Source: Geminicoccaceae bacterium (GTDB taxonomy: Bacteria > Pseudomonadota > Alphaproteobacteria > Geminicoccales > Geminicoccaceae). From it: a stretch of 64,000 nt of DNA. The stretch lies in NCBI GenBank assembly GCA_025062095.1, contig JANXAZ010000010.1:1-64000 (forward strand), written 5' to 3'. Shown here piece after piece: positions 1 to 64,000 of the stretch (positions within the stretch are counted from its first letter, which is position 1; each line of letters opens with the position of its first letter). The position numbers and the translations under genes were made by a program. The notes under the pieces are model-generated. The model searched no databases. It saw only the letters and a list, made by a program, of their open reading frames with translations, and was not told the DNA's origin.

Positions 1-48
1 CTGCGCCGTGAAACCGCCAGCTTGCCGCGGGCGAAAGGAGATCGAAGG

Positions 49-654
49 ATGCGTCTCGGTTGGGTCTTCGCGTTCGTTGCGACGATCTCGTGTTTCGCTG
101 TCGCGGTGCGCGCGGACGAGATCCTCGAGCAGCTCGAAACCGCCAAGCAGCTCTACGAAGAAGGCGATCTCGCCGGCGCGGTGCGCGAGCTCGAATTCGC
201 GATCGAGGCCTTGCGCGGGAAGTTCGGCCAGGCGTTCTTGGCGACCTTTCCCGAACCGCCCGCGGGCTGGCAGATTGCCGAACACTCCGACACGGCGCCG
301 GCGATCCCGTTCCTCGGCGGGACCAATGTCTCCCGGACCTACCGGCAGGCCAACGGTCCGGGGAAGATCGAAGCGCAGCTGTCGACCGGCGGTGGGATGC
401 TCCAGGGCCTCGCCCAGATGTTCGCCAATCCGCAATTGTTGGCGATGCAACCCAACACCAGGCGGGTGCGCATCCAGCGCGAAATGGCGACCACGAACTG
501 GGATCCGAGCAGCAAAGAGGGGCAGCTCGTTCTCGATCTCGGCGGCAAGGTCACGATTCTCCTCAAGGGCAGCGGTCTTTCGGGCCCGGAGCCGCTCGTC
601 GAGCTGGCGAGCCGATGGGATCTCGAGCGCGTGCGCGCGCTCGCCGGCCGCTAG
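49..654 (+). CDS. Secreted protein of unknown function
   Basis: The 201-residue product begins with a typical signal peptide (hydrophobic stretch about residues 5-18, then VRA|D), so it is probably exported to the periplasm. The mature part opens with a short amphipathic helical segment rich in Glu (residues 22-55, ILEQLETAKQLYEEG then VRELEFAI) that resembles a single TPR-like helix pair, followed by a beta-rich region. ATG at 49 is chosen because AAAGGAG lies 9 bases upstream; an in-frame start at 22 would bury the signal peptide. I do not recognise a family. It sits on the same strand upstream of the liv operon, but a 164-base gap and a stem-loop separate them, so co-transcription is uncertain. 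Confidence 0.75.
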   Translation: MRLGWVFAFVATISCFAVAVRADEILEQLETAKQLYEEGDLAGAVRELEFAIEALRGKFGQAFLATFPEPPAGWQIAEHSDTAPAIPFLGGTNVSRTYRQANGPGKIEAQLSTGGGMLQGLAQMFANPQLLAMQPNTRRVRIQREMATTNWDPSSKEGQLVLDLGGKVTILLKGSGLSGPEPLVELASRWDLERVRALAGR

Positions 655-777
655 GGGATCGACCCGGGCTATGCGTTGGTGTACGGGCTCCCTTGCGCCG
701 ACGGTGACGCTCGCGTGACGGCCGCATACGGACGACGCCGACGCGACGTTCCGAAGCGGTCGCGCGCGAGCTGGGGA

Positions 778-796
778 GGCGGCCGACAAGGCCGCC
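778..796 (+). other. Stem-loop before livH
   Basis: GGCGGCC (778-784) pairs perfectly with GGCCGCC (790-796) around a five-base loop. It ends 22 bases before the livH start and has no T-run, so it may act as an mRNA structure or a weak terminator for the upstream gene. Confidence 0.4.
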
Positions 797-818
797 ACGG
801 GCGGGCGAACTCGGGCGG

Positions 819-3045
<2,227 letters not shown>

Positions 3046-3049
<4 letters not shown>

Positions 3050-3894
3050 AAACGCCGATCCTCGAGGTCGAGCATTTGACCATGCGCTTCGGCGGGCTCG
3101 TCGCGGTGGACGATCTCTCGTTCACTGCCTTCAAAGAAGACGTGACCGCGATCATCGGTCCCAACGGGGCCGGCAAGACCACGGTTTTCAACTGCTTGAC
3201 CGGTTTCTATCGTCCGACCACGGGCCAGCTCACCTTTCACGGGCATTTCGGACCGGTTCTGCTGGAGCGGATGGACGGCTTTCGCGTGCCCCGTCACGGG
3301 CTCGCCCGCACCTTCCAGAACATCCGCTTGTTCGGCGGCATGAGCGTGCTCGAGAACCTGATCGTGGCTCAGCACAACGAGCTCATGCGCGCTTCCGGGT
3401 ACACGCTCCTCGGTCTGTTCGGGGCGGGCGTCTACCGCCGCGCCGAGGCCGAGGCGGTCGAACGGGCGCGCTTCTGGCTCGAGCGGCTCGGTCTTGTCGA
3501 CCGCGCCGACTGGCCCGCCGCCTCGCTGCCCTACGGCGACCAGCGCAAGCTGGAGATCGCTCGCGCCCTGTGCACCGGTCCGAGGCTCCTGTGTCTTGAC
3601 GAGCCGGCGGCGGGTCTTAATCCGCGCGAAACCGCCGAGCTGGGCGAGCTGTTGTTGGAGCTCCGCGATCGGCACGGCATCGCCGTGCTCTTGATCGAGC
3701 ACGACATGAGCCTCGTCATGCGGATCGCCGACCACATCGTCGTGCTCGACTACGGGCGCAAGATCGCCGACGGGCCGCCCGAGCGGATCAAGCGCGATCC
3801 GCTCGTGATCAAGGCCTATCTCGGCGAGACCGAAGAAGAGGAACTCCCGCCCGAGGTGGCGGCCGATCTCGCCGCGGCCGAGGGTGGTTCCTGA
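3046..3894 (+). CDS. livG: Branched-chain amino acid ABC transporter ATPase LivG
   Basis: This 282-residue ATPase powers transport on the cytoplasmic face. Walker A GPNGAGKTT is at about residues 39-47, the LivG-type signature LPYGDQRKLEIARAL near 161, Walker B LLCLDEPAAGLNP near 183, and the switch histidine in LIEHDMSLVM near 219. GTG at 3046 overlaps the livM stop (GTGA). The protein ends with an acidic tail (EETEEEELPPEVAADLAAAE) that is longer than in many homologues. It should heterodimerise with LivF. Confidence 0.96.
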
Positions 3895-4604
3895 TGCTCG
3901 AGGTGCAGGACGTCGTCGCCCGCTACGGCGCGATCGAGGCCTTGAGGGGCGTCTCGATCCGCGTCGAGCGGGGCGAGATCGTGACCATCATCGGTGCCAA
4001 CGGAGCCGGCAAGTCGACGCTTCTCATGACCATCTGCGGCGATCCGCGCGCCGCTTCCGGCCGGATCCTTTTCGAAGGCCGCGACATCACGCACTTGCCG
4101 ACCTACGACATCGTGCGCCTGGGCATCGCTCAGGCGCCCGAGGGCCGCCGCATCTTCCCGCGCATGACCGTGCTCGAGAACCTCATGATGGGGGCGGTCC
4201 CGACCGACGGTTCACATTTCGAAGAAGATCTGGAGCGCGTCTTCGCCCTTTTCCCGCGCTTGCGCGAGCGTCGGCATCAGCGCGGGGGCACGCTTTCGGG
4301 CGGTGAACAGCAGATGCTGTGCATCGGCCGCGCGCTCATGGCGCGTCCCAAGCTCCTGCTCATGGACGAGCCCTCGCTCGGCATCGCGCCCATCCTCGTC
4401 CGGCAGATCTTCGAGGCGATCGTGGCGATCAACCGCGAGCGCGGTCTTCCCATCCTGCTCGTCGAGCAGAACGCCTATCAGGCGCTCCGAATCGCGCACC
4501 GGGGCTACGTGCTCGCGGGCGGTCGGGTGGTCAAACAGGGTACCGGTCGGCAGCTCCTCGCCGATCCGGAAGTCCGCGCCGCTTATCTCGAAGGAGGGCA
4601 TTGA
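3894..4604 (+). CDS. livF: Branched-chain amino acid ABC transporter ATPase LivF
   Basis: The second ATPase subunit has 236 residues, the standard LivF length. Walker A GANGAGKST lies near residues 34-42, the signature LSGGEQQML near 133, and Walker B LLLMDEPSLGI near 152. The switch position reads VEQNA, with Gln in place of His, which is normal for LivF. ATG at 3894 shares one base with the livG stop (TGATG). The stop in turn overlaps the start of the following DUF6867 gene. Confidence 0.96.
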   Translation: MLEVQDVVARYGAIEALRGVSIRVERGEIVTIIGANGAGKSTLLMTICGDPRAASGRILFEGRDITHLPTYDIVRLGIAQAPEGRRIFPRMTVLENLMMGAVPTDGSHFEEDLERVFALFPRLRERRHQRGGTLSGGEQQMLCIGRALMARPKLLLMDEPSLGIAPILVRQIFEAIVAINRERGLPILLVEQNAYQALRIAHRGYVLAGGRVVKQGTGRQLLADPEVRAAYLEGGH

Positions 4605-4975
4605 TCGCCTTGGAAGAGGTCCTCGGCACTTCGCTCGCGGTTTTCTTGGGGCTCACCGTGGTGCTCGTGGGTGCCGCCGCGTGGCTCACCGGGCGCGCGA
4701 TGGCCGAGCACTGGCGCGGACCGCTGCAGGTGATCGCGGCCTGCTTCGGCCTCGCGATCGCGGCGCGGTTCCTCACCTTCGCCCTCTACGAAGGCGACCT
4801 CTTCTCGCTTTCGGGGTTTCTCTCGACCTGGCTCGTGCTCGCCGCGATCGGGTCGCTCTCGTTCCGCATTCACCGCGTGGCCCGCGTGGTGCGCCAGTAC
4901 CCCTGGCGCTACCGCCGCGTCTCGCTCTTCGCCTACGAAGAGCTGGAGCGTGGGAGCCGTGGCGGCGAAACGTAA
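4601..4975 (+). CDS. DUF6867 small membrane protein of the liv operon
   Basis: The 124-residue protein has three predicted membrane helices and a basic C-terminal tail. The block GRAMAEHWRGPLQV followed by RFLTFALYEGDLFSL matches my memory of DUF6867, a family found in alphaproteobacterial liv operons; its function is not established. TTG at 4601 overlaps the livF stop, and a perfect AAGGAGG lies at 4591-4597; a second TTG at 4610 has better spacing from it. Its fixed position after livF suggests an accessory part of the transporter, which is inference. Confidence 0.85.
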   Translation: MIALEEVLGTSLAVFLGLTVVLVGAAAWLTGRAMAEHWRGPLQVIAACFGLAIAARFLTFALYEGDLFSLSGFLSTWLVLAAIGSLSFRIHRVARVVRQYPWRYRRVSLFAYEELERGSRGGET

Positions 4976-4984
4976 TGCGCGCCC

Positions 4985-5012
4985 TTGTCAACCCCTCGTC
5001 GGGCGTTAGGCT
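4985..5012 (+). promoter_or_regulatory. Candidate sigma-70 promoter of livK
   Basis: TTGTCA (4985-4990) and TAGGCT (5007-5012) are separated by 16 bases, which predicts a transcript start near 5019 just ahead of the leader hairpin. This would give livK expression independent of livHMGF, consistent with the need for excess binding protein. Inference from consensus only. Confidence 0.45.
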
Positions 5013-5022
5013 ACTCGACAAG

Positions 5023-5044
5023 CCCCGCCGCGTCGGCGGCGGGG
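5023..5044 (+). other. Strong leader stem-loop before livK
   Basis: CCCCGCCGC (5023-5031) pairs perfectly with GCGGCGGGG (5036-5044) around the tetraloop GTCG. No T-run follows. It could stabilise the 5' end of the livK mRNA, or attenuate read-through from the operon upstream. Confidence 0.6.
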
Positions 5045-5081
5045 ACTGGGTAACGAGGCACGAGAGGTCAGGAGAGGTGCG

Positions 5082-6185
5082 ATGACGCGTCTGACTTGGT
5101 TCCTGCTCGGCACCGCGACGATCGCGCTCGTCGCGGGTGTCGCCCGGGCCGACATCCTGATCGCCACCGCCGGCCCGGTGACCGGGCCCTATGCCAGCTT
5201 CGGCGAGCAGATGAAGCGCGGCGCCGAGATGGCGGTCGCCGACATCAACGCCAAGGGCGGTGTGCTCGGTCAGAAGCTCGTGCTCGAGATCGGCGACGAC
5301 GCCTGCGACCCGAAGCAGGCGGTGGCCGTCGCCAACCATTTCGTCAACAAGAGGGTCAAGTTCGTCGCCGGCCACTTCTGCTCCGGCAGCTCCATTCCCG
5401 CCTCGAAAGTGTACAACGAGGAGGGCATCCTCCAGATCACGCCGGCTTCGACGAACCCGTTGCTCACCGAGCAGGGGTTCAAGAACGTCTTCCGCACCTG
5501 CGGCCGCGACGACGTCCAAGGTATCTACGCCGCGAATTACGTCGTCGACAAGAAACTCGGGAACAGGATCGCCATCCTGCACGACAAGTCGGCCTACGGT
5601 AAAGGTCTCGCCGACGAGTTCAAGAAGCAGTTGAACAAGCGCGGCGTGCAGGAGGTGATGTACGAGGCCTACAATCAGGGCGACAAGGACTTTTCGGCTC
5701 TCATCACCAAGATGAAGGGCGCCGGTGTGGATCTGGTCTACATCGGCGGATATCACACCGAGGCCGGCCTCATCACCCGTCAGTCGCGCGAGCAGGGCTT
5801 CAATGCTCAGATCATGTCGGGTGACGCTCTCGTCGATCAGCAGTTCTGGCAGATCACGGGACCGACGGGCGAAGGCACGCTCATGACGTTCTCGCCCGAT
5901 CCGCGCAACAATCCGGCCGCCAAGGACGTCGTCGCCCGCTTCAAGGCGCAGGGGTACGACCCCGAGGGTTACACGCTCTACACCTACGCCGCCATCCAGG
6001 TCTTCGCCGAGGCCGCCAAGAAGGCGGGTTCGACGGATCTCGATGCGCTGATCAAGGTGATGCGCACCACGACCTTCGATACCGTGCTCGGGCCGATCGC
6101 TTTCGATCAAAAAGGCGACATCAAGAACCCCGAGTACGTCATGTACCGCTGGAGCAACGGCCAGTACGCCGAGATCAAGGGCTGA
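5082..6185 (+). CDS. livK: Branched-chain amino acid periplasmic binding protein LivK
   Basis: The 367-residue protein is a periplasmic binding protein of the Leu/Ile/Val type that delivers substrate to LivHM. A signal peptide covers about residues 1-24 with cleavage after GVARA. The mature protein opens with [15 protein letters not shown] and contains [11 protein letters not shown], both typical of the family. An AGGAG-type ribosome site lies 7 bases before ATG. It is transcribed after DUF6867, with its own candidate promoter and a strong terminator behind it. The ligand cannot be deduced. Confidence 0.95.
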
Positions 6186-6200
6186 GCGAGCAGGCGAGGG

Positions 6201-6230
6201 GATCGGGGCCGGGCGCACCCGGCCCCGATC
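6201..6230 (+). terminator. Terminator after livK
   Basis: A perfect 13-base-pair stem (GATCGGGGCCGGG at 6201-6213 with its complement at 6218-6230) closes on loop CGCA. It starts 15 bases after the livK stop. The following run is only weakly T-rich (GTTCATC), so it may be a factor-assisted or a 3'-stabilising structure. Confidence 0.75.
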
Positions 6231-6250
6231 GTTCATCGAGGAGATCCGGT

Positions 6251-6679
6251 ATGCCGGTGAACGTCCTGTATACGACCTCGGCGACCGCGACCGGCGGGCG
6301 CGAGGGAACGGCGGAAACGCCCGACGGTCGGCTCAAGGTGACGCTCTCGACGCCCAAGGAGCTCGGCGGCGGGGGCGGTCCCGGGACCAATCCCGAGCAG
6401 CTGTTCGCCGCGGGCTACGCCGCTTGCTTCCTCGGGGCCATGAAATACGTGGCGCGCGAGGAGGGCAGGCCCAAGATTCCGGACGACACCAAAGTGACGG
6501 CCACCGTCGGCATCGGTCCGCGCTCGGAAGGCGGGTTCGGGATCACCGCCGCGATTTCGGTGTCGCTGCCGGGCGTGCCGCGCGAGGAGGCGCTCGCGCT
6601 CATCGAGAAGGCCCACCGGGTCTGCCCCTATTCGAATGCCACCCGCGGCAACGTCGACGTCAAGCTCGAGCTCGTCTGA
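6251..6679 (+). CDS. ohr: Organic hydroperoxide resistance protein (Ohr/OsmC family)
   Basis: The 142-residue protein matches Ohr: a thiol peroxidase that reduces organic and fatty-acid hydroperoxides using two redox cysteines. The peroxidatic Cys is in [10 protein letters not shown] near residue 57 and the resolving Cys in the diagnostic [11 protein letters not shown] near residue 124. Arg in the N-terminal GREGT segment and Glu near 50 fit the usual catalytic network. The length is standard. A GAGGAGA ribosome site precedes ATG. No OhrR repressor gene is adjacent, although ohr and ohrR are often neighbours. Confidence 0.93.
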
Positions 6680-6722
6680 TCCACCCGCTCGGCGCTAGGA
6701 CCCCGCGACCGAGACGAAAAGA

Positions 6723-6743
6723 GGGGCGCTCGAACGGCGCCCC
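6723..6743 (+). terminator. Terminator-like hairpin after ohr
   Basis: GGGGCGC (6723-6729) pairs with GCGCCCC (6737-6743) across a seven-base loop, 43 bases after the ohr stop, followed by GGGATTTCG. It probably ends the ohr transcript. Confidence 0.5.
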
Positions 6744-6851
6744 GGGATTTCGCTCGGCCGTCGTCGACGACCTCCGTGCTCCGCAGCGGGCGCGGGCCGA
6801 TCGCCGGGCTTGGGGCCCGGGGAAGCCGCAGCGAAAGAGAAGGACCGGTCG

Positions 6852-8036
6852 ATGCGCATAGTCCCGGAAATCGCCGCCGAGGGAGAAGAGCTCGTCGCTT
6901 GGCGGCGACATCTCCACGAGCATCCGGAACTGGCCTACGAAGAAGTCGAAACCGCGCGGTTCGTGGCCGAGAAGCTGCGCGCTTTCGGGCTCGACGAAGT
7001 CCACGAGGGTCTCGCCCGGACCGGTGTGGTGGGCGTGATCCGGGGTCGCGGACCGGGGCCGGCGATCGGGTTGCGCGCGGACATGGACGCCCTGCCGATC
7101 GAGGAGCGGACGAACAAGCCCTGGGCGTCGAAGATTCCGGGCAAGATGCACGCCTGCGGCCACGACGGACACACGACCATGCTCCTCGCGGCGGCGCGGC
7201 ATCTCGCTCGCACCCGCGCCTTCGCGGGCACCGTCTACGTGATTTTCCAGCCCGCCGAGGAGCTCTACGGCGGCGCGGCGAAGATGATCGAAGAAGGGCT
7301 CTTCGAGCGCTTCCCCATGGAGCGGGTGTTCGGGCTCCACAACTGGCCGGATCTGCCGGCCGGCGAGTTCGCGATGCGCGCGGGTCCGGCGATGGCCGCC
7401 GCCGACCGATTCACGATCCGTCTCGAAGGGCTCGGCTGCCACGGCGCGATGCCGCATCAGGGACGCGATCCCGTTCTCGCCGCGGCGGCCCTCGTCGCGG
7501 CGCTGCAGATGCTCGTCGCGCGCGAGGTCGACCCGATCGACAGCGCCGTGGTGTCGGTGACGCGGATCGTCGCCGGAGAAACCTACAACGTGATCCCCGA
7601 CCGCGCCGAGCTGTGGGGAACGGTCCGGAGTTTCCGCTCCGAGACCCGGGAGAGACTGCGCAGGCGCCTGCACGAGGTGGCGGAAGGGATCGCGGCCGCC
7701 CATCGCATGACCGTGAGCGTCTCTTACGAACGCGGCTATCCGACGCTCGTGAACAGCGCCGAGGAGGTGAGCCTTTCCGCCGCCGTGGCCGCCGAACTCG
7801 TGGGCCCCGCGAAAGTGCACACCGACCACCCGCCGTGCACGGGTGCCGAGGACTTCGCCTTCATGCTCGAGAAGAAGCCGGGTTCGTACATCTGGCTCGG
7901 CCAGGGCGGCGGAGCGGAGGGGCGCGTCTGCCACAGTCCTTTCTACGACTTCAACGACGAGGTGCTCGTCCTCGGCGCGAGCTATTGGGTGCGTCTCGTC
8001 GAGCATGTTCTGCCTTCGGACCGCCAGCGTGGCTGA
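6852..8036 (+). CDS. M20D-type amidohydrolase (hippurate hydrolase-like)
   Basis: This 394-residue zinc metallopeptidase-family enzyme likely hydrolyses N-acyl amino acids. Metal and catalytic residues are visible: RADMDALPI near residue 76, HACGHDGHT near 100, QPAEE near 135, GLHNWPD near 162, and GAEDFAF near 333. The length fits HipO/IAA-amino acid hydrolase relatives. ATG at 6852 is preferred over an in-frame start at 6810 because AGAAGGA sits 8 bases upstream and the protein then begins at the conserved WRRHLHEHPEL region. The exact acyl and amino acid substrate is unknown; placement near an amino acid transporter supports scavenging. Confidence 0.9.
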   Translation: MRIVPEIAAEGEELVAWRRHLHEHPELAYEEVETARFVAEKLRAFGLDEVHEGLARTGVVGVIRGRGPGPAIGLRADMDALPIEERTNKPWASKIPGKMHACGHDGHTTMLLAAARHLARTRAFAGTVYVIFQPAEELYGGAAKMIEEGLFERFPMERVFGLHNWPDLPAGEFAMRAGPAMAAADRFTIRLEGLGCHGAMPHQGRDPVLAAAALVAALQMLVAREVDPIDSAVVSVTRIVAGETYNVIPDRAELWGTVRSFRSETRERLRRRLHEVAEGIAAAHRMTVSVSYERGYPTLVNSAEEVSLSAAVAAELVGPAKVHTDHPPCTGAEDFAFMLEKKPGSYIWLGQGGGAEGRVCHSPFYDFNDEVLVLGASYWVRLVEHVLPSDRQRG

Positions 8037-8085
8037 GGGGGCCTCGCGGCGCATCCCGGAGGGCGCGGCGGGCGTCTCCCGACCG

Positions 8086-8113
8086 TTGCCGAACGGTAAC
8101 GATCCGTTAAAAT
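8086..8113 (+). promoter_or_regulatory. Candidate promoter for the 8144 gene
   Basis: TTGCCG (8086-8091) and TAAAAT (8108-8113) are 16 bases apart. AT-rich bases are rare in this DNA, so the TTAAAAT patch stands out. The transcript would start near 8120, leaving a 24-base leader that contains AGGAG. Confidence 0.5.
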
Positions 8114-8143
8114 TCTCGGCACAGGAGCGCCGGGGCCGAAACC

Positions 8144-8647
8144 ATGCAGCGCGAACGCTATCCGGGTGAGGCAGCAGGTCTCCGGAACTTCCTGGCGGGA
8201 TTGTTTCCCGTGGTCGCGCGCGAGCTCGGCTCTTCGAGCCTGCTCTATCACGCGATCCGGCGCGCGCTGCAGACCGGAAGCCTCGCCGACCTGCGCCGTG
8301 CGCGGCAGATGTTCAACCTGCTCCCGCGCGATCGTCGCCGCGCCCTCTCGGGCGCCCTGATCGCGGACGGCGGCGACGATCCGGCCTCAGGACGATGCCC
8401 GCGCGCGAGCGGACCGTGGGTCGTCTTCGAAGGAGCGGCCTCGGGCGATCCGCGCACACCGCCCTCCGTCCGCCTCGATCATCGCGGAGGCGGTCCCGCG
8501 GACGGACTCGAGGTCTTCGTCCGCCCCGGCACCTTGCCGAGCGTCGCCGCCCGCACGCTGCGCCGGATCGCCCAGTTGATCGAACGCGACCGGCGGCTCC
8601 TCTCGGGCCGCTTCTGGCTCGGCGACCGCGGCTCGGAGCGCCGCTGA
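8144..8647 (+). CDS. Hypothetical protein
   Basis: A 167-residue basic protein with no signal peptide and no motif I recognise. The N-terminal 70 residues look alpha-helical (ELGSSSLLYHAIRRALQ, then LADLRRARQMFNLLP), the middle is Gly/Asp/Pro-rich and disordered-looking, and the C-terminal part (SVAARTLRRIAQLIERD) is again helical. A promoter-like sequence and AGGAG upstream support it as real. It ends four bases before the stop of trcR on the other strand, so the two genes are tail to tail. Confidence 0.65.
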   Translation: MQRERYPGEAAGLRNFLAGLFPVVARELGSSSLLYHAIRRALQTGSLADLRRARQMFNLLPRDRRRALSGALIADGGDDPASGRCPRASGPWVVFEGAASGDPRTPPSVRLDHRGGGPADGLEVFVRPGTLPSVAARTLRRIAQLIERDRRLLSGRFWLGDRGSERR

Positions 8648-8651
8648 GCCG

Positions 8652-9248
8652 CTACTCGGCGAGTTCGCCCAGCGTCTCGAGCGGAACCTTGCGCGGCTCG
8701 GGGGTCGCCACCGCCTCGGCGCGCGCGCGGGCGATCGCCTCGTCGAGCTCGCTCTGCGTGCACAGGCCCAACAGCACCGGATCGCGCGGGCGGATGTCCT
8801 GGCTCTTCCAATGCGTGCGGTTGCGCACCGCCTCGATCGTCGCTTTGGTCGTACCCAACAGCTTGCAGATCTGCGCATCCGAAAGCTCGGGGTGATTGCG
8901 CAACAGCCAGGCGATCGCATCCGGTCGGTCTTGGCGCTTGGCGAGAGGCGTGTAACGCGCCTCCTTGCGCTTGGGCGGCTTGATCGTGAGCGCCACCGAC
9001 TTGGCCATCTGCAGCCGGGCCTTGGGGTCCTTCTCGCAGCGTGCGATCTCTTCCCGCGTGAGCGTTCCGGTGATCGTCGGATCCAGCCCGCGGATCCCCA
9101 CCGCGACGTCGCCGTCCGCGATGGCCTTCACCTCGAGCGGGTGCAGACCCGTGAACTCGGCGATCTGTTCGAAGGTCAACGACGTGTTCTCGACCAGCCA
9201 CACTGCGGTGGCCTTGGGCATCAAGGGCCGTTCTTGGCTCCGGTCCAT
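8652..9248 (-). CDS. trcR: Cell-cycle transcriptional regulator TrcR (DUF1013)
   Basis: The 198-residue protein carries the highly conserved PLMPKATAVWLVENTSLTFEQ start (MPKATAVWLVENTSL near residues 10-24), GIRGLDPTITGTLTREEI, and a C-terminal helix-turn-helix-like RNHPELSDAQICKLLGTTK. These define the DUF1013/TrcR family, which is conserved across alphaproteobacteria and annotated as a cell-cycle transcriptional regulator. ATG at 9248 is chosen because TTGGAG lies 6 bases upstream and homologues have a short leader before PLMPKA; ATG at 9221 is the alternative. It follows an SDR gene on the same strand after 71 bases. Strong marker for the class Alphaproteobacteria. Confidence 0.93.
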   Translation of the reverse strand: MDRSQERPLMPKATAVWLVENTSLTFEQIAEFTGLHPLEVKAIADGDVAVGIRGLDPTITGTLTREEIARCEKDPKARLQMAKSVALTIKPPKRKEARYTPLAKRQDRPDAIAWLLRNHPELSDAQICKLLGTTKATIEAVRNRTHWKSQDIRPRDPVLLGLCTQSELDEAIARARAEAVATPEPRKVPLETLGELAE

Positions 9249-9319
9249 CGAAGGCTCCAATCGCGATCCGGCTGCCGCTCGGCGCTCCTGCACGATCGCC
9301 CGTTCCGACGGGGCGGTCC

Positions 9320-10093
9320 TCAGTCGGGCACCGGGACGGTGTAATTGAGCGGCAGCCGACCGCCGTCGATGTAGATGATCTGACCCGTGATATAGCTCGC
9401 CTCCGCGCTCGCGAGGAAGAGGGCGAGGCGGGCGACCTCGACGGGCTCGCCGAGCCGGCCCATCGGGGTCCGCGAGAGGATCCTCCGACGCGCCGCCTCG
9501 TCGGTCATGACCTGGCGCAACAGGTCGGTGGCGATCGAGCCAGGCCCGATCGCATTGACTCGGATCCCCTTGTCGGCGAGGGCGAGCGCCATCGCCCGAG
9601 TGAGTTGGTTCAGCCCGCCCTTGCTCACGACGTAGGCGAGCTGGTCGGGGATGGCGAGGATCCCGTTCACGCTCGACATGTTGACGATCGCGCCGCCGCC
9701 CCCCTCGACCATCGCCTTGGCCGCGGCTCGGCCCATCAGGAAGGCGCCTTTGAGGTTGACGGCGAGCACGGCATCGAAATCCGCTTCCTCGAGTTCGAGG
9801 ATGTCGCCGCGCTTGAGGATGCCGGCGTTGTTGATCAACACGTCGAGGCGGCCCGTCCAGGAGAGCACCGCTTCCACCGCCGCTTCGCAATCCTCGCGAC
9901 GGCTAACGTCGCAGGGTTGAAAGCGCACGCTGCGGCCCTCGGCGCCCAGGCGCACGGCCACCGCTTGCCCGCGCTCTCGATCGATGTCGGCGACGAGCAC
10001 CGAGGCTCCTTCGGCCGCGAAGGCCTCCACGCAGGCGAGCCCGATCCCCGAGGCCCCGCCCGTGACGATCACGCTCTTGCCCGAAAAGCGCAT
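9320..10093 (-). CDS. SDR family NAD(P)-dependent oxidoreductase
   Basis: A 257-residue classical short-chain dehydrogenase. The cofactor motif TGGASGIG is at residues 11-18, acidic LVADID at the end of strand two favours NAD(H), NNAG is near 88, the catalytic Ser lies in NMSSVNG, and the YVVSK active-site tetrad is near 154. The C-terminal GQIIYIDGGRLPLNYTVPVPD is typical except for the longer tail. ATG at 10093 has GGAGGAG upstream. The substrate is unknown; neighbouring genes (a sugar dehydrogenase behind the start) suggest polyol or sugar oxidation but do not prove it. Confidence 0.9.
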   Translation of the reverse strand: MRFSGKSVIVTGGASGIGLACVEAFAAEGASVLVADIDRERGQAVAVRLGAEGRSVRFQPCDVSRREDCEAAVEAVLSWTGRLDVLINNAGILKRGDILELEEADFDAVLAVNLKGAFLMGRAAAKAMVEGGGGAIVNMSSVNGILAIPDQLAYVVSKGGLNQLTRAMALALADKGIRVNAIGPGSIATDLLRQVMTDEAARRRILSRTPMGRLGEPVEVARLALFLASAEASYITGQIIYIDGGRLPLNYTVPVPD

Positions 10094-10141
10094 GGTCCGG
10101 TTCTCCTCCACCCGCGTGTGTTCTCCTTTCGGGCCCGGCGA

Positions 10142-11548
10142 TCAACCGCGCGGAACGAGCTTCCACACCTTGCCCGTGCGCCCGTGCGGCCCGAGCTCGG
10201 CGTTGCTCAGAACGTACAGTTCCCCTTCCGCGTCGCGACCGAGGCCCAAAACCCGAGCGTCGAGCTCGAGGACCTTCTCGATCGACCAGAGCGCGCCCCA
10301 GACCGGAGGTGGCGTGGCGACGAAGATCTGGCCGGAAGGCTCGCGAAAGCTCCGGCTCCAGTCCCCGAACACGAGTTTGCCCGAAAGAGCGGGGATCGCC
10401 GAGCCGCGATAGACGTGCCCGCCCACGGTCGCCGTGCCGATCCCTTCCCGTCCGAGCGCGACACCGGGAAGGCCTACGGCCGTGTTCGGATATTCGACGA
10501 TGGGATCGCGGAGGGGTTCGCCGAAAGGACCGTGACGGGGGCAGCTCGGAGGCGGGTTCTTGGGGCGCGAGCGATCGAAGCAGTGCCTGCCCTCCCGGAT
10601 CGCCCAGCCGTAATTCCCGGGCCGATCGACGAGATAGATCGCTTCCCACAAGGTCTCGCCGACCGCGGAGACGAAGAGATCGGTGCCATCGAAAGAGAGC
10701 CGCCAGGGTTGACGGAAACCCCAGGCCCAGATCTCCGGCCGGCCGAGGCCGTTGGCGAGGGGGTTGAGCGGCGGGACGGCGTAGCCGGGAAAACCGCGGT
10801 CGACATCGAGCCGCAGGATCTTGCCGTAAAGGCTCCACGGATCTTGGGCGAGACGGTCCCAATGGGCGAGTTCGGGCGGCACCTCGAACGCTTCGTAGAG
10901 GACTTCCGGGCCGACCCCGTGCACCCCGCCACCATCGCCGAGGCCGACGTAGAGATACCCGTCGGGTCCGAAGGCCAGGCCGCCCCCGAGATGCTTGCGG
11001 CTCGGCCAGGGCAGCTCCAAGAGCACGCGCTCGGAAGCGGGATCGACGCGGTCCCGCGCTCCGGCGGTCGTGAACTCGCTCAGCCTGCGCGTGTGGTTCC
11101 AGCCCGCGGGGGCCCCGGGCGCGAGAGGGGCGGTGTAGGTCGCGAACAGCCGTCCGTTGCGCGCGAACTCGGGATGAAAAGCGAGGCCCAGAAGACCGCG
11201 CTCCTCGAAGCCACGGGCGAGAAAGACGAGCTTGTCGCGCAGATCGAGGAAAGGGATGTCGCGCAGGCGGCCGTCGCCCTCCAACAAGAAGACGACGCCC
11301 CGTTGATCGACCACCACCGCGCGCCCGCTGCCGTCGGGAAGCGAGAGGAGATCGATCGGGGCCGCGAAGCCTTCGGCGACGAGCTCGAGCGCGAGCGGCG
11401 GTGATCGCGACGGTTCGCGCGCGGCGCCGACCGGGACCGAGAGCGCACCGAGGAAAAGCGCCGCTGCGGTCAGGCCGACACGGAACGCGCTGGGCCGCTT
11501 TCGTCGCGCGCCCGAGCACTCGTTCGTCTTTGCCGATCCCCGCCCCAT
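10142..11548 (-). CDS. PQQ-type glucose/sorbosone dehydrogenase
   Basis: The 468-residue protein is a periplasmic six-bladed beta-propeller of the soluble glucose/sorbosone dehydrogenase (GSDH) family. After a basic stretch there is a signal peptide (about residues 22-43, ending VGAAREP). Family hallmarks are GFAAPIDLLSLPDGSGRAVVVDQ near 60, GLLGLAFHPEFARNG near 115, HLGGGLAFGPDGYLYVGLGD near 190, and PEIWAWGFRQPWRLSFD near 278. The enzyme would oxidise an aldose or related compound and pass electrons to the respiratory chain. The substrate is not determined. It starts 92 bases after the DUF2892 gene and ends 48 bases before the SDR start. Confidence 0.88.
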   Translation of the reverse strand: MGRGSAKTNECSGARRKRPSAFRVGLTAAALFLGALSVPVGAAREPSRSPPLALELVAEGFAAPIDLLSLPDGSGRAVVVDQRGVVFLLEGDGRLRDIPFLDLRDKLVFLARGFEERGLLGLAFHPEFARNGRLFATYTAPLAPGAPAGWNHTRRLSEFTTAGARDRVDPASERVLLELPWPSRKHLGGGLAFGPDGYLYVGLGDGGGVHGVGPEVLYEAFEVPPELAHWDRLAQDPWSLYGKILRLDVDRGFPGYAVPPLNPLANGLGRPEIWAWGFRQPWRLSFDGTDLFVSAVGETLWEAIYLVDRPGNYGWAIREGRHCFDRSRPKNPPPSCPRHGPFGEPLRDPIVEYPNTAVGLPGVALGREGIGTATVGGHVYRGSAIPALSGKLVFGDWSRSFREPSGQIFVATPPPVWGALWSIEKVLELDARVLGLGRDAEGELYVLSNAELGPHGRTGKVWKLVPRG

Positions 11549-11640
11549 GCCGCGCTCGCCTTTCCCCTCACGCTCGGAGGACGTTCGTTAGCAGGCGCCA
11601 GAGACGGTCGGAAGCGAGCGCGGCCGCGGGAGGAACCGGC

Positions 11641-11835
11641 TCAGCTCTTGCTCGTCGGGCAGGTGGACAGTCCGAGGAGCTTGTAGGCCGGGCAGAAGCC
11701 CAGGACGGCGGTGGCGAGCGGGATGATCCCGATCCATCCCCAGGGCGTCTGCGGGCCCACGAACACCATGAGGATCAGAAAGATGCCGACCAGGCCGCGG
11801 ATCACGCGATCGACCGTTCCGACGTTGGTGGTCAC
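11641..11835 (-). CDS. DUF2892 inner-membrane protein
   Basis: A 64-residue protein with two hydrophobic helices (VIRGLVGIFLILMVFVG and WIGIIPLATAVLGFCPAYKLLG). The N-terminal NVGTVDRVIRGLVG and the CPAYKLLGLSTC segment are the signature of DUF2892 (also the C-terminal domain of YgaP rhodaneses). The two cysteines may bind sulfur or metal. GTG at 11835 is supported by GGAGGG 6 bases upstream. Confidence 0.9.
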   Translation of the reverse strand: MTTNVGTVDRVIRGLVGIFLILMVFVGPQTPWGWIGIIPLATAVLGFCPAYKLLGLSTCPTSKS

Positions 11836-11994
11836 GGGCGTCCCTCCGGAACACGGAGCCGCACGAGGCTCGCGCCGACGAATCTAGGCACGGATGACCG
11901 TGTCGCCAGCGCGGATCCGCGCGCGGTCGTTCCCATCGCCGCGGCGCCGTCCGTTTTTGTTTCCGGAAGGGGCGAGCGACCGCGATCGCAGGGC

Positions 11995-12660
11995 TTAAGG
12001 CCAGGGCGGAGCGGTGTGGCCGGCCAGGGGCGCGTCGCGCCGCTGGAGAATGTAGAACTGCCAGGTCGGCGAGAAGTCCGTGACCATGACCCGGACGGTG
12101 ACCGATTCGCCCGGTCGGATGACGCTGCCGCTGAAGACCACCGCATCGAGGGGTTCGTCGGTGACCTGTACGCTGTCGAAACGGTCCGAGCCGAAAAGGC
12201 GCGCGGCTCCGATGGCCTGACCGAAGGAAAGGCCGTCCTCGAAGGGGCTCGCGCGACCCTTGAGCTCGCGCACTTCCATTTCGAAGCTGTGCCAGGGCCG
12301 GTTCGTGCGGTTGGTGACGATCTTGACGAGGACGAACCCCACACCGTGCCCGGGAGCGACGCGATTGCCGAAGCTCGCGCGCATCCCGCGCACGGTGAGG
12401 ACCGCGGGCCCTTCCTCGGTGATGTCCTCGACGAGCGTGATCGGATCCTCCGGGGTGCCGGCACCCCAGGCGTCGCGGAGCACGAGGCCGCCTTCCTCGT
12501 CGCTGAACTCGAGGCCGCCGGCGAGCAGGCGCGCGGCGTGCGCGCTCGCGGTAAGAGACGAAAGAAGGACCAGCGCGACGAGCGTCCGGACGAGCGCCCG
12601 CGCCACGAGCCTCCGGTTTTCGCGGGGTACGCGCTCCGGCTTGTCGGCGCACTCCGGCAT
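11995..12660 (-). CDS. Secreted protein of unknown function
   Basis: A 221-residue product with a signal peptide after a basic lead (hydrophobic LVALVLLSSLTASAHA, about residues 27-42). The mature region is beta-rich with blocks LTVRGMRASFGNRVAPGHGVGF and VRVMVTDFSPTWQFYILQR. It may form an immunoglobulin-like or cupredoxin-like beta-sandwich; that is only a visual impression. Its downstream neighbour on this strand is the DUF2892 gene, 159 bases away. The ATG at 12660 has no clear ribosome site and an upstream GTG is possible. Confidence 0.7.
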   Translation of the reverse strand: MPECADKPERVPRENRRLVARALVRTLVALVLLSSLTASAHAARLLAGGLEFSDEEGGLVLRDAWGAGTPEDPITLVEDITEEGPAVLTVRGMRASFGNRVAPGHGVGFVLVKIVTNRTNRPWHSFEMEVRELKGRASPFEDGLSFGQAIGAARLFGSDRFDSVQVTDEPLDAVVFSGSVIRPGESVTVRVMVTDFSPTWQFYILQRRDAPLAGHTAPPWP

Positions 12661-13045
12661 CGGACACCACTCGAGCGAGCACGCGAGGCATGCTACCAGA
12701 TCCCGCCCGCGACGCGCCAGGCACGCCACGAACTCGAACGAGCGGACGTCGAAGGCGCGGACCCGAGGCAAAGGGAACGCGCGTCCCCCACGGGCCGGGC
12801 GGGAGGCGAGGGCGTCCGGTTCGGAGCACTCGTACGCGGGAAGGGCCGATCGCGGCACCGAGGCCCGGGCCGGAGGCCCGGCGGCGCGGACCCCTGCCCG
12901 AGCCGCGGCTTCGCGAAAGCGCCGGGAAGACGGGAACCGAGCTCGGTGCTTTCCGGGGCGGTCTTCGGCCGCCTCTTCCGCTTGCGCCGCACCGACCCTC
13001 CCCTCATCGTCGCCTTGTTCGTTCGAGGATCGCCGGGGTGAGCGC
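12661..13045. other. Divergent intergenic region, 385 bases
   Basis: No gene is supported here; open frames on both strands are Arg/Pro/Ser-rich artefacts. It must hold promoters for the two divergent secreted-protein genes. On the minus strand a TGGTAGCAT extended -10-like sequence lies at 12691-12699. A hairpin CCGGGCC-GGA-GGCCCGG is at 12865-12881. Confidence 0.5.
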
Positions 13046-13756
13046 GTGAAGGCTCTGGCTCTCGTCTTCCTCGTCATCGTCGCGCTCGACCGCGCGGGAG
13101 CGGCCGTGCCCGAACCGCTCGAGCCGCTTTTCGCCTGGAACGCGATCGGGCGCGTCAACGTTCCGCACGGCTTTTGCACGGGAACGCTGGTGGGTGCTTC
13201 CGAGGTGCTCACTGCCGCCCATTGTCTGTGGTCGCGCCGGCGGGGCCGGCTCTACGATCCGGACGAAGTCCACTTCGTGGCCGGCTGGCGACGCGGCAGC
13301 TGGGTCGCGCACGCGCGGGCCGCGTCCTTCCGCCTCGCCCCCGACCTCGTCTTCGATGCGCGCGGTCTTCCCGAGCGGCTCGAGACCGACTGGGCGGTCT
13401 TGCGGCTCGCGCAGCCGCTCTCGGGGTTCGAGCTCTTGCGGCCGTTACCGGTGGGCTGGCCCGGCGGGCGCCCCCGCCCCGAACCCGAGGCGCAACTCTT
13501 GGGCTACGCCCAGGACCGTCCCCACCTTCCCGTCCGGCTCGGCCCCTGTCCCGTGGCCGCCGAAGATCTCCGGGGATCACTGGTTCTGCACGGCTGTCCG
13601 GCTCCCCAGGGTCTCTCGGGAGCGCCGCTTCTGGTCCCCGATGGCGGCGCGTGGAGCGTCGTGGGAGTGCATCTCGGCAGCGTCGCGGTCTCCGGGCGGA
13701 GAATGGGGGCTGCGATCCCCGTCCGCCGCATCTTGCCCGATTGGCTCTTCCGTTGA
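13046..13756 (+). CDS. Secreted trypsin-like serine protease
   Basis: The 236-residue protein has a signal peptide (residues 1-19, cleaved about AGA|A) and a chymotrypsin-fold protease domain. The catalytic triad is His in LTAAHC near residue 57, Asp in ETDWAVLRL near 114, and Ser in QGLSGAPLL near 192. The Ser motif is GxSGAP, not the trypsin GDSGGP, as in bacterial V8-like and related enzymes, so specificity is unlikely to be tryptic. It is probably periplasmic or secreted. GTG at 13046 has GGGGTGAG just upstream. No adjacent inhibitor or propeptide is seen. Confidence 0.88.
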   Translation: MKALALVFLVIVALDRAGAAVPEPLEPLFAWNAIGRVNVPHGFCTGTLVGASEVLTAAHCLWSRRRGRLYDPDEVHFVAGWRRGSWVAHARAASFRLAPDLVFDARGLPERLETDWAVLRLAQPLSGFELLRPLPVGWPGGRPRPEPEAQLLGYAQDRPHLPVRLGPCPVAAEDLRGSLVLHGCPAPQGLSGAPLLVPDGGAWSVVGVHLGSVAVSGRRMGAAIPVRRILPDWLFR

Positions 13757-13935
13757 TCGGCGAGACCTGCCCGAAACGCGGGCATGCTGCGCATCCGACG
13801 AGCAACGGGGCGCAACGGTCCGCCCGCTTGAGCGCGCATGCGAGGCATGGCAAGGCGGTTGCTACGAGGACAACGAAAGCGCGAAGAAGATTTGCGAGCT
13901 TCGCCTTCACCGTCCGCAGAACGAAGGAGTGTTCC

Positions 13936-14523
13936 GTGAGCCGCGGTCTCGCCCTTGTCCTCCTCCTCGCCGCCTTTTCGGCCTCGGTGCCGGAGGCGCG
14001 GGCGCACACGCCGGGTGCCGTGGGCGCCGGCCTCGTCGAGGGGTTCGCCCATCCTTTGAGCGGCTGGGATCATCTTCTGGCCATGCTCGCCGTCGGGGTT
14101 TGGGCGGCCCAGCTCGGCGGTCGCGCGATCTGGGCGGCGCCGGCCGGCTTTCTCGGCGGTCTCCTCGCGGGAGGGCTTCTGGGGATGGGCGGCGTCGCGC
14201 TCGTCGCGGTCGAGGCGGGGATCCTCGCCTCGCTCGTCGTCGTCGGGGCGTCGATCGCACTCGCCGTACGGCCGCCTCTGGTCGTCGGCCTTCTGCTCGT
14301 CGCGCTCTTCGGGCTCCTGCACGGCCACGCCCACGGCACCGAGTTGCCGCAGACCGCCGATCCTCTCGCCTACGTCGCGGGCTTCGTGTCGGCTTCGATC
14401 CTGTTGCACCTCCTCGGCGTGGGGGCGGGGGTGGCGGCGCGCCGCTTCGCGTCGCCGCTCGTGCCGAGGATCGGAGGCGGGGCAGTCGCGGCCGCGGGGA
14501 TCGCGGGGTTCCTGGCGGGCTGA
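13936..14523 (+). CDS. HupE/UreJ family nickel permease-like protein
   Basis: The 195-residue protein has a cleavable signal peptide (ends EARAHTPG), then the family motif HPLSGWDHLLAM near residues 37-48 (HxxxxxDH, a proposed Ni-binding site), about six membrane helices, and a second His-rich loop FGLLHGHAHGTEL near 132. HupE/UreJ members import nickel or cobalt for hydrogenase or urease, but no such enzyme is encoded in this window. The GTG start has AAGGAG 6 bases upstream. It is tail to tail with argE. Confidence 0.92.
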   Translation: MSRGLALVLLLAAFSASVPEARAHTPGAVGAGLVEGFAHPLSGWDHLLAMLAVGVWAAQLGGRAIWAAPAGFLGGLLAGGLLGMGGVALVAVEAGILASLVVVGASIALAVRPPLVVGLLLVALFGLLHGHAHGTELPQTADPLAYVAGFVSASILLHLLGVGAGVAARRFASPLVPRIGGGAVAAAGIAGFLAG

Positions 14524-14545
14524 AGCGCCGCGGCTCGCTCGCGGA

Positions 14546-15709
14546 TCAGCCCCGGCAGTGGACGACGAGACGCTCGAGGAAGGCCTCGCAGGCGGCGAGC
14601 TGGGCGAGCTCGACGTATTCGTCGGGTTTGTGCGCCTGCTCGATGTTCCCGGGACCGCACACGATCGCCGGGATCCCGCCGTCGCGCCGGAACAGACCGC
14701 CCTCGGTGCCGTAAGCCACCTTCTTGTGATCCGCCCTGCCGCTCAGACGCTTCACGAGGCGCGTGAGCTCGTGGTCGGGGGCGATGTCGACCGCCGGCAG
14801 TTCCGTGAGCCGCTCGAAGCGGATCGCGCTGTCGGGTCCGCGTGCGCGCATCGCGGGTACCAAGATCTCCTCGGCGTGCGCTTTCACTTCGGCGACGAGG
14901 CCCGCCGGATCGACCTCGGGAAGCGTGCGGAACTCCCAGTCGAACCAGCAGCGCTCGGGGACGATGTTGAGCGTCGTCCCGCCGTGGATCTGGCCCACGT
15001 GCGCGGTCGAATGGGGCACGTCGAAGGCGGGATCGAAGGGCCCGCGCTCGGCCATCCGTCGACCGATGTCGCGGATGCGCAGGACGAGTTCGGCTGCGTA
15101 CTCGACGGCGTTCACCGCCTTGGGGGCGAGGGAGGAATGGGCCGAAGTCCCGGTGACGGTGGTCCGGTAGCTCTCCTTGGCCTTGTGGGCGACGACCACC
15201 TCCATGCCCGTGGGCTCGCCCACGATCACCCCCGCCGGCTTGACCGGGCACAGTCGGTCGAGCGCGGCGATGAGCCGCCGGACGCCTCGACAACCCACCT
15301 CTTCGTCGTAGGAAAGAGCGATGTGCAGCGGCCGGGCGAGCGGCCGCTCGAGCATCACCGGGACCATGGCGAGCACGCAGGCGACGAAGCCCTTCATGTC
15401 GCAGGTCCCGCGGCCGAAAGCGCGACCGCCCTCGACGCGCAGGCGGAACGGATCGCTGCTCCACTCTTGATCGTCGACCGGGACGACATCCGTGTGCCCC
15501 GACAGAACATAGCCGGGGGTGTCCGTGGGGCCGATGGAGGCGAAGAGATTGACCCAATCTCCGCTCTCGTCGGGAAGGCGGTGCACCGCGACGCCGAGAT
15601 CGCGCAGATAGGCCTCGACCCACTCGGCGAGCGGGCGGTTCGGGTTGCGGCTCACCGTGTCGAACGCGACGAGCCTTTCGAGGATCGGGATCGAACGCGG
15701 CACGGACAT
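14546..15709 (-). CDS. argE: Acetylornithine deacetylase (ArgE-type M20 peptidase)
   Basis: A 387-residue zinc amidohydrolase of the ArgE/DapE group. Key residues: first metal His in LSGHTDVVPVD near 78, bridging Asp in GRGTCDMKGF near 109, catalytic Glu pair in SYDEEVGCRG near 141, GEPTGMEVV near 170, and the C-terminal metal His in NIEQAHKPDEYV near 360. This matches alphaproteobacterial ArgE, which removes acetate from N-acetylornithine in arginine synthesis. ATG at 15709 is chosen because GGAG is 7 bases upstream and the length then fits; an in-frame ATG at 15841 adds an unlikely basic leader. Other N-acyl amino acid substrates are possible. Confidence 0.9.
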   Translation of the reverse strand: MSVPRSIPILERLVAFDTVSRNPNRPLAEWVEAYLRDLGVAVHRLPDESGDWVNLFASIGPTDTPGYVLSGHTDVVPVDDQEWSSDPFRLRVEGGRAFGRGTCDMKGFVACVLAMVPVMLERPLARPLHIALSYDEEVGCRGVRRLIAALDRLCPVKPAGVIVGEPTGMEVVVAHKAKESYRTTVTGTSAHSSLAPKAVNAVEYAAELVLRIRDIGRRMAERGPFDPAFDVPHSTAHVGQIHGGTTLNIVPERCWFDWEFRTLPEVDPAGLVAEVKAHAEEILVPAMRARGPDSAIRFERLTELPAVDIAPDHELTRLVKRLSGRADHKKVAYGTEGGLFRRDGGIPAIVCGPGNIEQAHKPDEYVELAQLAACEAFLERLVVHCRG

Positions 15710-15843
15710 CGCGGGCTCCGGGGGCGACGGCAGCGACGTAGAGGGCCGCGCGCGGCGCGGCAAGCGGTGCGCCGTCGCCGCGTCTTCCCGCACGACCTCC
15801 GTTCTGCTAGCCGCGAGCGCGATCTCGGTCCGGAGAGCCACTC

Positions 15844-16782
15844 GTGAAGTACGCGGTCTTCATCCACACGAACGAGAAGCAATACGTGGGCGCGCTCGTT
15901 TCGGCCCATTCCATGCGACGCTTCTCCAGGCACGCCGATGCGCTCGACATCCGGATCCTGCACACCAAGGACTACCCCTTCTTGTGGGCGCGCGAGGGAC
16001 AGCGCTTCAAGCGCGGCCGCGAATGGCGCGAATGGCGGATGAGCGATCTGCAGTCCTTCACACCCTTGCGCTTCGCGCCGCCTCGGGAAATGGGCTACGA
16101 GGGGCGAGCGGTGATCGTCGATCCGGACATCTTCGCGGTCGGCGACGTGTGGGAACTTCTGACCCGCGACATGGGCGGCAAGGCGATCCTGTGCCGCAAG
16201 CGCCCGGGCAAGGAAAACGTCCCGGGGCACTACGCCACCTCCTGCATGTTGCTCGATTGCGCCAAGCTGAAGCACTGGGACGTCGAGAAGAATTTCGCTG
16301 AGCTGTTCACGGGCGAGCGCGATTACGCCAAGTGGATCGAGCTCGAATACGAAGACCCCGAGACCATAGGTCTGTTCGAGCCGGAGTGGAACGATTTCGA
16401 CCACCTGGACGAGAAAACGAAGCTCATCCACAACACCAAACGCCACACCCAGCCCTGGAAGACGGGCTTGCCGATCGACTTCGTCGAGGCCGACAAGTTC
16501 AAGCTCTGGTCGCCCAGAGGGTGGGTGCAGCGGATCCACCGCACCCTGTTCGGACACTACGCGTATCGGGGAACCTACAAGCCGCACCCCGATCCCCGCC
16601 AGGAGCGCCTGTTTTTCGCCCTTCTCAAGGACGCGCTGAAGGCGGGCGTGCTCGACGAGGCGCTCTTGAAAGAGCACATGGCCAAGAACCACGTCCGCCA
16701 CGACGCTCTCGAGGTCCTGGCGCGCACGCCCGATCTCGACCGGCTCGACATCCTGGGCCCGCGCCTCGCGCAGGCGGCCTGA
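15844..16782 (+). CDS. Glycosyltransferase-like protein (GT-A type)
   Basis: A 312-residue cytosolic protein. The N-terminus MKYAVFIHTNEKQYVGALVSAHSM and the DPD element in VIVDPDIFAVGDVWELL near residues 90-106 resemble the nucleotide-sugar binding and DxD metal motifs of GT8-like glycosyltransferases; SCMLLDC near 140 and the HNTKRHTQPW segment near 200 fit the acceptor side of such enzymes. It has no membrane segment. GTG at 15844 has GGAGAG 6 bases upstream. It diverges from argE. The sugar donor and acceptor are unknown, and no other surface-polysaccharide gene is adjacent. Confidence 0.75.
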   Translation: MKYAVFIHTNEKQYVGALVSAHSMRRFSRHADALDIRILHTKDYPFLWAREGQRFKRGREWREWRMSDLQSFTPLRFAPPREMGYEGRAVIVDPDIFAVGDVWELLTRDMGGKAILCRKRPGKENVPGHYATSCMLLDCAKLKHWDVEKNFAELFTGERDYAKWIELEYEDPETIGLFEPEWNDFDHLDEKTKLIHNTKRHTQPWKTGLPIDFVEADKFKLWSPRGWVQRIHRTLFGHYAYRGTYKPHPDPRQERLFFALLKDALKAGVLDEALLKEHMAKNHVRHDALEVLARTPDLDRLDILGPRLAQAA

Positions 16783-16866
16783 AGCCCGGTCCCCGGCGGC
16801 GCGACTTCGGCTCCTCGCTGACAGCGGATCTCGATCCTCGGGAACGCCGGCCGGTCGCTCCCGTAG

Positions 16867-16901
16867 CGGGTGCTCGCGGGCACCCGACGGATCGCATCCG
16901 T
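16867..16901. terminator. Two tandem hairpins between convergent genes
   Basis: CGGGTGC/GCACCCG (16867-16873 with 16880-16886) and ACGGAT/ATCCGT (16887-16892 with 16896-16901) stand back to back in the gap between two convergent genes. Neither has a T-run. They may serve both strands as transcription-ending or transcript-end structures. Confidence 0.45.
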
Positions 16902-16950
16902 GCGGCCGGACGCGGCTCCGGGCGCCGGGCGGGCTCGGCAAAGGCCTCGG

Positions 16951-18432
16951 TCAGCGGAAGCCTTCGATCGATTCTTCGAGGCGGCGCCAACCCTGCTCGC
17001 GCAAGAATTGCTCGAGAGCGCTCCCTTCCCGCACCGCGCCCAAAACGGCGTCCCCGAAGACGGGCTCGCGCCAGAACGAACCTTCCGCCCAGGAGGGCTT
17101 GGGGACGCGCGCGATCTCCCCGGTCGAGGGATCGCGCAGGTAGGTCTGGTCGCTCAAGAGATTGGACCAGGCGGTCGAGTTCCGACTGCGTTCCTCGCGT
17201 CGCTCGGCGAGCCAGTCGCGGAGCCATTCGTTCGTGCGCCTCTGATCGCGGTTCCAGCGCTCGAGGGCGGAAAGCGCGGCCGCGGGATCGAGACGGAAGC
17301 TGTTGGCGATGCCCCGCACGATGCTCGTCGCGCGGTCCCAGTTCGCGCGTTCGGCTTCGGTCAGGAACACGGAGACGTTCACGAAGAGCGAGGCGTCCGA
17401 CGTCCAAGGTCTTGCCTGACCCCCTCGGACCATGAAGCCGCCGACGAAAGCCTGGCGACGAAGCGAGCCCGAGTGCGCGACGAGATCGAAGCGCACGGGC
17501 GAGCCGCTCGCGCCCGGAGGCAGAGGCGGTGCGGGCAGCTCGGGGCCGCTTCCGGGAACGTCGCGCAAGCCGTCCACCGACCAACCGCGGCCCGTCTCCG
17601 ACTTCCACAGCTCGCTCAAGAAGGTCGCGAACGCGCGCGGCGAATCGACCGCGACGAAGCCCGGCCAGCCGTACGCCTGGCCGTTGACGATCAGCGTGGT
17701 TTGCGCCTGCACGCCGAAGGGGCTCTGCAGCGCGTAGACGGCGACGTCGACCGCATCGATCCGGGTGCGCAGCTCCGGGGTTCGGATCTCGAGCACCGGC
17801 AGCCGCTTGTCGCCCTGGCGGACGATGCCTCCGCGGAGCGTCGCCTCCTGCGGAACGTGAACCGTTCCGGCGACCGCCCCCGTCTCGAGGTCGTAGAAGA
17901 CCTCCCGGCGGAACGGCACCCGCTCCTGCGGCTCGAGAAAACGGATCTCGCGCACGAAGTCCAAAAGCGCGCGCAGCTCGTTCCGCGAGCTCGGCTGCGG
18001 AACGAAGAGGGAGAGAACGAGGGTGCCACCGGGATCGGGCAGCACCAGGGCGAACTCTTCGTATGCCTCGAAGGACGCCCGGTCGGCGAGACGGGCGGGC
18101 ACACCGAGCCCGCTCGCGCGAACGAGGGCACCGCTCGCCAGTGGACGCCAGAAGACGCGCGCGGCGCCACCGCTCCCGGTCCGTTCTCGCGCCCAAGCCC
18201 GCAACGCGCCTTCGAGACCCCCTTCGGATGCCGGGGAGACGCGGAGGAGGACGAAGCGGCGCCGATCGGTCCAGAGATAGCCGTCGTCGAGAACGCGCGC
18301 AGCCCAATCCGTTCGTTCGGGATAAACGAGGCCGTGCAGCCGATCGACGGCGAGTTGAGCACGAGGCGCCGAGAAGGCCGCCGAAAGTGCGACTGCCAAA
18401 AGACCGAGCAACGCGAGCCGTACCGCGCCCAT
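16951..18432 (-). CDS. Large secreted protein of unknown function
   Basis: A 493-residue protein with a signal peptide (hydrophobic LALLGLLAVALSAAFSAPRAQ, residues 5-25). It has two probable parts: a first domain to about residue 170 and a second with repeated beta-rich segments, ending with a helical, charged stretch (ALSALERWNRDQRRTNEWLRDWLAE at about 380-405) and a region containing SDQTYLRDPSTGEIARVP. That last region resembles the C-terminus of proteins annotated as hypothetical exported proteins. I recognise no catalytic motif or cysteine pair. Transcribed alone, convergent with the glycosyltransferase gene. Confidence 0.75.
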   Translation of the reverse strand: MGAVRLALLGLLAVALSAAFSAPRAQLAVDRLHGLVYPERTDWAARVLDDGYLWTDRRRFVLLRVSPASEGGLEGALRAWARERTGSGGAARVFWRPLASGALVRASGLGVPARLADRASFEAYEEFALVLPDPGGTLVLSLFVPQPSSRNELRALLDFVREIRFLEPQERVPFRREVFYDLETGAVAGTVHVPQEATLRGGIVRQGDKRLPVLEIRTPELRTRIDAVDVAVYALQSPFGVQAQTTLIVNGQAYGWPGFVAVDSPRAFATFLSELWKSETGRGWSVDGLRDVPGSGPELPAPPLPPGASGSPVRFDLVAHSGSLRRQAFVGGFMVRGGQARPWTSDASLFVNVSVFLTEAERANWDRATSIVRGIANSFRLDPAAALSALERWNRDQRRTNEWLRDWLAERREERSRNSTAWSNLLSDQTYLRDPSTGEIARVPKPSWAEGSFWREPVFGDAVLGAVREGSALEQFLREQGWRRLEESIEGFR

Positions 18433-18635
18433 CGCCCCGATCCCGTGTCGCGAAGGCGAGAGGTTCGACTAATCACCAGAAAACTACTGCGCAGCCGGCG
18501 GTCTGCGCAAGCTCCCGGCCCCGAGGCTGCCTCGATCGCTCGCGCAGGTGGTGTGCGGATGCGGTCCGCCGCCTTGACGCGCTCGCCGACGCTTCCCTGA
18601 CTCGCCGGCGATCCGAAGGCTCGGGGAGAAGGGGG

Positions 18636-19367
18636 ATGGCGGGAAGGCTCGCGGGGAAGAAAGCGCTCGTGACCGCGGCGGGGCAGGGGATCGGCCGGGC
18701 GATCGCCCGGCTTTTCGCGCGAGAAGAGGCCGAGGTCCTGGCGACCGACGTCGATCCGGGCAAGCTCGTCGACCTCGCCGGCTGCCGGACCGCGAAGCTC
18801 GACGTCCTCGACAAGAGCGCGATCGAGACGCTGGTCGCGGCCGACGGGCCGTTCGACGTGCTCGTCAATTGCGCGGGCTTCGTGCATCACGGTACGATTC
18901 TCGACTGTTCCGACGAGGACTTCGCTTTCACGATGGATCTCAACGTCCGCTCGATGTTCTGGACCTGCAGAGCGGTCCTGCCGGGGATGCTCGACAAGGG
19001 CGGCGGCTCGATCGTGAACATCGCCAGCGTCTGCTCGAGCGTGAAGGGCCTGCCCAACCGCTTCGTCTACGGCACGAGCAAGGCCGCCGTGATCGGGCTC
19101 ACCAAGGCGATCGCGGCGGATTTCGTCACCCGGGGCATCCGCTGCAACGCTATTTGCCCCGGGACCATCGATACGCCGTCGCTGCAGGAGCGGATGCGCG
19201 CGCAAGGCGATTACGAGAAAGCCCGTGCGGCCTTTCTGGCCCGACAGCCGATGGGGCGGTTGGGGACCCCCGAGGAGGTGGCCTGGCTCGCCGTCTATCT
19301 CGCCTCGGACGAGAGCAGCTTCACCACGGGGGCGATCCACATCGTCGACGGCGGCCTCGTCATGTAG
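18636..19367 (+). CDS. DHRS6-like SDR (3-hydroxybutyrate dehydrogenase type 2-like)
   Basis: A 243-residue short-chain dehydrogenase with TAAGQGIGRA near residue 12, Asp in ATDVD for NAD(H), Ser in NIASVCSS near 131 and YGTSK near 144. The segments AGFVHHGTILDC, NLNVRSM-like DLNVRSMFW, SSVKGLPNRFVYGTSKAA and CPGTIDTPSLQERM are nearly those of vertebrate DHRS6/BDH2, a cytosolic 3-hydroxybutyrate dehydrogenase also reported to act on other substrates. Bacterial relatives are often labelled 2-keto-3-deoxy-L-fuconate dehydrogenase. Given phaC and a phasin in the same region, use in 3-hydroxybutyrate turnover is a reasonable inference. GGGGAGAAGGGGG precedes ATG. Confidence 0.9.
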   Translation: MAGRLAGKKALVTAAGQGIGRAIARLFAREEAEVLATDVDPGKLVDLAGCRTAKLDVLDKSAIETLVAADGPFDVLVNCAGFVHHGTILDCSDEDFAFTMDLNVRSMFWTCRAVLPGMLDKGGGSIVNIASVCSSVKGLPNRFVYGTSKAAVIGLTKAIAADFVTRGIRCNAICPGTIDTPSLQERMRAQGDYEKARAAFLARQPMGRLGTPEEVAWLAVYLASDESSFTTGAIHIVDGGLVM

Positions 19368-19428
19368 TCGCGCCTTCCGACCCCGGGGCCCTTGCGGTCG
19401 GACCCGGGATGGGCTGACAATCCCGAGC

Positions 19429-20799
19429 ATGCAGCATCGGAGACCCACCGAGACGACCGCGATCTTCGTTTTTCTCTTCTGCTTGCTCGTCGGGCTCGCG
19501 AAGGGCGCCCTCGCGCGCGAGCCCGCGGGTCCCGTGCTCGTGATCGAGGTCGAGGGGGCGATCGGCGTGGCGGCGGTCGAGCAGCTAGAGAAAGCGCTCG
19601 CCGAGGCCCGCGCGCGCGACGCCGCGGCGCTCGTGTTGCGTCTGGACACACCGGGCGGGCTCGTCGTCTCGACGCGCGCGATGATCAAGGCGATCTTGGG
19701 CGCGCCCGTGCCCGTCATCCTGTGGGTGGCGCCGTCCGGGGCGCGCGCCGCCTCGGCCGGGACTTATCTCGCCTATGCCGCCCATCTCGCGGCCATGGCC
19801 CCGGGCACGCACATCGGCGCCGCGACCCCGATCGCGCTCGGGGCGCCGCCCACGGCCCCGCGCGAGCCGGGGGGCGAGAAGGATCGCCCCGCGCCGACCG
19901 ATGCCGCCGAGCGCAAGGCCTTGAACGATGCGATCGCCTATTTGCGCAGCCTCGCCCGGTTGCGCGGTCGCAACGCCGAATGGGCCGAGGCGGCGGTGCG
20001 GGAGGCGGCGACCCTCACCGCCGAGGAAGCGGTCGAGAAAGGCGTGGTCGAGTTGCTCGCCGGCTCGCTTCCCGAGCTCCTCGAGAAGGCGCACGGCCGC
20101 CCGGTGCGCCTGGCCGAGGGCGAACGCACGCTGTTGTTGCGCGATCGTCCGGTGGAAACCCTCGATCCGGGCCTGAGGCTCAAGGTCCTGCAAGCGATCG
20201 CGGATCCCAACATCGCCTTCGTTCTCCTCTTGGTCGGCATTTACGGCATCCTGTTCGAGTTCTGGAACCCGGGAACCTTCCTTCCCGGGATCGTGGGGGG
20301 CATCGCGCTCTTTCTGGCGCTCGCGGCGCTGAGCGTTCTGCCCGTTCAGATGGCGGGGGTGGCGCTGCTGCTCTTGGGGATCGCCCTCATGGTCGCGGAG
20401 GCCTTCACGCCGGGGATCGGGATCCTGGGCCTGGGCGGTCTCGCCGCCTTCATCGCCGGCGCCTTCTTCCTCTTCGATCCCGGCGCGGCCGATTTCGACC
20501 TCCGCGTGGCACTGCCGGTGTTGATCGCGGCGGCGGGGGTCTCGGCGCTGTTGCTCATGGGCGTGCTCGGGGCGGCGATGGGCGCGCGCCGCAGGCGCGT
20601 CGCCGCCGGCGCGGAGGCGTTGCTCGGCGCGGAGGGGCGGGTGGTGGCCTGGGACGGAAGAGAGGGACGGGTGCGCGTGCAGGGCGAGCTCTGGGATGCG
20701 CGTGCGGACCGTTCGCTCGCTCCGGGCCAGCTCGTGCGCGTCAAGCAGCGCCGGGGTCTCGTGCTCGACGTCGAGCCGATCGAGGAGAAACCGTCGTGA
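19429..20799 (+). CDS. nfeD: NfeD family membrane-bound serine protease
   Basis: A 456-residue full-length NfeD (NfeD1b type). It has a signal peptide or first helix, then a ClpP-class/SppA-like domain with [13 protein letters not shown] near residue 68, the nucleophile in [15 protein letters not shown] near 112, and the [11 protein letters not shown] region near 204 where the family's catalytic Lys is found. Next come four or five membrane helices (about 260-390) and a C-terminal OB-fold domain ([20 protein letters not shown]). The family cleaves membrane-associated targets such as stomatins. The stop overlaps the SPFH gene start, the classic NfeD-stomatin pair. No clear ribosome site precedes ATG. 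Confidence 0.92.
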
Positions 20800-21569
20800 A
20801 CGTCGATATCGTCTCGGAGCTCGTGGCGAGCGGCTTGCCGCTCGTCGTCCTTCTCGTGATCCTCGCTTATTCGTTCCGGATTTTGCGCGAGTACGAGCGC
20901 GGTGTCGTGTTCATGCTCGGGCGCTTCTGGAAGGTGAAAGGTCCCGGGCTCGTCATCGTCGTCCCGCTCGTTCAGCAGATGGTCCGGGTCGATCTGAGGA
21001 CGCGCGTGTTGGACGTGCCGAGCCAGGACGTGATCAGCCGCGACAACGTCTCGGTGAAGGTGAACGCGGTCGTCTACTACCGCGTCCTCGACCCCGAGAA
21101 GGCGATCATCAACGTCGTCGATTTCGACGAAGCGACGAGCCAGCTCGCCCAGACCACGCTCCGCTCGGTCTTGGGCCAGCACGAGCTCGACGAGATGTTG
21201 GCCGAGCGCGACAAGCTCAACGCCCACATCCAGCGCATCCTCGACGCTCAGACCGATGCTTGGGGGATCAAGGTTTCGAACGTCGAGCTCAAGCACGTCG
21301 ATCTCAACGAGAGCATGATCCGGGCGATCGCCAAGCAGGCGGAAGCGGAACGCCTGCGGCGCGCCAAGGTGATCGACGCGGAAGGCGAGCTCCAGGCGGC
21401 GGAGAAGATCGCGCAAGCCGCCGAGATCTTGAGCAAGCGCCCGGAAGCGATGCAGCTGCGTTATCTCGGCACGCTCCTGCAGATCGCGAGCGAGCGCTCG
21501 AACACGATCGTCTTCCCCTTGCCGGGGGAACTCCTGGCCGGGCTCGTGCGCGGCAAGGCCGCGAGCTGA
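20796..21569 (+). CDS. SPFH/stomatin-like membrane protein (slipin)
   Basis: The 257-residue protein has one N-terminal membrane anchor (residues 10-30), then a band-7/SPFH domain ([25 protein letters not shown] near 37, [20 protein letters not shown] near 80) and a C-terminal coiled segment ([19 protein letters not shown] near 175). This is bacterial slipin/stomatin, which forms oligomeric cages in functional membrane microdomains. GTG at 20796 overlaps the nfeD stop by four bases, so the pair should be made together. Its stop is seven bases from that of a convergent cyclase gene. Confidence 0.93.
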
Positions 21570-21576
21570 AAGGGCT

Positions 21577-23379
21577 TCATTCCGCCGCTGCCCGCACGGT
21601 GCCGTCGAAGACCACGAAGGGGCGCTCGCCCAGGAGCTCGAAGGCGCGCACCGGCTGTTCGCGACCCCGGGGCGCGAGGATCCCGATGTCGGCGAAGCGG
21701 AACCCGGTCCGGATCTCCTCCGCCACCTCTCGGCTCGTCACGATCGCCACGTCCTTGGTCTCGTCGAGCCGGTCGCGGGCGAGCTCCATGAGCCGCTGGG
21801 CGACGTTCACCGTGTCGCCGACGACCGTGTAGTTGACCTTGCCCGGGGCGCCGATGTTGCCGACCACGAGCGGCCCCCGGTGGATGCCGATGCGCAGCCG
21901 GAACACCGGCTCGCCGCGTGCGCGCTTGAGCGCATTGTCGGCTTCGATCGCCCGCCGGATGGCGAGCGCGGCGCGGCAGGCGCGCAGCGCCCGGTTCTTG
22001 ATCTTCTCGGGCGCGCCCCAGAACGCGAGCATGCCGTCGCCCAGATATTTGTCCACGGTACCGCCTTCCTCTTCCACGCAGCGCGCGAGGATCGTGAAAT
22101 GCGCGTTGAGCAATCGTGCGACCTCGGCCGGAGGCAAGGTCTCGGCGATCGCCGTGAAGCCCTGGATGTCCGTGAACATCACCGCGAGGTCGCGCTCCCG
22201 CGAGGGAACGGCATCGGGCCGACCGGAGCGGACGAGCCGCTCGACCAGGCTCTTGGGCACGTATGTCCCGAACGCTTTCAAGGTCGCGAGCATGGCGTTG
22301 AAGGCGCGGGCGAGGGCGTCGAGTTCGCGCAGACGGCTCGGCGGTAGAGGCTCGAGGGCGGCGAGCTCGAGAGTGGAAACGCGCTCGACCGCGGCGGTCA
22401 CCCGCGCGACCGGTCGGGCGAGCGCCCGGCCCACGGCGGCGGCGAGGACCACCGCCGCCACCGCGATCGCCGCGGCGGCGACGAGGAACACCCGCATCGG
22501 CAGGAAGAGCGGGTGGACGAGGATTTCCGGAACGACCAGCCCGATCGTCCAGGGCACCCCGCCGAAGCCGGCGATCTCCTTGAACAGGACGAGTTCCGCG
22601 CGATCGTCGGGTCGAGCGACGCGGACCACGCGCACCCGTGCGTCGGTGGTGGTCTCGAAGGCGGAGACCGGCTCGCCCCCGGCGATCGCCGCCAGGCTGC
22701 GATCGGCGAAGCGATCGAGGGGAACCAGCGGCTCGCGGCGGGTCGCCGTCGGCACGAGCCGGAGAAGCGGATGGGCGAGCACCCGGTCGCGACCCAACAG
22801 CACGAAAGGTCGCGTCTCGCCGTTGCCGGCGAGCTCCGCGACCAGTTCCGAGAGCTTTCCGACGGTGATCCCGGCGCTCACCACGGCCACGAGGAGCCCG
22901 TCGCGACGGATCGGGTGCAGGGCCATGAGCACGGCCTCCCCGAGCCGTCCGCCGTAGATCGGCTCGACCCAGACCGTCCCTTGCGCCGCGGCGGCGCGTT
23001 CCAGACGCGCCTCGAGCTGGGGATCGCGGCCGAAGCCGGGGACCTCGCGATGGCTCTCGAGGGCCCCGTTCGGCCGCCGCAGAAGCGCCCGCACCCGGCG
23101 GTCGGGGGTGGCGACGCCGATTCCGGTCAACTCCTCGTGGCTCAGGAGGAGCCCGCGCAAGAGCGCATCCAGCGCCTCGTCCGCGTCGGGGTCCAGATAC
23201 CGGTTCTCGAGCACGGTCGCGAGCGCGCGCACGTCGCGCTCGGCCTGCGCGAGATGCTCGACGAGCCCGCGCTCGAGCCGCTCGATCGCTTGCACCGCGC
23301 GTTGGCGCAACAGCTCGCGCGTGAGTTCGCGCGCCACCGTCCAGCCGATCGCCGTCGCCGCGGCGATACCGAGGAGCAC
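21577..23379 (-). CDS. Membrane-bound class III adenylate/guanylate cyclase
   Basis: The 600-residue sequence from GTG 23379 contains an N-terminal helix, a periplasmic sensor of the Cache type (about 40-285, with PIYGGRLGEAVLMALHPI), a second helix (about 300-325), a HAMP linker, and a class III cyclase domain from about 385. Catalytic elements are intact: metal Asp in MFTDIQGFT, Lys and Asp in DKYLGDGMLAFWG, and transition-state residues in VVGDTVNVAQRL. Lys plus Asp/Thr pattern favours ATP. The true N-terminus is probably upstream: the first membrane helix continues in frame (ALSSLLALALGG) to a CTG at 23439 preceded by AGGGGAG at 8-base spacing. It would make cAMP in response to an external signal. 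Confidence 0.88.
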   Translation of the reverse strand: MLLGIAAATAIGWTVARELTRELLRQRAVQAIERLERGLVEHLAQAERDVRALATVLENRYLDPDADEALDALLRGLLLSHEELTGIGVATPDRRVRALLRRPNGALESHREVPGFGRDPQLEARLERAAAAQGTVWVEPIYGGRLGEAVLMALHPIRRDGLLVAVVSAGITVGKLSELVAELAGNGETRPFVLLGRDRVLAHPLLRLVPTATRREPLVPLDRFADRSLAAIAGGEPVSAFETTTDARVRVVRVARPDDRAELVLFKEIAGFGGVPWTIGLVVPEILVHPLFLPMRVFLVAAAAIAVAAVVLAAAVGRALARPVARVTAAVERVSTLELAALEPLPPSRLRELDALARAFNAMLATLKAFGTYVPKSLVERLVRSGRPDAVPSRERDLAVMFTDIQGFTAIAETLPPAEVARLLNAHFTILARCVEEEGGTVDKYLGDGMLAFWGAPEKIKNRALRACRAALAIRRAIEADNALKRARGEPVFRLRIGIHRGPLVVGNIGAPGKVNYTVVGDTVNVAQRLMELARDRLDETKDVAIVTSREVAEEIRTGFRFADIGILAPRGREQPVRAFELLGERPFVVFDGTVRAAAE

Positions 23380-23552
23380 GACACCGCCGAGTGCGAGCGC
23401 GAGCAGGCTGCTCAGGGCGATCGATCGGGGCGCGGACAGTGGGCGGTCTCCCCTGGTCGCGATCGTTGCGGCCTCGCGTTGCGGCCGGTGGACCGGGCCC
23501 TTATATGCCGGGACGGGGGCGTTCGTCTGCCCCGATTCTCCCGGAAGAGTCC

Positions 23553-25376
23553 ATGGATCTGCGCAACATCGCGATCATCGCGCACGTCGACCACGGCAAG
23601 ACGACACTGGTCGATCGGCTCTTGCAGCAATCGGGAACATTTCGCGAAAACCAATACGTCCCCGATCAGGCCCTCGATTCCCACGAGATCGAGCGCGAAC
23701 GCGGCATCACCATTCTCGCCAAGTGTACCTCGGTGCTGTGGAAGGGCACGCGGATCAACATCGTCGACACGCCGGGGCACGCGGATTTCGGCGGCGAGGT
23801 CGAACGCATCCTGGGCATGGTCGATTCCTGCCTTCTCCTCGTGGACGCGGCCGAAGGCCCGATGCCGCAGACCAAGTTCGTGCTCGGCAAGGCCTTGAAG
23901 CGGGGTTTGCGGCCGATCGTGGTCGTCAACAAGGTCGACAAGCCGGACCAGCGGGCACAAGACGTCCTGAACGAGGTCTTCGACCTCTTCGTCGCTCTCG
24001 ACGCGAACGAGCAACAATTGGATTTCCCGTATCTTTTCGCTTCGGCCAAGCAGGGCTGGGCGGTCGAGCGGCTCGACGAACCGCGCGTGGACATGACCCC
24101 GCTTTTCGAACGGATCGTCGCCCACACCCCGCCACCCGCGGTCGATCCCGAGGGTCCCTTTCGGCTCCTCGTCTCGATCCTCGAGGCCGACCCTTATCTC
24201 GGCCGGATCCTGACCGGGCGGATCGAAAGCGGCCGGATCCGCCCCGGTGCCACGATCAAGGCCCTGTCCCGCGACGGCCGTCCGCTCGAGACGGCACGGG
24301 TCACCAAGGTCCTGGCGTTCCGCGGCCTTTCCCGTCAGCCCATCGAGGAGGGCACCGCCGGTGACATCGTGGCGATCGCGGGCTTCGAGAGAGCGACGGT
24401 GGCCGACACCTTGTGCGATCCCGTGATCGAGGAGCCCTTGCCCGCCCAGCCGATCGATCCGCCGGTCATCGCCATGACCTTCCGGGTCAACGACGGGCCG
24501 TTCGCCGGGCGCGACGGCACCAAGGTGACCTCGCGGCAGATCTGGGAGCGGCTGGTGCGCGAGGCCGAGGGCAACGTCGCCATCCGCGTCAAACCGAGTA
24601 CGGAACGCGACGCGTTCGAGGTCGAGGGCCGCGGTGAGCTGCAGATGGCGATCCTCATCGAGCAGATGCGGCGCGAAGGCTTCGAGCTCTGCGTCGGGCG
24701 GCCGCGCGTGCTCTTGCGCGAGGATCCCGAAACGGGACGGAAGCTCGAGCCCGTGGAGGAGGTGGTGATCGACCTCGACGAGGAGTTCGCGGGCGTGGTG
24801 GTCGAGAAGCTCTCCCGCCGCAAGGCCGAGTTGCTCGAGATGAAGCCCTCGGGTGCAGGGAAACTCCGCCTCGTCTTCAAGGCCCCGGCGCGCGCGCTCA
24901 TCGGCTATTTCGGCGAGTTCTTGACCGATACCCGCGGCACCGGCGTCATGAACCGCGTCTTCGCCGGTTACGAGCCGTGGAAAGGTCCCATCCAGCAGCG
25001 CCACAACGGCGTGCTGGTGTCCACCGAGCAGGGCACGGCGGTCGCTTACGCTCTTTGGTACTTGCAAGAACGCGGCCCGCTGTTCGTCTCACCGGGCGAC
25101 GAGGTCTATTGCGGGATGATCATCGGCGAACACAGCCGCGACAACGACCTCGAGGTCAACCCTCTGCGCGAAAAGAAGCTCACCAACATCCGCGCCGCCG
25201 GCAAGGACGACAACATTCTCTTGACGCCACCCGTGCCCATGACCCTGGAGCGGGCCATCGCCTACATCGCCGAAGACGAGCTCGTCGAGGTGACGCCCAA
25301 AGCGATCCGACTGCGGAAGAGACTGTTGGACCCGCACGCGCGACGCCGGGCGGCGCGGCAGAAAGAGCTGGCCTGA
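23553..25376 (+). CDS. typA: Translational GTPase TypA/BipA
   Basis: A 607-residue ribosome-binding GTPase needed for growth under stress and for late ribosome assembly. All G motifs are present: AHVDHGKTT (residues 10-18), the switch [13 protein letters not shown] near 73, and NKVD near 128. Domains II, III and V follow, and the C-terminal BipA-specific domain includes [17 protein letters not shown] and [17 protein letters not shown]. The length is exactly that of the family. ATG at 23553 begins at the conserved [18 protein letters not shown] lies upstream. It diverges from the cyclase gene and is followed by a long empty spacer. Confidence 0.97.
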
Positions 25377-25899
25377 GTCGAAAGCGCGGGACCTTCGCTC
25401 CGGGAAAGGGGCGGGGGCGCCGCGGGCGCGCGAAGGCCCCGTTCCTCCGTTCGACTCAACAGCGAAGCGGAGGGTGCCTTCTGCTCGCTTGCGACGCCCC
25501 GACGGCTTCGCGTTCCGCCGTCGGCGGCCGGTCGGCCGGCCGTGCCGTGCGCCTCGGTGTCCCCCCGCGACGATCGCCTCGGTCGCGCGAGGGCTCGTGC
25601 GAGGACGGTGCTCCGGGAGCGGAGGGGAAGAAGACGCGAGGCGAGGGCGGTCGCCGGCCGGGAGGAAAACGTGAGGTGGCGGTGCGAACGAACCGGGCGA
25701 GAGAGTCTCTCGTCCGACACCCGGGCGCAGGTTTTCGTCTTTCGCCGAGGGATTCGGCGAAACGATCGCCGCCGTCGCGAGCCCGAGCGGAAAAAGCCCG
25801 AAGGGACGGTCGCTGGCCGCACGCCCGATCTGGTCCGTGGGGGCGGAGCCTGGTAAGCGCGGCGGAGCGTTTCCTCCTCGGCCTTTAAAGGCACGGGCG
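25377..25899. other. Intergenic spacer, about 520 bases, with hairpins
   Basis: Open frames here are Arg/Pro/Ser-rich and unlike proteins, so I see no gene. Two perfect structures stand out: CGAGAGA-G-TCTCTCG at 25698-25712, and TTTCGCCGA-GGGAT-TCGGCGAAA at 25740-25762. I looked for RNase P, SRP, tmRNA and tRNA core motifs and found none. A small RNA or a long rmuC leader is possible. Confidence 0.5.
25698..25762. other. Pair of hairpins (possible small RNA)
   Basis: A 7-bp stem (25698-25704 with 25706-25712) and a 9-bp stem with a five-base loop (25740-25748 with 25754-25762), 27 bases apart. The second is unusually AT-containing for this DNA and reads the same type of stem on both strands, so orientation is open. 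Confidence 0.4.
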
Positions 25900-27078
25900 T
25901 TGGTCGAGTTCGCCGATCCGCTACCTCTCGCGCTTTTCTGGGCGGCCCTGGGCTTTTTCGTCGGGCTTGCGCTCGGTCTTCTCTGGGGCAGGAGAGAGCG
26001 CGCGGCGGTGGCGGAGCTGCTCGCGCAGGCCGAGCGCAAGCGCGAGGCCGAAACCGAAGCGCTTCTCGATGGCGTCAAGCTCGCGTTCGGCGAGATCGCG
26101 CTCGATCATCTCCGCCGCGTCGCCGAGCAGCTCGCCCAGGGGCTCGAGACCACGCTGTCCGCGGAGCGGCGGGTCGACGCCGCCCGCCTCGCCGTCGAGC
26201 GGAGCGAGCTCGAAGCGCGGCTGAGCGGTCTGACCGGGCAGCTCGAACGCCTCGCCGGACTCGTGCGCGAGCTCGAGCGCGACCGCGAGGCCAAGCTCGC
26301 AGCCGTCGCGGCCGAACTCGGGCGGACGGGGGAGCGCCTCGAGGCCTTGGCGGCCGAGACCGGCAAGCTCGCGCGGGTGCTCGGGCAGTCCCGCGCGCGC
26401 GGCCGGTGGGGCGAGCGGCTGGCCGAGGACCTCCTGCGCGCGGCCGGGCTCGTCGAGGGAGTGAGCTGGGTCCGGCAGAAACCCCTCGACAGCGGCGGCC
26501 GACCCGACATCACCTTTCTTCTGCCCGACGGCGCGCGGCTGCACCTCGACGTCAAGTTCCCCTTCGAGAAATGGCTGGCGGCGCAAGAAGCGCCTGAGGG
26601 TGCCGAGCGCGAGCGTCTCGAAGCCGGCTTCGTGCAGGACGTGCGCGCGGCGATCAACGAGGTCGCCCGCCGCGACTATCGCGACCCGGCGGAAGGCTCG
26701 CTCGGCATCGCGCTTCTGTTCGTGCCCAACGAGGCGCTCGCTCTGTCTCTTCTGAGCCTCGCTCCGGATCTCTTCGAAGAGGCGATGGCCAAGGGAGTGC
26801 TGTTGGTCTCTCCGGCCAGCCTCTTGGCGATCCTTCTCGTGATCCGCCGCGCGATCGAAGCCTTTCGCGTCGAGGGCGCGCTGCGCGAGCTCGCAGCCGA
26901 AGCGCAAGCGTTGCGGGAGGCGCGCAGCGCCTTCGAAAGCGAGCTCGAGCGGCTCGGCAAACGCCTGGAAGAGGCGATCCGGGCCTTCCGCGCGGTGGAA
27001 GCGATCCGTCGGGACCGACTCGACCGCCACCTCGATCGGCTGTTGTCGTCGCAGAAGCCCGCTGCGGGCGAGGGGTGA
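25900..27078 (+). CDS. rmuC: DNA recombination protein RmuC
   Basis: The 392-residue protein has an N-terminal membrane helix (PLALFWAALGFFVGLALGLLWG), a long coiled coil (about 25-160), then the RmuC nuclease-like domain with GRWGERLAEDLLRAAG near 167 and RPDITFLLPDG plus LHLDVKFPFEKW near 200-225, and a C-terminal coiled coil. RmuC limits inversions at short inverted repeats and its core belongs to the PD-(D/E)xK-like fold. TTG at 25900 is chosen since it starts just before the membrane helix and has AAAGG upstream; GTG at 25837 is an alternative adding 21 residues. Confidence 0.9.
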   Translation: MVEFADPLPLALFWAALGFFVGLALGLLWGRRERAAVAELLAQAERKREAETEALLDGVKLAFGEIALDHLRRVAEQLAQGLETTLSAERRVDAARLAVERSELEARLSGLTGQLERLAGLVRELERDREAKLAAVAAELGRTGERLEALAAETGKLARVLGQSRARGRWGERLAEDLLRAAGLVEGVSWVRQKPLDSGGRPDITFLLPDGARLHLDVKFPFEKWLAAQEAPEGAERERLEAGFVQDVRAAINEVARRDYRDPAEGSLGIALLFVPNEALALSLLSLAPDLFEEAMAKGVLLVSPASLLAILLVIRRAIEAFRVEGALRELAAEAQALREARSAFESELERLGKRLEEAIRAFRAVEAIRRDRLDRHLDRLLSSQKPAAGEG

Positions 27079-27466
27079 GCGGGATCGACGCCGACCCTCG
27101 GCTTGAACCAGGGGCGAGGGGATCCACCTACGGTTACGAGCAGCCGAGGTTCCTTTGCGCGCGAACAGCCCCGCCGCTCGCGCGGCTGCGGGTCCGCAGG
27201 GCCTTCTGACCCGTCTTCTTCGTCCCGATCCGGACGCGTCGCGGGACGGGAAGGCGGTGCGCGATCCCGAGGTCCCGCCGCCCGGTCGTGTCGAGCTCCT
27301 TTCGCGAGCTCGGGGGCACTGGTGACGGCCGGTATCTTGCCCTTCCACGATCGACGGTCGAGAAGTCGACGATCGTCGGGATCGCGCGGTCGCTCGAAGC
27401 GAGCCGGTGGGGGCCCGACGCGCTCGGGCGGGTTCGAGCGCAGGTGCACGAGGAGGAGGGAGAGCG
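27079..27466. other. Intergenic spacer before arsM, 388 bases
   Basis: No protein gene is supported on either strand. An inverted repeat CGAGCTC-N7-GAGCTCG is at 27292-27312, and ACGATCG/CGATCGT half-sites follow near 27346-27378. Either could be an operator for arsM, but neither resembles the typical ArsR site closely. Confidence 0.45.
27292..27312. promoter_or_regulatory. Inverted repeat upstream of arsM
   Basis: CGAGCTC (27292-27298) and GAGCTCG (27306-27312) are separated by seven bases, 154 bases before the arsM start. It could be a dimeric regulator site or a hairpin. Confidence 0.3.
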
Positions 27467-28300
27467 GTGCGCGAAGCGGAAGCGATCCGCGCGAAGGTAC
27501 GCGCGAAATACGCGGCCATCGCCCGGGCCGCGGAGAAAGGCTGCTGCGAACCGAAGGCGGTGGGCTGCTGTGCCGACGGATCGCTCGACATGATCGGGGA
27601 CGCTTATCGCGACGTCGAAGGTCGCGTCCCCGAAGCCGATCTCGGCCTCGGTTGCGGCGTGCCCACGCGCCACGCCGGGCTGCGACCCGGTGAGGTGGTG
27701 CTGGATCTCGGCTGCGGTGCCGGCAACGACTGTTTCATCGCCCGCCACGAGGTCGGATCGGGGGGACGGGTCATCGGTGTCGACGCGACGCCCGAGATGA
27801 TCGCGAGAGCACGGGCCAACGCACGCAAACTCGGGTTCGACAACGTCGAATTCAGGTTGGGCGAGATCGAGAACCTTCCGGTGGCCGATGCGTCCGTCGA
27901 TTGCGTCATCTCGAATTGCGTGTTGAACCTGGTCCCGGACAAGCCGCGCGCCTTCGCCGAGATCGCGCGCGTGTTGAAGCCCGGCGGCCGTATGTGCGTC
28001 TCCGACATCGCGGCCACCGGGCCTCTGCCCGAACCGCTGCGCGCGGCGGTCGAGCTCTACGTCGGCTGCATCGCGGGGGCCCTGCCGCTCGACGATTACC
28101 TTCGTCTGCTCGAAGCCGTCGGCCTCGAGGAGATCGAGATCGTCGAACGCCGCCCGATCCCGCTTCCCGATTCGGTCCTCGCGCCCCGGCTCGACGCCTC
28201 GGAGCTCGCCGCCTTCCGCGCTTCGGGCGCGGAGCTTCTGAGCGTCACCTTGCGCGCCCGCCGCCCGCGCTCCGAGTGTCGCAAGGGGCGGGGCGTCTAG
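27467..28300 (+). CDS. arsM: Arsenite methyltransferase ArsM
   Basis: The 277-residue protein methylates trivalent arsenic with S-adenosylmethionine. It has an N-terminal Cys-rich stretch (KGCCEPKAVGCC near residues 25-36), then a Rossmann methyltransferase domain with VLDLGCGAGNDC near 78 and GVDATPEMIARA. The arsenic-binding cysteines of the family are at their usual places: GCGVPT near 62, SNCVLNLVPDK near 147 and YVGCIAGAL near 199. GTG at 27467 has a strong GGAGGAGGGAG ribosome site. No arsR or efflux gene is adjacent. Its TAG stop overlaps the stop of the Smr gene on the other strand inside one CTAG. Confidence 0.92.
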   Translation: MREAEAIRAKVRAKYAAIARAAEKGCCEPKAVGCCADGSLDMIGDAYRDVEGRVPEADLGLGCGVPTRHAGLRPGEVVLDLGCGAGNDCFIARHEVGSGGRVIGVDATPEMIARARANARKLGFDNVEFRLGEIENLPVADASVDCVISNCVLNLVPDKPRAFAEIARVLKPGGRMCVSDIAATGPLPEPLRAAVELYVGCIAGALPLDDYLRLLEAVGLEEIEIVERRPIPLPDSVLAPRLDASELAAFRASGAELLSVTLRARRPRSECRKGRGV

Positions 28301-28863
28301 CGCTTCTCGCGGGAGGAGTCGGAGCGACGGAGGAGCACGTAGAGCGCTCCACGGCCCCCGTGTGAGCGCCCGGCTTCGGCCCAACCGAGCACCTTTTCGG
28401 CGAGCGGCGGCTCGGCGAGCCAGCGGGGCACGGCGGTGCGCAGGATCCCACCCGAGCGCTCGCCCCGGCCGGTGATCACGAGCACGCAGCGATGACCCGC
28501 TTCGGCCGCCCGCGGCAGAAAACGGGTCAGGGCGGCGTGCGCCGCTTCTTGCGTGAGGCCGTGCAGATCGAGCCGCGCGCCGAGAGGAAAATGCCCCCGG
28601 TCCAACCGGCGGCGCATACGCCTATCGAGCGGGACGGGCCGGGGCGGCCGCGGCGCCGGTCGCAGCCCGGCGGCCGGGGCCGCCGCTGCCGGCGGCTCGG
28701 GCACGGCGCCGGGCTCTTCGGCCGGTGCATCCGGCGCGGCGACGGCCGGCGCTGCCGGGGGTTCGGGCGTCGCTTTCCGCTCGGGCGAGCGGAGGACGTC
28801 GCGGACCGCCCGGTGCCACAGGGCGAGCTCGAGGGCCGTGACTTCGCGCGTGCGGTCGCGCAC
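28297..28863 (-). CDS. Smr domain protein
   Basis: The 188-residue protein has a basic helical N-terminus, an Ala/Pro-rich disordered linker (about 30-75), then a Smr (small MutS-related) domain with LDLHGLTQEAAHAALTRFL near 98, VLVITGRGERSGGILRTAVPRWL near 125, and HGGRGALYVLLRR at the end. These are the LDxHG, TGxG and GGxGA motifs of Smr nucleases that act on branched DNA or on mRNA at stalled ribosomes. GTG at 28863 has AAGGAG 8 bases upstream. It lies 13 bases downstream of lutC and may be co-transcribed. Confidence 0.9.
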   Translation of the reverse strand: MRDRTREVTALELALWHRAVRDVLRSPERKATPEPPAAPAVAAPDAPAEEPGAVPEPPAAAAPAAGLRPAPRPPRPVPLDRRMRRRLDRGHFPLGARLDLHGLTQEAAHAALTRFLPRAAEAGHRCVLVITGRGERSGGILRTAVPRWLAEPPLAEKVLGWAEAGRSHGGRGALYVLLRRSDSSREKR

Positions 28864-28876
28864 GATCGCGGCTCCT

Positions 28877-29551
28877 TCACGAGGGGCGATCGAGAAGAAA
28901 GACGATCAAGCGCTTGGGCCCGTGGGCGCCGAGCTCGATGGCCGGCGGGATGTCGCCCGTGCGCGAGGGCCCGGTGATCAGGTTCACCGAGCGCGGCGGC
29001 CAACCCGCGAGCCCGCGCAGCGTCGCCCAGGCCTCCTCGTAGGAGCCGGCGATCCGCACGGTGGGCAGAACGACCAGGCTCGTCTCCGGCAAAAAGGCCA
29101 GAAGCGTCGGCCGCTCGGGTGCGGAGGCGAGGAGGACGGTGCCGGTCTCGGCGATGCCGGCGAGCGCGACCGTGAGCCCCACGGCATCGGTTTCGCGGGG
29201 AACGTCGCACCGCACCTCGAGCAGCGGCTCGGTTTCGAGCGCCGCGGCATCGAGGAGCGGATCGGCGGCGCGGACGAGAGCCGAAGGAAGATTGTGCCGG
29301 CGCAGGCTGGTCGACACCGCGTCGCGCAGGGCCGCGAGATCGGGGATCCGCACGATCTCCGTGCCCACCGCCTGCGCCTTGGCGCAGAAGAGGGCGATGC
29401 GCGCCTCGCCTTCGAGGCGTGCGCGCGCGGGCACGAGCACCGCCCGCGGCCGCGCGAGGCGCTCCCGCACCGCGGCGTCCGCCGCGGCCTCGTCGACCCG
29501 CGCGAGCCGCTCGCGGATCGCGGCGAAGATGGCCCGTCGCGCCTCGCTCAT
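28877..29551 (-). CDS. lutC: Lactate utilisation protein C (LUD domain)
   Basis: The 224-residue protein is a LUD (DUF162) domain protein. The C-terminal half has the family segments GLTVALAGIAETGTVLLAS and NLITGPSRTGDIPPAIELGAHGPKRL. It is the third subunit of the LutABC iron-sulfur complex that oxidises L-lactate to pyruvate. ATG at 29551 overlaps the lutB stop (ATGA). Confidence 0.92.
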   Translation of the reverse strand: MSEARRAIFAAIRERLARVDEAAADAAVRERLARPRAVLVPARARLEGEARIALFCAKAQAVGTEIVRIPDLAALRDAVSTSLRRHNLPSALVRAADPLLDAAALETEPLLEVRCDVPRETDAVGLTVALAGIAETGTVLLASAPERPTLLAFLPETSLVVLPTVRIAGSYEEAWATLRGLAGWPPRSVNLITGPSRTGDIPPAIELGAHGPKRLIVFLLDRPS

Positions 29552-30960
29552 CGCCCGGTCCCGCGACGCGCCCGCCACTGCGCGGTGAAGGTGGATCCTT
29601 CCGGTGCCGGGAAGTCGCGGCTTTCGGTCCACCCTCGCGCGAAGGGCAAGCGCGCGAACCGCCCGCGCCGACGCCCGAATGCCCCGAGCAAGGCGACCGC
29701 GATGCGCGTCGCGAAGCGGTAGAGCGGCGGGCGACGGGCGAAAAAGGCCCAGAGCGCGAGACCGAAGCGTGCCGCGGGCGGAGCGAGACCGCGGCGGTGC
29801 GCCTCCTCCCGCCAAAGACGCATGAGCCCGGGCAGCGGGATGCGCACCGGGCACACCTCCTCGCAGCGGCCGCAAAAGGTGGAGGCGTTGGGCAAGGGCC
29901 AGCTCTTCTCGATGCCGACGAAGTGGGGCGTGAGCACGGAGCCCATGGGACCCGGGTAGACCCAGCCGTAAGCGTGACCGCCGGCGGCGAGATAAACGGG
30001 GCAGTGGTTCATGCAGGCCCCGCAGCGGATGCACCGCAGCATCGCCCGCATGGGCCCGCCGAGCATGCGCGTGCGGCCGTTGTCGAGGAGCACGAGATGC
30101 ATCGCCTCGGGTCCGTCGCGCTCGTCGGGACGCTTGGGGCCGGTGAGAAAAGTGGTGTAGGCGGAGAACTCCTGACCGGTCGCGGATCGGGCGAGCAGGC
30201 GCAACAGCACGAAAGCGTCTTCGACCGTCGGCACCACCTTCTCGATGCCGGTGATCGCGATGTGCAGCTTGGGCAAGCCCTGGGTGAGCTCGGCGTTGCC
30301 CTCGTTGGTCACGGTGACGATCGAGCCGGTCTCGGCGATCAGGAAATTGGCGCCGGTGATGCCGACGTCCGCCTCGAGATACCGCTGGCGCAGAACGCGT
30401 CGCGCCTCGGCGACGAGCGCCGCCGAGTCCTGCTTGGGCGGGCCGCCGTGGGCCTTGGCGAAGAGCTCGGCGATGCGCTCGCGCGTCATGTGCACGGCGG
30501 GGCCGACGAGATGGCTCGGCACCTCGCCCGCGAGTTGCACGATGTACTCGCCGAGATCGGTCTCGATCACGCGCAATCCGTGTGCTTCCAAGAACGCGTT
30601 GAGGCCGATCTCTTCGGCGACCATGCTCTTGGATTTGGTGACCGTGCGGGCTCGCGCGGCGCGGCAGAGCTCGAGGACGATCGCGCGCGCTTCCGCGGCG
30701 TCGCGCGCCCAATGGACGACCCCGCCGCGCTCGGTGAACCGCCGCTCGAAAGCCTCGAGGTAGAAATCGAGGTGCGCGAGCGCGTGGTCCCGGATCGCCA
30801 CCGCGGCATCGCGCAGGGCTTCGAATTCGGGCAGGTCCGCCGCCGCCCGTGCCCGCGCCGCCTGCCAGCCGGTCTCGAGCCGAGCGAGGGCGGTCGAGAG
30901 CACGGGATCGGCGAGGGCGCGCGTCGCCCGCTCGCGGAAGGCGAGGCTCGTCGGTTCCAT
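29548..30960 (-). CDS. lutB: Lactate utilisation iron-sulfur protein B
   Basis: The 470-residue protein combines a LUD domain (TKSKSMVAEEIGLN near 110, GITGANFLIAETGSIVTVTNEGN near 200) with a ferredoxin-like segment holding two 4Fe-4S motifs, CIRCGACMNHCPVY near 317 and CGRCEEVCPVRI near 363. A C-terminal extension with hydrophobic stretches follows, as in LutB. It carries electrons within the LutABC lactate oxidation complex in the cytoplasm. The start overlaps the lutA stop by one base (TGATG). Confidence 0.94.
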   Translation of the reverse strand: MEPTSLAFRERATRALADPVLSTALARLETGWQAARARAAADLPEFEALRDAAVAIRDHALAHLDFYLEAFERRFTERGGVVHWARDAAEARAIVLELCRAARARTVTKSKSMVAEEIGLNAFLEAHGLRVIETDLGEYIVQLAGEVPSHLVGPAVHMTRERIAELFAKAHGGPPKQDSAALVAEARRVLRQRYLEADVGITGANFLIAETGSIVTVTNEGNAELTQGLPKLHIAITGIEKVVPTVEDAFVLLRLLARSATGQEFSAYTTFLTGPKRPDERDGPEAMHLVLLDNGRTRMLGGPMRAMLRCIRCGACMNHCPVYLAAGGHAYGWVYPGPMGSVLTPHFVGIEKSWPLPNASTFCGRCEEVCPVRIPLPGLMRLWREEAHRRGLAPPAARFGLALWAFFARRPPLYRFATRIAVALLGAFGRRRGRFARLPFARGWTESRDFPAPEGSTFTAQWRARRGTGR

Positions 30961-31727
30961 CAACCCACCCTTCCGACCCCGATGGGCGGCGTTTCGAGCC
31001 GGCCCGCCAAGACCTCGGCGACGTGCCGCACGGCGAGCGTGCTGTTGCGGCGCGCGAGCCGGCCGGCGATGTTCATGAGGCATCCGAGATCGCCCGCGAG
31101 CAGAAGCTCGGCACCGGTGGCCTCGGCCCGGCGCGCCTTGTCCTCGACCATCTTGGTCGAGATTTCCGGATATTTGACGCAGAAGGTGCCCCCGAAGCCG
31201 CAGCAGACCTCGCAGCCCTCCATCTCGACGAGCTCGAGCTCCGAGATCGCACGCAGAAGTGCGCGCGGTTGGGCCTTGATGCCGAGCTCGCGCAGGCCCG
31301 AGCAGCTGTCGTGATAGGTCACCCGACCGGCGAAGCCTCCCGGCGGCTCGCTCATGCCGCGGACGTCGACGAGAAAGGAGACGAGCTCCCAGCTCTTGTC
31401 GGCCACCGCGCGTGCGCGCGCCTTCCAGGCGGGATCGTCGTCGAAGAGCTCGGGGAAGTGTCGGCGCAGCATGCCGGCGCAGGAGCCGGAAGGCGCGACC
31501 ACGAAGTCGTAAGGCTCGAGGGCGGGGATGGTCTGCCGGGCGAGCTCCTCGGTGGTCCGCCGGTCGCCCGAGTTGAAAGCGGGTTGACCGCAGCAGATCT
31601 GGGGCTCCGGCACTTCCACGCGGCACCCGGCCTTTTCGAGCAGCTCCACCGCCGCCCAGCCCACGCTGGGACGGAAGAGATCGACGAGACAAGTGACGAA
31701 AAGGGCGACGCGCGGAGAATCGGCCAT
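30960..31727 (-). CDS. lutA: Lactate utilisation protein A
   Basis: A 255-residue protein with two CCG (cysteine-rich) domains: CCGQPAFNSG near residue 45 and CCGFGGTFCVKYPE near 174, each paired with further cysteines (VTCLVDLF near 11, HDSCSGLREL near 136). Such domains bind the iron-sulfur cofactor of heterodisulfide-reductase-like enzymes. lutA leads the lutABC operon. ATG at 31727 has GAGGA 5-7 bases upstream. No lactate permease or LutR-type regulator is adjacent, so control is not visible. Confidence 0.93.
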   Translation of the reverse strand: MADSPRVALFVTCLVDLFRPSVGWAAVELLEKAGCRVEVPEPQICCGQPAFNSGDRRTTEELARQTIPALEPYDFVVAPSGSCAGMLRRHFPELFDDDPAWKARARAVADKSWELVSFLVDVRGMSEPPGGFAGRVTYHDSCSGLRELGIKAQPRALLRAISELELVEMEGCEVCCGFGGTFCVKYPEISTKMVEDKARRAEATGAELLLAGDLGCLMNIAGRLARRNSTLAVRHVAEVLAGRLETPPIGVGRVG

Positions 31728-31861
31728 GTCGTCCTCGAACCGCTGCGACCGAGAGCTAATTCCGGCTCGCGGCGCGAACAACCCTCCGCGCGGCGGGCTT
31801 CCGCGCGCGGATGCCGCGACCTAAGGGACGCATCGAGCCGCCGGGCGGCGAGGAAACACAG

Positions 31862-32629
31862 ATGGTCGAAAACGAACTGCCGAAAGCGGCGCTCGTGACC
31901 GGATCGGCGCGACGCATCGGGCGCGCGCTCGCGCTCGCGCTCGCGCGCAGCGGTTTCGACGTCGCGCTCCATTATCGCTATTCGGAACGCGAAGCGGAAG
32001 CGACGGCGGCCGAGATCCGCGCCCTCGGACGTCGTGCGGTGGCGCTGCGCGCCGATCTCGAACGCTCGCCGGAAGTCGAAGCGCTCGTTCCGCGCGCGGT
32101 CGAGGCTCTGGGACCTCTAGGCGTGCTCGTCAACAACGCCTCGATCTTCGAGCTCGACCGCATCCGCACGCTCACCGAGGCGAGCTGGAACCGTCACATC
32201 GCCATCAATCTCACGGCACCGACCTTTTTGTGCCGCGCCTTCGTCCGCCAGCTGCCGGAGCGGGCGCAGGGGCTCATCGTCAACATCCTGGACGAGCGAA
32301 TCTTCAATCCCACGCCCAATTATTTGTCTTACACGGCGAGCCGGTTCGGGCTGTGGGGTGTCACCCAGGTACTCGCCCGCGAACTCGCCCCGCGCATCCG
32401 CGTGAACGCCATCGGCCCCGGGCCGACGCTGCCCGAAGCCGGCATGACCGAGGCCGAATTCGCCGCTCTGTGCGCGCGCATGCCCTTGCGGCGCGGCTCG
32501 AGCCCCGAAGAGCTGGCGGATGCGCTCCTGTTCATCCTGCGCGCGCGCTCGATGACCGGGCAGATGATCACCCTCGACGGCGGTCAGCAGCTCGGCTGGC
32601 TCACCCCGGGCGGTCCGGAGAACGAGTGA
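31862..32629 (+). CDS. SDR, pteridine reductase-like (FolM type)
   Basis: A 255-residue short-chain reductase with VTGSARRIGRALALAL near residues 12-27 (TGxxxRIGR replaces TGxxxGIG, the pteridine reductase hallmark that favours NADPH), NNASIFE near 90, NILDERIFNPTPNYLSYTAS with the Tyr near 154, and AIGPGPTLP near 184. Two deviations are visible: the catalytic Lys of YxxxK is Arg (SYTASRF). The family usually reduces dihydrobiopterin or dihydromonapterin and often lies near folate genes; none is here. ATG at 31862 has GAGGAAA upstream. Confidence 0.88.
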   Translation: MVENELPKAALVTGSARRIGRALALALARSGFDVALHYRYSEREAEATAAEIRALGRRAVALRADLERSPEVEALVPRAVEALGPLGVLVNNASIFELDRIRTLTEASWNRHIAINLTAPTFLCRAFVRQLPERAQGLIVNILDERIFNPTPNYLSYTASRFGLWGVTQVLARELAPRIRVNAIGPGPTLPEAGMTEAEFAALCARMPLRRGSSPEELADALLFILRARSMTGQMITLDGGQQLGWLTPGGPENE

Positions 32630-33540
32630 TGCATCCCGCGATCCGCGCGGCGCGCGCGCTCGGTTGGCGAAGCGAACGGGTGCCGGTTCCGGGCGGCCGG
32701 ATCCACGTGGTCCGGTCGGGCGAGGGACCCCCGCTTCTCCTCCTCCACGGTTGGCCCGAATTCTGGCTGGCTTGGCGTCCGCTCATCGAGCGCCTCGCAG
32801 GCCGTTTCGCGCTCCTCGCCCCGGATCTGCGCGGCTTCGGGGCGACGGGGAAATGGGAGTCGGAGCCTTCCGCGGCCGTCGGCCCCGAGGTCCACGCCCG
32901 ACACCTGTTCGATCTCCTCGATGCGCTCGGCATCGCGCGGGTGGGGCTCGTGGGTCACGACGTCGGGGCCTACGTGATGCAGGCGATGGCGCGCCAGGCT
33001 CCCGATCGCTGCGCGGGCCTGTTCTTTTTCGATTGCCCCCATCCCCTGATCGGGGCGCGCTGGGCGGCGCCGCGCCAGCTCGCCGAGATCTGGTACCAGA
33101 CGTTCAACCAGTTGCCTCTCGCTCCGCTTCTCGTCGGCGCGAGCCACGCCGGCTGTCGCGCTTTTCTCGCCCATTTTTTGCGCCATTGGGCACATCGCAA
33201 GGACGTCTTCGAGGCCGAGCTCGACCTCTGGGCCGAGGTCTATCGCATGGAGCACAATCTCGAAGGCGGCTTCGACTGGTACCGATCGGTGGCGGCATCG
33301 CGTCTGGCGGTGATCGAGGGAAGGGCTCCGGCTCCCGCACCGATCCGCCTTCCGACCCGGGTGCTCTGGGGCCGGCACGATCCGGTCCTGCGCGCCGAAT
33401 GGGCGGATCGTCTGCACGAGATCTTCACCGACCTCGAATGTTCTTTCGCCGAAGGATCGGGCCACTTCCCCTTCCGCGAGGAGCCGGAGCTCGCCGCCGA
33501 GGCCGTGGCCTCCTTCTTCGTCCGGATAGGCTGGACATGA
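32629..33540 (+). CDS. Alpha/beta hydrolase (epoxide hydrolase or dehalogenase type)
   Basis: The 303-residue enzyme has the oxyanion-hole motif LLHGWPEFW near residue 41, an Asp nucleophile in VGHDVGAYV near 108, the acid in LWGRHDPVL near 249, and the base His in GSGHFPFREEP near 279. An Asp nucleophile and HGWP point to epoxide hydrolases or fluoroacetate/haloalkane dehalogenases, not to ester hydrolases. The cap domain spans about 135-235. The start overlaps the SDR stop (TGATG). The substrate is unknown. Confidence 0.88.
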   Translation: MHPAIRAARALGWRSERVPVPGGRIHVVRSGEGPPLLLLHGWPEFWLAWRPLIERLAGRFALLAPDLRGFGATGKWESEPSAAVGPEVHARHLFDLLDALGIARVGLVGHDVGAYVMQAMARQAPDRCAGLFFFDCPHPLIGARWAAPRQLAEIWYQTFNQLPLAPLLVGASHAGCRAFLAHFLRHWAHRKDVFEAELDLWAEVYRMEHNLEGGFDWYRSVAASRLAVIEGRAPAPAPIRLPTRVLWGRHDPVLRAEWADRLHEIFTDLECSFAEGSGHFPFREEPELAAEAVASFFVRIGWT

Positions 33541-33890
33541 CCGCGGACCGCGGTCGGCGCGCGCAGCGCGCGACGGGCGCTGAGTGCGAGGGTTCGAATG
33601 CGCGCCCGCTCGGTCCTTGTCCTCTGTGCGGGCGGCCGATGATCGCGGGGGCGAGCGTCGATCGCCACCATCTCGTGCCCAGAAGCCGGGGCGGACGCGA
33701 AACCGTCTTCATGCACCGCATCTGCCACCGTAAGCTGCACAGCCTGTGGAACGAGCGCGAGCTCGAACGGTCGTTCTGCGACATCGAGGCGATCCGTGCC
33801 CACCCCGAGATCCGCAAGTTCGTCGCTTGGCTCGCGAACAAGCCGCCGACCTTCTGGGCGCCGACCCGTCCCGCTCGTCGTCTGCGCTAG
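33537..33890 (+). CDS. HNH endonuclease family protein
   Basis: A 117-residue protein with a zinc-finger-like CPLCGRPMI near residue 28 and the HNH core VDRHHLVPRSRGG near 41 followed by HRICHRKLHSLW near 60. It carries the HH of the first His and the final H; the central N position reads as R/C-containing, so the nuclease may be weak. Such small HNH proteins sit as single chromosomal genes in many proteobacteria, role unknown. ATG overlaps the preceding stop (ATGA). Confidence 0.85.
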   Translation: MTADRGRRAQRATGAECEGSNARPLGPCPLCGRPMIAGASVDRHHLVPRSRGGRETVFMHRICHRKLHSLWNERELERSFCDIEAIRAHPEIRKFVAWLANKPPTFWAPTRPARRLR

Positions 33891-34143
33891 CATGCTTTTG
33901 GCCGCGAGCGCGGTACTCGCGCAGCCGCCGACGAGCGAGGGCGCGCGGCTCGCGCAGCGACGCTGCGCCGCCTGCCACGGCGAGAGCCTGACCGAACGGT
34001 TCGCGGACGCGCGCCGAAAACGAAGTGACGAGGAGCTGGACCGTTTCCTCGAGCGTCATTTCGCGCCCGATCCGCGCGAGCGGCGGGCGATCGTCGATTG
34101 GTCGCTGACCCGCGCCGCGGGCGCGGACTCCCCGCCTCGATGA
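33796..34143 (+). CDS. Small c-type cytochrome
   Basis: The product of GTG 33796 has 115 residues: a long basic lead, a signal peptide (VPLVVCASMLLAASAVLA), then one heme c site CAACHGES near residue 58. The distal Met ligand of class I cytochromes is missing; a His in LERHFAPD near 88 may take its place. GTG 33796 overlaps the HNH gene by 95 bases and has GAGG upstream. The only other start, ATG 33892, leaves a signal peptide that seems too short and lacks a ribosome site. The stop overlaps the CapA start (ATGA). Confidence 0.75.
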   Translation: MPTPRSASSSLGSRTSRRPSGRRPVPLVVCASMLLAASAVLAQPPTSEGARLAQRRCAACHGESLTERFADARRKRSDEELDRFLERHFAPDPRERRAIVDWSLTRAAGADSPPR

Positions 34144-35291
34144 CCGACGGGTCGGAGGATCCTTCCGTGAGCAGCGAGCGTCCGTTGCGCCTGGCTCTCA
34201 TGGGCGATGTGATGACCGCGCGGGGGATCGATCAGATCCTTCCCGATCCCGTGAGCCCCGTGATTCACGAGCCGGTGATGGCCTCGGCGCTCGGCTACGT
34301 CGAGCTGGCCGAGGCCGCAAGCGGCCCGATCCCGCGCGCCGTGGCGTGGGATTACGTCTGGGGCGATCTCATGGGAGCGCTCGCGGAAGCGGAGCCGGAC
34401 CTGCGCATCGCCAACCTCGAGACCGCGGTCACGCGAAGCGAGGATTGGCTGCCCAAGGGTATCAACTACCGCATGAGCCCGGGCAACGTCCCGGTGTTGA
34501 AGGCGATCGACTTGGACGCCGTGACCCTCGCCAACAACCACGTCCTCGACTGGGGGCGCCAGGGTCTTCTCGACACTCTGCGGCATCTGCACGCGGCGGG
34601 CATCGCCACGGCCGGAGCCGGACGCGATCGCGAGGAGGCGGAAGCACCGGCCGTGCTCTCTCTTCCCGGTGGTGGGCGGCTGCTCCTGTTCGCGTTCGGC
34701 CACGGCTCGGCCGGGGTGCCGGCGGACTGGGCGGCGGGACCCGGGCGTCCCGGGGTGGCGCGGCTCGCCGATCTCTCGGCGGCGACCCTCGAGGTCCTCG
34801 CGACGCGGATCGCGAAGGCGCGCCGCGCCGGCGATCGCGTGGTGGTTTCGCTGCACTGGGGCTCGAACTGGGGGTACGGGGTGCCGGAGTCCCATCGCCG
34901 CTTCGCCCGCGAGTTGATCGCGCGCGCAAGCGTAGACGTGGTTTTCGGCCATTCCTCGCACCATCCGCGTCCGCTCGAGATCTTCCGCGAGCGGCCGATT
35001 CTGTTCGGTGCCGGAGACGTGCTCAACGACTACGAAGGGATCGGCGGCTACGAAGAGTTCCGTCCCCAACTCGTGCTCGTCTATCTCGTGAGCCTGAGCC
35101 GGATCGACGGTCGCCTGGTGCGTTTCGAGGCGCTGCCGTTCCGGATCCGACGGTTCCGCCTCGAGCGGGCGCAGGAGGACCAGGCCCGCTGGCTCGCGCA
35201 CACGCTCGATCGCGAGAGCCGCCCCTTCGGTGCGCGGGTTCGCCTGCTCGACGGACGGTTGCGGATCGAGCCGCTCGCGGAAGGCCGCTAG
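34140..35291 (+). CDS. CapA family metallophosphoesterase-like protein
   Basis: The 383-residue protein belongs to the CapA/PgsA (PGA_cap) family. It has LALMGDVMTARGID near residue 19, ANLETAVT near 95, DAVTLANNHVLDWG near 121, VVSLHWGSNWG near 235, and VFGHSSHHPRP near 268, matching the metal-binding blocks of the fold. Members are linked to poly-gamma-glutamate capsule, but many stand-alone ones have unknown roles. There is no obvious signal peptide, so it is likely cytoplasmic. ATG overlaps the cytochrome stop. It precedes phaC by 80 bases. Confidence 0.88.
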   Translation: MTDGSEDPSVSSERPLRLALMGDVMTARGIDQILPDPVSPVIHEPVMASALGYVELAEAASGPIPRAVAWDYVWGDLMGALAEAEPDLRIANLETAVTRSEDWLPKGINYRMSPGNVPVLKAIDLDAVTLANNHVLDWGRQGLLDTLRHLHAAGIATAGAGRDREEAEAPAVLSLPGGGRLLLFAFGHGSAGVPADWAAGPGRPGVARLADLSAATLEVLATRIAKARRAGDRVVVSLHWGSNWGYGVPESHRRFARELIARASVDVVFGHSSHHPRPLEIFRERPILFGAGDVLNDYEGIGGYEEFRPQLVLVYLVSLSRIDGRLVRFEALPFRIRRFRLERAQEDQARWLAHTLDRESRPFGARVRLLDGRLRIEPLAEGR

Positions 35292-35371
35292 GCTCGGAGC
35301 GCGGGGTCGCGCGTTGCGCGGCCCGCGCGACCGACCGACGATGGGACGCGTCAGCCGAGAAAACGAGCCGG

Positions 35372-37171
35372 ATGGTGGAGCGAGCGAGCCGCGACGCCTT
35401 CGACCCCGCTGGTCTGTCCGAGCGGTTGGGCGCTCTCGTCGGGCGGATGGGTCGGATCGCCGCGCGTTGGCTCGAGCGGGCGACGCGCGAGGACGAAGCG
35501 TTCGCCGTCCCGGCGCCCGAAGTGGTGGCCGAGACGCTCGAGGCCCTTGCGCGCGCGCTGCTTTCGGATCCGGATCGGTTCGCGGCGGCGATCCTAGATT
35601 GGCACGGGCGTCTGTTCGCTCTCCTGGGTCGGCAGCTCGCCCGTCGCATCGATCCCGATTTGCCCGCGTTCTACGAGCCCGAGCCCGCAGATCGGCGTTT
35701 CGCCGATCCCGACTGGTCGGAGGATCCGCGCTTCGACACCCTCAAGCAGGTCTATCTCATGACCTGCGCCTGGCTGCGCGAGCTCGTGGCGACGGCACCC
35801 GGGCTCGATGCCAAGACGCGCGCGCGCGCCGCCTTCTACGTCCGCCTCGCCCTCGAGGCGCTCTCCCCAGCCAACCATCCGGCGACCAATCCCGTGGTGT
35901 TGCGCGAGGCGCTCGCGAGCCGCGGGGAGACCCTGTTGCGCGGCCTCGAGCGACTCGTCCTCGATCTCGAGCGAGGTGGCGGGCGCCTTCCTCCCGCTCC
36001 GGGGCGGACGGATGCCTTCGTGCTCGGGCGCGACATCGCCACCACCCCCGGGGCGGTGATCTTCGAGACCGAGCTCGCGCAACTCATCCAGTACGCTCCG
36101 ACCACGGAGACGGTCTTCGCCCGCCCTCTTCTCATCGTTCCTCCCTGGATCAACAAGTATTACATCTTGGATCTGCGGCCGCGCAACAGCCTCGTGCGCT
36201 ATCTCGTCGACAACGGATTCACGGTTTTCGTCCTGTCGTGGGTCAATCCCGGGGAGGACCTGGCGCACAAGACCTTCGAGGATTATCTACGGGAGGGGCC
36301 GCTCGCGGCGATCGAAGCGATCGCGCGGGCCACGGGCGAGCGACGCCTCAACCTCGTCGGCTATTGTCTGGGCGGCACGCTCGCGGCCTGTCTGCTCGCC
36401 CATCTCTGGGCGCGCGGGGAAGAGCGGCGGGTGGCGAGCGCCACCTTTCTCACCACCATGCTCGATTTCGCCGAGCCCGGCGAGCTCGGCGTGTTCATCG
36501 ACGAGCGACAACTCGAGCTCCTCGAGCGCCACATGGCGCGCAAGGGCTACCTCGAAGCGCGTTGGATGCAGCAGGTCTTTTCGCTGATGCGCGCCAACGA
36601 TCTCGTGTGGAGTTTCTTCGTTCAACAATATTTGTTGGGGCGCGAGCCGCCTCCTTTCGACTTGTTGCATTGGAACGCCGACGGCACGCGCATGCCCTAC
36701 ATGATGCACAAGTTCTATTTGCGTCAGTGCTATCTCGAGAACCGGCTCGTCGAGCCGGGAGCGATCACGCTACTGGGTACTCCCATCGATCTCGGCAGGA
36801 TCGCCACGCCCGCCTATTTCCTTTCGACCCGAGAAGATCACATCGCGCCGTGGCGCTCCACCTACGCGGGGGCCCGGCGGCTGTCCGGGCCCGTGCGCTT
36901 CGTGCTCGCCGGCTCGGGCCACATCGCGGGGGTCGTCAATCCCCCCGAGGCCCGAAAGTACGGCTATTGGACCCGCGCGGTGCTGCCGCCGGATCCCGAG
37001 GCCTGGCTCGCGCGGGCGCGCTTTCGGCCCGGGAGCTGGTGGCCGCATTGGCGCGCCTGGCTCGCGCGCTTCGGCGGCCGAAAGGTTCCGGCTCGTCCGC
37101 CCGGAGCGGGGCCGCTGCCCGCGATCGAGCCCGCTCCCGGCCGCTACGTGCGCATGCGCGCCGACGATTGA
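35372..37171 (+). CDS. phaC: Poly(3-hydroxyalkanoate) synthase, class I (PhaC)
   Basis: A 599-residue enzyme that polymerises (R)-3-hydroxyacyl-CoA into PHA granules. The catalytic Cys lies in the lipase-like box VGYCLGGTLA near residue 331, with Asp in STREDHIAPW near 487 and His in GSGHIAGVVNPP near 516. PPWINKYYILDLRP near 260 and the N-terminal domain of class I synthases are present, so the length is normal. ATG at 35372 follows CapA. No phaE is needed for class I. phaA and phaB are not here; phasin is about 19 kb away. Confidence 0.96.
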   Translation: MVERASRDAFDPAGLSERLGALVGRMGRIAARWLERATREDEAFAVPAPEVVAETLEALARALLSDPDRFAAAILDWHGRLFALLGRQLARRIDPDLPAFYEPEPADRRFADPDWSEDPRFDTLKQVYLMTCAWLRELVATAPGLDAKTRARAAFYVRLALEALSPANHPATNPVVLREALASRGETLLRGLERLVLDLERGGGRLPPAPGRTDAFVLGRDIATTPGAVIFETELAQLIQYAPTTETVFARPLLIVPPWINKYYILDLRPRNSLVRYLVDNGFTVFVLSWVNPGEDLAHKTFEDYLREGPLAAIEAIARATGERRLNLVGYCLGGTLAACLLAHLWARGEERRVASATFLTTMLDFAEPGELGVFIDERQLELLERHMARKGYLEARWMQQVFSLMRANDLVWSFFVQQYLLGREPPPFDLLHWNADGTRMPYMMHKFYLRQCYLENRLVEPGAITLLGTPIDLGRIATPAYFLSTREDHIAPWRSTYAGARRLSGPVRFVLAGSGHIAGVVNPPEARKYGYWTRAVLPPDPEAWLARARFRPGSWWPHWRAWLARFGGRKVPARPPGAGPLPAIEPAPGRYVRMRADD

Positions 37172-37521
37172 TCGCGCGACCGACCGAGGAGACACCCGCC
37201 CGCTCCCGCGCCGATGCGATCGGCGGCGCGGTCTTGCGGGCCGCACCGCGGTGCTCCGACCTCCGATCGACCGCGAACGAACGTGCCGGGCGATCATCGC
37301 ATAGCCGGGTATTCCTTCGACCCGCGTTCCGATCTTCTGTGGCTTTTTTGCATCAATTCGTGGCGAAACGGTATCGGGTTGCGCCGGACTTCTGCCTGTG
37401 TTCAACACTGTCGCGGGTCGTCGGCTGACGGCGAGACCCCGCGGTAACCGCAGCGGCGTCGCCGCGTCGAAGCTCGACGCGCGCAGACGTTCAAAAAACC
37501 AACCAGCGCGGAGGCCCAGCC
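37172..37521. other. Intergenic region, 350 bases, before the sigma factor
   Basis: No gene is supported. It holds a hairpin after phaC (37209-37225) and an AT-richer patch from about 37310 to 37400 that includes a T-run and TTGCAT followed 17 bases later by GTATCG, a weak sigma-70-like promoter for the sigma factor gene. No clear GGAAC-type ECF promoter was found. Confidence 0.45.
37209..37225 (+). terminator. Hairpin after phaC
   Basis: CGCCGAT (37209-37215) pairs with ATCGGCG (37219-37225) around GCG, 37 bases after the phaC stop. No T-run follows, so it may be a 3' stabiliser rather than an intrinsic terminator. Confidence 0.45.
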
Positions 37522-38109
37522 TTGCCCTGGGACCCCAAGTCCGACGAAGTCACTGCCTCCTCGATCTCTGAGGCCGATCGCAGGTGCGAACCGACGTCTT
37601 CCCGGACCGTCGACGAAGAGGTCCTGGAGCACGTCTCGGCTCTGCGGCGATACGCCTTGTTGTTGATCGGCGATCCCGACGAGGCCGACGATCTCGTGCA
37701 GGAAACCCTCGTGCGCGTGATCGCCCAGACCCGTTCGTGGAAACAGGTCCGGGACCTGCGCGCCTATCTGTTCACGACCCTCCACAACGTCTTCGTCGAC
37801 GGCCATCGCCGCCGCCGCGTCCGGCCCAGCGAGGTTCCGATCGAGACGGTGATCGCCGACCTTTTGGCCCCGCCGCGCCAGCAGGACTGGATGGAGCTGC
37901 GGGATCTCGTCGCCGCGCTGCGGCTGTTGCCCAAAGAGCAACGCGAGGTCGTGCTCCTCGTCGGGCTCGAAGGGATGAGCTACCTCGAAGCGGCAAACGT
38001 GCTACAAGTTCCGCTCGGGACGGTGATGTCGCGTTTGTCGCGCGGTCGCGAGGCGTTGCGACGCCTCGTGAGCCAGGGCGGCGCGGCGAGGCTGCGGGTC
38101 GTCAAATGA
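37522..38109 (+). CDS. ECF-type RNA polymerase sigma factor
   Basis: The 195-residue protein has an extra N-terminal tail of about 30 residues, sigma region 2 (ALLLIGDPDEADDLVQETLVRV near 45-66), a linker, and region 4 (LPKEQREVVLLVGLEGMSYLEAA near 131, VPLGTVMSRLSRG near 162). It directs RNA polymerase to a specific stress regulon. TTG at 37522 has GGAGG 7 bases upstream. The stop overlaps the start of the anti-sigma gene (ATGA). The ECF subgroup and promoter are not determined. Confidence 0.92.
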   Translation: MPWDPKSDEVTASSISEADRRCEPTSSRTVDEEVLEHVSALRRYALLLIGDPDEADDLVQETLVRVIAQTRSWKQVRDLRAYLFTTLHNVFVDGHRRRRVRPSEVPIETVIADLLAPPRQQDWMELRDLVAALRLLPKEQREVVLLVGLEGMSYLEAANVLQVPLGTVMSRLSRGREALRRLVSQGGAARLRVVK

Positions 38110-39089
38110 AGAACGCCCAGGGCGCGTGGACGCGGTCGGGGATCGACGAAGGCGAGCTCCACGCTTTCGTCGACGGTCGCTTGACGGGAGAGCGACGCGC
38201 CGCCGTTCTCGCGCACTTGTTGCTGCACAGCGGCGATCGCGAACGGGTCGAGGCCTATCGCCGTCAGCTCGCCGGCCTCGCGCGCATCCGCGCGGGCCTC
38301 GACCGCTACGGCGAGGGCTTCGCCCCGGAGTTGCAGCGCGCCCTGGTCGAACGGATCGCCGGCGCGCGGCGTCATCAGCGGTGGTTGCGCCTGTGCTCTC
38401 TCGGGCTCGCCGCGGGTCTTCTGTTCGGCATCGGCGTGTGGACCGTGCGGGAATGGGCGATCCCGAGCAGTCGCCTGGTCGCGAACGTGTTCGAGCCGGA
38501 TTTCCCCGCGCCCGAGTTTCCTTTCGGCGACGCCTTCGGTCGCGAGGAGCGGCGCGTCGACGGGGATCGCGAACATTCGCTCGCCTGGTTCGCGAGCCAT
38601 CTCCGCGACCAGACGCTCGAGATCCCGGATCTGCGCGAACTCGGCCTCGTCCCCGTGGGCGGACAGGTATTGGACCGGGCGCGCACGCCCGCGGTGCGGC
38701 TGGCCTGGTCCGACGGGCAGGGCGGGATCATCGATCTCTACGTCGGCGTGGTCGCCTCCGATGCCGATCAGGCCTTCACCATGGTCGGCGACAGCCGCGT
38801 GGCGCTCCATTGGCGTCGCGGCCGCCTCGTGTTCGCCCTCGTGGGACCGGCGGGCAGCCCGCATCTGCTGCAGGCGGTGCAATCCGTCCTGCGCGGGATC
38901 GACAAGCCAGCGGGGCGCGCCGTGCCGGCGGGCGAGGCCGGTCGCGCGGCCGAAGAGCCGCGCCCGATCCGGGCGGTGGTCGAGCCCGAGGCCGGCGCCA
39001 ATCCGCCCGCCCTCGAGCGCCCCGCGCCTTCCGCCCCCGCGGTCGAGCCCGCCACGGTCAAAGGAGCGGTACCGGCCAAGACGCTCTGA
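38106..39089 (+). CDS. Membrane anti-sigma factor
   Basis: The 327-residue protein begins with the anti-sigma domain hallmark DEGELHAFVDGRLTGERRAAVLAHLLLHSGDRERV (start near residue 13), which should bind the sigma factor encoded just before. One membrane helix (LCSLGLAAGLLFGIGVW, about 98-115) follows. The periplasmic part (about 130-270) is beta-rich, and the C-terminal 50 residues are Pro/Ala/Glu-rich and disordered. No zinc-binding HxxxCxxC is present, so it is not a ZAS redox type. Start and stop arrangement implies translational coupling with the sigma gene. Confidence 0.88.
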   Translation: MKNAQGAWTRSGIDEGELHAFVDGRLTGERRAAVLAHLLLHSGDRERVEAYRRQLAGLARIRAGLDRYGEGFAPELQRALVERIAGARRHQRWLRLCSLGLAAGLLFGIGVWTVREWAIPSSRLVANVFEPDFPAPEFPFGDAFGREERRVDGDREHSLAWFASHLRDQTLEIPDLRELGLVPVGGQVLDRARTPAVRLAWSDGQGGIIDLYVGVVASDADQAFTMVGDSRVALHWRRGRLVFALVGPAGSPHLLQAVQSVLRGIDKPAGRAVPAGEAGRAAEEPRPIRAVVEPEAGANPPALERPAPSAPAVEPATVKGAVPAKTL

Positions 39090-39098
39090 GCCTCGCCC

Positions 39099-39863
39099 TC
39101 ACCCGCGGAGCTCGGCGAGCAGCCGGCGCATCGCGGTCTCGATCAGGAGCACGTCGTAGGCCAGGCAGAGGAAACGATAGCCGCGGGCGAGAAGATCCCG
39201 GGCCCGCTCGGCCGTGGACGCGAGCCCGCCCAACACGATGCCCGCGGCCAGGATCCCGCGCTCGGCTTCGGCCACCGCGGCGAGGAATTCGGGATCCTCG
39301 AACGCTCCCGGCTTGCCGAGGCTCGTCGAGAGATCGTAAGGCGCGATGATCGCCGCGTCGATGCCCGCCGTGGCCGCGATCGCGTCGATCGCGCGCACGG
39401 CCTCGATGTGCTCGACGAGCAGGATCGCGAGCACGGCCTCGTCCGCCGAGCCGCTGTAGGCGAAGGCATCGAGCCCCCAGCGCGAGGGGGCGTAAAACGG
39501 GCCCCATCCGCGCTCGCCGGAAGGCGGGTACCGGCAGGCGGCGACCGCCCGTCGCGCATCCTCGGCCGAGCGGATCAAGGGAAAGACGATCCCGAGCGCC
39601 CCGGCATCGAGTAGAGGTTTGGCGAGCCAAGGCAGGTTCCAGGGAACGCGCGCCAGAGGCACGCAAGAGGAGACCGCCGTCGCGGTGATCATCGCCTGCG
39701 CGGTCTCGGGCGAAACGGGCCCGTGCTCGCAGTCGACGATCAGAAAATCGAAGCCGCAGCCGGCGAGGATCTGGACGAAGGGCGGGGAGGGGAGCGAAAC
39801 GAAGGTACCGAAGACCGGCTCGCCGCGGGCGAGCTTCTCCTTGAGCGGATTGCGCAGCCGCAT
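39099..39863 (-). CDS. HpcH/HpaI family aldolase
   Basis: A 254-residue class II pyruvate aldolase of the HpcH/HpaI family. Motifs are GTFVSLPSPPFVQILAGCGFDFLIVDCEHGP near residues 19-49 (acid-base His and metal Glu region), AGALGIVFPLIRS near 90, EHIEAVRAIDAI near 150, and APYDLSTSLG near 175 where relatives usually have GPNDLS. It would cleave or form 2-keto-3-deoxy or 4-hydroxy-2-oxo acids. ATG at 39863 has GGAGG 7 bases upstream. It is separated by 500 bases from the ABC operon behind it. Confidence 0.9.
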   Translation of the reverse strand: MRLRNPLKEKLARGEPVFGTFVSLPSPPFVQILAGCGFDFLIVDCEHGPVSPETAQAMITATAVSSCVPLARVPWNLPWLAKPLLDAGALGIVFPLIRSAEDARRAVAACRYPPSGERGWGPFYAPSRWGLDAFAYSGSADEAVLAILLVEHIEAVRAIDAIAATAGIDAAIIAPYDLSTSLGKPGAFEDPEFLAAVAEAERGILAAGIVLGGLASTAERARDLLARGYRFLCLAYDVLLIETAMRRLLAELRG

Positions 39864-40364
39864 CCTCGCGCCTCCCCCGTGCTCGCGCCCCGAGCCTGGC
39901 TTCGGCGGTCGCTGCCGGCAAGAGCCGAAACGTCCGCGAGCGAAGGGAACCCCGGGCTCTGCTCGGGTCGATGCGCCGCGCGCGAAGGCACCTCTGCCTG
40001 TGCGGCGAACGGCGTCGGAGACTCCGGAGAGCCACCGGAGGCCGGGACCCGGGCGCGCCGAACCACCGGGTGCCGCGGTCTTTCCGAGCGGCGGGCGCAC
40101 GGCAGCACGGTGCTCCGCGCGAGCATCGAAAGCTCCCGGGCCGATCGGGGAAGGGCGGAAGTCGAGGCCGGCCCGAGGGCGCATCGACCTCCGCTCGGAA
40201 CACGAACCGACCGGCGAGCGCCGCGGGCCCTCGTGCTCCGCACGCTGCCGAGCGCCGGTCGCCTCGGGGCTCGCGAATCGAGGGGCTTCGGGCGACGCCT
40301 CTTCTCGTCGGAGCGGCGGCGCAGACGCCCGAGGGGATCGCGTTCGGATGGAGCCGTCGCGGTC
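39864..40364. other. Intergenic region, 501 bases
   Basis: Open frames here are Arg/Ser/Pro-rich artefacts, and I see no gene. It should contain the aldolase promoter on the minus strand and the end of the ABC operon. A hairpin CTCCGG/CCGGAG occurs at 40022-40040. No tRNA or other RNA motif was recognised. Confidence 0.45.
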
Positions 40365-41453
40365 TCAGGACGTCTTGTCGGCCGGCTCGAGGAGATCCTC
40401 CACCGTCCAGGCGAACCGCTCGCCCGCCCATTTCGAGAGCTTGAACGCCCAGCCGTCGAGGCGGGCGGAAAGCTCGCGGGCGCGTTCGACCGCGGGCTTG
40501 GCATTGGCCGCCGGCTCGCCGGGCAGCGCTTCGCCGGTGAAGACCGCGAAGCGGACCCAGAAGCTCGCATCGTCCCCTTCGCCCTCCTTGTGCAGGCGGG
40601 CTTCGAGGACGATCCCGTCGACCGTCTCGAAGCGGGCGCGGGGCGCGTCTTCCGCGAACGGCACCTTGGCGGCGGCGCGCACGTCTTGCAGCGAAAGTCC
40701 GGAAAGGGCATCCGCCAGCCGTTCCACGCGGTTGGGATCGGCTTTGCGTCCCGCCGGCACCGGCTCGAGCGCGAAGTCGGTCGCCTCGCGGCTCGTGCGC
40801 CGAATCGCGAGCCGATCCTCGCGGTCCGGGCGCAAGACGACGCGGGCGATCTGGGTGCGCGGCAGGTCGACGATCTGCCGATCGATCCAATCCAGCGGCT
40901 CCTCCGGCACCTCGATCCGGCGATCGAGCAGCCAGGCGCGCGAATCCTCCGCGCGGCGCACGTACACGCCGCCGCGTCCGGGCCCGAACAGGCCGTAGCG
41001 CGTCTTTCCGACGTAAAGACGGGCGATGGTCTCGCCCCGGCCGTCGACGAGAACGAGCTCTTTGGACCGCGACTTGCCGCCGTCCGGGCGCGGCGTGCCC
41101 GGTTCGTCGAGCTCGAGCCGGTTCCACCGCTCCGGCCGATCGGTCTTGGCCTCGAGCAGCCGCGCGGTCACCAGGCTGCGGGCGAGGCTCTGGACCTTGC
41201 CGGGATCGACGGGATAGCCGTCGAGTTCGTCGATGGTCCAGCCGCGCTCGGTCCGCCGCACCGTCGCCGTCTTGTCCTCGTAGCGGACGCGGATGGACGC
41301 GACTTCGCCGATGCGTTCGGCGAGACCCGGGAAGAGGGGTTCGTCGTAGACGACGGTGGTGACCGGAACGTCGCGGGTGATGATGGCGTGCGCGGCGAGC
41401 GCGACCGCGCCGAGCGTCACGCTGGCGAGCACCAACAGGCCCTTGGGCGACAC
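40365..41453 (-). CDS. DUF4340 protein of a Gld-like ABC system
   Basis: The 362-residue protein has one N-terminal membrane helix (LLVLASVTLGAVALAAHAI) and a periplasmic region made of two DUF4340-like repeats: a first with ASIRVRYEDKTATVRRTERGWTIDELDGYPVD near residue 52 and a second with IARVVLRPDREDRLAIRRT near 203. DUF4340 proteins accompany GldG and are thought to bind or process something at the membrane surface. GTG at 41453 has GGGGAGG upstream. It lies 15 bases after the gldG-like gene. Confidence 0.88.
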   Translation of the reverse strand: MSPKGLLVLASVTLGAVALAAHAIITRDVPVTTVVYDEPLFPGLAERIGEVASIRVRYEDKTATVRRTERGWTIDELDGYPVDPGKVQSLARSLVTARLLEAKTDRPERWNRLELDEPGTPRPDGGKSRSKELVLVDGRGETIARLYVGKTRYGLFGPGRGGVYVRRAEDSRAWLLDRRIEVPEEPLDWIDRQIVDLPRTQIARVVLRPDREDRLAIRRTSREATDFALEPVPAGRKADPNRVERLADALSGLSLQDVRAAAKVPFAEDAPRARFETVDGIVLEARLHKEGEGDDASFWVRFAVFTGEALPGEPAANAKPAVERARELSARLDGWAFKLSKWAGERFAWTVEDLLEPADKTS

Positions 41454-41468
41454 CCGTACCTCCCCTTC

Positions 41469-43328
41469 TCAAGCGGTGGCGAACCGGCGCTGCCAGCGCG
41501 CGCGGCGGACGAGCGCCACGACGATGCCGACGAGCGCGACGAGGGCGGGAACGAGGACGATGCCCGAAAGCCGCAGCCGGTCGCGCAAGGTCTCGATGTC
41601 CCGCCGCAGAGCGTATTGGACGTCGCGCAGCTCGCGTCGCGTGTCCAAGAGCTGCACCCTGAGCGCGTCGATCTCCGCCCGCTGCTCGGCGGTGACGAGG
41701 GCAGCGGCGTCCTCGGCGCGTTTGACCTCGAGCGAAGCGAGCTTGTCCTGCAGGCTCTTGAGCCGATCCAAGAGCTCTTGCTCCTTGGCCCGGTAGGCCG
41801 CCTCCGCCGCGCGTCGGATCTCCTCCACGCGCACGAAGGGACGCAAAGTGACCTCGCGACCGCGCAGCCCGCCCAGCGCCGAGGCCCCGGCCAGATAATC
41901 GAGGGCATTGGCGACGAAATCGGCGTTGTCGGCCACCGGGATCAAAACCTGCTGCCCGAGCAGCGCCTGGCTCGCGAGCCAGGCCCGATCTTCGAGGAGA
42001 TCGGTGTCGGCGACGAGCACGATCGCCGCCGGCGCTTTCGATTCGCGCAGACGCTCCGCCGGCTCGCCGACCCCTTCGGGCAGCTGATCCGGCCAGGCCG
42101 ACTTGAGGGTGCCGGTCAGACGCGCGGCGAGGAGGTACTGCTCTCCTTCCGGCTTGAAGCCGCGCAGAAGCGAGAAGGGATCGGGGAAGGCCGCCACCTT
42201 GGCTGTCTCCACGAGCGCGCTTTCCGGGCTCGAGCGGACGAGGGGAACGAGCTCGATCGTCGCCCCTTCGCGCTTCCGGATCGCGCCCGCGGTCATGAAG
42301 GTGAGACGGTTGAGCTCCGCGGTGATCGGATCGGCACGGTTGAAGGCGCTGCGGTCGTAGGCCAACCAAGCGAGATAATCGACGATCTGTTGGCGTCCGC
42401 CCGCCGGATACTGCACCTGGCGCGCCGCCCGGCGGTCGGCGACGAAGCGGTCGGCGACGATCTCAACGCCCCAGGTTTCCAGGAGTTTGCCGAGGGAGGA
42501 GGCTTGCGCGCCCACGGGTGGCACGCGCGAGCGCATCGCCGCCGCCTCCGAATGGGGATCGAGGAAAGCGAGGAGTTTGCCGCCCCGCAGCACGAACTGG
42601 TCGATGGCGAAGAGAGTCTTGTCCGAGAGACGATTGGGATGCACCAGCATCACGATCTGCACGTCGGCATCGAACTTCTCGATGTCGCCCGCCATGTAGC
42701 GGATCGTGAAGAACTGGCGCAGCTGCTCGTAGACTTGCCACGACCGGAACTGGTTGACGGGGTCGCCGGTCATCGGCAACCCCGAGATCAGAGCGACGAC
42801 CGGTTTTTCGGGATTGGCGAGGTTGTAGACCAGCCGCGTGAGATCGTACTCGAGGAACCGCTCGCGCTCGGGGGAGAGCAGCGGAATGACGTCGACGTCG
42901 TCGGTGCCGTTGGTCCCGGCGATGCCCAGATAGCCGGTCTGGCCGCCTTCGAGCGCGATCGCCTGCAGACCGAAGCCGACCGCCCGGTCCTCCTCGACCG
43001 AGAAGGGCTCGGGATCGACGAGTTCGAGGGTGATCTTGCCGTTGCTCGCCACGACGTAGGCTTTCAACAGGTCGCGCACGCGGTCGGCGTAGGAAGCGAG
43101 CAGCGGATTGGCCTCGCGCACGCCGCGCGAGACGTAGAGCCGAAGGGTGATCGGCTCTTTCATGTTGGCGAGCAGATCGAGCGTCGGCTTGGACAGGGTG
43201 TATTGGCTCTTCTCGGTCAGATCGAGCTTGAAGCCGCGCAAGGTCAACGTCGCCCAAGCAGTGGTCGCGACCAGCAGCACGGCGGTGAGGAGAAGGCCGA
43301 GGATCGCGAGCGTGCGGCGATCGGTCAT
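41469..43328 (-). CDS. GldG-like ABC-type auxiliary transport protein
   Basis: A 619-residue protein with an N-terminal helix (AILGLLLTAVLLVATTAWA), a large periplasmic region of the ABC_transp_aux/GldG family (KYQLSKPTLDL-like QYTLSKPTLDLLANMKEPITLRLY start near residue 45, ISGLPMTGD near 188, GGKLLAFLDPHSEA near 250), a coiled coil (about 510-570) and a C-terminal helix. Such proteins partner with a GldA ATPase and GldF permease. It also resembles components of other export systems. Spacing to the permease gene is 12 bases. Confidence 0.88.
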   Translation of the reverse strand: MTDRRTLAILGLLLTAVLLVATTAWATLTLRGFKLDLTEKSQYTLSKPTLDLLANMKEPITLRLYVSRGVREANPLLASYADRVRDLLKAYVVASNGKITLELVDPEPFSVEEDRAVGFGLQAIALEGGQTGYLGIAGTNGTDDVDVIPLLSPERERFLEYDLTRLVYNLANPEKPVVALISGLPMTGDPVNQFRSWQVYEQLRQFFTIRYMAGDIEKFDADVQIVMLVHPNRLSDKTLFAIDQFVLRGGKLLAFLDPHSEAAAMRSRVPPVGAQASSLGKLLETWGVEIVADRFVADRRAARQVQYPAGGRQQIVDYLAWLAYDRSAFNRADPITAELNRLTFMTAGAIRKREGATIELVPLVRSSPESALVETAKVAAFPDPFSLLRGFKPEGEQYLLAARLTGTLKSAWPDQLPEGVGEPAERLRESKAPAAIVLVADTDLLEDRAWLASQALLGQQVLIPVADNADFVANALDYLAGASALGGLRGREVTLRPFVRVEEIRRAAEAAYRAKEQELLDRLKSLQDKLASLEVKRAEDAAALVTAEQRAEIDALRVQLLDTRRELRDVQYALRRDIETLRDRLRLSGIVLVPALVALVGIVVALVRRARWQRRFATA

Positions 43329-43340
43329 CGTCTCGACTCC

Positions 43341-44075
43341 TTACGCCGCTTTTTCGAGTTCGACGATGAGCGTGTTGACGATCAGACAACACGCGACGAG
43401 CGTGACGAGATACACGGCGGTGGCCGCGCTGACCACGCCCTTCATGAGCTCGTTGAAATGGGTGAGGAGGCTGAAGCTCGCGACGATGTCGACGACCACG
43501 GGGGGCGCCCAGGGTTTGAAGGCCGCGAGCACGAGATCCACGCCGCTCATGAGGAAGAGGAAGCAGATCGCGGCTCCGAGCACGAAGGCGATGACCTGGT
43601 TCTTGGTGAGCGCGGAAGCGCACGCGCCGATGGCGATGAAGGCGCCGGCGATCGCCCAAGAGCCGAGATAAGAGGCGAGGATCACGCCGTTGTCGGGTTC
43701 GCCCAGATAGTTGACGATGATCCAGAAAGGAAAGGTCAAGGCGAGGGCGATGCCGGTGAAGATCCAAGCGGCCAAGAACTTGCCGAGCACGATCTCGAAG
43801 GTGGACGCCGGTAGGGTGAGCAAGAGCTCGATCGTGCCGGTCCGTCGTTCCTCTGCCCAGAGGCGCATGGCCACCGCCGGCACGAGGAAGAGGTAGAGCC
43901 ACGGATGGAACACGAAAAAGCTCTCGAGATCGGCCTGGCCGCGCTCGAAGAAACCGCCGACGAAGAAGGTGAAGGCCCCGGCGAGCGCGAGGAAGATGAC
44001 GATGAACACGTAGGCCAGCGGTGTCGCGAAATAGGCCGCGAGCTCGCGCCGCATCACGGTGCGTACGACGTCCAT
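43341..44075 (-). CDS. ABC-2 type permease (GldF-like)
   Basis: A 244-residue inner-membrane protein with six helices; TVMRRELAAYFATPLAYVFIVIFLALAG opens the first and RLWAEERRTGTIELLLTLP near 70 is the cytoplasmic loop typical of ABC-2 permeases. It forms the channel with the ATPase encoded upstream. Genes GldA-F-G and DUF4340 follow one another on the minus strand. The substrate is unknown; in Bacteroidetes the related genes support gliding, which this bacterium is unlikely to do. Confidence 0.9.
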   Translation of the reverse strand: MDVVRTVMRRELAAYFATPLAYVFIVIFLALAGAFTFFVGGFFERGQADLESFFVFHPWLYLFLVPAVAMRLWAEERRTGTIELLLTLPASTFEIVLGKFLAAWIFTGIALALTFPFWIIVNYLGEPDNGVILASYLGSWAIAGAFIAIGACASALTKNQVIAFVLGAAICFLFLMSGVDLVLAAFKPWAPPVVVDIVASFSLLTHFNELMKGVVSAATAVYLVTLVACCLIVNTLIVELEKAA

Positions 44076-44088
44076 CGCAGACCCCCGT

Positions 44089-45039
44089 TCACGTCGCTGC
44101 GTTCGCGGTGAGGGCGCGGAACACCTCGTCGAGTCGCCCGCGCTCGACCGCGAAGCGCTCGACGCGGATACCGCGCGCGTGCAAGAGCTGGCTCACCGTG
44201 GCGCCGATGTCGGCGCCGTTGGTGGGCAGGACCAGAAGGGTGGCCACTCCGTCGACCTCTTCGACGCGCCGGACTTCGCGCACCGTGTTGAGGGTGCGCA
44301 GCGCGGTCGCCGCTTCCTCGGCGCGCTCGCGGTCGATCGTCACGCGCACCGCGTTGTGGTTGGGAGCGCGGCGTTCGAGCTCTTCCGGGGTCGCGTCGGC
44401 GACGATGCGGCCGCGGGCGATGATCACCGCGCGGTCGCACACCGCATCGACCTCCTCCAGGATGTGGGTGGAGACGATGATCGCCTTCTCCGCGCTCATC
44501 GCTTTGATGAGCTTGCGCACCTCGTGCTTCTGGTTGGGATCGAGCCCGTCGGTGGGCTCGTCGAGCACGAGAACCGGGGGATCGTGCAGGATCGCCTGAG
44601 CGAGCCCGACGCGGCGGCGGAAGCCCTTGGACAGCGTATCGATCGGGCGGTGCGCGACTTCCTCGAGGCTCGTGAGCTCGATCGCGCGCGCGATCTTGCG
44701 CTCGAGTTCCTTGCCCTCGAGCCCGCGCATCCCGCCCACGAAGCGCAAGAGCGCCAAGGGGCTCATGTCGGCGTACAGGGGGGCTCCCTCGGGCAAATAG
44801 CCGATGCGCTTTTTGACCTCGCGCGCCCGTTCGACGACATCGAAACCCATGACCTTGGCGGTGCCGGAAGTCGGCAAGAGGTAGCCGGTGAGCATCCGCA
44901 TGGTCGTCGACTTGCCGGCCCCGTTGGGCCCGAGAAAGCCCAAGACCTCCCCGCGGCCGACCGAGAAGCTCACCTCTTCTACGGCGCGCACGTCGCCGAA
45001 CCGCTTGGTCAGCCGCTCGAGCCTGACCATCTCCTGCAC
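44089..45039 (-). CDS. ABC transporter ATP-binding protein (GldA-like)
   Basis: A 316-residue ATPase with Walker A GPNGAGKST near residue 35, signature LSKGFRRRVGLAQAIL near 133, Walker B VLVLDEPTDGLDP near 153 and switch His in STHILEEVD near 187, then a C-terminal extension of about 90 residues typical of ABC-2 ATPases. GTG at 45039 is chosen because GGAGGAGAG lies at good spacing; ATG at 45030 would have a ribosome site directly touching it. It leads the four-gene operon. Confidence 0.93.
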   Translation of the reverse strand: MQEMVRLERLTKRFGDVRAVEEVSFSVGRGEVLGFLGPNGAGKSTTMRMLTGYLLPTSGTAKVMGFDVVERAREVKKRIGYLPEGAPLYADMSPLALLRFVGGMRGLEGKELERKIARAIELTSLEEVAHRPIDTLSKGFRRRVGLAQAILHDPPVLVLDEPTDGLDPNQKHEVRKLIKAMSAEKAIIVSTHILEEVDAVCDRAVIIARGRIVADATPEELERRAPNHNAVRVTIDRERAEEAATALRTLNTVREVRRVEEVDGVATLLVLPTNGADIGATVSQLLHARGIRVERFAVERGRLDEVFRALTANAAT

Positions 45040-45162
45040 GGTTACTCTCCTCCCGGGACTTGGGCGAGCCGAGGGCACACCGGCCCCTCGGGGAGCGCTT
45101 TCGGCGCGCGGCCGCGGATATGGACCGACGCCCCGCGGCTTTCAAGCCGAGCACCCGCCCCC

Positions 45163-45176
45163 TTGATCTGGATCAA
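45163..45176. promoter_or_regulatory. FNR/Anr-type binding site upstream of hemN
   Basis: TTGATCTGGATCAA matches the FNR consensus TTGAT-N4-ATCAA exactly. A TAACGA hexamer at 45199-45204 sits where a -10 would be if transcription starts near 45211, placing the site centre at about -41.5, the classic class II activator position. It would switch on the anaerobic coproporphyrinogen oxidase at low oxygen. The same box lies about 120 bases upstream of the divergent ABC operon. Confidence 0.88.
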
Positions 45177-45227
45177 GGCGGCGCCCGGCGCGCGACCCTA
45201 ACGAGCGTGCGAAGCGGAGGTTTCCCC

Positions 45228-46580
45228 GTGCGTCCGGAGCTCGTCCGTCTGTTCGAAGCGGCGCGCGTGCCTCGCTACACGAGCTATCCCACCGTGCCGC
45301 ACTTCAGCCCGGCGATCGGTCCCGCCGAGCACGCCGCTTGGCTGCAGGCCGTCCCCGAAGACCGGCCGGTCTCGCTCTACCTCCACGTTCCCTATTGCCA
45401 CAGCCTCTGCTGGTACTGCGGCTGTACCACCGCGGTGAGCGCGGATCCCGCCCGCCCGCGCGCCTATGCGGCGCTCCTCGAGGCCGAACTCGAGCTCGTC
45501 GCGGCTCTGCTGCCGGGACGGCTCGCGCTCGCGCATCTGCACTTCGGCGGCGGCACGCCCACCTCGATCGGCCCGGAAGCCTTTCGCAGGCTCCTGAGGC
45601 GCATCGGCGAGCGCTTCTCGATCCTGCCCGAGGCCGAAAAAGCGGTCGAGATCGACCCCCGTTTTCTTTCGGCCGAGATGATCGAGGTTCTGGCCGAAAC
45701 CGGCATCGATCGAGCGAGCCTGGGCGTCCAGTCCTTCGAACCGGCCGTGCAGAAGGCGATCAACCGCATCCAACCGATCGACCGCACGCTCGCCGCGATC
45801 GAAGATTTGCGCGCGGCGGGAATCCGCCGGATCAACGTCGATCTGCTCTACGGCCTGCCGCACCAGACGGTCGACGGGTGTCGGGCGACGGTGCGCGCGC
45901 TTTTGCCGGTAGCGCCCGACCGCTTCGCCATCTTCGGCTATGCACACCTGCCCGCCCTCAAAAAACACCAGCGGCTGATCCGCACGGAGGACCTGCCCGA
46001 TGCGCCCGCGCGCGTCGCCCAGTTCGAGGCGATGGCCGAAGAGCTCGAAGCGGCGGGCTACGTGCCGATCGGGCTCGATCATTTCGCCCGCCCCGACGAC
46101 GCGCTCGCGAAAGCCGCGCGCTCGGGCGCGTTGCGACGCAATTTCCAGGGCTATACGACCGATACCGCCGAAACGCTGATCGGGCTCGGCGCCTCGGCGA
46201 TCTCGAGCTTCGCGGACGGCTACGCTCAGAACCTCCACGAGCTCGTGCGCTGGCGCGAATCGGTACGCGCGGGGCGGCTGCCCACCGCGCGCGGGATCCG
46301 GCTTTCGGCGCGCGACCGTCTCGAGCGCGCCATCATCGAGGCGATCATGTGCTTCGGCCGCGTCGACCTCGCGGAGATCGCCGCGCGCTTCGGGGTCGAC
46401 GGGGAAATCCCGATCGCCGCACCCGACCGGCTCGCGGAGCTCGAACGCCTCGGCGTCGTGATCCGCGAGGGCACGCGCCTGCGCGTGCCCGTCGAACATC
46501 GTCCGCTTCTGCGCGTCGTGGCCTCGTGCTTCGACCGCTATCTCGAACCCGGGATCGCGCGTCACGCGCTCGCCGTCTGA
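45228..46580 (+). CDS. hemN: Oxygen-independent coproporphyrinogen III oxidase HemN
   Basis: The 450-residue radical SAM enzyme converts coproporphyrinogen III to protoporphyrinogen IX without oxygen. The cluster motif CHSLCWYC lies near residues 56-63 inside YLHVPYCHSLCWYCGC, GGGTPTSIG is near 108, and the HemN C-terminal domain is present. GTG at 45228 has GGAGG 7 bases upstream. An exact FNR site with a suitable -10 lies in front, so it should be induced at low oxygen. The oxygen-dependent HemF is not in the window. Confidence 0.96.
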   Translation: MRPELVRLFEAARVPRYTSYPTVPHFSPAIGPAEHAAWLQAVPEDRPVSLYLHVPYCHSLCWYCGCTTAVSADPARPRAYAALLEAELELVAALLPGRLALAHLHFGGGTPTSIGPEAFRRLLRRIGERFSILPEAEKAVEIDPRFLSAEMIEVLAETGIDRASLGVQSFEPAVQKAINRIQPIDRTLAAIEDLRAAGIRRINVDLLYGLPHQTVDGCRATVRALLPVAPDRFAIFGYAHLPALKKHQRLIRTEDLPDAPARVAQFEAMAEELEAAGYVPIGLDHFARPDDALAKAARSGALRRNFQGYTTDTAETLIGLGASAISSFADGYAQNLHELVRWRESVRAGRLPTARGIRLSARDRLERAIIEAIMCFGRVDLAEIAARFGVDGEIPIAAPDRLAELERLGVVIREGTRLRVPVEHRPLLRVVASCFDRYLEPGIARHALAV

Positions 46581-46613
46581 AGCATCCGTCCCGCAGCGCG
46601 AACCGAGGCGGCG

Positions 46614-46642
46614 TTGAGGGGCGGGGCGTCGCCCCGTAAACT
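46614..46642 (+). promoter_or_regulatory. Candidate asnB promoter with palindromic spacer
   Basis: TTGAGG (46614-46619) and TAAACT (46637-46642) are exactly 17 bases apart. The spacer from 46622 to 46636 is a perfect palindrome, CGGGGCG-T-CGCCCCG. It could be a regulator site between the promoter elements, or a hairpin ending the hemN transcript. Confidence 0.55.
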
Positions 46643-46666
46643 CGGCCGGACGGGACGAGCGGAAAC

Positions 46667-48622
46667 ATGTGCGGCTTCGCGGGCGTCTTCGATCCGAACG
46701 AAGGGCGGGGCGCGGTGCTGGAAGCGCTCGCGCGCGCGATGATCGCCCCCATCGCCCACCGCGGGCCCGACGACGAGCATGTTTTCGTCGAGCCCGAGGC
46801 CGGTCTCGCACTCGGCTTTCGGCGGCTCGCCATCCGCGATCTCTCGCCGAGCGGACGGCAGCCCATGGTCTCGGCCTCGGGGCGGCACGTGATCGTGTAC
46901 AACGGCGAGCTCTACAACGCCGAAGAGCTCCGAGCCGAGCTCGAAGCCGCGGGTCTGCGGCTGCGCGGCCGCTCGGATACCGAAGTCCTTCTCGAACAGC
47001 TCGAGCGCTTCGGCCTCGAGGCGACGCTCGCCAAGAGTCTCGGCATGTTCGCCTTCGCGCTGTGGGATCGACACGACCGCAGGCTCTTTCTCGCGCGCGA
47101 CCGCCTCGGCAAGAAGCCGCTGTATTGGGGGCTCGAGCGCGGGAGGCTGCGCTTCGCTTCCGAGCTCAAATGTTTTTTCGCCGATCCCACCTTTTGCCCG
47201 GAGATCGATCGCTCGGCGCTCGGGCTCTATCTCCGGCTGGGTTACGTGCCGGGAGAACGCTCGATCCTCGCCGGCATCCGCAAGCTCGCCCCGGGCGGGT
47301 GGCTGGCGATCGATCTGCGCGGGCGCACGAGCACCGGCCGGTTCTGGGATCCGGTCGAGGTCGTGACGCGCGGCTTCGCCGAGCCGTTCCGCGATCACGA
47401 AGACGAGCTGCTCGTCCGTTTCGAAGAGCTCTTGTCGGATGCGGTCCGGCGTCGGCTGGTGAGCGACGTCCCGTTGGGCGCCTTTCTTTCCGGTGGCATC
47501 GACAGCGCGACGATCGTCGCTCTCGCGCAGGAGGCGAGCTCGCGGCCGCTTTCCACCTTCACGATCGGCTTTCGCGATCCCGCCTTCGACGAATCGGCCC
47601 AGGCGCGCGCCGTCGCGCAGCGGCTCGGGACCGACCATCACGAGCTCGTGGTGGACGCCGAGGCCGCGCTCGCGCTCGTCCCCGAGCTCCCGCGCTGGTT
47701 CGACGAGCCTTTCGCCGATGCTTCCGCGGTACCGACCCTCGTCCTTTCGCGGTTCGCGCGCGAGCGGGTGGTCGTCGCTCTTTCGGGAGACGGCGGGGAC
47801 GAGCTCTTCGCCGGCTATCGGCGGTATCGCGAGACCGTCGACCTCGCTGAAAGGCTCGCCCGCATCCCGCCGGCCGCACGGCGCGCCTCGGCGGAGCTCT
47901 TGAAGCGTTGCCCCGAGCCGATGTGGCGGCTTTTGGGGCGGCTCTTGCCGGAGCGCGCGCAGCCCGATCGGCTCGGCGAGCGCATCCGCCGTTTCGCGCG
48001 CATTCTCGCGGCCCCGGCCGAGCGCGCGAGCCTCGAGATCGCGGCGCACTGGAGCGAACCCGACGCGCTCGGCGCACCGGGACTCCTCCCGGAAGGTTTC
48101 GAAGGCGGGTTCGCCGCGCGCATCCCCGACCTCGGGACCCGTCTGCAGCTTCTCGACCTGCTCGTCTGGCTTCCCGACGACATCCTGGTCAAGCTCGACC
48201 GGGCGTCCATGGCCGCGAGTCTCGAGGCGCGCTGTCCTCTGCTCGACCACCGGGTGGTGGAGTTCGTCTTTCGTCTACCGCCTTCGCTGCGGGTGCGCGG
48301 GGAAGAGAGCAAGTATCTCTTGCGCCGGCTGCTTCGTCGACGCCTGCCCGCTGCGCTCGTAGACCGTCCCAAACGCGGGTTCTCGGTTCCGATCCACGAT
48401 TGGCTGCGCGGGCGCTTGCGCGATTGGGCCGAAGAGCTGTTGGATCCTCACCGGCTGGCCGAAGCGGGCCTCGTCGAGCCCGCGCTCGTGCGCCGCTTCT
48501 GGCGCGAGCATCTCGCCGGACGCTGCGATCGCCGCTTTCCGCTCTGGAACCTCTTGATGCTCGAGGCTTGGCGGCGGCACTGGCTCGCGCGCGCGCAAAC
48601 CCCCGTTCGCGCCGCGGCCTAG
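46667..48622 (+). CDS. asnB: Glutamine-hydrolysing asparagine synthetase AsnB
   Basis: A 651-residue two-domain enzyme. The N-terminal Ntn glutaminase begins MCGFAGV with the nucleophile Cys2, has AHRGPDDE near 31, YNGELYN near 79 and RDRLGKKPLYWG near 145. The synthetase domain has LSGGIDSATIVALA (ATP site) near 275 and ALSGDGGDELFAGYRRY near 370. It makes asparagine from aspartate and glutamine; close relatives also amidate sugars in polysaccharide clusters. Its TAG overlaps the stop of the GGDEF gene inside one CTAG. Confidence 0.93.
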   Translation: MCGFAGVFDPNEGRGAVLEALARAMIAPIAHRGPDDEHVFVEPEAGLALGFRRLAIRDLSPSGRQPMVSASGRHVIVYNGELYNAEELRAELEAAGLRLRGRSDTEVLLEQLERFGLEATLAKSLGMFAFALWDRHDRRLFLARDRLGKKPLYWGLERGRLRFASELKCFFADPTFCPEIDRSALGLYLRLGYVPGERSILAGIRKLAPGGWLAIDLRGRTSTGRFWDPVEVVTRGFAEPFRDHEDELLVRFEELLSDAVRRRLVSDVPLGAFLSGGIDSATIVALAQEASSRPLSTFTIGFRDPAFDESAQARAVAQRLGTDHHELVVDAEAALALVPELPRWFDEPFADASAVPTLVLSRFARERVVVALSGDGGDELFAGYRRYRETVDLAERLARIPPAARRASAELLKRCPEPMWRLLGRLLPERAQPDRLGERIRRFARILAAPAERASLEIAAHWSEPDALGAPGLLPEGFEGGFAARIPDLGTRLQLLDLLVWLPDDILVKLDRASMAASLEARCPLLDHRVVEFVFRLPPSLRVRGEESKYLLRRLLRRRLPAALVDRPKRGFSVPIHDWLRGRLRDWAEELLDPHRLAEAGLVEPALVRRFWREHLAGRCDRRFPLWNLLMLEAWRRHWLARAQTPVRAAA

Positions 48623-49725
48623 TCCGCTTCCGGGCCTTCCTCGGGCGTCGTTCCGGCCTCTTCCTCGGTTTCGGCGATCACCACGACGCCCCCGCCGCGG
48701 CTCTTGGCGGTGTAGAGGGCGCGGTCGGCGCGCTCGAAGAGCAGATCGGTCTCCCGTCCGTGCAGGGGATAAACGGCGGTGCCGATGCTCGCGCGAACCG
48801 TCAGCGCCACGGGTCCGACCGAAAGGGGTGCGGCGAGGCGCGCGAGCAGGCGTTCGGCGGCGAGCCGCGCTCCTTCGAGATTCTGCAGATCACACTGCAG
48901 GAAGGCGAATTCGTCGCCGCCGATGCGCGCGAGCGTATCGGTCGAGCGGATCGCGGGCTTCAGCTGTCGCGCGAAGGCCACGAGGACGGCATCGCCGACG
49001 CGATGGCCGTGGCTGTCGTTGATCGCCTTGAAGCCGTCGAGGTCGAGGAGATGCAAGGCGACGAGGCCGCCGTAGCGATCCGCCCGGGCGATCGCCTGAT
49101 GCAAGCGGTCTTCGAGGACCAGGCGATTGGGCAGGCCGGTGAGGGGATCGAAAAGAGCCAAGCGCGCGATCGCCGTCTCGCGGGCGAAGCGGGCGGTGGC
49201 ATCGCGGACGGCGAGGATCCGCAGCGGCCGGCCCGAGAAGCCCGGCGGCCCCGCCGCGACTTCGACCGGCAGACGCGCGCCCGCAGCGCGTTTGGCGAGC
49301 ATGTCGACGACCAGGCCCGGGCGCGCGAAGAGCTCGTTCCAGACCGTCTCGGGTGCCTCGAGCAGCTCGTCCAGCGCGCGGCCGACGAGGGCGTTTTCCG
49401 GCTCTCCCCAGAGGCGTACGGCGGCCTCGTTGGCGTGTCGGACGAGCCGGTGCGCATCGACGACGAGGATGGCTTCCGGCAGGTGACCGAACAGCGAGAC
49501 GATTTCCGGACCCAGTTCCTCGTCGGGTCCGATCTCCCCGTTTCCTTCCCCGCTCGCGAGATCGAGCTCGCAGAGGAGAGCGTCGCGGGGCAGGAGCGTC
49601 GCGGCCGTTCGCGGGCGATCTGTGCGGCTTCGCGCCGAGGAGCCGCCCACCGCGTGGCGATGGCTCTCATCGACGACCGGTAATAGGACGAGCAACGACA
49701 ACCATCTCGGGCCACACGGTTCCAT
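48619..49725 (-). CDS. PAS-GGDEF diguanylate cyclase
   Basis: The 368-residue protein has a PAS sensor (about 75-190, HLPEAILVVDAHRLVRHANEAAVRL) and a GGDEF domain with FDPLTGLPNRLVLEDRL near 197 and the intact catalytic RIGGDEFAF near 277. It should make cyclic di-GMP. No EAL domain, membrane segment or receiver is present, so it is cytosolic. An N-terminal stretch before about residue 50 is poorly conserved-looking, so the real start may lie downstream of ATG 49725. The RxxD inhibitory site before GGDEF is not evident. Confidence 0.9.
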   Translation of the reverse strand: MEPCGPRWLSLLVLLPVVDESHRHAVGGSSARSRTDRPRTAATLLPRDALLCELDLASGEGNGEIGPDEELGPEIVSLFGHLPEAILVVDAHRLVRHANEAAVRLWGEPENALVGRALDELLEAPETVWNELFARPGLVVDMLAKRAAGARLPVEVAAGPPGFSGRPLRILAVRDATARFARETAIARLALFDPLTGLPNRLVLEDRLHQAIARADRYGGLVALHLLDLDGFKAINDSHGHRVGDAVLVAFARQLKPAIRSTDTLARIGGDEFAFLQCDLQNLEGARLAAERLLARLAAPLSVGPVALTVRASIGTAVYPLHGRETDLLFERADRALYTAKSRGGGVVVIAETEEEAGTTPEEGPEAD

Positions 49726-50064
49726 GTCGCCTCACCATGCCGAGCGGGAATATCTTCAACAGCTCATGAAGAATAGAGCGCTGAGGAGTCCGCCGTGCAA
49801 GACACTACTTGATGCTAGCGCGACGGCACTTCGGTCTCCTCGAAGTTGACCGACCCGGTGATCCGCGCCGCCCAGCGCGATCGAGCGAGTGCGTGCGACC
49901 GAGCACGACCTCAAATTGAACCGTGAGCATCCGCGGATCGCCGAGGTTCGAAGCCGAAAAGGCGTTCGCGGCGCTTACGGTAAGCTCGCTCCTTTCGGCC
50001 TTGCGCGGGCTCTCGTGCCGAACGATGCCCCGCGACGGGGCTCGACGAGAAAAGGGGCTGCGCG
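49726..50064. other. Intergenic region with AT-richer patch
   Basis: Bases 49680-49860 are richer in A and T than the surroundings. A short frame from ATG 49724 to 49849 (42 codons, basic, starting MSPHHAEREYLQQLMKNR) is open but unsupported by a ribosome site. The rest holds no feature I can name. Confidence 0.4.
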
Positions 50065-50508
50065 ATGCGTCTTTCCCGCGATCGGCTCGAAGCGGCGCTC
50101 GCTCTCGCCGAGGGACGTCCGCTCACCGGTCCGTTCGAGCGGCTCGTGGGCTATCGCTTCGGCTGGGACGAGCGCGCGGGTCTCACCGTCGAACTCGACC
50201 TCGAGGAGCGCCACGCGAGCCAATTCGGGGGCGCGCACGGGGGCGTGACGCTTCTGCTCCTCGACACGGTGGGCGGGGTCGCGGCCGCCCTCGCAGTGGG
50301 CGAGGCGCTCGCGCGCATCGCCACGATCTCGCTTTCCGCCAACTTCATCCGCGCGGCGAGCCCGGGTCGGGTCGTGGCGACGGCGCGCGTCGATCACCTC
50401 GGCAAGGCCGTGGCGCATTGCACGATGCAGCTGCACGAGGCGAACGCGGCCGGCCCGCTTCTCGCGACCGCGATCGGTGCCTACCGGCTGTTCCGCCGCG
50501 GCGGTTGA
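50065..50508 (+). CDS. PaaI family thioesterase (hotdog fold)
   Basis: A 147-residue acyl-CoA thioesterase-like protein. The conserved block RHASQFGGAHGGVTLLLLDTVGG near residue 50 carries the HGG-x-LLD core of the PaaI/YbgC hotdog family, and SLSANFIRAASPG near 92 matches the substrate-channel strand. It likely hydrolyses aryl- or acyl-CoA thioesters. AAAGGGG precedes ATG. It is followed after 72 bases by the molybdopterin subunit gene. Confidence 0.9.
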   Translation: MRLSRDRLEAALALAEGRPLTGPFERLVGYRFGWDERAGLTVELDLEERHASQFGGAHGGVTLLLLDTVGGVAAALAVGEALARIATISLSANFIRAASPGRVVATARVDHLGKAVAHCTMQLHEANAAGPLLATAIGAYRLFRRGG

Positions 50509-50580
50509 GCCCGCATTCCGGCTCCCATATAGGAGCGAGCGGGAGCCGACGGCCGCTCGGCCGCAACGCGGGAGGAGGCG

Positions 50581-52899
<2,319 letters not shown>

Positions 52900-52914
52900 G
52901 CGCGCCCGGCGGGT

Positions 52915-53355
52915 CTACTCGCGCGGCTCGGGCGCGGCCGAGCCGAGGAGCAGCGCGAGCAGTCCCGCCACCGCCGCGCTCGCGACCTCGAGACCGCTCG
53001 CCGCGAGCCGGGCACAGCCGGCCGCGCTCGCGAGCCCGAGTTCGCCCCAGGCGAGCGCGATCGCGAAGGCGCGGGCGGAGGAGGAAGCGAGCCGAGCCGG
53101 GCCGAGAGGCCAGGAGAAAGCGGGAACGAGCGACCAGCCGCGCGCTTCGGCGGGCTCGAGGGCATGTGCGGGATCGGCGAGGGTCCGCGCCGCAGCCGCC
53201 GCGTTCCCGCTCGCACGCGGACCGTAAGAGACGCGAATGCCCGCGCCGGTGCCTCCCGCGGAGGCCACCGCGCGCGCGTGGCAGCTCGCGCGGTCGTCGT
53301 TGGCCGCGCGAGGCAGAGCGATCAGGCGTCCGATGTCGTCGGCCCGGATCATCAT
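52915..53355 (-). CDS. Small protein of unknown function
   Basis: A 146-residue Ala-rich protein. The start MMIRADDIGRLIALPRAANDDRA looks like a real coding start (RLIALPRAANDDR is a common-looking leader), and GAGGAAC lies just before ATG. The rest is low complexity, with a hydrophobic stretch near the C-terminus (SAAVAGLLALLLG) that could be a membrane helix. No function is recognised. It follows the beta-CASP gene on the minus strand after 198 bases. Confidence 0.5.
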   Translation of the reverse strand: MMIRADDIGRLIALPRAANDDRASCHARAVASAGGTGAGIRVSYGPRASGNAAAAARTLADPAHALEPAEARGWSLVPAFSWPLGPARLASSSARAFAIALAWGELGLASAAGCARLAASGLEVASAAVAGLLALLLGSAAPEPRE

Positions 53356-53553
53356 GGCCGTTCCTCGTCGTTTCCGCGCACCGACCTCCGCTCCGCGGCG
53401 TCGTGCGGTGGGCGTCCTCCCCGACGCGCGCGAAGCTCGCGCGCGAAGAAAGGGCCCTCAAGGTCGGGCTCGCGCTCGGAAGGCATTTTGTCATCGGAGC
53501 GTTGACGAAAGGTCACGAAAGCGGAGCGGCTGCATACCGCGATGCGCCCTTCG

Positions 53554-55137
53554 TCACGAGCGCAAAGTCCGCCGCAGCCGTCCGAGCAGCTCGAGCCGCG
53601 AACGATCGTCCGGCAGCACGCGCAGCTCGTCGGCGATGTCGAGCAGCAACCGCGCATGGGCGTTGTGCCAGTCGGCCGCGACCGCGGCGAAGCGGGGATC
53701 GAGCCGGGTCGGGCCGGGAAGCGGCCGCGGTGGCCGGTCCGAGGCGAGCTCGAAACGCTCATCGAGCCGGGGGACGAGGATCGCGAGCGGGTCGAAGCCC
53801 TCGGCGGCGAGCGCGGCACGGAGCGCGGTGGTGGCGCATTCCGAGCCGCGCACGAGAAAAATCGCCTTCCGGACCGGCCGCCGGGCGGCGATCCAACGCA
53901 CGAGCTCCTCGCCGTCGGCGTGGCCGCACACGCTCTCGAGCGCGCGGATCCGGGCCCGCACCGCCACCTCCTCGCCGTCGATCCGCAGCCGCTTCTCCCC
54001 CGAGAGCACGACTTGGCCCAGGCTACCGTACGGCAGATGGCCCCCGAAGAGCACCGTGACCTCGGGTCGCCACAGAAGCTCGCGGAGCGCGCGGCGGGAG
54101 AAGCCGGCCTCGGCCGTCCCGAGCGGGGCGAGGAGCACCGCGGGACCCGAGAGCGCACCCGCGTCTTCGGTTTCGGGATCGCAACAGGCGAGGACGCTCG
54201 ACCGGGCGAGGAGCTCGGCGAGATCCTCCGCCCCGAACGCGCTCGCCCGGCACGAGGCGAGCGCGTGCAGCACTCGCGTTCCGTGTCGACAGACGAAGCG
54301 GACGGGAACCGGGGGCAACGCGCCGTCCCTCACCGCCTCGAGCAAGAGGAGGAACAGCTCGCAGCTGCGCTCGAGCCCGAGCACGGGGAGAAAGGCGAGC
54401 CCGCCGCCCTCGAGCGCCTCGGCGAGCTCGCGCACGAAGCGCCGTCGGCGCTCGGCGGCGCTCTTCTCGCCGCGCCGGCGATCGCCGTAGAGGCTTTCGG
54501 CGACGAGGTAGTCGACATCCCGAGGCGCCCGGGGATCGGGGTCGGAAGAGGCGGCTTCCGGGCCGAGGTCGCCCGAAAAGAGCAGCCGGGCCGGACGGCT
54601 CGTGCCCTCGTCGATCTCGAGCTCGATCGAGGCCGAGCCGGGGATGTGAGCGGCGTTCCAGAAGCGAGCGCGCACCCCCGGGGCGGGTTCGAACCAGCGC
54701 CCGAAATCGCAGGCTTCGATCCGCTCGAGACAAGCCCGGACTTCGGCCTCGCCGTAGATCGGCGCGACCTCCGGCCCGCCGCGCCGACGGAGGCGGCGCC
54801 CGAGGCGCGCGGTTTCGGTCGCGAGCGCGTGGGCGACTTCGGGCAGAAGCGCCCGCAACAGCTCGAGGGTCGCCTCGGTCGCCATGATCGGCGCGCGCAG
54901 GCCCTCGGCGACCAGCCGCGGCAGGAGGCCCGCGTGGTCGAGGTGGGCGTGGGTGAGGAGGACGCAGTCGAGCCGCGCGGGCGCGAAGGGAAGAGCGCGC
55001 CGGTTGAGCGATCGCACGGTGCGCGTGCCGGAGAACAACCCGCAGTCGACGAGCAACCGGCCGGCACCGTGTTCGACGAGAAAACAAGCGCCGGTCGTGG
55101 TCGAAACGCCTCCGTGGAAGCCGATGCGGATCGCCAT
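53554..55137 (-). CDS. Metallo-beta-lactamase fold beta-CASP nuclease
   Basis: A 527-residue protein of the CPSF73-like family that cuts RNA or DNA with two zinc ions. Metal motifs: HAHLDHAG near residue 64, AAHIPGSAS near 172, FSGDLG near 200 and the beta-CASP CGHADGEELVRWI near 413. The usual ESTYGDR region reads AESLYGDR near 220, with Leu for Thr. The N-terminus IGFHGGVSTTTGACFLVEH is the typical opening. Its role could be in RNA turnover or processing, but the target is unknown. Confidence 0.85.
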   Translation of the reverse strand: MAIRIGFHGGVSTTTGACFLVEHGAGRLLVDCGLFSGTRTVRSLNRRALPFAPARLDCVLLTHAHLDHAGLLPRLVAEGLRAPIMATEATLELLRALLPEVAHALATETARLGRRLRRRGGPEVAPIYGEAEVRACLERIEACDFGRWFEPAPGVRARFWNAAHIPGSASIELEIDEGTSRPARLLFSGDLGPEAASSDPDPRAPRDVDYLVAESLYGDRRRGEKSAAERRRRFVRELAEALEGGGLAFLPVLGLERSCELFLLLLEAVRDGALPPVPVRFVCRHGTRVLHALASCRASAFGAEDLAELLARSSVLACCDPETEDAGALSGPAVLLAPLGTAEAGFSRRALRELLWRPEVTVLFGGHLPYGSLGQVVLSGEKRLRIDGEEVAVRARIRALESVCGHADGEELVRWIAARRPVRKAIFLVRGSECATTALRAALAAEGFDPLAILVPRLDERFELASDRPPRPLPGPTRLDPRFAAVAADWHNAHARLLLDIADELRVLPDDRSRLELLGRLRRTLRS

Positions 55138-55222
55138 GAGCGTTCCAGCGAGACCCGGTCGCAGGGAGCCGGTGGTCGCTTATCCGAGCGCGACGTCAAC
55201 TAAAAGGAGATAGACCTCTCGG

Positions 55223-56119
55223 TCAATCGCCTCCTGCGTAGTGCTGGCGGATGGCCTCCCAAGCTTGCTCCGCGGTTTCGACGAATCGGAAGATCGCGAG
55301 GTCCTGCTCGTCGATCACTCCGTACTCGACCATGGCGTCGAAGTTGATGATGCTGCGCCAATAGGCTTCGTCGAAGAGAAGCACGGGCATCCTTCGCGCT
55401 TTCTTGGTCTGGATCAGACACAATGTTTCGAAAAGCTCGTCGAGCGTACCGTAGCCGCCGGGAAAGACCACGAGAGCTCGCGCGCGCGTCAGAAGATGCA
55501 TTTTCCGCAAAGCGAAGTAATGAAAGCGGAAGCACAGCTCCGGCGTGACCCAGGGGTTCGGTGCCTGCTCTTCGGGGAGCACGATGTTGTGCCCGACGGT
55601 CGGCGCTCCGGCCTCGCTCGCGCCGCGGTTCGCCGCCTCCATGATCCCCGGCCCGCCGCCGGTGACGATGACGAACCGGTGCGGATTGCCCTGCTCGCTC
55701 TCGCGCGCGACGAGGGCCGCGAAACGCCGCGCCTCCTCGTAGTGGCGGGAGAGCTCTTCGAGCCGCCGGGCGACGGCGAGCCGGCGGTTGGCGTCGGCGT
55801 CGAAGGGATGGGCGCGGGCGGCCTCCTCGGCTTCCTCGCGCAGCCGGCGGGCGCGTTCGGGTTCGACGATGCGGGCGCTGCCGAAGACGACGATCGTCGA
55901 TTCGATCCGATGTTGCTGCAGCGTGAGTTCGGGCTTCAACAATTCGAGTTGGAGCCGAACCGGGCGCAGCTCCTCGCGCAACAAGAAGTCGATGTCGGTG
56001 AAGGCGAGGCGGTAGCTCGGCGAGCGGGTCTGGGGGGTGTCGACGCGCGGCGGCTCGCGCAGGGCGTCTTCGCGCGCACTGGGCAGAGGCACGTGCGGTT
56101 CGGGCTCGCGCAACGCCAT
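55223..56119 (-). CDS. LOG family protein (TIGR00730-like)
   Basis: A 298-residue protein of the LOG/lysine decarboxylase-like family. The nucleotide-binding GGGPGIMEAANRGA is near residue 153 and the signature PGGYGTLDELFETL near 218. Many members hydrolyse nucleoside 5'-monophosphates such as cytokinin ribotides, releasing the base; the bacterial role varies. An N-terminal helical region of about 100 residues precedes the domain, longer than in the small LOG type. ATG at 56119 has GGAG 8 bases upstream; a TTG at 56170 is less likely. Confidence 0.88.
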   Translation of the reverse strand: MALREPEPHVPLPSAREDALREPPRVDTPQTRSPSYRLAFTDIDFLLREELRPVRLQLELLKPELTLQQHRIESTIVVFGSARIVEPERARRLREEAEEAARAHPFDADANRRLAVARRLEELSRHYEEARRFAALVARESEQGNPHRFVIVTGGGPGIMEAANRGASEAGAPTVGHNIVLPEEQAPNPWVTPELCFRFHYFALRKMHLLTRARALVVFPGGYGTLDELFETLCLIQTKKARRMPVLLFDEAYWRSIINFDAMVEYGVIDEQDLAIFRFVETAEQAWEAIRQHYAGGD

Positions 56120-56221
56120 GGAGTTCTCCGGAAGCAGAAAATCGGCGTCGGGGCCGCCCTTGTCGCGCAAGCGACTCGCTCATGCAACCATCGCGCGATA
56201 CTCGTGCCGGCCGAAAAGAAC

Positions 56222-56253
56222 CACGGCCCCGGTGGCGTTCCACCGGGGCCGTG
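56222..56253 (-). terminator. Intrinsic terminator of the phasin gene
   Basis: A perfect 14-base-pair stem (56222-56235 with 56240-56253, loop CGTT in plus reading) is followed on the minus strand by GGTTCTTTTCGG, a T-rich tail. It lies 43 bases past the phasin stop and is the best terminator in the window. Confidence 0.85.
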
Positions 56254-56296
56254 CACTCGCCGCCGAAGCGGGGAGGGAGGTGGGGGGAGGCGTGCC

Positions 56297-56671
56297 TCAG
56301 GCGGCGAGGGTCTTGACCTCGTCGAGGTTGGCCGCGGCGCGCTTGACCAAGAGGTCGACCACCTCGGCCTGCGCCTTCATGCCGAGATCGAGGGTCTCCT
56401 TGGCGTCGGCCATGGCCTTCTCGATCACCGACTTGGCCTCTTCGACATAGTCCTTGGGCTGCTTCTTGACGTCGAAGGCCCGGAACAAGCCCTCGAACTT
56501 GCCGACCGAGTCCTTCATCATGTCCGCCTGCCGCTTGGCCACGGTCTGCCAGAAGTCGAAGACGATCTTCTGCGCCGCGATCAGGGTCTCGAGGTTCGCC
56601 TTGTTCAGGGCGATCCAGGCGTCGAGGTCGAACTTGGGGAAATTCGCCGAATTGGTCTTTGCGGCAGTCAC
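56297..56671 (-). CDS. phaP: Phasin
   Basis: A 124-residue amphipathic, almost all-helical protein. NSANFPKFDLDAWIALNKANLETLIAAQKIVFDFWQTVAKRQADMMK spans the N-terminal half (family block LDAWIALNKANLETL), with further helices to the end. Phasins coat PHA granules and control their size. GTG at 56671 is preferred because GGAGGG in ATGGAGGGTACC sits at good spacing, but ATG at 56683 is possible. A promoter with an operator-like site precedes it and a strong terminator follows. It serves the PhaC encoded at 35372. Confidence 0.9.
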   Translation of the reverse strand: MTAAKTNSANFPKFDLDAWIALNKANLETLIAAQKIVFDFWQTVAKRQADMMKDSVGKFEGLFRAFDVKKQPKDYVEEAKSVIEKAMADAKETLDLGMKAQAEVVDLLVKRAAANLDEVKTLAA

Positions 56672-56690
56672 GGTACCCTCCATCGGCCGG

Positions 56691-56707
56691 TTTGCTGCGC
56701 TGCACAA
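56691..56707. promoter_or_regulatory. Candidate PhaR operator before the phasin gene
   Basis: TTTGCTGCGCTGCACAA (plus reading) is TGC-rich and partly symmetrical, like PhaR sites described upstream of phasin and pha genes in alphaproteobacteria. It lies right behind the -10 element, over the probable transcript start, where a repressor would block transcription. No phaR gene is in the window. Confidence 0.5.
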
Positions 56708-56737
56708 TTCATATCGCATCGCAGTAAGAGCCGGCAA
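56708..56737 (-). promoter_or_regulatory. Promoter of the phasin gene
   Basis: On the minus strand, TTGCCG (56732-56737) and TATGAA (56708-56713) are 18 bases apart. Strong -10 match and AT-rich context in a GC-rich genome, fitting a highly expressed granule protein. Confidence 0.6.
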
Positions 56738-56805
56738 GGGAGGGGCGCGCCGCCCGGACGCGGAATGCGCGGGGATCGCCTGCGACCGGGTGCCGCAGGG
56801 GCCGC

Positions 56806-57426
56806 TCAGCCGAAACGACGGAGGGTCGGGCCCAGGCGTCCGAGCACCGCCGCCCCGGCCGCCAGGCTCCGGTGCAGGACGTCGCGCGCGCGCGCTTGAC
56901 CGGGGCTGTCGTCGCGCAGCCACACCGCGAGGGTCTCGAGGGTCACGATCGTGCCCCCGATTTCCTGCAGCGCGCGCTCCGCGCCCCGTCCCGGCACCCG
57001 GGCGACGTCGAGGAAGGCGTGCACGAGCCGGGACAAAGAGAAGATCATCGGCACCCAGTGATGCGGGTGCGAGGGCCACATTTTGGCCCGGAGCATGACC
57101 CCGGTGAGCCGGCGATGGGGGGCGAGCGCCTCGAACCACCGCCACATCACGCGTTCGAGCCGCACCTTGGGATCGCGATCGGCGAGCAGCTCCGGCGGGG
57201 TCGACCACACCGCCGCGAGCGCGCGCGCGAACCAAGCGTCGGCGATCGCGTTCGTATCCGGGAAATGCGCGGCGAGGAGCGGAAGGGGGACCTCGGCGGC
57301 CTCGGCGACGTCGGAAAGGCGCAGCTGGTCCCAGCCGAATTCCTCCGCGAGCCCGAGGGCGATATCGAGCACCCGGTCGAGGTCGAGCGCTCGATCGCCC
57401 GCGCCTCCGCCCGACGCTTCGGCCAA
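56806..57426 (-). CDS. COQ9/TetR-like family protein
   Basis: A 206-residue, all-helical protein. The N-terminal segment LDIALGLAEEFGWDQLRLSDVAEAAEVPLPLLAAHFPD resembles the HTH of TetR proteins or the COQ9 fold, and the long C-terminal helical domain (LEALAPHR-like FEALAPHRRLTGVMLRAKMWPS) resembles TetR/Coq9 members. It may be a transcriptional regulator or a lipid-binding ubiquinone-synthesis protein. The start is unsure: TTG at 57426 is chosen to fit the HTH; it lies only 5 bases after the preceding gene. Confidence 0.75.
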   Translation of the reverse strand: MAEASGGGAGDRALDLDRVLDIALGLAEEFGWDQLRLSDVAEAAEVPLPLLAAHFPDTNAIADAWFARALAAVWSTPPELLADRDPKVRLERVMWRWFEALAPHRRLTGVMLRAKMWPSHPHHWVPMIFSLSRLVHAFLDVARVPGRGAERALQEIGGTIVTLETLAVWLRDDSPGQARARDVLHRSLAAGAAVLGRLGPTLRRFG

Positions 57427-57431
57427 GGCCT

Positions 57432-58532
57432 TCAGCTCGAAAGGCGACCGACGCGATCGAGCGCCGCCGGGCGCGCCAGGCCGTAGCGCTCGAGCGCCGG
57501 GCGGACGATGCGCTCGACCTCGGCCCCGCCCAGTTCGTCCATGAGCGCGCAGGGCGGCTTGGAGAAGCGCAGCGCTTCGCGCGCGCCGAGATCGATGTCG
57601 GCGGGAGCGGCCACCTCCTCGTCGAGCTCCTGGAGCACCGCCACGAACACCCCCATGCGCAGGCGGTCGCGGATGCGCGCCCGCCGCTCGGGCGGGATCT
57701 CGCCCGCTTCTCCGATCTCGAAGCTGCGATCGGCTTCCCCGACCTCGATCAGGCTGCGGGCGGGGGCGTAGAAGGGGCCGAGGGGAGCGAGGTTGCGGAT
57801 GGCGTGCAGATTGATGCGCGGCTTGATGAGGTTCTGGACGCGGAAGGGGCCGGCCGCCGCGCCCACCGCCTCTTCCGCCACCGCGTCGATTTCGGCGGTG
57901 GTCGCGAGACCTTCGTCGAGGAGCCGGCAGGCCTCGTTCGTGTAGGGGCAGAAGAAGCGGTTGATGGCGAAGCCGTACGAGTCCTTGCAAGTAATGGGCT
58001 TCTTGCCGGTGGCTCGACAGAAGGCGAGGGCGGCGGCGATCGTCTCCGCCGCCGTCGCCTCGCCTCTGACCACTTCCACGATCGGGTTGATCTGCGCCGG
58101 GCTGAAATAGTGCAGGCCGAGGAAGCGCTCGGGACGGCGCATGTGCCGGGCGAGATCGCTCACCCGCAAGCAGCTCGTGTTCGTGGCGACGAGCGCGTCT
58201 TCGGGCACGAGCCCCGAGAGCTCCTCGAACAGCCGCGCTTTCAGCGTGAAGTCTTCGAAGATCGCCTCGATCACGAGATCGCAGGCGGCGAGCTCGGCGA
58301 GCGATCCGACCACGGCGAGGCGCGTCGCGGCCGCGGCGGCGGCTTCCGCGCTCAGCCGCCCGCGCTCGACGCTGCGGGCCCAGAACGCCTGCGCCTGGGC
58401 GACGGCGCTCTTCGCCTGTTCGGGACGAACGTCGAAGAGCCGGACGGCGATGCCGTGCTGGGCGAGGTTGGTGGCGATCCCGGTGCCCATGGTCCCGGTG
58501 CCGACGATACCGACGGTACGGATCTCGCGCAT
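57432..58532 (-). CDS. 3-hydroxyacyl-CoA dehydrogenase
   Basis: The 366-residue enzyme oxidises 3-hydroxyacyl-CoA to 3-ketoacyl-CoA with NAD. It has the Rossmann motif GTGTMGTGIA near residues 11-20, SCLRVSDLA near 117, the catalytic HYFSPAQINPIVEVV near 138 with His and Glu region, and a C-terminal dimerisation domain. It resembles 3-hydroxybutyryl-CoA dehydrogenase PaaH/HbdA. No enoyl-CoA hydratase fusion is present. It may link fatty-acid or PHB turnover to reduction. GGAGGAGAAG precedes ATG. Confidence 0.92.
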   Translation of the reverse strand: MREIRTVGIVGTGTMGTGIATNLAQHGIAVRLFDVRPEQAKSAVAQAQAFWARSVERGRLSAEAAAAAATRLAVVGSLAELAACDLVIEAIFEDFTLKARLFEELSGLVPEDALVATNTSCLRVSDLARHMRRPERFLGLHYFSPAQINPIVEVVRGEATAAETIAAALAFCRATGKKPITCKDSYGFAINRFFCPYTNEACRLLDEGLATTAEIDAVAEEAVGAAAGPFRVQNLIKPRINLHAIRNLAPLGPFYAPARSLIEVGEADRSFEIGEAGEIPPERRARIRDRLRMGVFVAVLQELDEEVAAPADIDLGAREALRFSKPPCALMDELGGAEVERIVRPALERYGLARPAALDRVGRLSS

Positions 58533-58583
58533 GTGCCTTCTTCTCCTCCGCCTGGGGAGCGCTCGCCGTCGCGACGGACTCCG

Positions 58584-59024
58584 TCACTCGCGCAGATGTT
58601 CGGGTAGCTCGTGCACCGAGACCCAGGTGAGGTCCTTTTCGACTTCGCGGACGACTTTCTCTTTCACCTTCTCCGAGAGCAGCTCGCGCAGCTCGCCCAT
58701 CATCTTGGGCGGGGCGACGAGCATCAGGCGCGCGAAGCGGCCGGCGTTGTTGGCTTCTTCGAGCTTCTCGGCGAGTTCGCGGGCGAAACGCAGCTTCTCG
58801 ACCTCTTTGGGGTCGGTGGAGGGCTCCATCGCGTGGCGGTTGCCGACGTGGCTCGAATCCACGCTCCGGCCGGGGCGATCGGCCAAGAGCTCGGAACCCT
58901 TTTCCCGCCCGCGCCCGAAAAGCTCGGGCATGACGAGCTCGAGTCCGCCCACGCGCGGGTCGCCCTGGAAGATCCGCGCCCGCGCGCCGTCGGCGACGAC
59001 GACCCACATGGTTCGATTCGGCAT
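58584..59024 (-). CDS. Host attachment protein (baeRF-like)
   Basis: A 146-residue protein of the 'protein required for attachment to host cells' family. The opening MWVVVADGARARIFQG and the segment LRFARELAEKLEEANNAGRFARLMLVAPPKMMGELRELL near residue 78 match the family. These proteins are distant relatives of eukaryotic/archaeal release factor domains (baeRF), and the name comes from Rhizobium studies. A biochemical role is not established. ATG at 59024 has GAGGA upstream. It lies 35 bases behind the 82-residue protein gene. Confidence 0.82.
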   Translation of the reverse strand: MPNRTMWVVVADGARARIFQGDPRVGGLELVMPELFGRGREKGSELLADRPGRSVDSSHVGNRHAMEPSTDPKEVEKLRFARELAEKLEEANNAGRFARLMLVAPPKMMGELRELLSEKVKEKVVREVEKDLTWVSVHELPEHLRE

Positions 59025-59059
59025 GTCCGCACGGTCCTCGCTTCTGGTTTCCCTCGCGG

Positions 59060-59308
59060 TCAACGACGGTCGTCCTCGAACTGATCGGCGGTGAGGATGT
59101 CGTAGACCCGGGCCGCCGGTCCCTCGAGGGGAGGGGGAGCCTCCCCCAACACGTCCTGGGTTCCGCTGGCCCACAACAGCGCCTTTTCGATCTCCGCGAT
59201 CGTCGCGCCGGTGGCCAGGATCCGAGCGAGCTTCTCGGGATCGTCCTCGCCGATGAGCCGGGCGATCTCGCTCAAGCTGGGACGAGTCTCGGAGACGGGT
59301 CGGGTCAT
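59060..59308 (-). CDS. Small acidic protein next to the Lon-like protease
   Basis: An 82-residue acidic protein. SLSEIARLIGEDDPEKLARILATGATIAEIEKALLWASG is a helical block, followed by LEGPAARVYDILTADQFEDD. I recall similar small proteins next to Lon-like protease genes in alphaproteobacteria, of unknown function. The start ATG overlaps the upstream gene's stop by four bases, implying coupled translation. Confidence 0.75.
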   Translation of the reverse strand: MTRPVSETRPSLSEIARLIGEDDPEKLARILATGATIAEIEKALLWASGTQDVLGEAPPPLEGPAARVYDILTADQFEDDRR

Positions 59309-60093
59309 GGCGTTTCTCGGGATGCGCTCGCGGTCCGCGCTTGTGCGTTCGATGCGCTCGCCGCCCCTTCGCCGAAGGAAGCGCGCGCGGCGCGCACCGC
59401 CGCTCGCCACGCGGGGCCGTTCTCCGCCCCTTCGACGAGCACGATCGCCGGGGACAGGGCGGCGAGCCGGGCGGAAAGGCCGGATTCGTCGGCGAGCGGG
59501 CACACCTCGACCCTCGCCGCCGGACCCAACGCGGCCTTCGCTTCCGCCGCGCGGTTCGCATCGCTCGCGAGGACCACGAGCGGCAGGCCCGCCCGCTCGG
59601 CGAGGTCGCGCGCGAGTTCGAGCCCGCCGTCGGTCCGCTCGTGGACGAGCACCAGGGGGCCGCTTCCGCGGCGGATGACCAGGACGGGGCCGGCGCGACG
59701 GGTCGGCGGCTCCTCCCAAGAAGCGGCGGCGAAGGCCAAAAGATCGCTTTCGGCGAGCATCCCCGCTTCGAGGCCTTCGGCGGTTTCGATGCGCCAGCGG
59801 ACGCGGCGGGCGGCGGCGATCCGTTCGAGACGGTGCTTCGCGCGCTCGGCCATCACCCGCAGCATCAAACGCGTCTGGGAGACGTCGAATTCGAAATCGG
59901 TCGCCGCCGTGCGCGGCACGATGCGCGTGAACGGCAGGGCGGCGGACGCCATCAGCCGTTCGTCGGCGAGCAGGATCGCGACGATCTCCCGCTCCAGCCG
60001 CTCGGCCATCGCGAACGCCGCCTCGAGGGCGACGAGCGCCTCTTCCTCGGGCGGGAGCGCGACGACCAGGCGCGCGGGTTGGGCCGCGTTCAC
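59305..60093 (-). CDS. USP-like protein between the protease and a small acidic protein
   Basis: A 262-residue protein with no signal peptide. The first third (ARLVVALPPEEEALVALEAAFAMAERLEREIVAILL) has the strand-helix rhythm of a universal stress protein domain, and the later GPLVLVHERTDGGLELARDLAERAGLPLVVLA may be a second such domain. No Walker-like G-2x-G-9x-G ATP motif is clear. GTG at 60093 overlaps the Lon-like gene stop (GTGA) and has GGAGG 7 bases upstream. The role is unknown. Confidence 0.72.
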   Translation of the reverse strand: MNAAQPARLVVALPPEEEALVALEAAFAMAERLEREIVAILLADERLMASAALPFTRIVPRTAATDFEFDVSQTRLMLRVMAERAKHRLERIAAARRVRWRIETAEGLEAGMLAESDLLAFAAASWEEPPTRRAGPVLVIRRGSGPLVLVHERTDGGLELARDLAERAGLPLVVLASDANRAAEAKAALGPAARVEVCPLADESGLSARLAALSPAIVLVEGAENGPAWRAAVRAARASFGEGAASASNAQARTASASRETP

Positions 60094-62510
60094 CTCTCGT
60101 CCTCCCGTCTCGGCTCCGCTTCGCCTTCGCGGGCGGCGAAGGCGCGACGCTTTTCGGCCAAGGCGCGGAGCCGATCCTCGGCTCTCCGGAACACCGTGCC
60201 CTCCGGGAAGAGACCGTCGGGCCCGCGTTCGCCCGCGGGAAGACCGGTCAGGATCTCGATTCCCTCCGCGATCGTGCGCACCGGATAGATGGCGAACAAG
60301 CCTTGGGCGACCGCGTCGCGGACCCGCTCGTGCAGCATCAGATGCCGCACATTGGCCGCGGGAATCAAGACGCCGTGGCTGCCGTCGAGGCCGCGGGCGG
60401 CGCAGAGATCGAAAAAGCCTTCGATCTTCTCGTTCACCCCCCCGATCGCCTGGACGTTGCCGTATTGATCGACCGAGCCCGTGACCGCGAGACTCTGTCG
60501 GATCGGCACTTCCGCGATCGCCGAGAGGAGCGCGTAGAGCTCGGTGGAGGACGCGCTGTCGCCCTCCACGCCGCCATAGGACTGCTCGAAGACGAGTGTG
60601 GCGGAGAGCGAAAGAGGAACGTCGGGCGCGAAGGTCGCCGCCAGGAAGCCAGAAAGAATGAGCACGCCTTTGGAGTGGATCGGCCCTCCGAGCTTCACTT
60701 CGCGCTCGATGTCGATGACCTGGCCGCCACCCATGCGCACCCGTGCGGTGATCCGCGAGGGGCGGCCGAAGACCAGATCGCCGAGTTGGATCACCGAAAG
60801 GCCGTTGACCTGGCCGATCGCGCTGCCGCTCGTCGCGATCTGGATCGTGCCGGCGGTGATCTCCTCGAGCACGCGTTCCCGCAGCCGGCCGACCCGGCGA
60901 TCGCGGGCATCGAGCGCGCGACGCACCGCCCCGTGGTCGATGACCGGGGCGGAGCCGGCCTGGAAATGGGCCTCGCGCAGGACATCGGCGAGATGCTCGA
61001 CCTCGCTCGAGAGCTTCTCGCGGTCCTCGGCGCGCCGCGCGGCGTGCTCGAGCAGCCGCGCCACGCCGCACGCGCGCACCGGCTTGAGCCCTTCGCGTCG
61101 CACGATGGTGGCCACCAGCCGCGAAAACAGCGAGACCTTGTCGCCGTCGCGGGGCACCCGCTCGTCGAAATCGGCGGGAATCTTGAAGAGCCGACCGAAC
61201 TCGGGGTCGAGTTCGACGAGAAGATAATAGAGCAGCCGCTCGCCCAGGAGGACGACTTTGAGATCCAGGGGCGCGGGCTCCGGCTCGAGGGTCTGCGTCC
61301 CCAGCACGCCCAACGCCGCGAGCGGCGATTCGATGCGGATCTCGCGCGTCGTCAGCGCGCGCTTGAGAGCCTCGTAGGCGAGCGGCCGGGTGAGGAGCTT
61401 GCGCGCGTCGAGCACGAGATAGCCGCCGTTGGCGCGGTGCAGGGCACCGGCGCGGATCATGAGGAAGTCGGTGACGAGCGCGCCCATCTCGGCGCGGTGC
61501 TCGATCCGCCCCACGAGCCGTTCGAAGCTCGGATCGTCCTCCTGGATCACCGGGGCGCAGCCGCGTCCCGTGTTGTCGACGATGAGATTGACGCGGTAGC
61601 GGCGGAACAACGGATGGCCGTCCTCGAGCGCGAGCGCCGCCGGCGAGGCCTGTTCGGGCAACTGCAGGAAGGCTTCGACGTGCTCGATGATGTCCTTGCG
61701 CGCCGCTTCCAAAAAATTCAGGACATCCGGAAGATCGACATAATTGGGTCTGATCGTCTCGAACAGATAGTTGACGGCGAAGGCTGCCGTTTCGTCGTTG
61801 AGCGCCTTGATCTTCTCCCGCGTCTCCTTCATCCAGCGCGGGGCGTTGGCGAGCGCGTCGCGGAGCTTTTTCTGGAGGTTCTCGACCGTCTGCTCGATCT
61901 GCCGGCGGATCGAATCGGGAAGCGCCTGGAAGATCTCCGGGGTGACGATCCGTCCGTCGGCGACGGGCGCGAAGGCGAAGCCCATGGGCGAGCGGATGAG
62001 CGCCACGCTGTGGCGTTTGGCTTCCTCTTCGACCTCCGCGATCGCCCGCTCCTGACGCTCCTTGAGCTCCTCCTCGATCACCTGGCGGCGGGTGCGGTAT
62101 TCTTCGTTCTCGAAGGCGTTGCGCAGCGCCGGCAACAAGTCGGTGAGCAGCCGGCGCATGTCGGCCTCGAGCCGCGGGCCGCGGCCGGCGGGCAGGCGCA
62201 AGAGCCGCGGCGCGCGCGGATCGCGGAAGTTCGTGACGTAACAATAATCGAAGGGGGGCGGCTCGCCCGCCGCCCGTGCCTCGAGGATCCGGCGCACGGT
62301 GGTGTGCTTGCCGATCCCTTCCGGGCCGAGGGCGTAGACGTTGTACCCGGGCCTGCGGTTCGCGAGCGCGTAATGCAGAGCTTCGCGGGCGCGATCCTGC
62401 CCGATCGTGTCTTCGAGATCGGGCAGCTCGTCGGTCGTCTCGAAGCCCAGGTCCTCGGGCCGGCAGCGCCAGGCGAGGGCCTCGGGCGGAAGCGGTTGCG
62501 GCGAGGCCAA
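60090..62510 (-). CDS. Lon-like AAA-family serine protease
   Basis: An 806-residue protein with an N-terminal AAA-like domain and a C-terminal Lon (S16) protease domain. The Walker A is GPEGIGKHT near residue 63, and a long coiled-coil insert spans about 120-245. The protease Ser is in GVEGDSASSTEL near 648 and the Lys in GGVNEKIEGFFD near 690, both intact. It matches the LonB/YcbZ type. TTG at 62510 has GGAG 8 bases upstream. The downstream genes overlap it, so they are likely translated together. Confidence 0.9.
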   Translation of the reverse strand: MASPQPLPPEALAWRCRPEDLGFETTDELPDLEDTIGQDRAREALHYALANRRPGYNVYALGPEGIGKHTTVRRILEARAAGEPPPFDYCYVTNFRDPRAPRLLRLPAGRGPRLEADMRRLLTDLLPALRNAFENEEYRTRRQVIEEELKERQERAIAEVEEEAKRHSVALIRSPMGFAFAPVADGRIVTPEIFQALPDSIRRQIEQTVENLQKKLRDALANAPRWMKETREKIKALNDETAAFAVNYLFETIRPNYVDLPDVLNFLEAARKDIIEHVEAFLQLPEQASPAALALEDGHPLFRRYRVNLIVDNTGRGCAPVIQEDDPSFERLVGRIEHRAEMGALVTDFLMIRAGALHRANGGYLVLDARKLLTRPLAYEALKRALTTREIRIESPLAALGVLGTQTLEPEPAPLDLKVVLLGERLLYYLLVELDPEFGRLFKIPADFDERVPRDGDKVSLFSRLVATIVRREGLKPVRACGVARLLEHAARRAEDREKLSSEVEHLADVLREAHFQAGSAPVIDHGAVRRALDARDRRVGRLRERVLEEITAGTIQIATSGSAIGQVNGLSVIQLGDLVFGRPSRITARVRMGGGQVIDIEREVKLGGPIHSKGVLILSGFLAATFAPDVPLSLSATLVFEQSYGGVEGDSASSTELYALLSAIAEVPIRQSLAVTGSVDQYGNVQAIGGVNEKIEGFFDLCAARGLDGSHGVLIPAANVRHLMLHERVRDAVAQGLFAIYPVRTIAEGIEILTGLPAGERGPDGLFPEGTVFRRAEDRLRALAEKRRAFAAREGEAEPRREDER

Positions 62511-62556
62511 GAGATGAGCTCCCGAGCCGGAGTTGTCGCGATCGCGCGCGGGCGAC

Positions 62557-63330
62557 CTAGCCGACCGGAAGGGGCCGCGTGAAGAGGCGACCGAAGCGCG
62601 CGAGCCGGTCCTCGATGCCGGCGAGCCGGAGCGCGTGCCAGGCCATGGCGTGGTTGGAAGAGGTCACGGGCTTGTCGAGCCGGTCTTCGAGCGCACAGAG
62701 CCCGGCGACGAGCCTCAGGCTCGTGCAGGACACGAAGACGGCTTCCGCGCGCCGATCGCGCCCGAGCTCGAGCACCGCCGCTTCGATCGAGGCGGGATCG
62801 ATCCGCGCCACCTTGCCGTCGTCCTCTTCTTCGAAGCTGCCGAAGACCGGGATCTCGAGCCCGCGCGCCTCGAGGTAGCGGCGGACGACCTCGTTGACCG
62901 CGCGCGAATACGGGGTGAGCACCGCCAGCCGGCGGACGCCCAGGGCGCGGAAGGCGGCGAGCGCCCCGCCGATGGGCGTGGTCACCGGCACCCCCGGCCG
63001 CACCTCGTGCACGCGCGCGGCGATGCGCTCTTCCCCGAGTACCACCGCCCCCGAGGTGCAGCCGAAGGCGATCACCGAGAGCGGCAGCACCGGCACGAGC
63101 ACCCGCACCGCGGCCGGGATGTCCTTTTCGAGCGCGGCGAGCGTCTCGGGGGTGACGCGCACCTCGTTCCACATCCGGCTCTCGTAAAGCGCCACGCCTT
63201 CGAGCCCGGCGAAGATGTGGCGCCATTCGTGCTCGATCGTCTGGTCGGTGGCGAGCACGACGAGCCCGATGCGCGCTCGCGCCCCGATTCCCTCGTCGAG
63301 TCGAAACTCGAGTCCGCCGCGGTAATCCAT
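62557..63330 (-). CDS. Maleate isomerase / Asp-Glu racemase superfamily protein
   Basis: A 257-residue enzyme with two catalytic cysteines typical of this superfamily: IAFGCTSGAVV near residue 90 and VFVSCTSLRLV near 200. It also has TPIGGALAAFRALGVRRLAVLTPY near 117. Close families are maleate cis-trans isomerase, arylmalonate decarboxylase and hydantoin racemase. Which reaction it does cannot be told. It is co-oriented with the DadA-like gene 22 bases upstream, suggesting use in amino or dicarboxylic acid breakdown. Confidence 0.85.
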   Translation of the reverse strand: MDYRGGLEFRLDEGIGARARIGLVVLATDQTIEHEWRHIFAGLEGVALYESRMWNEVRVTPETLAALEKDIPAAVRVLVPVLPLSVIAFGCTSGAVVLGEERIAARVHEVRPGVPVTTPIGGALAAFRALGVRRLAVLTPYSRAVNEVVRRYLEARGLEIPVFGSFEEEDDGKVARIDPASIEAAVLELGRDRRAEAVFVSCTSLRLVAGLCALEDRLDKPVTSSNHAMAWHALRLAGIEDRLARFGRLFTRPLPVG

Positions 63331-63352
63331 GGTCGTCGCCTCGCACGCGCCC

Positions 63353-64000
63353 TCAGTGCGCCTTCGGCTCGAGACCGCTCGGGTCCCATTCCGGACGCCG
63401 GCCGGCCAAGAGATCGGCGGTGATGCGGGCCGTCCCGCAGGCCCAGGTCCAACCCATGTGGCCGTGCCCCGAATTCACCCACAAATTCCGATGCCGCCCG
63501 CGTCCGATGATCGGAAGATTGTTCGGGGTCATGGGTCTGAGGCCCGCCCAGTATTCGGCGCGGCTCCAATCCCCGGCTTGCGGGAACAGCTCGTGGGCGG
63601 CTTTGAGCATCGGGGCGAAGTCTTCGGGGCGGTGCGACCAGTCCCACCCGTCGAGCTCGGCGATCGCGGTCAAGCGCACCCGGTCGCCGAAATTGGCGAA
63701 GGCGAAGAGATTGTCCTCGTCCACCCCGGGCAGCTGCGGCGGGTTGTTGGAGCCGCCCACGGGAAGGGTGATCGAATAGCCCTTGACGGGCCAGATCGGC
63801 AGCTCGAGCCCGAGCTTCTTGCCGATGGGCGCGCTGTAGCAGCCGAGCGCGAGCACGAACGCGTCGGCGGCGACTTCGCCGCGATCGGTGATCGCGCTCT
63901 CGACCCGATCGCCCGCGGTGCGGAAGTCGCGGACCGTTTCGCCCAGACGGAGCACCGCGCCCTCGGCGGCGCAACGCCGGGCGAGCTCGCGGGTGAACAG
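63353..64000 (-). CDS. dadA: D-amino acid dehydrogenase, 5' end outside window
   Basis: Only the C-terminal 215 residues are present; the gene runs off the right edge, so the FAD-binding N-terminus is not seen. FVLALGCYSAPIGKKLGLELPIWPVKGYSITLP and the end GLRPMTPNNLPIIGRGRHRNLWVNSGHGHMGWTWACG are characteristic of the DadA small subunit, which oxidises D-amino acids (mainly D-alanine) to 2-oxo acids in the inner membrane. A flavin-binding histidine is present in the SGHGHMGWT block. Likely first or early gene of the minus-strand run. Confidence 0.9.
   Translation of the reverse strand: MFTRELARRCAAEGAVLRLGETVRDFRTAGDRVESAITDRGEVAADAFVLALGCYSAPIGKKLGLELPIWPVKGYSITLPVGGSNNPPQLPGVDEDNLFAFANFGDRVRLTAIAELDGWDWSHRPEDFAPMLKAAHELFPQAGDWSRAEYWAGLRPMTPNNLPIIGRGRHRNLWVNSGHGHMGWTWACGTARITADLLAGRRPEWDPSGLEPKAH

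Follow-up and report, generated by a model that had tools for sequence, protein, structure and literature searches.

FolM of Brucella, an alternative dihydrofolate reductase treated in PMC8725004, shares the SDR family with PTR1, and a TGX3RXG motif is given for enzymes of this FolM/PTR1 type in PMC1971073. That paper describes a dihydrofolate reductase gap (no folA) in many bacteria with ThyX, and argues that folM-like genes serve mainly as pteridine reductases. In many Alphaproteobacteria a FolM-like SDR precedes folB-uvrC-pgsA. Two further points of reference are HlpB (YisB) of Bacillus subtilis, a small stand-alone HNH protein whose link to DNA repair in Bacillus is described in PMC3765158, and the co-directed gene pairs with ATGA or TGATG overlaps that are associated with translational termination-reinitiation.

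Here we analyse a run of five genes in a 64,000-nucleotide stretch (hereafter the window) from a Geminicoccaceae genome of 3.3 Mb in 143 contigs; among named genomes, those closest to it come from Geminicoccaceae metagenomes, KatS3mg117 and SKYG96 being examples. The genes and their immediate flanks are as follows.

Start near 31727-31781, - strand: LutA-like CCG-domain gene, upstream of the SDR gene and divergent from it.
31862-32629, + strand: SDR, FolM/PTR1-type pteridine (dihydrofolate/dihydromonapterin) reductase, by NF006597, PDB matches and motif.
32629-33540, + strand: alpha/beta hydrolase (ABH) of epoxide-hydrolase type, by Abhydrolase_1, 8hgu and alignment to 1ehy.
33537-33890, + strand: small stand-alone HNH protein, a distant HlpB relative, by PF01844 and NF058586.
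33796-34143, + strand: putative small secreted monoheme protein (the CxxCH gene), with one CxxCH and a sub-cut-off PF13442 match.
34140-35291, + strand: CapA (PGA_cap) protein, by PF09587.
35372-37171, + strand: PhaC, class I, after an 80-nt gap behind CapA.

A first-pass annotation had read the five as unrelated genes joined by stop-start overlaps, with the cytochrome start lying inside the HNH gene. The frames and coordinates hold, as do three of the four junctions: SDR and ABH overlap by 1 nt (TGATG), and an ATGA overlap of 4 nt joins ABH to HNH and the CxxCH gene to CapA; these are the same 1- and 4-nt overlaps as in pairs with termination-reinitiation. The junction between HNH and the CxxCH gene is a 95-nt overlap and not a stop-start one. 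GTG 33796, the sole canonical upstream start of the CxxCH gene, is nonetheless a candidate start inside HNH, as had been proposed. Unlike typical co-directed ATGA or TGATG pairs, these two genes overlap by 95-119 nt in all six genomes of the genus, measured to the nearest canonical upstream start.

The family labels proposed earlier were well founded for the SDR, the hydrolase and CapA, all strong in Pfam or NCBIfam; the HNH label has a score identical to the Pfam threshold and the cytochrome label one below it. The SDR reaches 339.3 bits against NF006597 (PRK09134; cut-off 281), a model whose members sit beside folB. Its best PDB matches, 5bt9 (E 4e-62) and 5tgd (E 5e-62), are Brucella FolM structures, and it carries the motif as TGSARRIG, so that by sequence it is predicted to be a FolM/PTR1-type pteridine reductase. 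For the hydrolase, matched by Abhydrolase_1 and most closely by 8hgu (E 1.7e-85), alignment to the epoxide hydrolase 1ehy showed Asp111, Tyr156, Tyr218, Asp251 and His279 to be kept; we take these to correspond to the Asp nucleophile, the His-Asp charge relay and two lid Tyr residues, and the protein to be a probable epoxide-hydrolase-type enzyme.

The HNH protein scores 21.4 bits against PF01844, equal to the cut-off, and 49.7 bits (E 4e-13) against the HlpB model NF058586. It resembles HlpB/YisB in being small and stand-alone but lies far below the family's equivalog cut-off of 130. Eight residues (Cys28, Cys31, His44, His45, His60, Cys63, His64 and His68) are invariant in 36 sequences, and a fold search with its structural model (mean pLDDT 75) returned nothing at E<=0.001. 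LR745206.1 and LR756502.1, two records of uncultured phages measuring about 635 and 642 kb, encode homologues that share 45-47% identity with it. CapA is matched by PF09587 at 241.8 bits (gathering cut-off 27) and distantly by the structure 8gqb (E 8e-14); its relatives are also found on plasmids of distant taxa, where three annotated ones have other neighbours. A role for the run as a defence system was considered and rejected, as PADLOC matched none of the five genes.

Tight packing is commonly read as a sign of joint function. We compared the run with the rest of the window. A simple codon-usage caller, applied to the window only, gave 60 genes, 44 codirectional neighbour pairs and a coding fraction of 0.91, skipping the CxxCH gene. 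A start giving a 1- or 4-nt overlap is possible in 14 of the 44 pairs, and in 12 of 41 once the cluster junctions are left out, which yields P 0.078 for at least three such junctions in four; with the caller's own starts the counts are 11/44 and 10/41 (P 0.047), both values being uncorrected for the choice of this locus by its overlaps. The stretch is thus rich in overlaps, and beside it the packing of these five genes stands out mildly at most. Elsewhere in the window, at 819-4975, another gene run has four junctions in succession that overlap by 1 or 4 nt. In a published survey (PMC6728339) overlapping co-directed pairs stand close to 15% in most prokaryote groups and at about 30% in Aquificae, figures whose denominator and overlap lengths differ from those of the present count. 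A promoter and terminator scan found no promoter-like site, and five terminator-like sites, where shuffled sequence gave 3.5 (sd 1.7).

Within the genus the order SDR-ABH-HNH-CxxCH-CapA-PhaC is kept in four of five congeners examined. The fifth, G003, has no ABH at the locus and none elsewhere in its genome at E<=1e-60. The LutA-like and LutB-like flanking genes and PhaC are collinear in all five, and an ECF gene further downstream in four, the G003 contig ending before it. As the flanks are collinear too, order at the genus level is not specific to the five genes, and the collinearity is regional. (The names LutB and LutC for neighbouring genes are our own presumptive assignments, made by recognition.) The ECF-type gene, with sigma-70 regions 2 and 4, lies with the gene that follows it at 37522-39089; the two overlap by 4 nt, and the second is a possible anti-sigma partner. 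At 27407-28300, on the other side of the run, the window also holds a SAM-dependent methyltransferase (Pfam) with Cys pairs near its N-terminus, which we assume from resemblance may be ArsM-like.

The overlaps themselves were compared among congeners by taking the start codon nearest the expected place. Those between SDR and ABH are -1 or -4 in all five ABH-bearing genomes of the genus (the source genome included), and those between ABH and HNH are -4 in four and -10 in one; the persistence of these two overlaps could reflect selection for coupled expression. The junction from the CxxCH gene to CapA is -4 in the source genome only, with gaps of +19 to +25 nt in the five congeners.

Outside the genus the run comes apart. 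HNH is present in 17 genomes of the 60-genome relatives set (source included); of these, 11 lie outside the genus, and a close SDR adjoins HNH in only one of the 11 (G015); two of the 11 contigs are about 5 kb. We also inspected named loci, namely the best 80 of 562 HNH loci, 5 from congeners and 75 from elsewhere, scoring neighbours at E<=1e-4 with at least 35% identity over 40% of the query. Several contigs in this sample are short, and a miss on one of them carries less weight. Among these 75 (best 80 of 562), only Marinimicrococcus flavescens has the SDR beside HNH, with an 8-nt overlap (GTGCCTGA), and none has any other of the five beside it. The adjacencies in G015 and M. flavescens are counted as one case, from one other genus of the family. 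Looser associations within the same best-80 sample are an SDR of 37% identity 1.9 kb from HNH at one further locus of the 75, SDR-superfamily genes within 3.5 kb at nine (mostly more than 0.9 kb away and on the other strand), and PhaC at 2.7-3.8 kb on the opposite strand at five. No neighbour family is common to more than nine of these 75 loci from the best 80 of 562, clusters formed by frames that overlap HNH on either strand having been left out of the count.

CapA occurs outside the genus at E<=1e-100 in G017, G020 and G023, each time on a contig separate from that of HNH, and at E<=1e-50 in six of 240 class genomes (source included); seven CapA neighbourhoods outside the genus have no neighbour family in common with the five-gene run. 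ABH was found at E<=1e-60 in two of 54 relatives outside the genus (G009 and G018), and the CxxCH gene, present in 6/6 genus genomes, in one of those 54, as a weak match (G045). No locus examined has at least three of the five genes adjacent across genera, the pattern that the first-pass annotation had named as support for joint function. The five-gene order is confined to the genus, with the hydrolase missing in one of five congeners, which is the outcome it had named as refuting that idea.

At E<=1e-55, a limit of our choosing, orthologues of the SDR occur in 132 of the 240 class genomes. From these 132 we took 20 loci, of which 18 were chosen by hand from the top-scoring matches beyond the genus; the other two are G031 and G017, a member of the family. 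FolB lies directly after the SDR in 13 (its identity Pfam-confirmed for two), and the downstream genes include UvrC in 15 and PgsA in 14; several of the misses come from contigs that break off early, and G017 is without all three. Here, by contrast with that arrangement, the SDR heads another run, apart from folB: the only FolB of the source genome is on a different contig, C54, with no match to UvrC or PgsA in the 14 kb around it. The source genome has thyX, and searches of it gave no match to folA or thyA; the SDR may for that reason be its dihydrofolate reductase. Replacement of folA by the SDR across the class was considered and set aside: in the 240 genomes, with the SDR in 132 and folA in 81, 46 have both, 86 the SDR only, 35 folA only and 73 neither. 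The two are not complementary, so the replacement idea draws on the source genome alone.

One rival reading is that the small CxxCH frame does not code for a protein, and several results could be taken that way. The gene caller passed over it; its product scores 18.3 bits against PF13442, below the cut-off of 27, and two congener proteins gave no Pfam match; Foldseek with its model (mean pLDDT 64) returned nothing at E<=0.001; and no plasmid homologue was found. The part inside HNH also looks unconstrained: at the third codon positions of HNH, equivalent to second positions in the CxxCH frame, the frequency of differences is 0.42 within the overlap, compared with 0.27 upstream of it. Against this, the frame and its CxxCH heme motif are kept in 6/6 genus genomes, and beyond the HNH stop the third codon position differs more often (0.46) than the first and second (0.28 each), so that a non-coding frame is highly improbable and the CxxCH gene looks like a real coding gene. 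Where it starts is less clear-cut: with the alternative ATG 33892 the leader would, on visual inspection, be very short, and no non-canonical start is common to all six genomes, ATC two codons past the GTG position being found in five. The heme motif apart, the case for a cytochrome is weak; the motif is shared with class I cytochrome c in 6/6 genomes, whereas both curated-profile and fold matches failed, and two further Cys residues in the five congeners' proteins are both absent from the source genome's.

Joint function of the whole run as a new metabolic pathway, for instance one that acts on epoxides or pterins and includes a periplasmic redox step, would accord with the order kept in four of five congeners and with plausible enzyme activities. 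We consider it extremely unlikely, given that one congener lacks ABH, that outside the genus neither ABH (2/54 relatives) nor the CxxCH gene (1/54) occurs with HNH, and that HNH and CapA have other neighbours in distant taxa. A narrower proposal pairs the SDR and HNH in function, for example by coupling folate or thymidylate supply to DNA repair, with the other three as passengers. The two genes are adjacent in two genera, through the 8-nt overlap in Marinimicrococcus and, in the ABH-less congener, an ATG that overlaps the SDR stop by 4 nt and opens the HNH frame; the resemblance of HNH to the repair-linked HlpB and the thyX-bearing genome with no match to folA or thyA point the same way. The pair is still unlikely, as the adjacency outside the genus comes down to the single case in 11 relatives and 75 named loci (best 80 of 562), and HNH falls far short of the HlpB cut-off. 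In its fullest form, in which Geminicoccaceae would co-translate a FolM-like SDR, perhaps the sole dihydrofolate reductase, with an HlpB-like repair protein and the hydrolase, heme protein and CapA would be later passengers, the proposal is very unlikely.

We favour, with a probability of roughly 0.85, a genus-specific directon of five genes with separate functions, and not a shared pathway. Of the two explanations offered earlier, a new pathway or a side effect of compact genome organization, the genus-limited order and the frequency of overlaps in the window favour the second and not the first. The overlap type that varies among congeners between the CxxCH gene and CapA also fits a directon; the SDR-HNH adjacency in a second genus, which shared flanks do not explain, and the mildly unusual packing with the caller's own starts (P 0.047) count against it. 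In such a directon the five genes would probably be co-transcribed, with partial translational coupling by termination-reinitiation as a likely product of tight gene packing in the stretch. HNH directly follows the SDR in the second Geminicoccaceae genus, so these two may have been joined first. In the genus of the run the hydrolase stands between them, either acquired there or lost from one congener, with the CxxCH gene and CapA behind HNH. The kinds of part are already known (a reductase, an epoxide-hydrolase type, an HlpB-like HNH protein and CapA), the putative heme protein being restricted to the genus.

A tight TGATG/ATGA run in dense DNA is, on this showing, weak evidence of joint function until its order has been tested across genera. 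Of the links in the run, SDR-HNH alone was seen in a second genus, and it alone merits an experiment; co-translation of the pair, if true, would tie tetrahydrofolate and thymidylate supply to repair. For the biology of the organism, a FolM-like SDR that may act as dihydrofolate reductase in a thyX genome with no folA match offers one testable lead.
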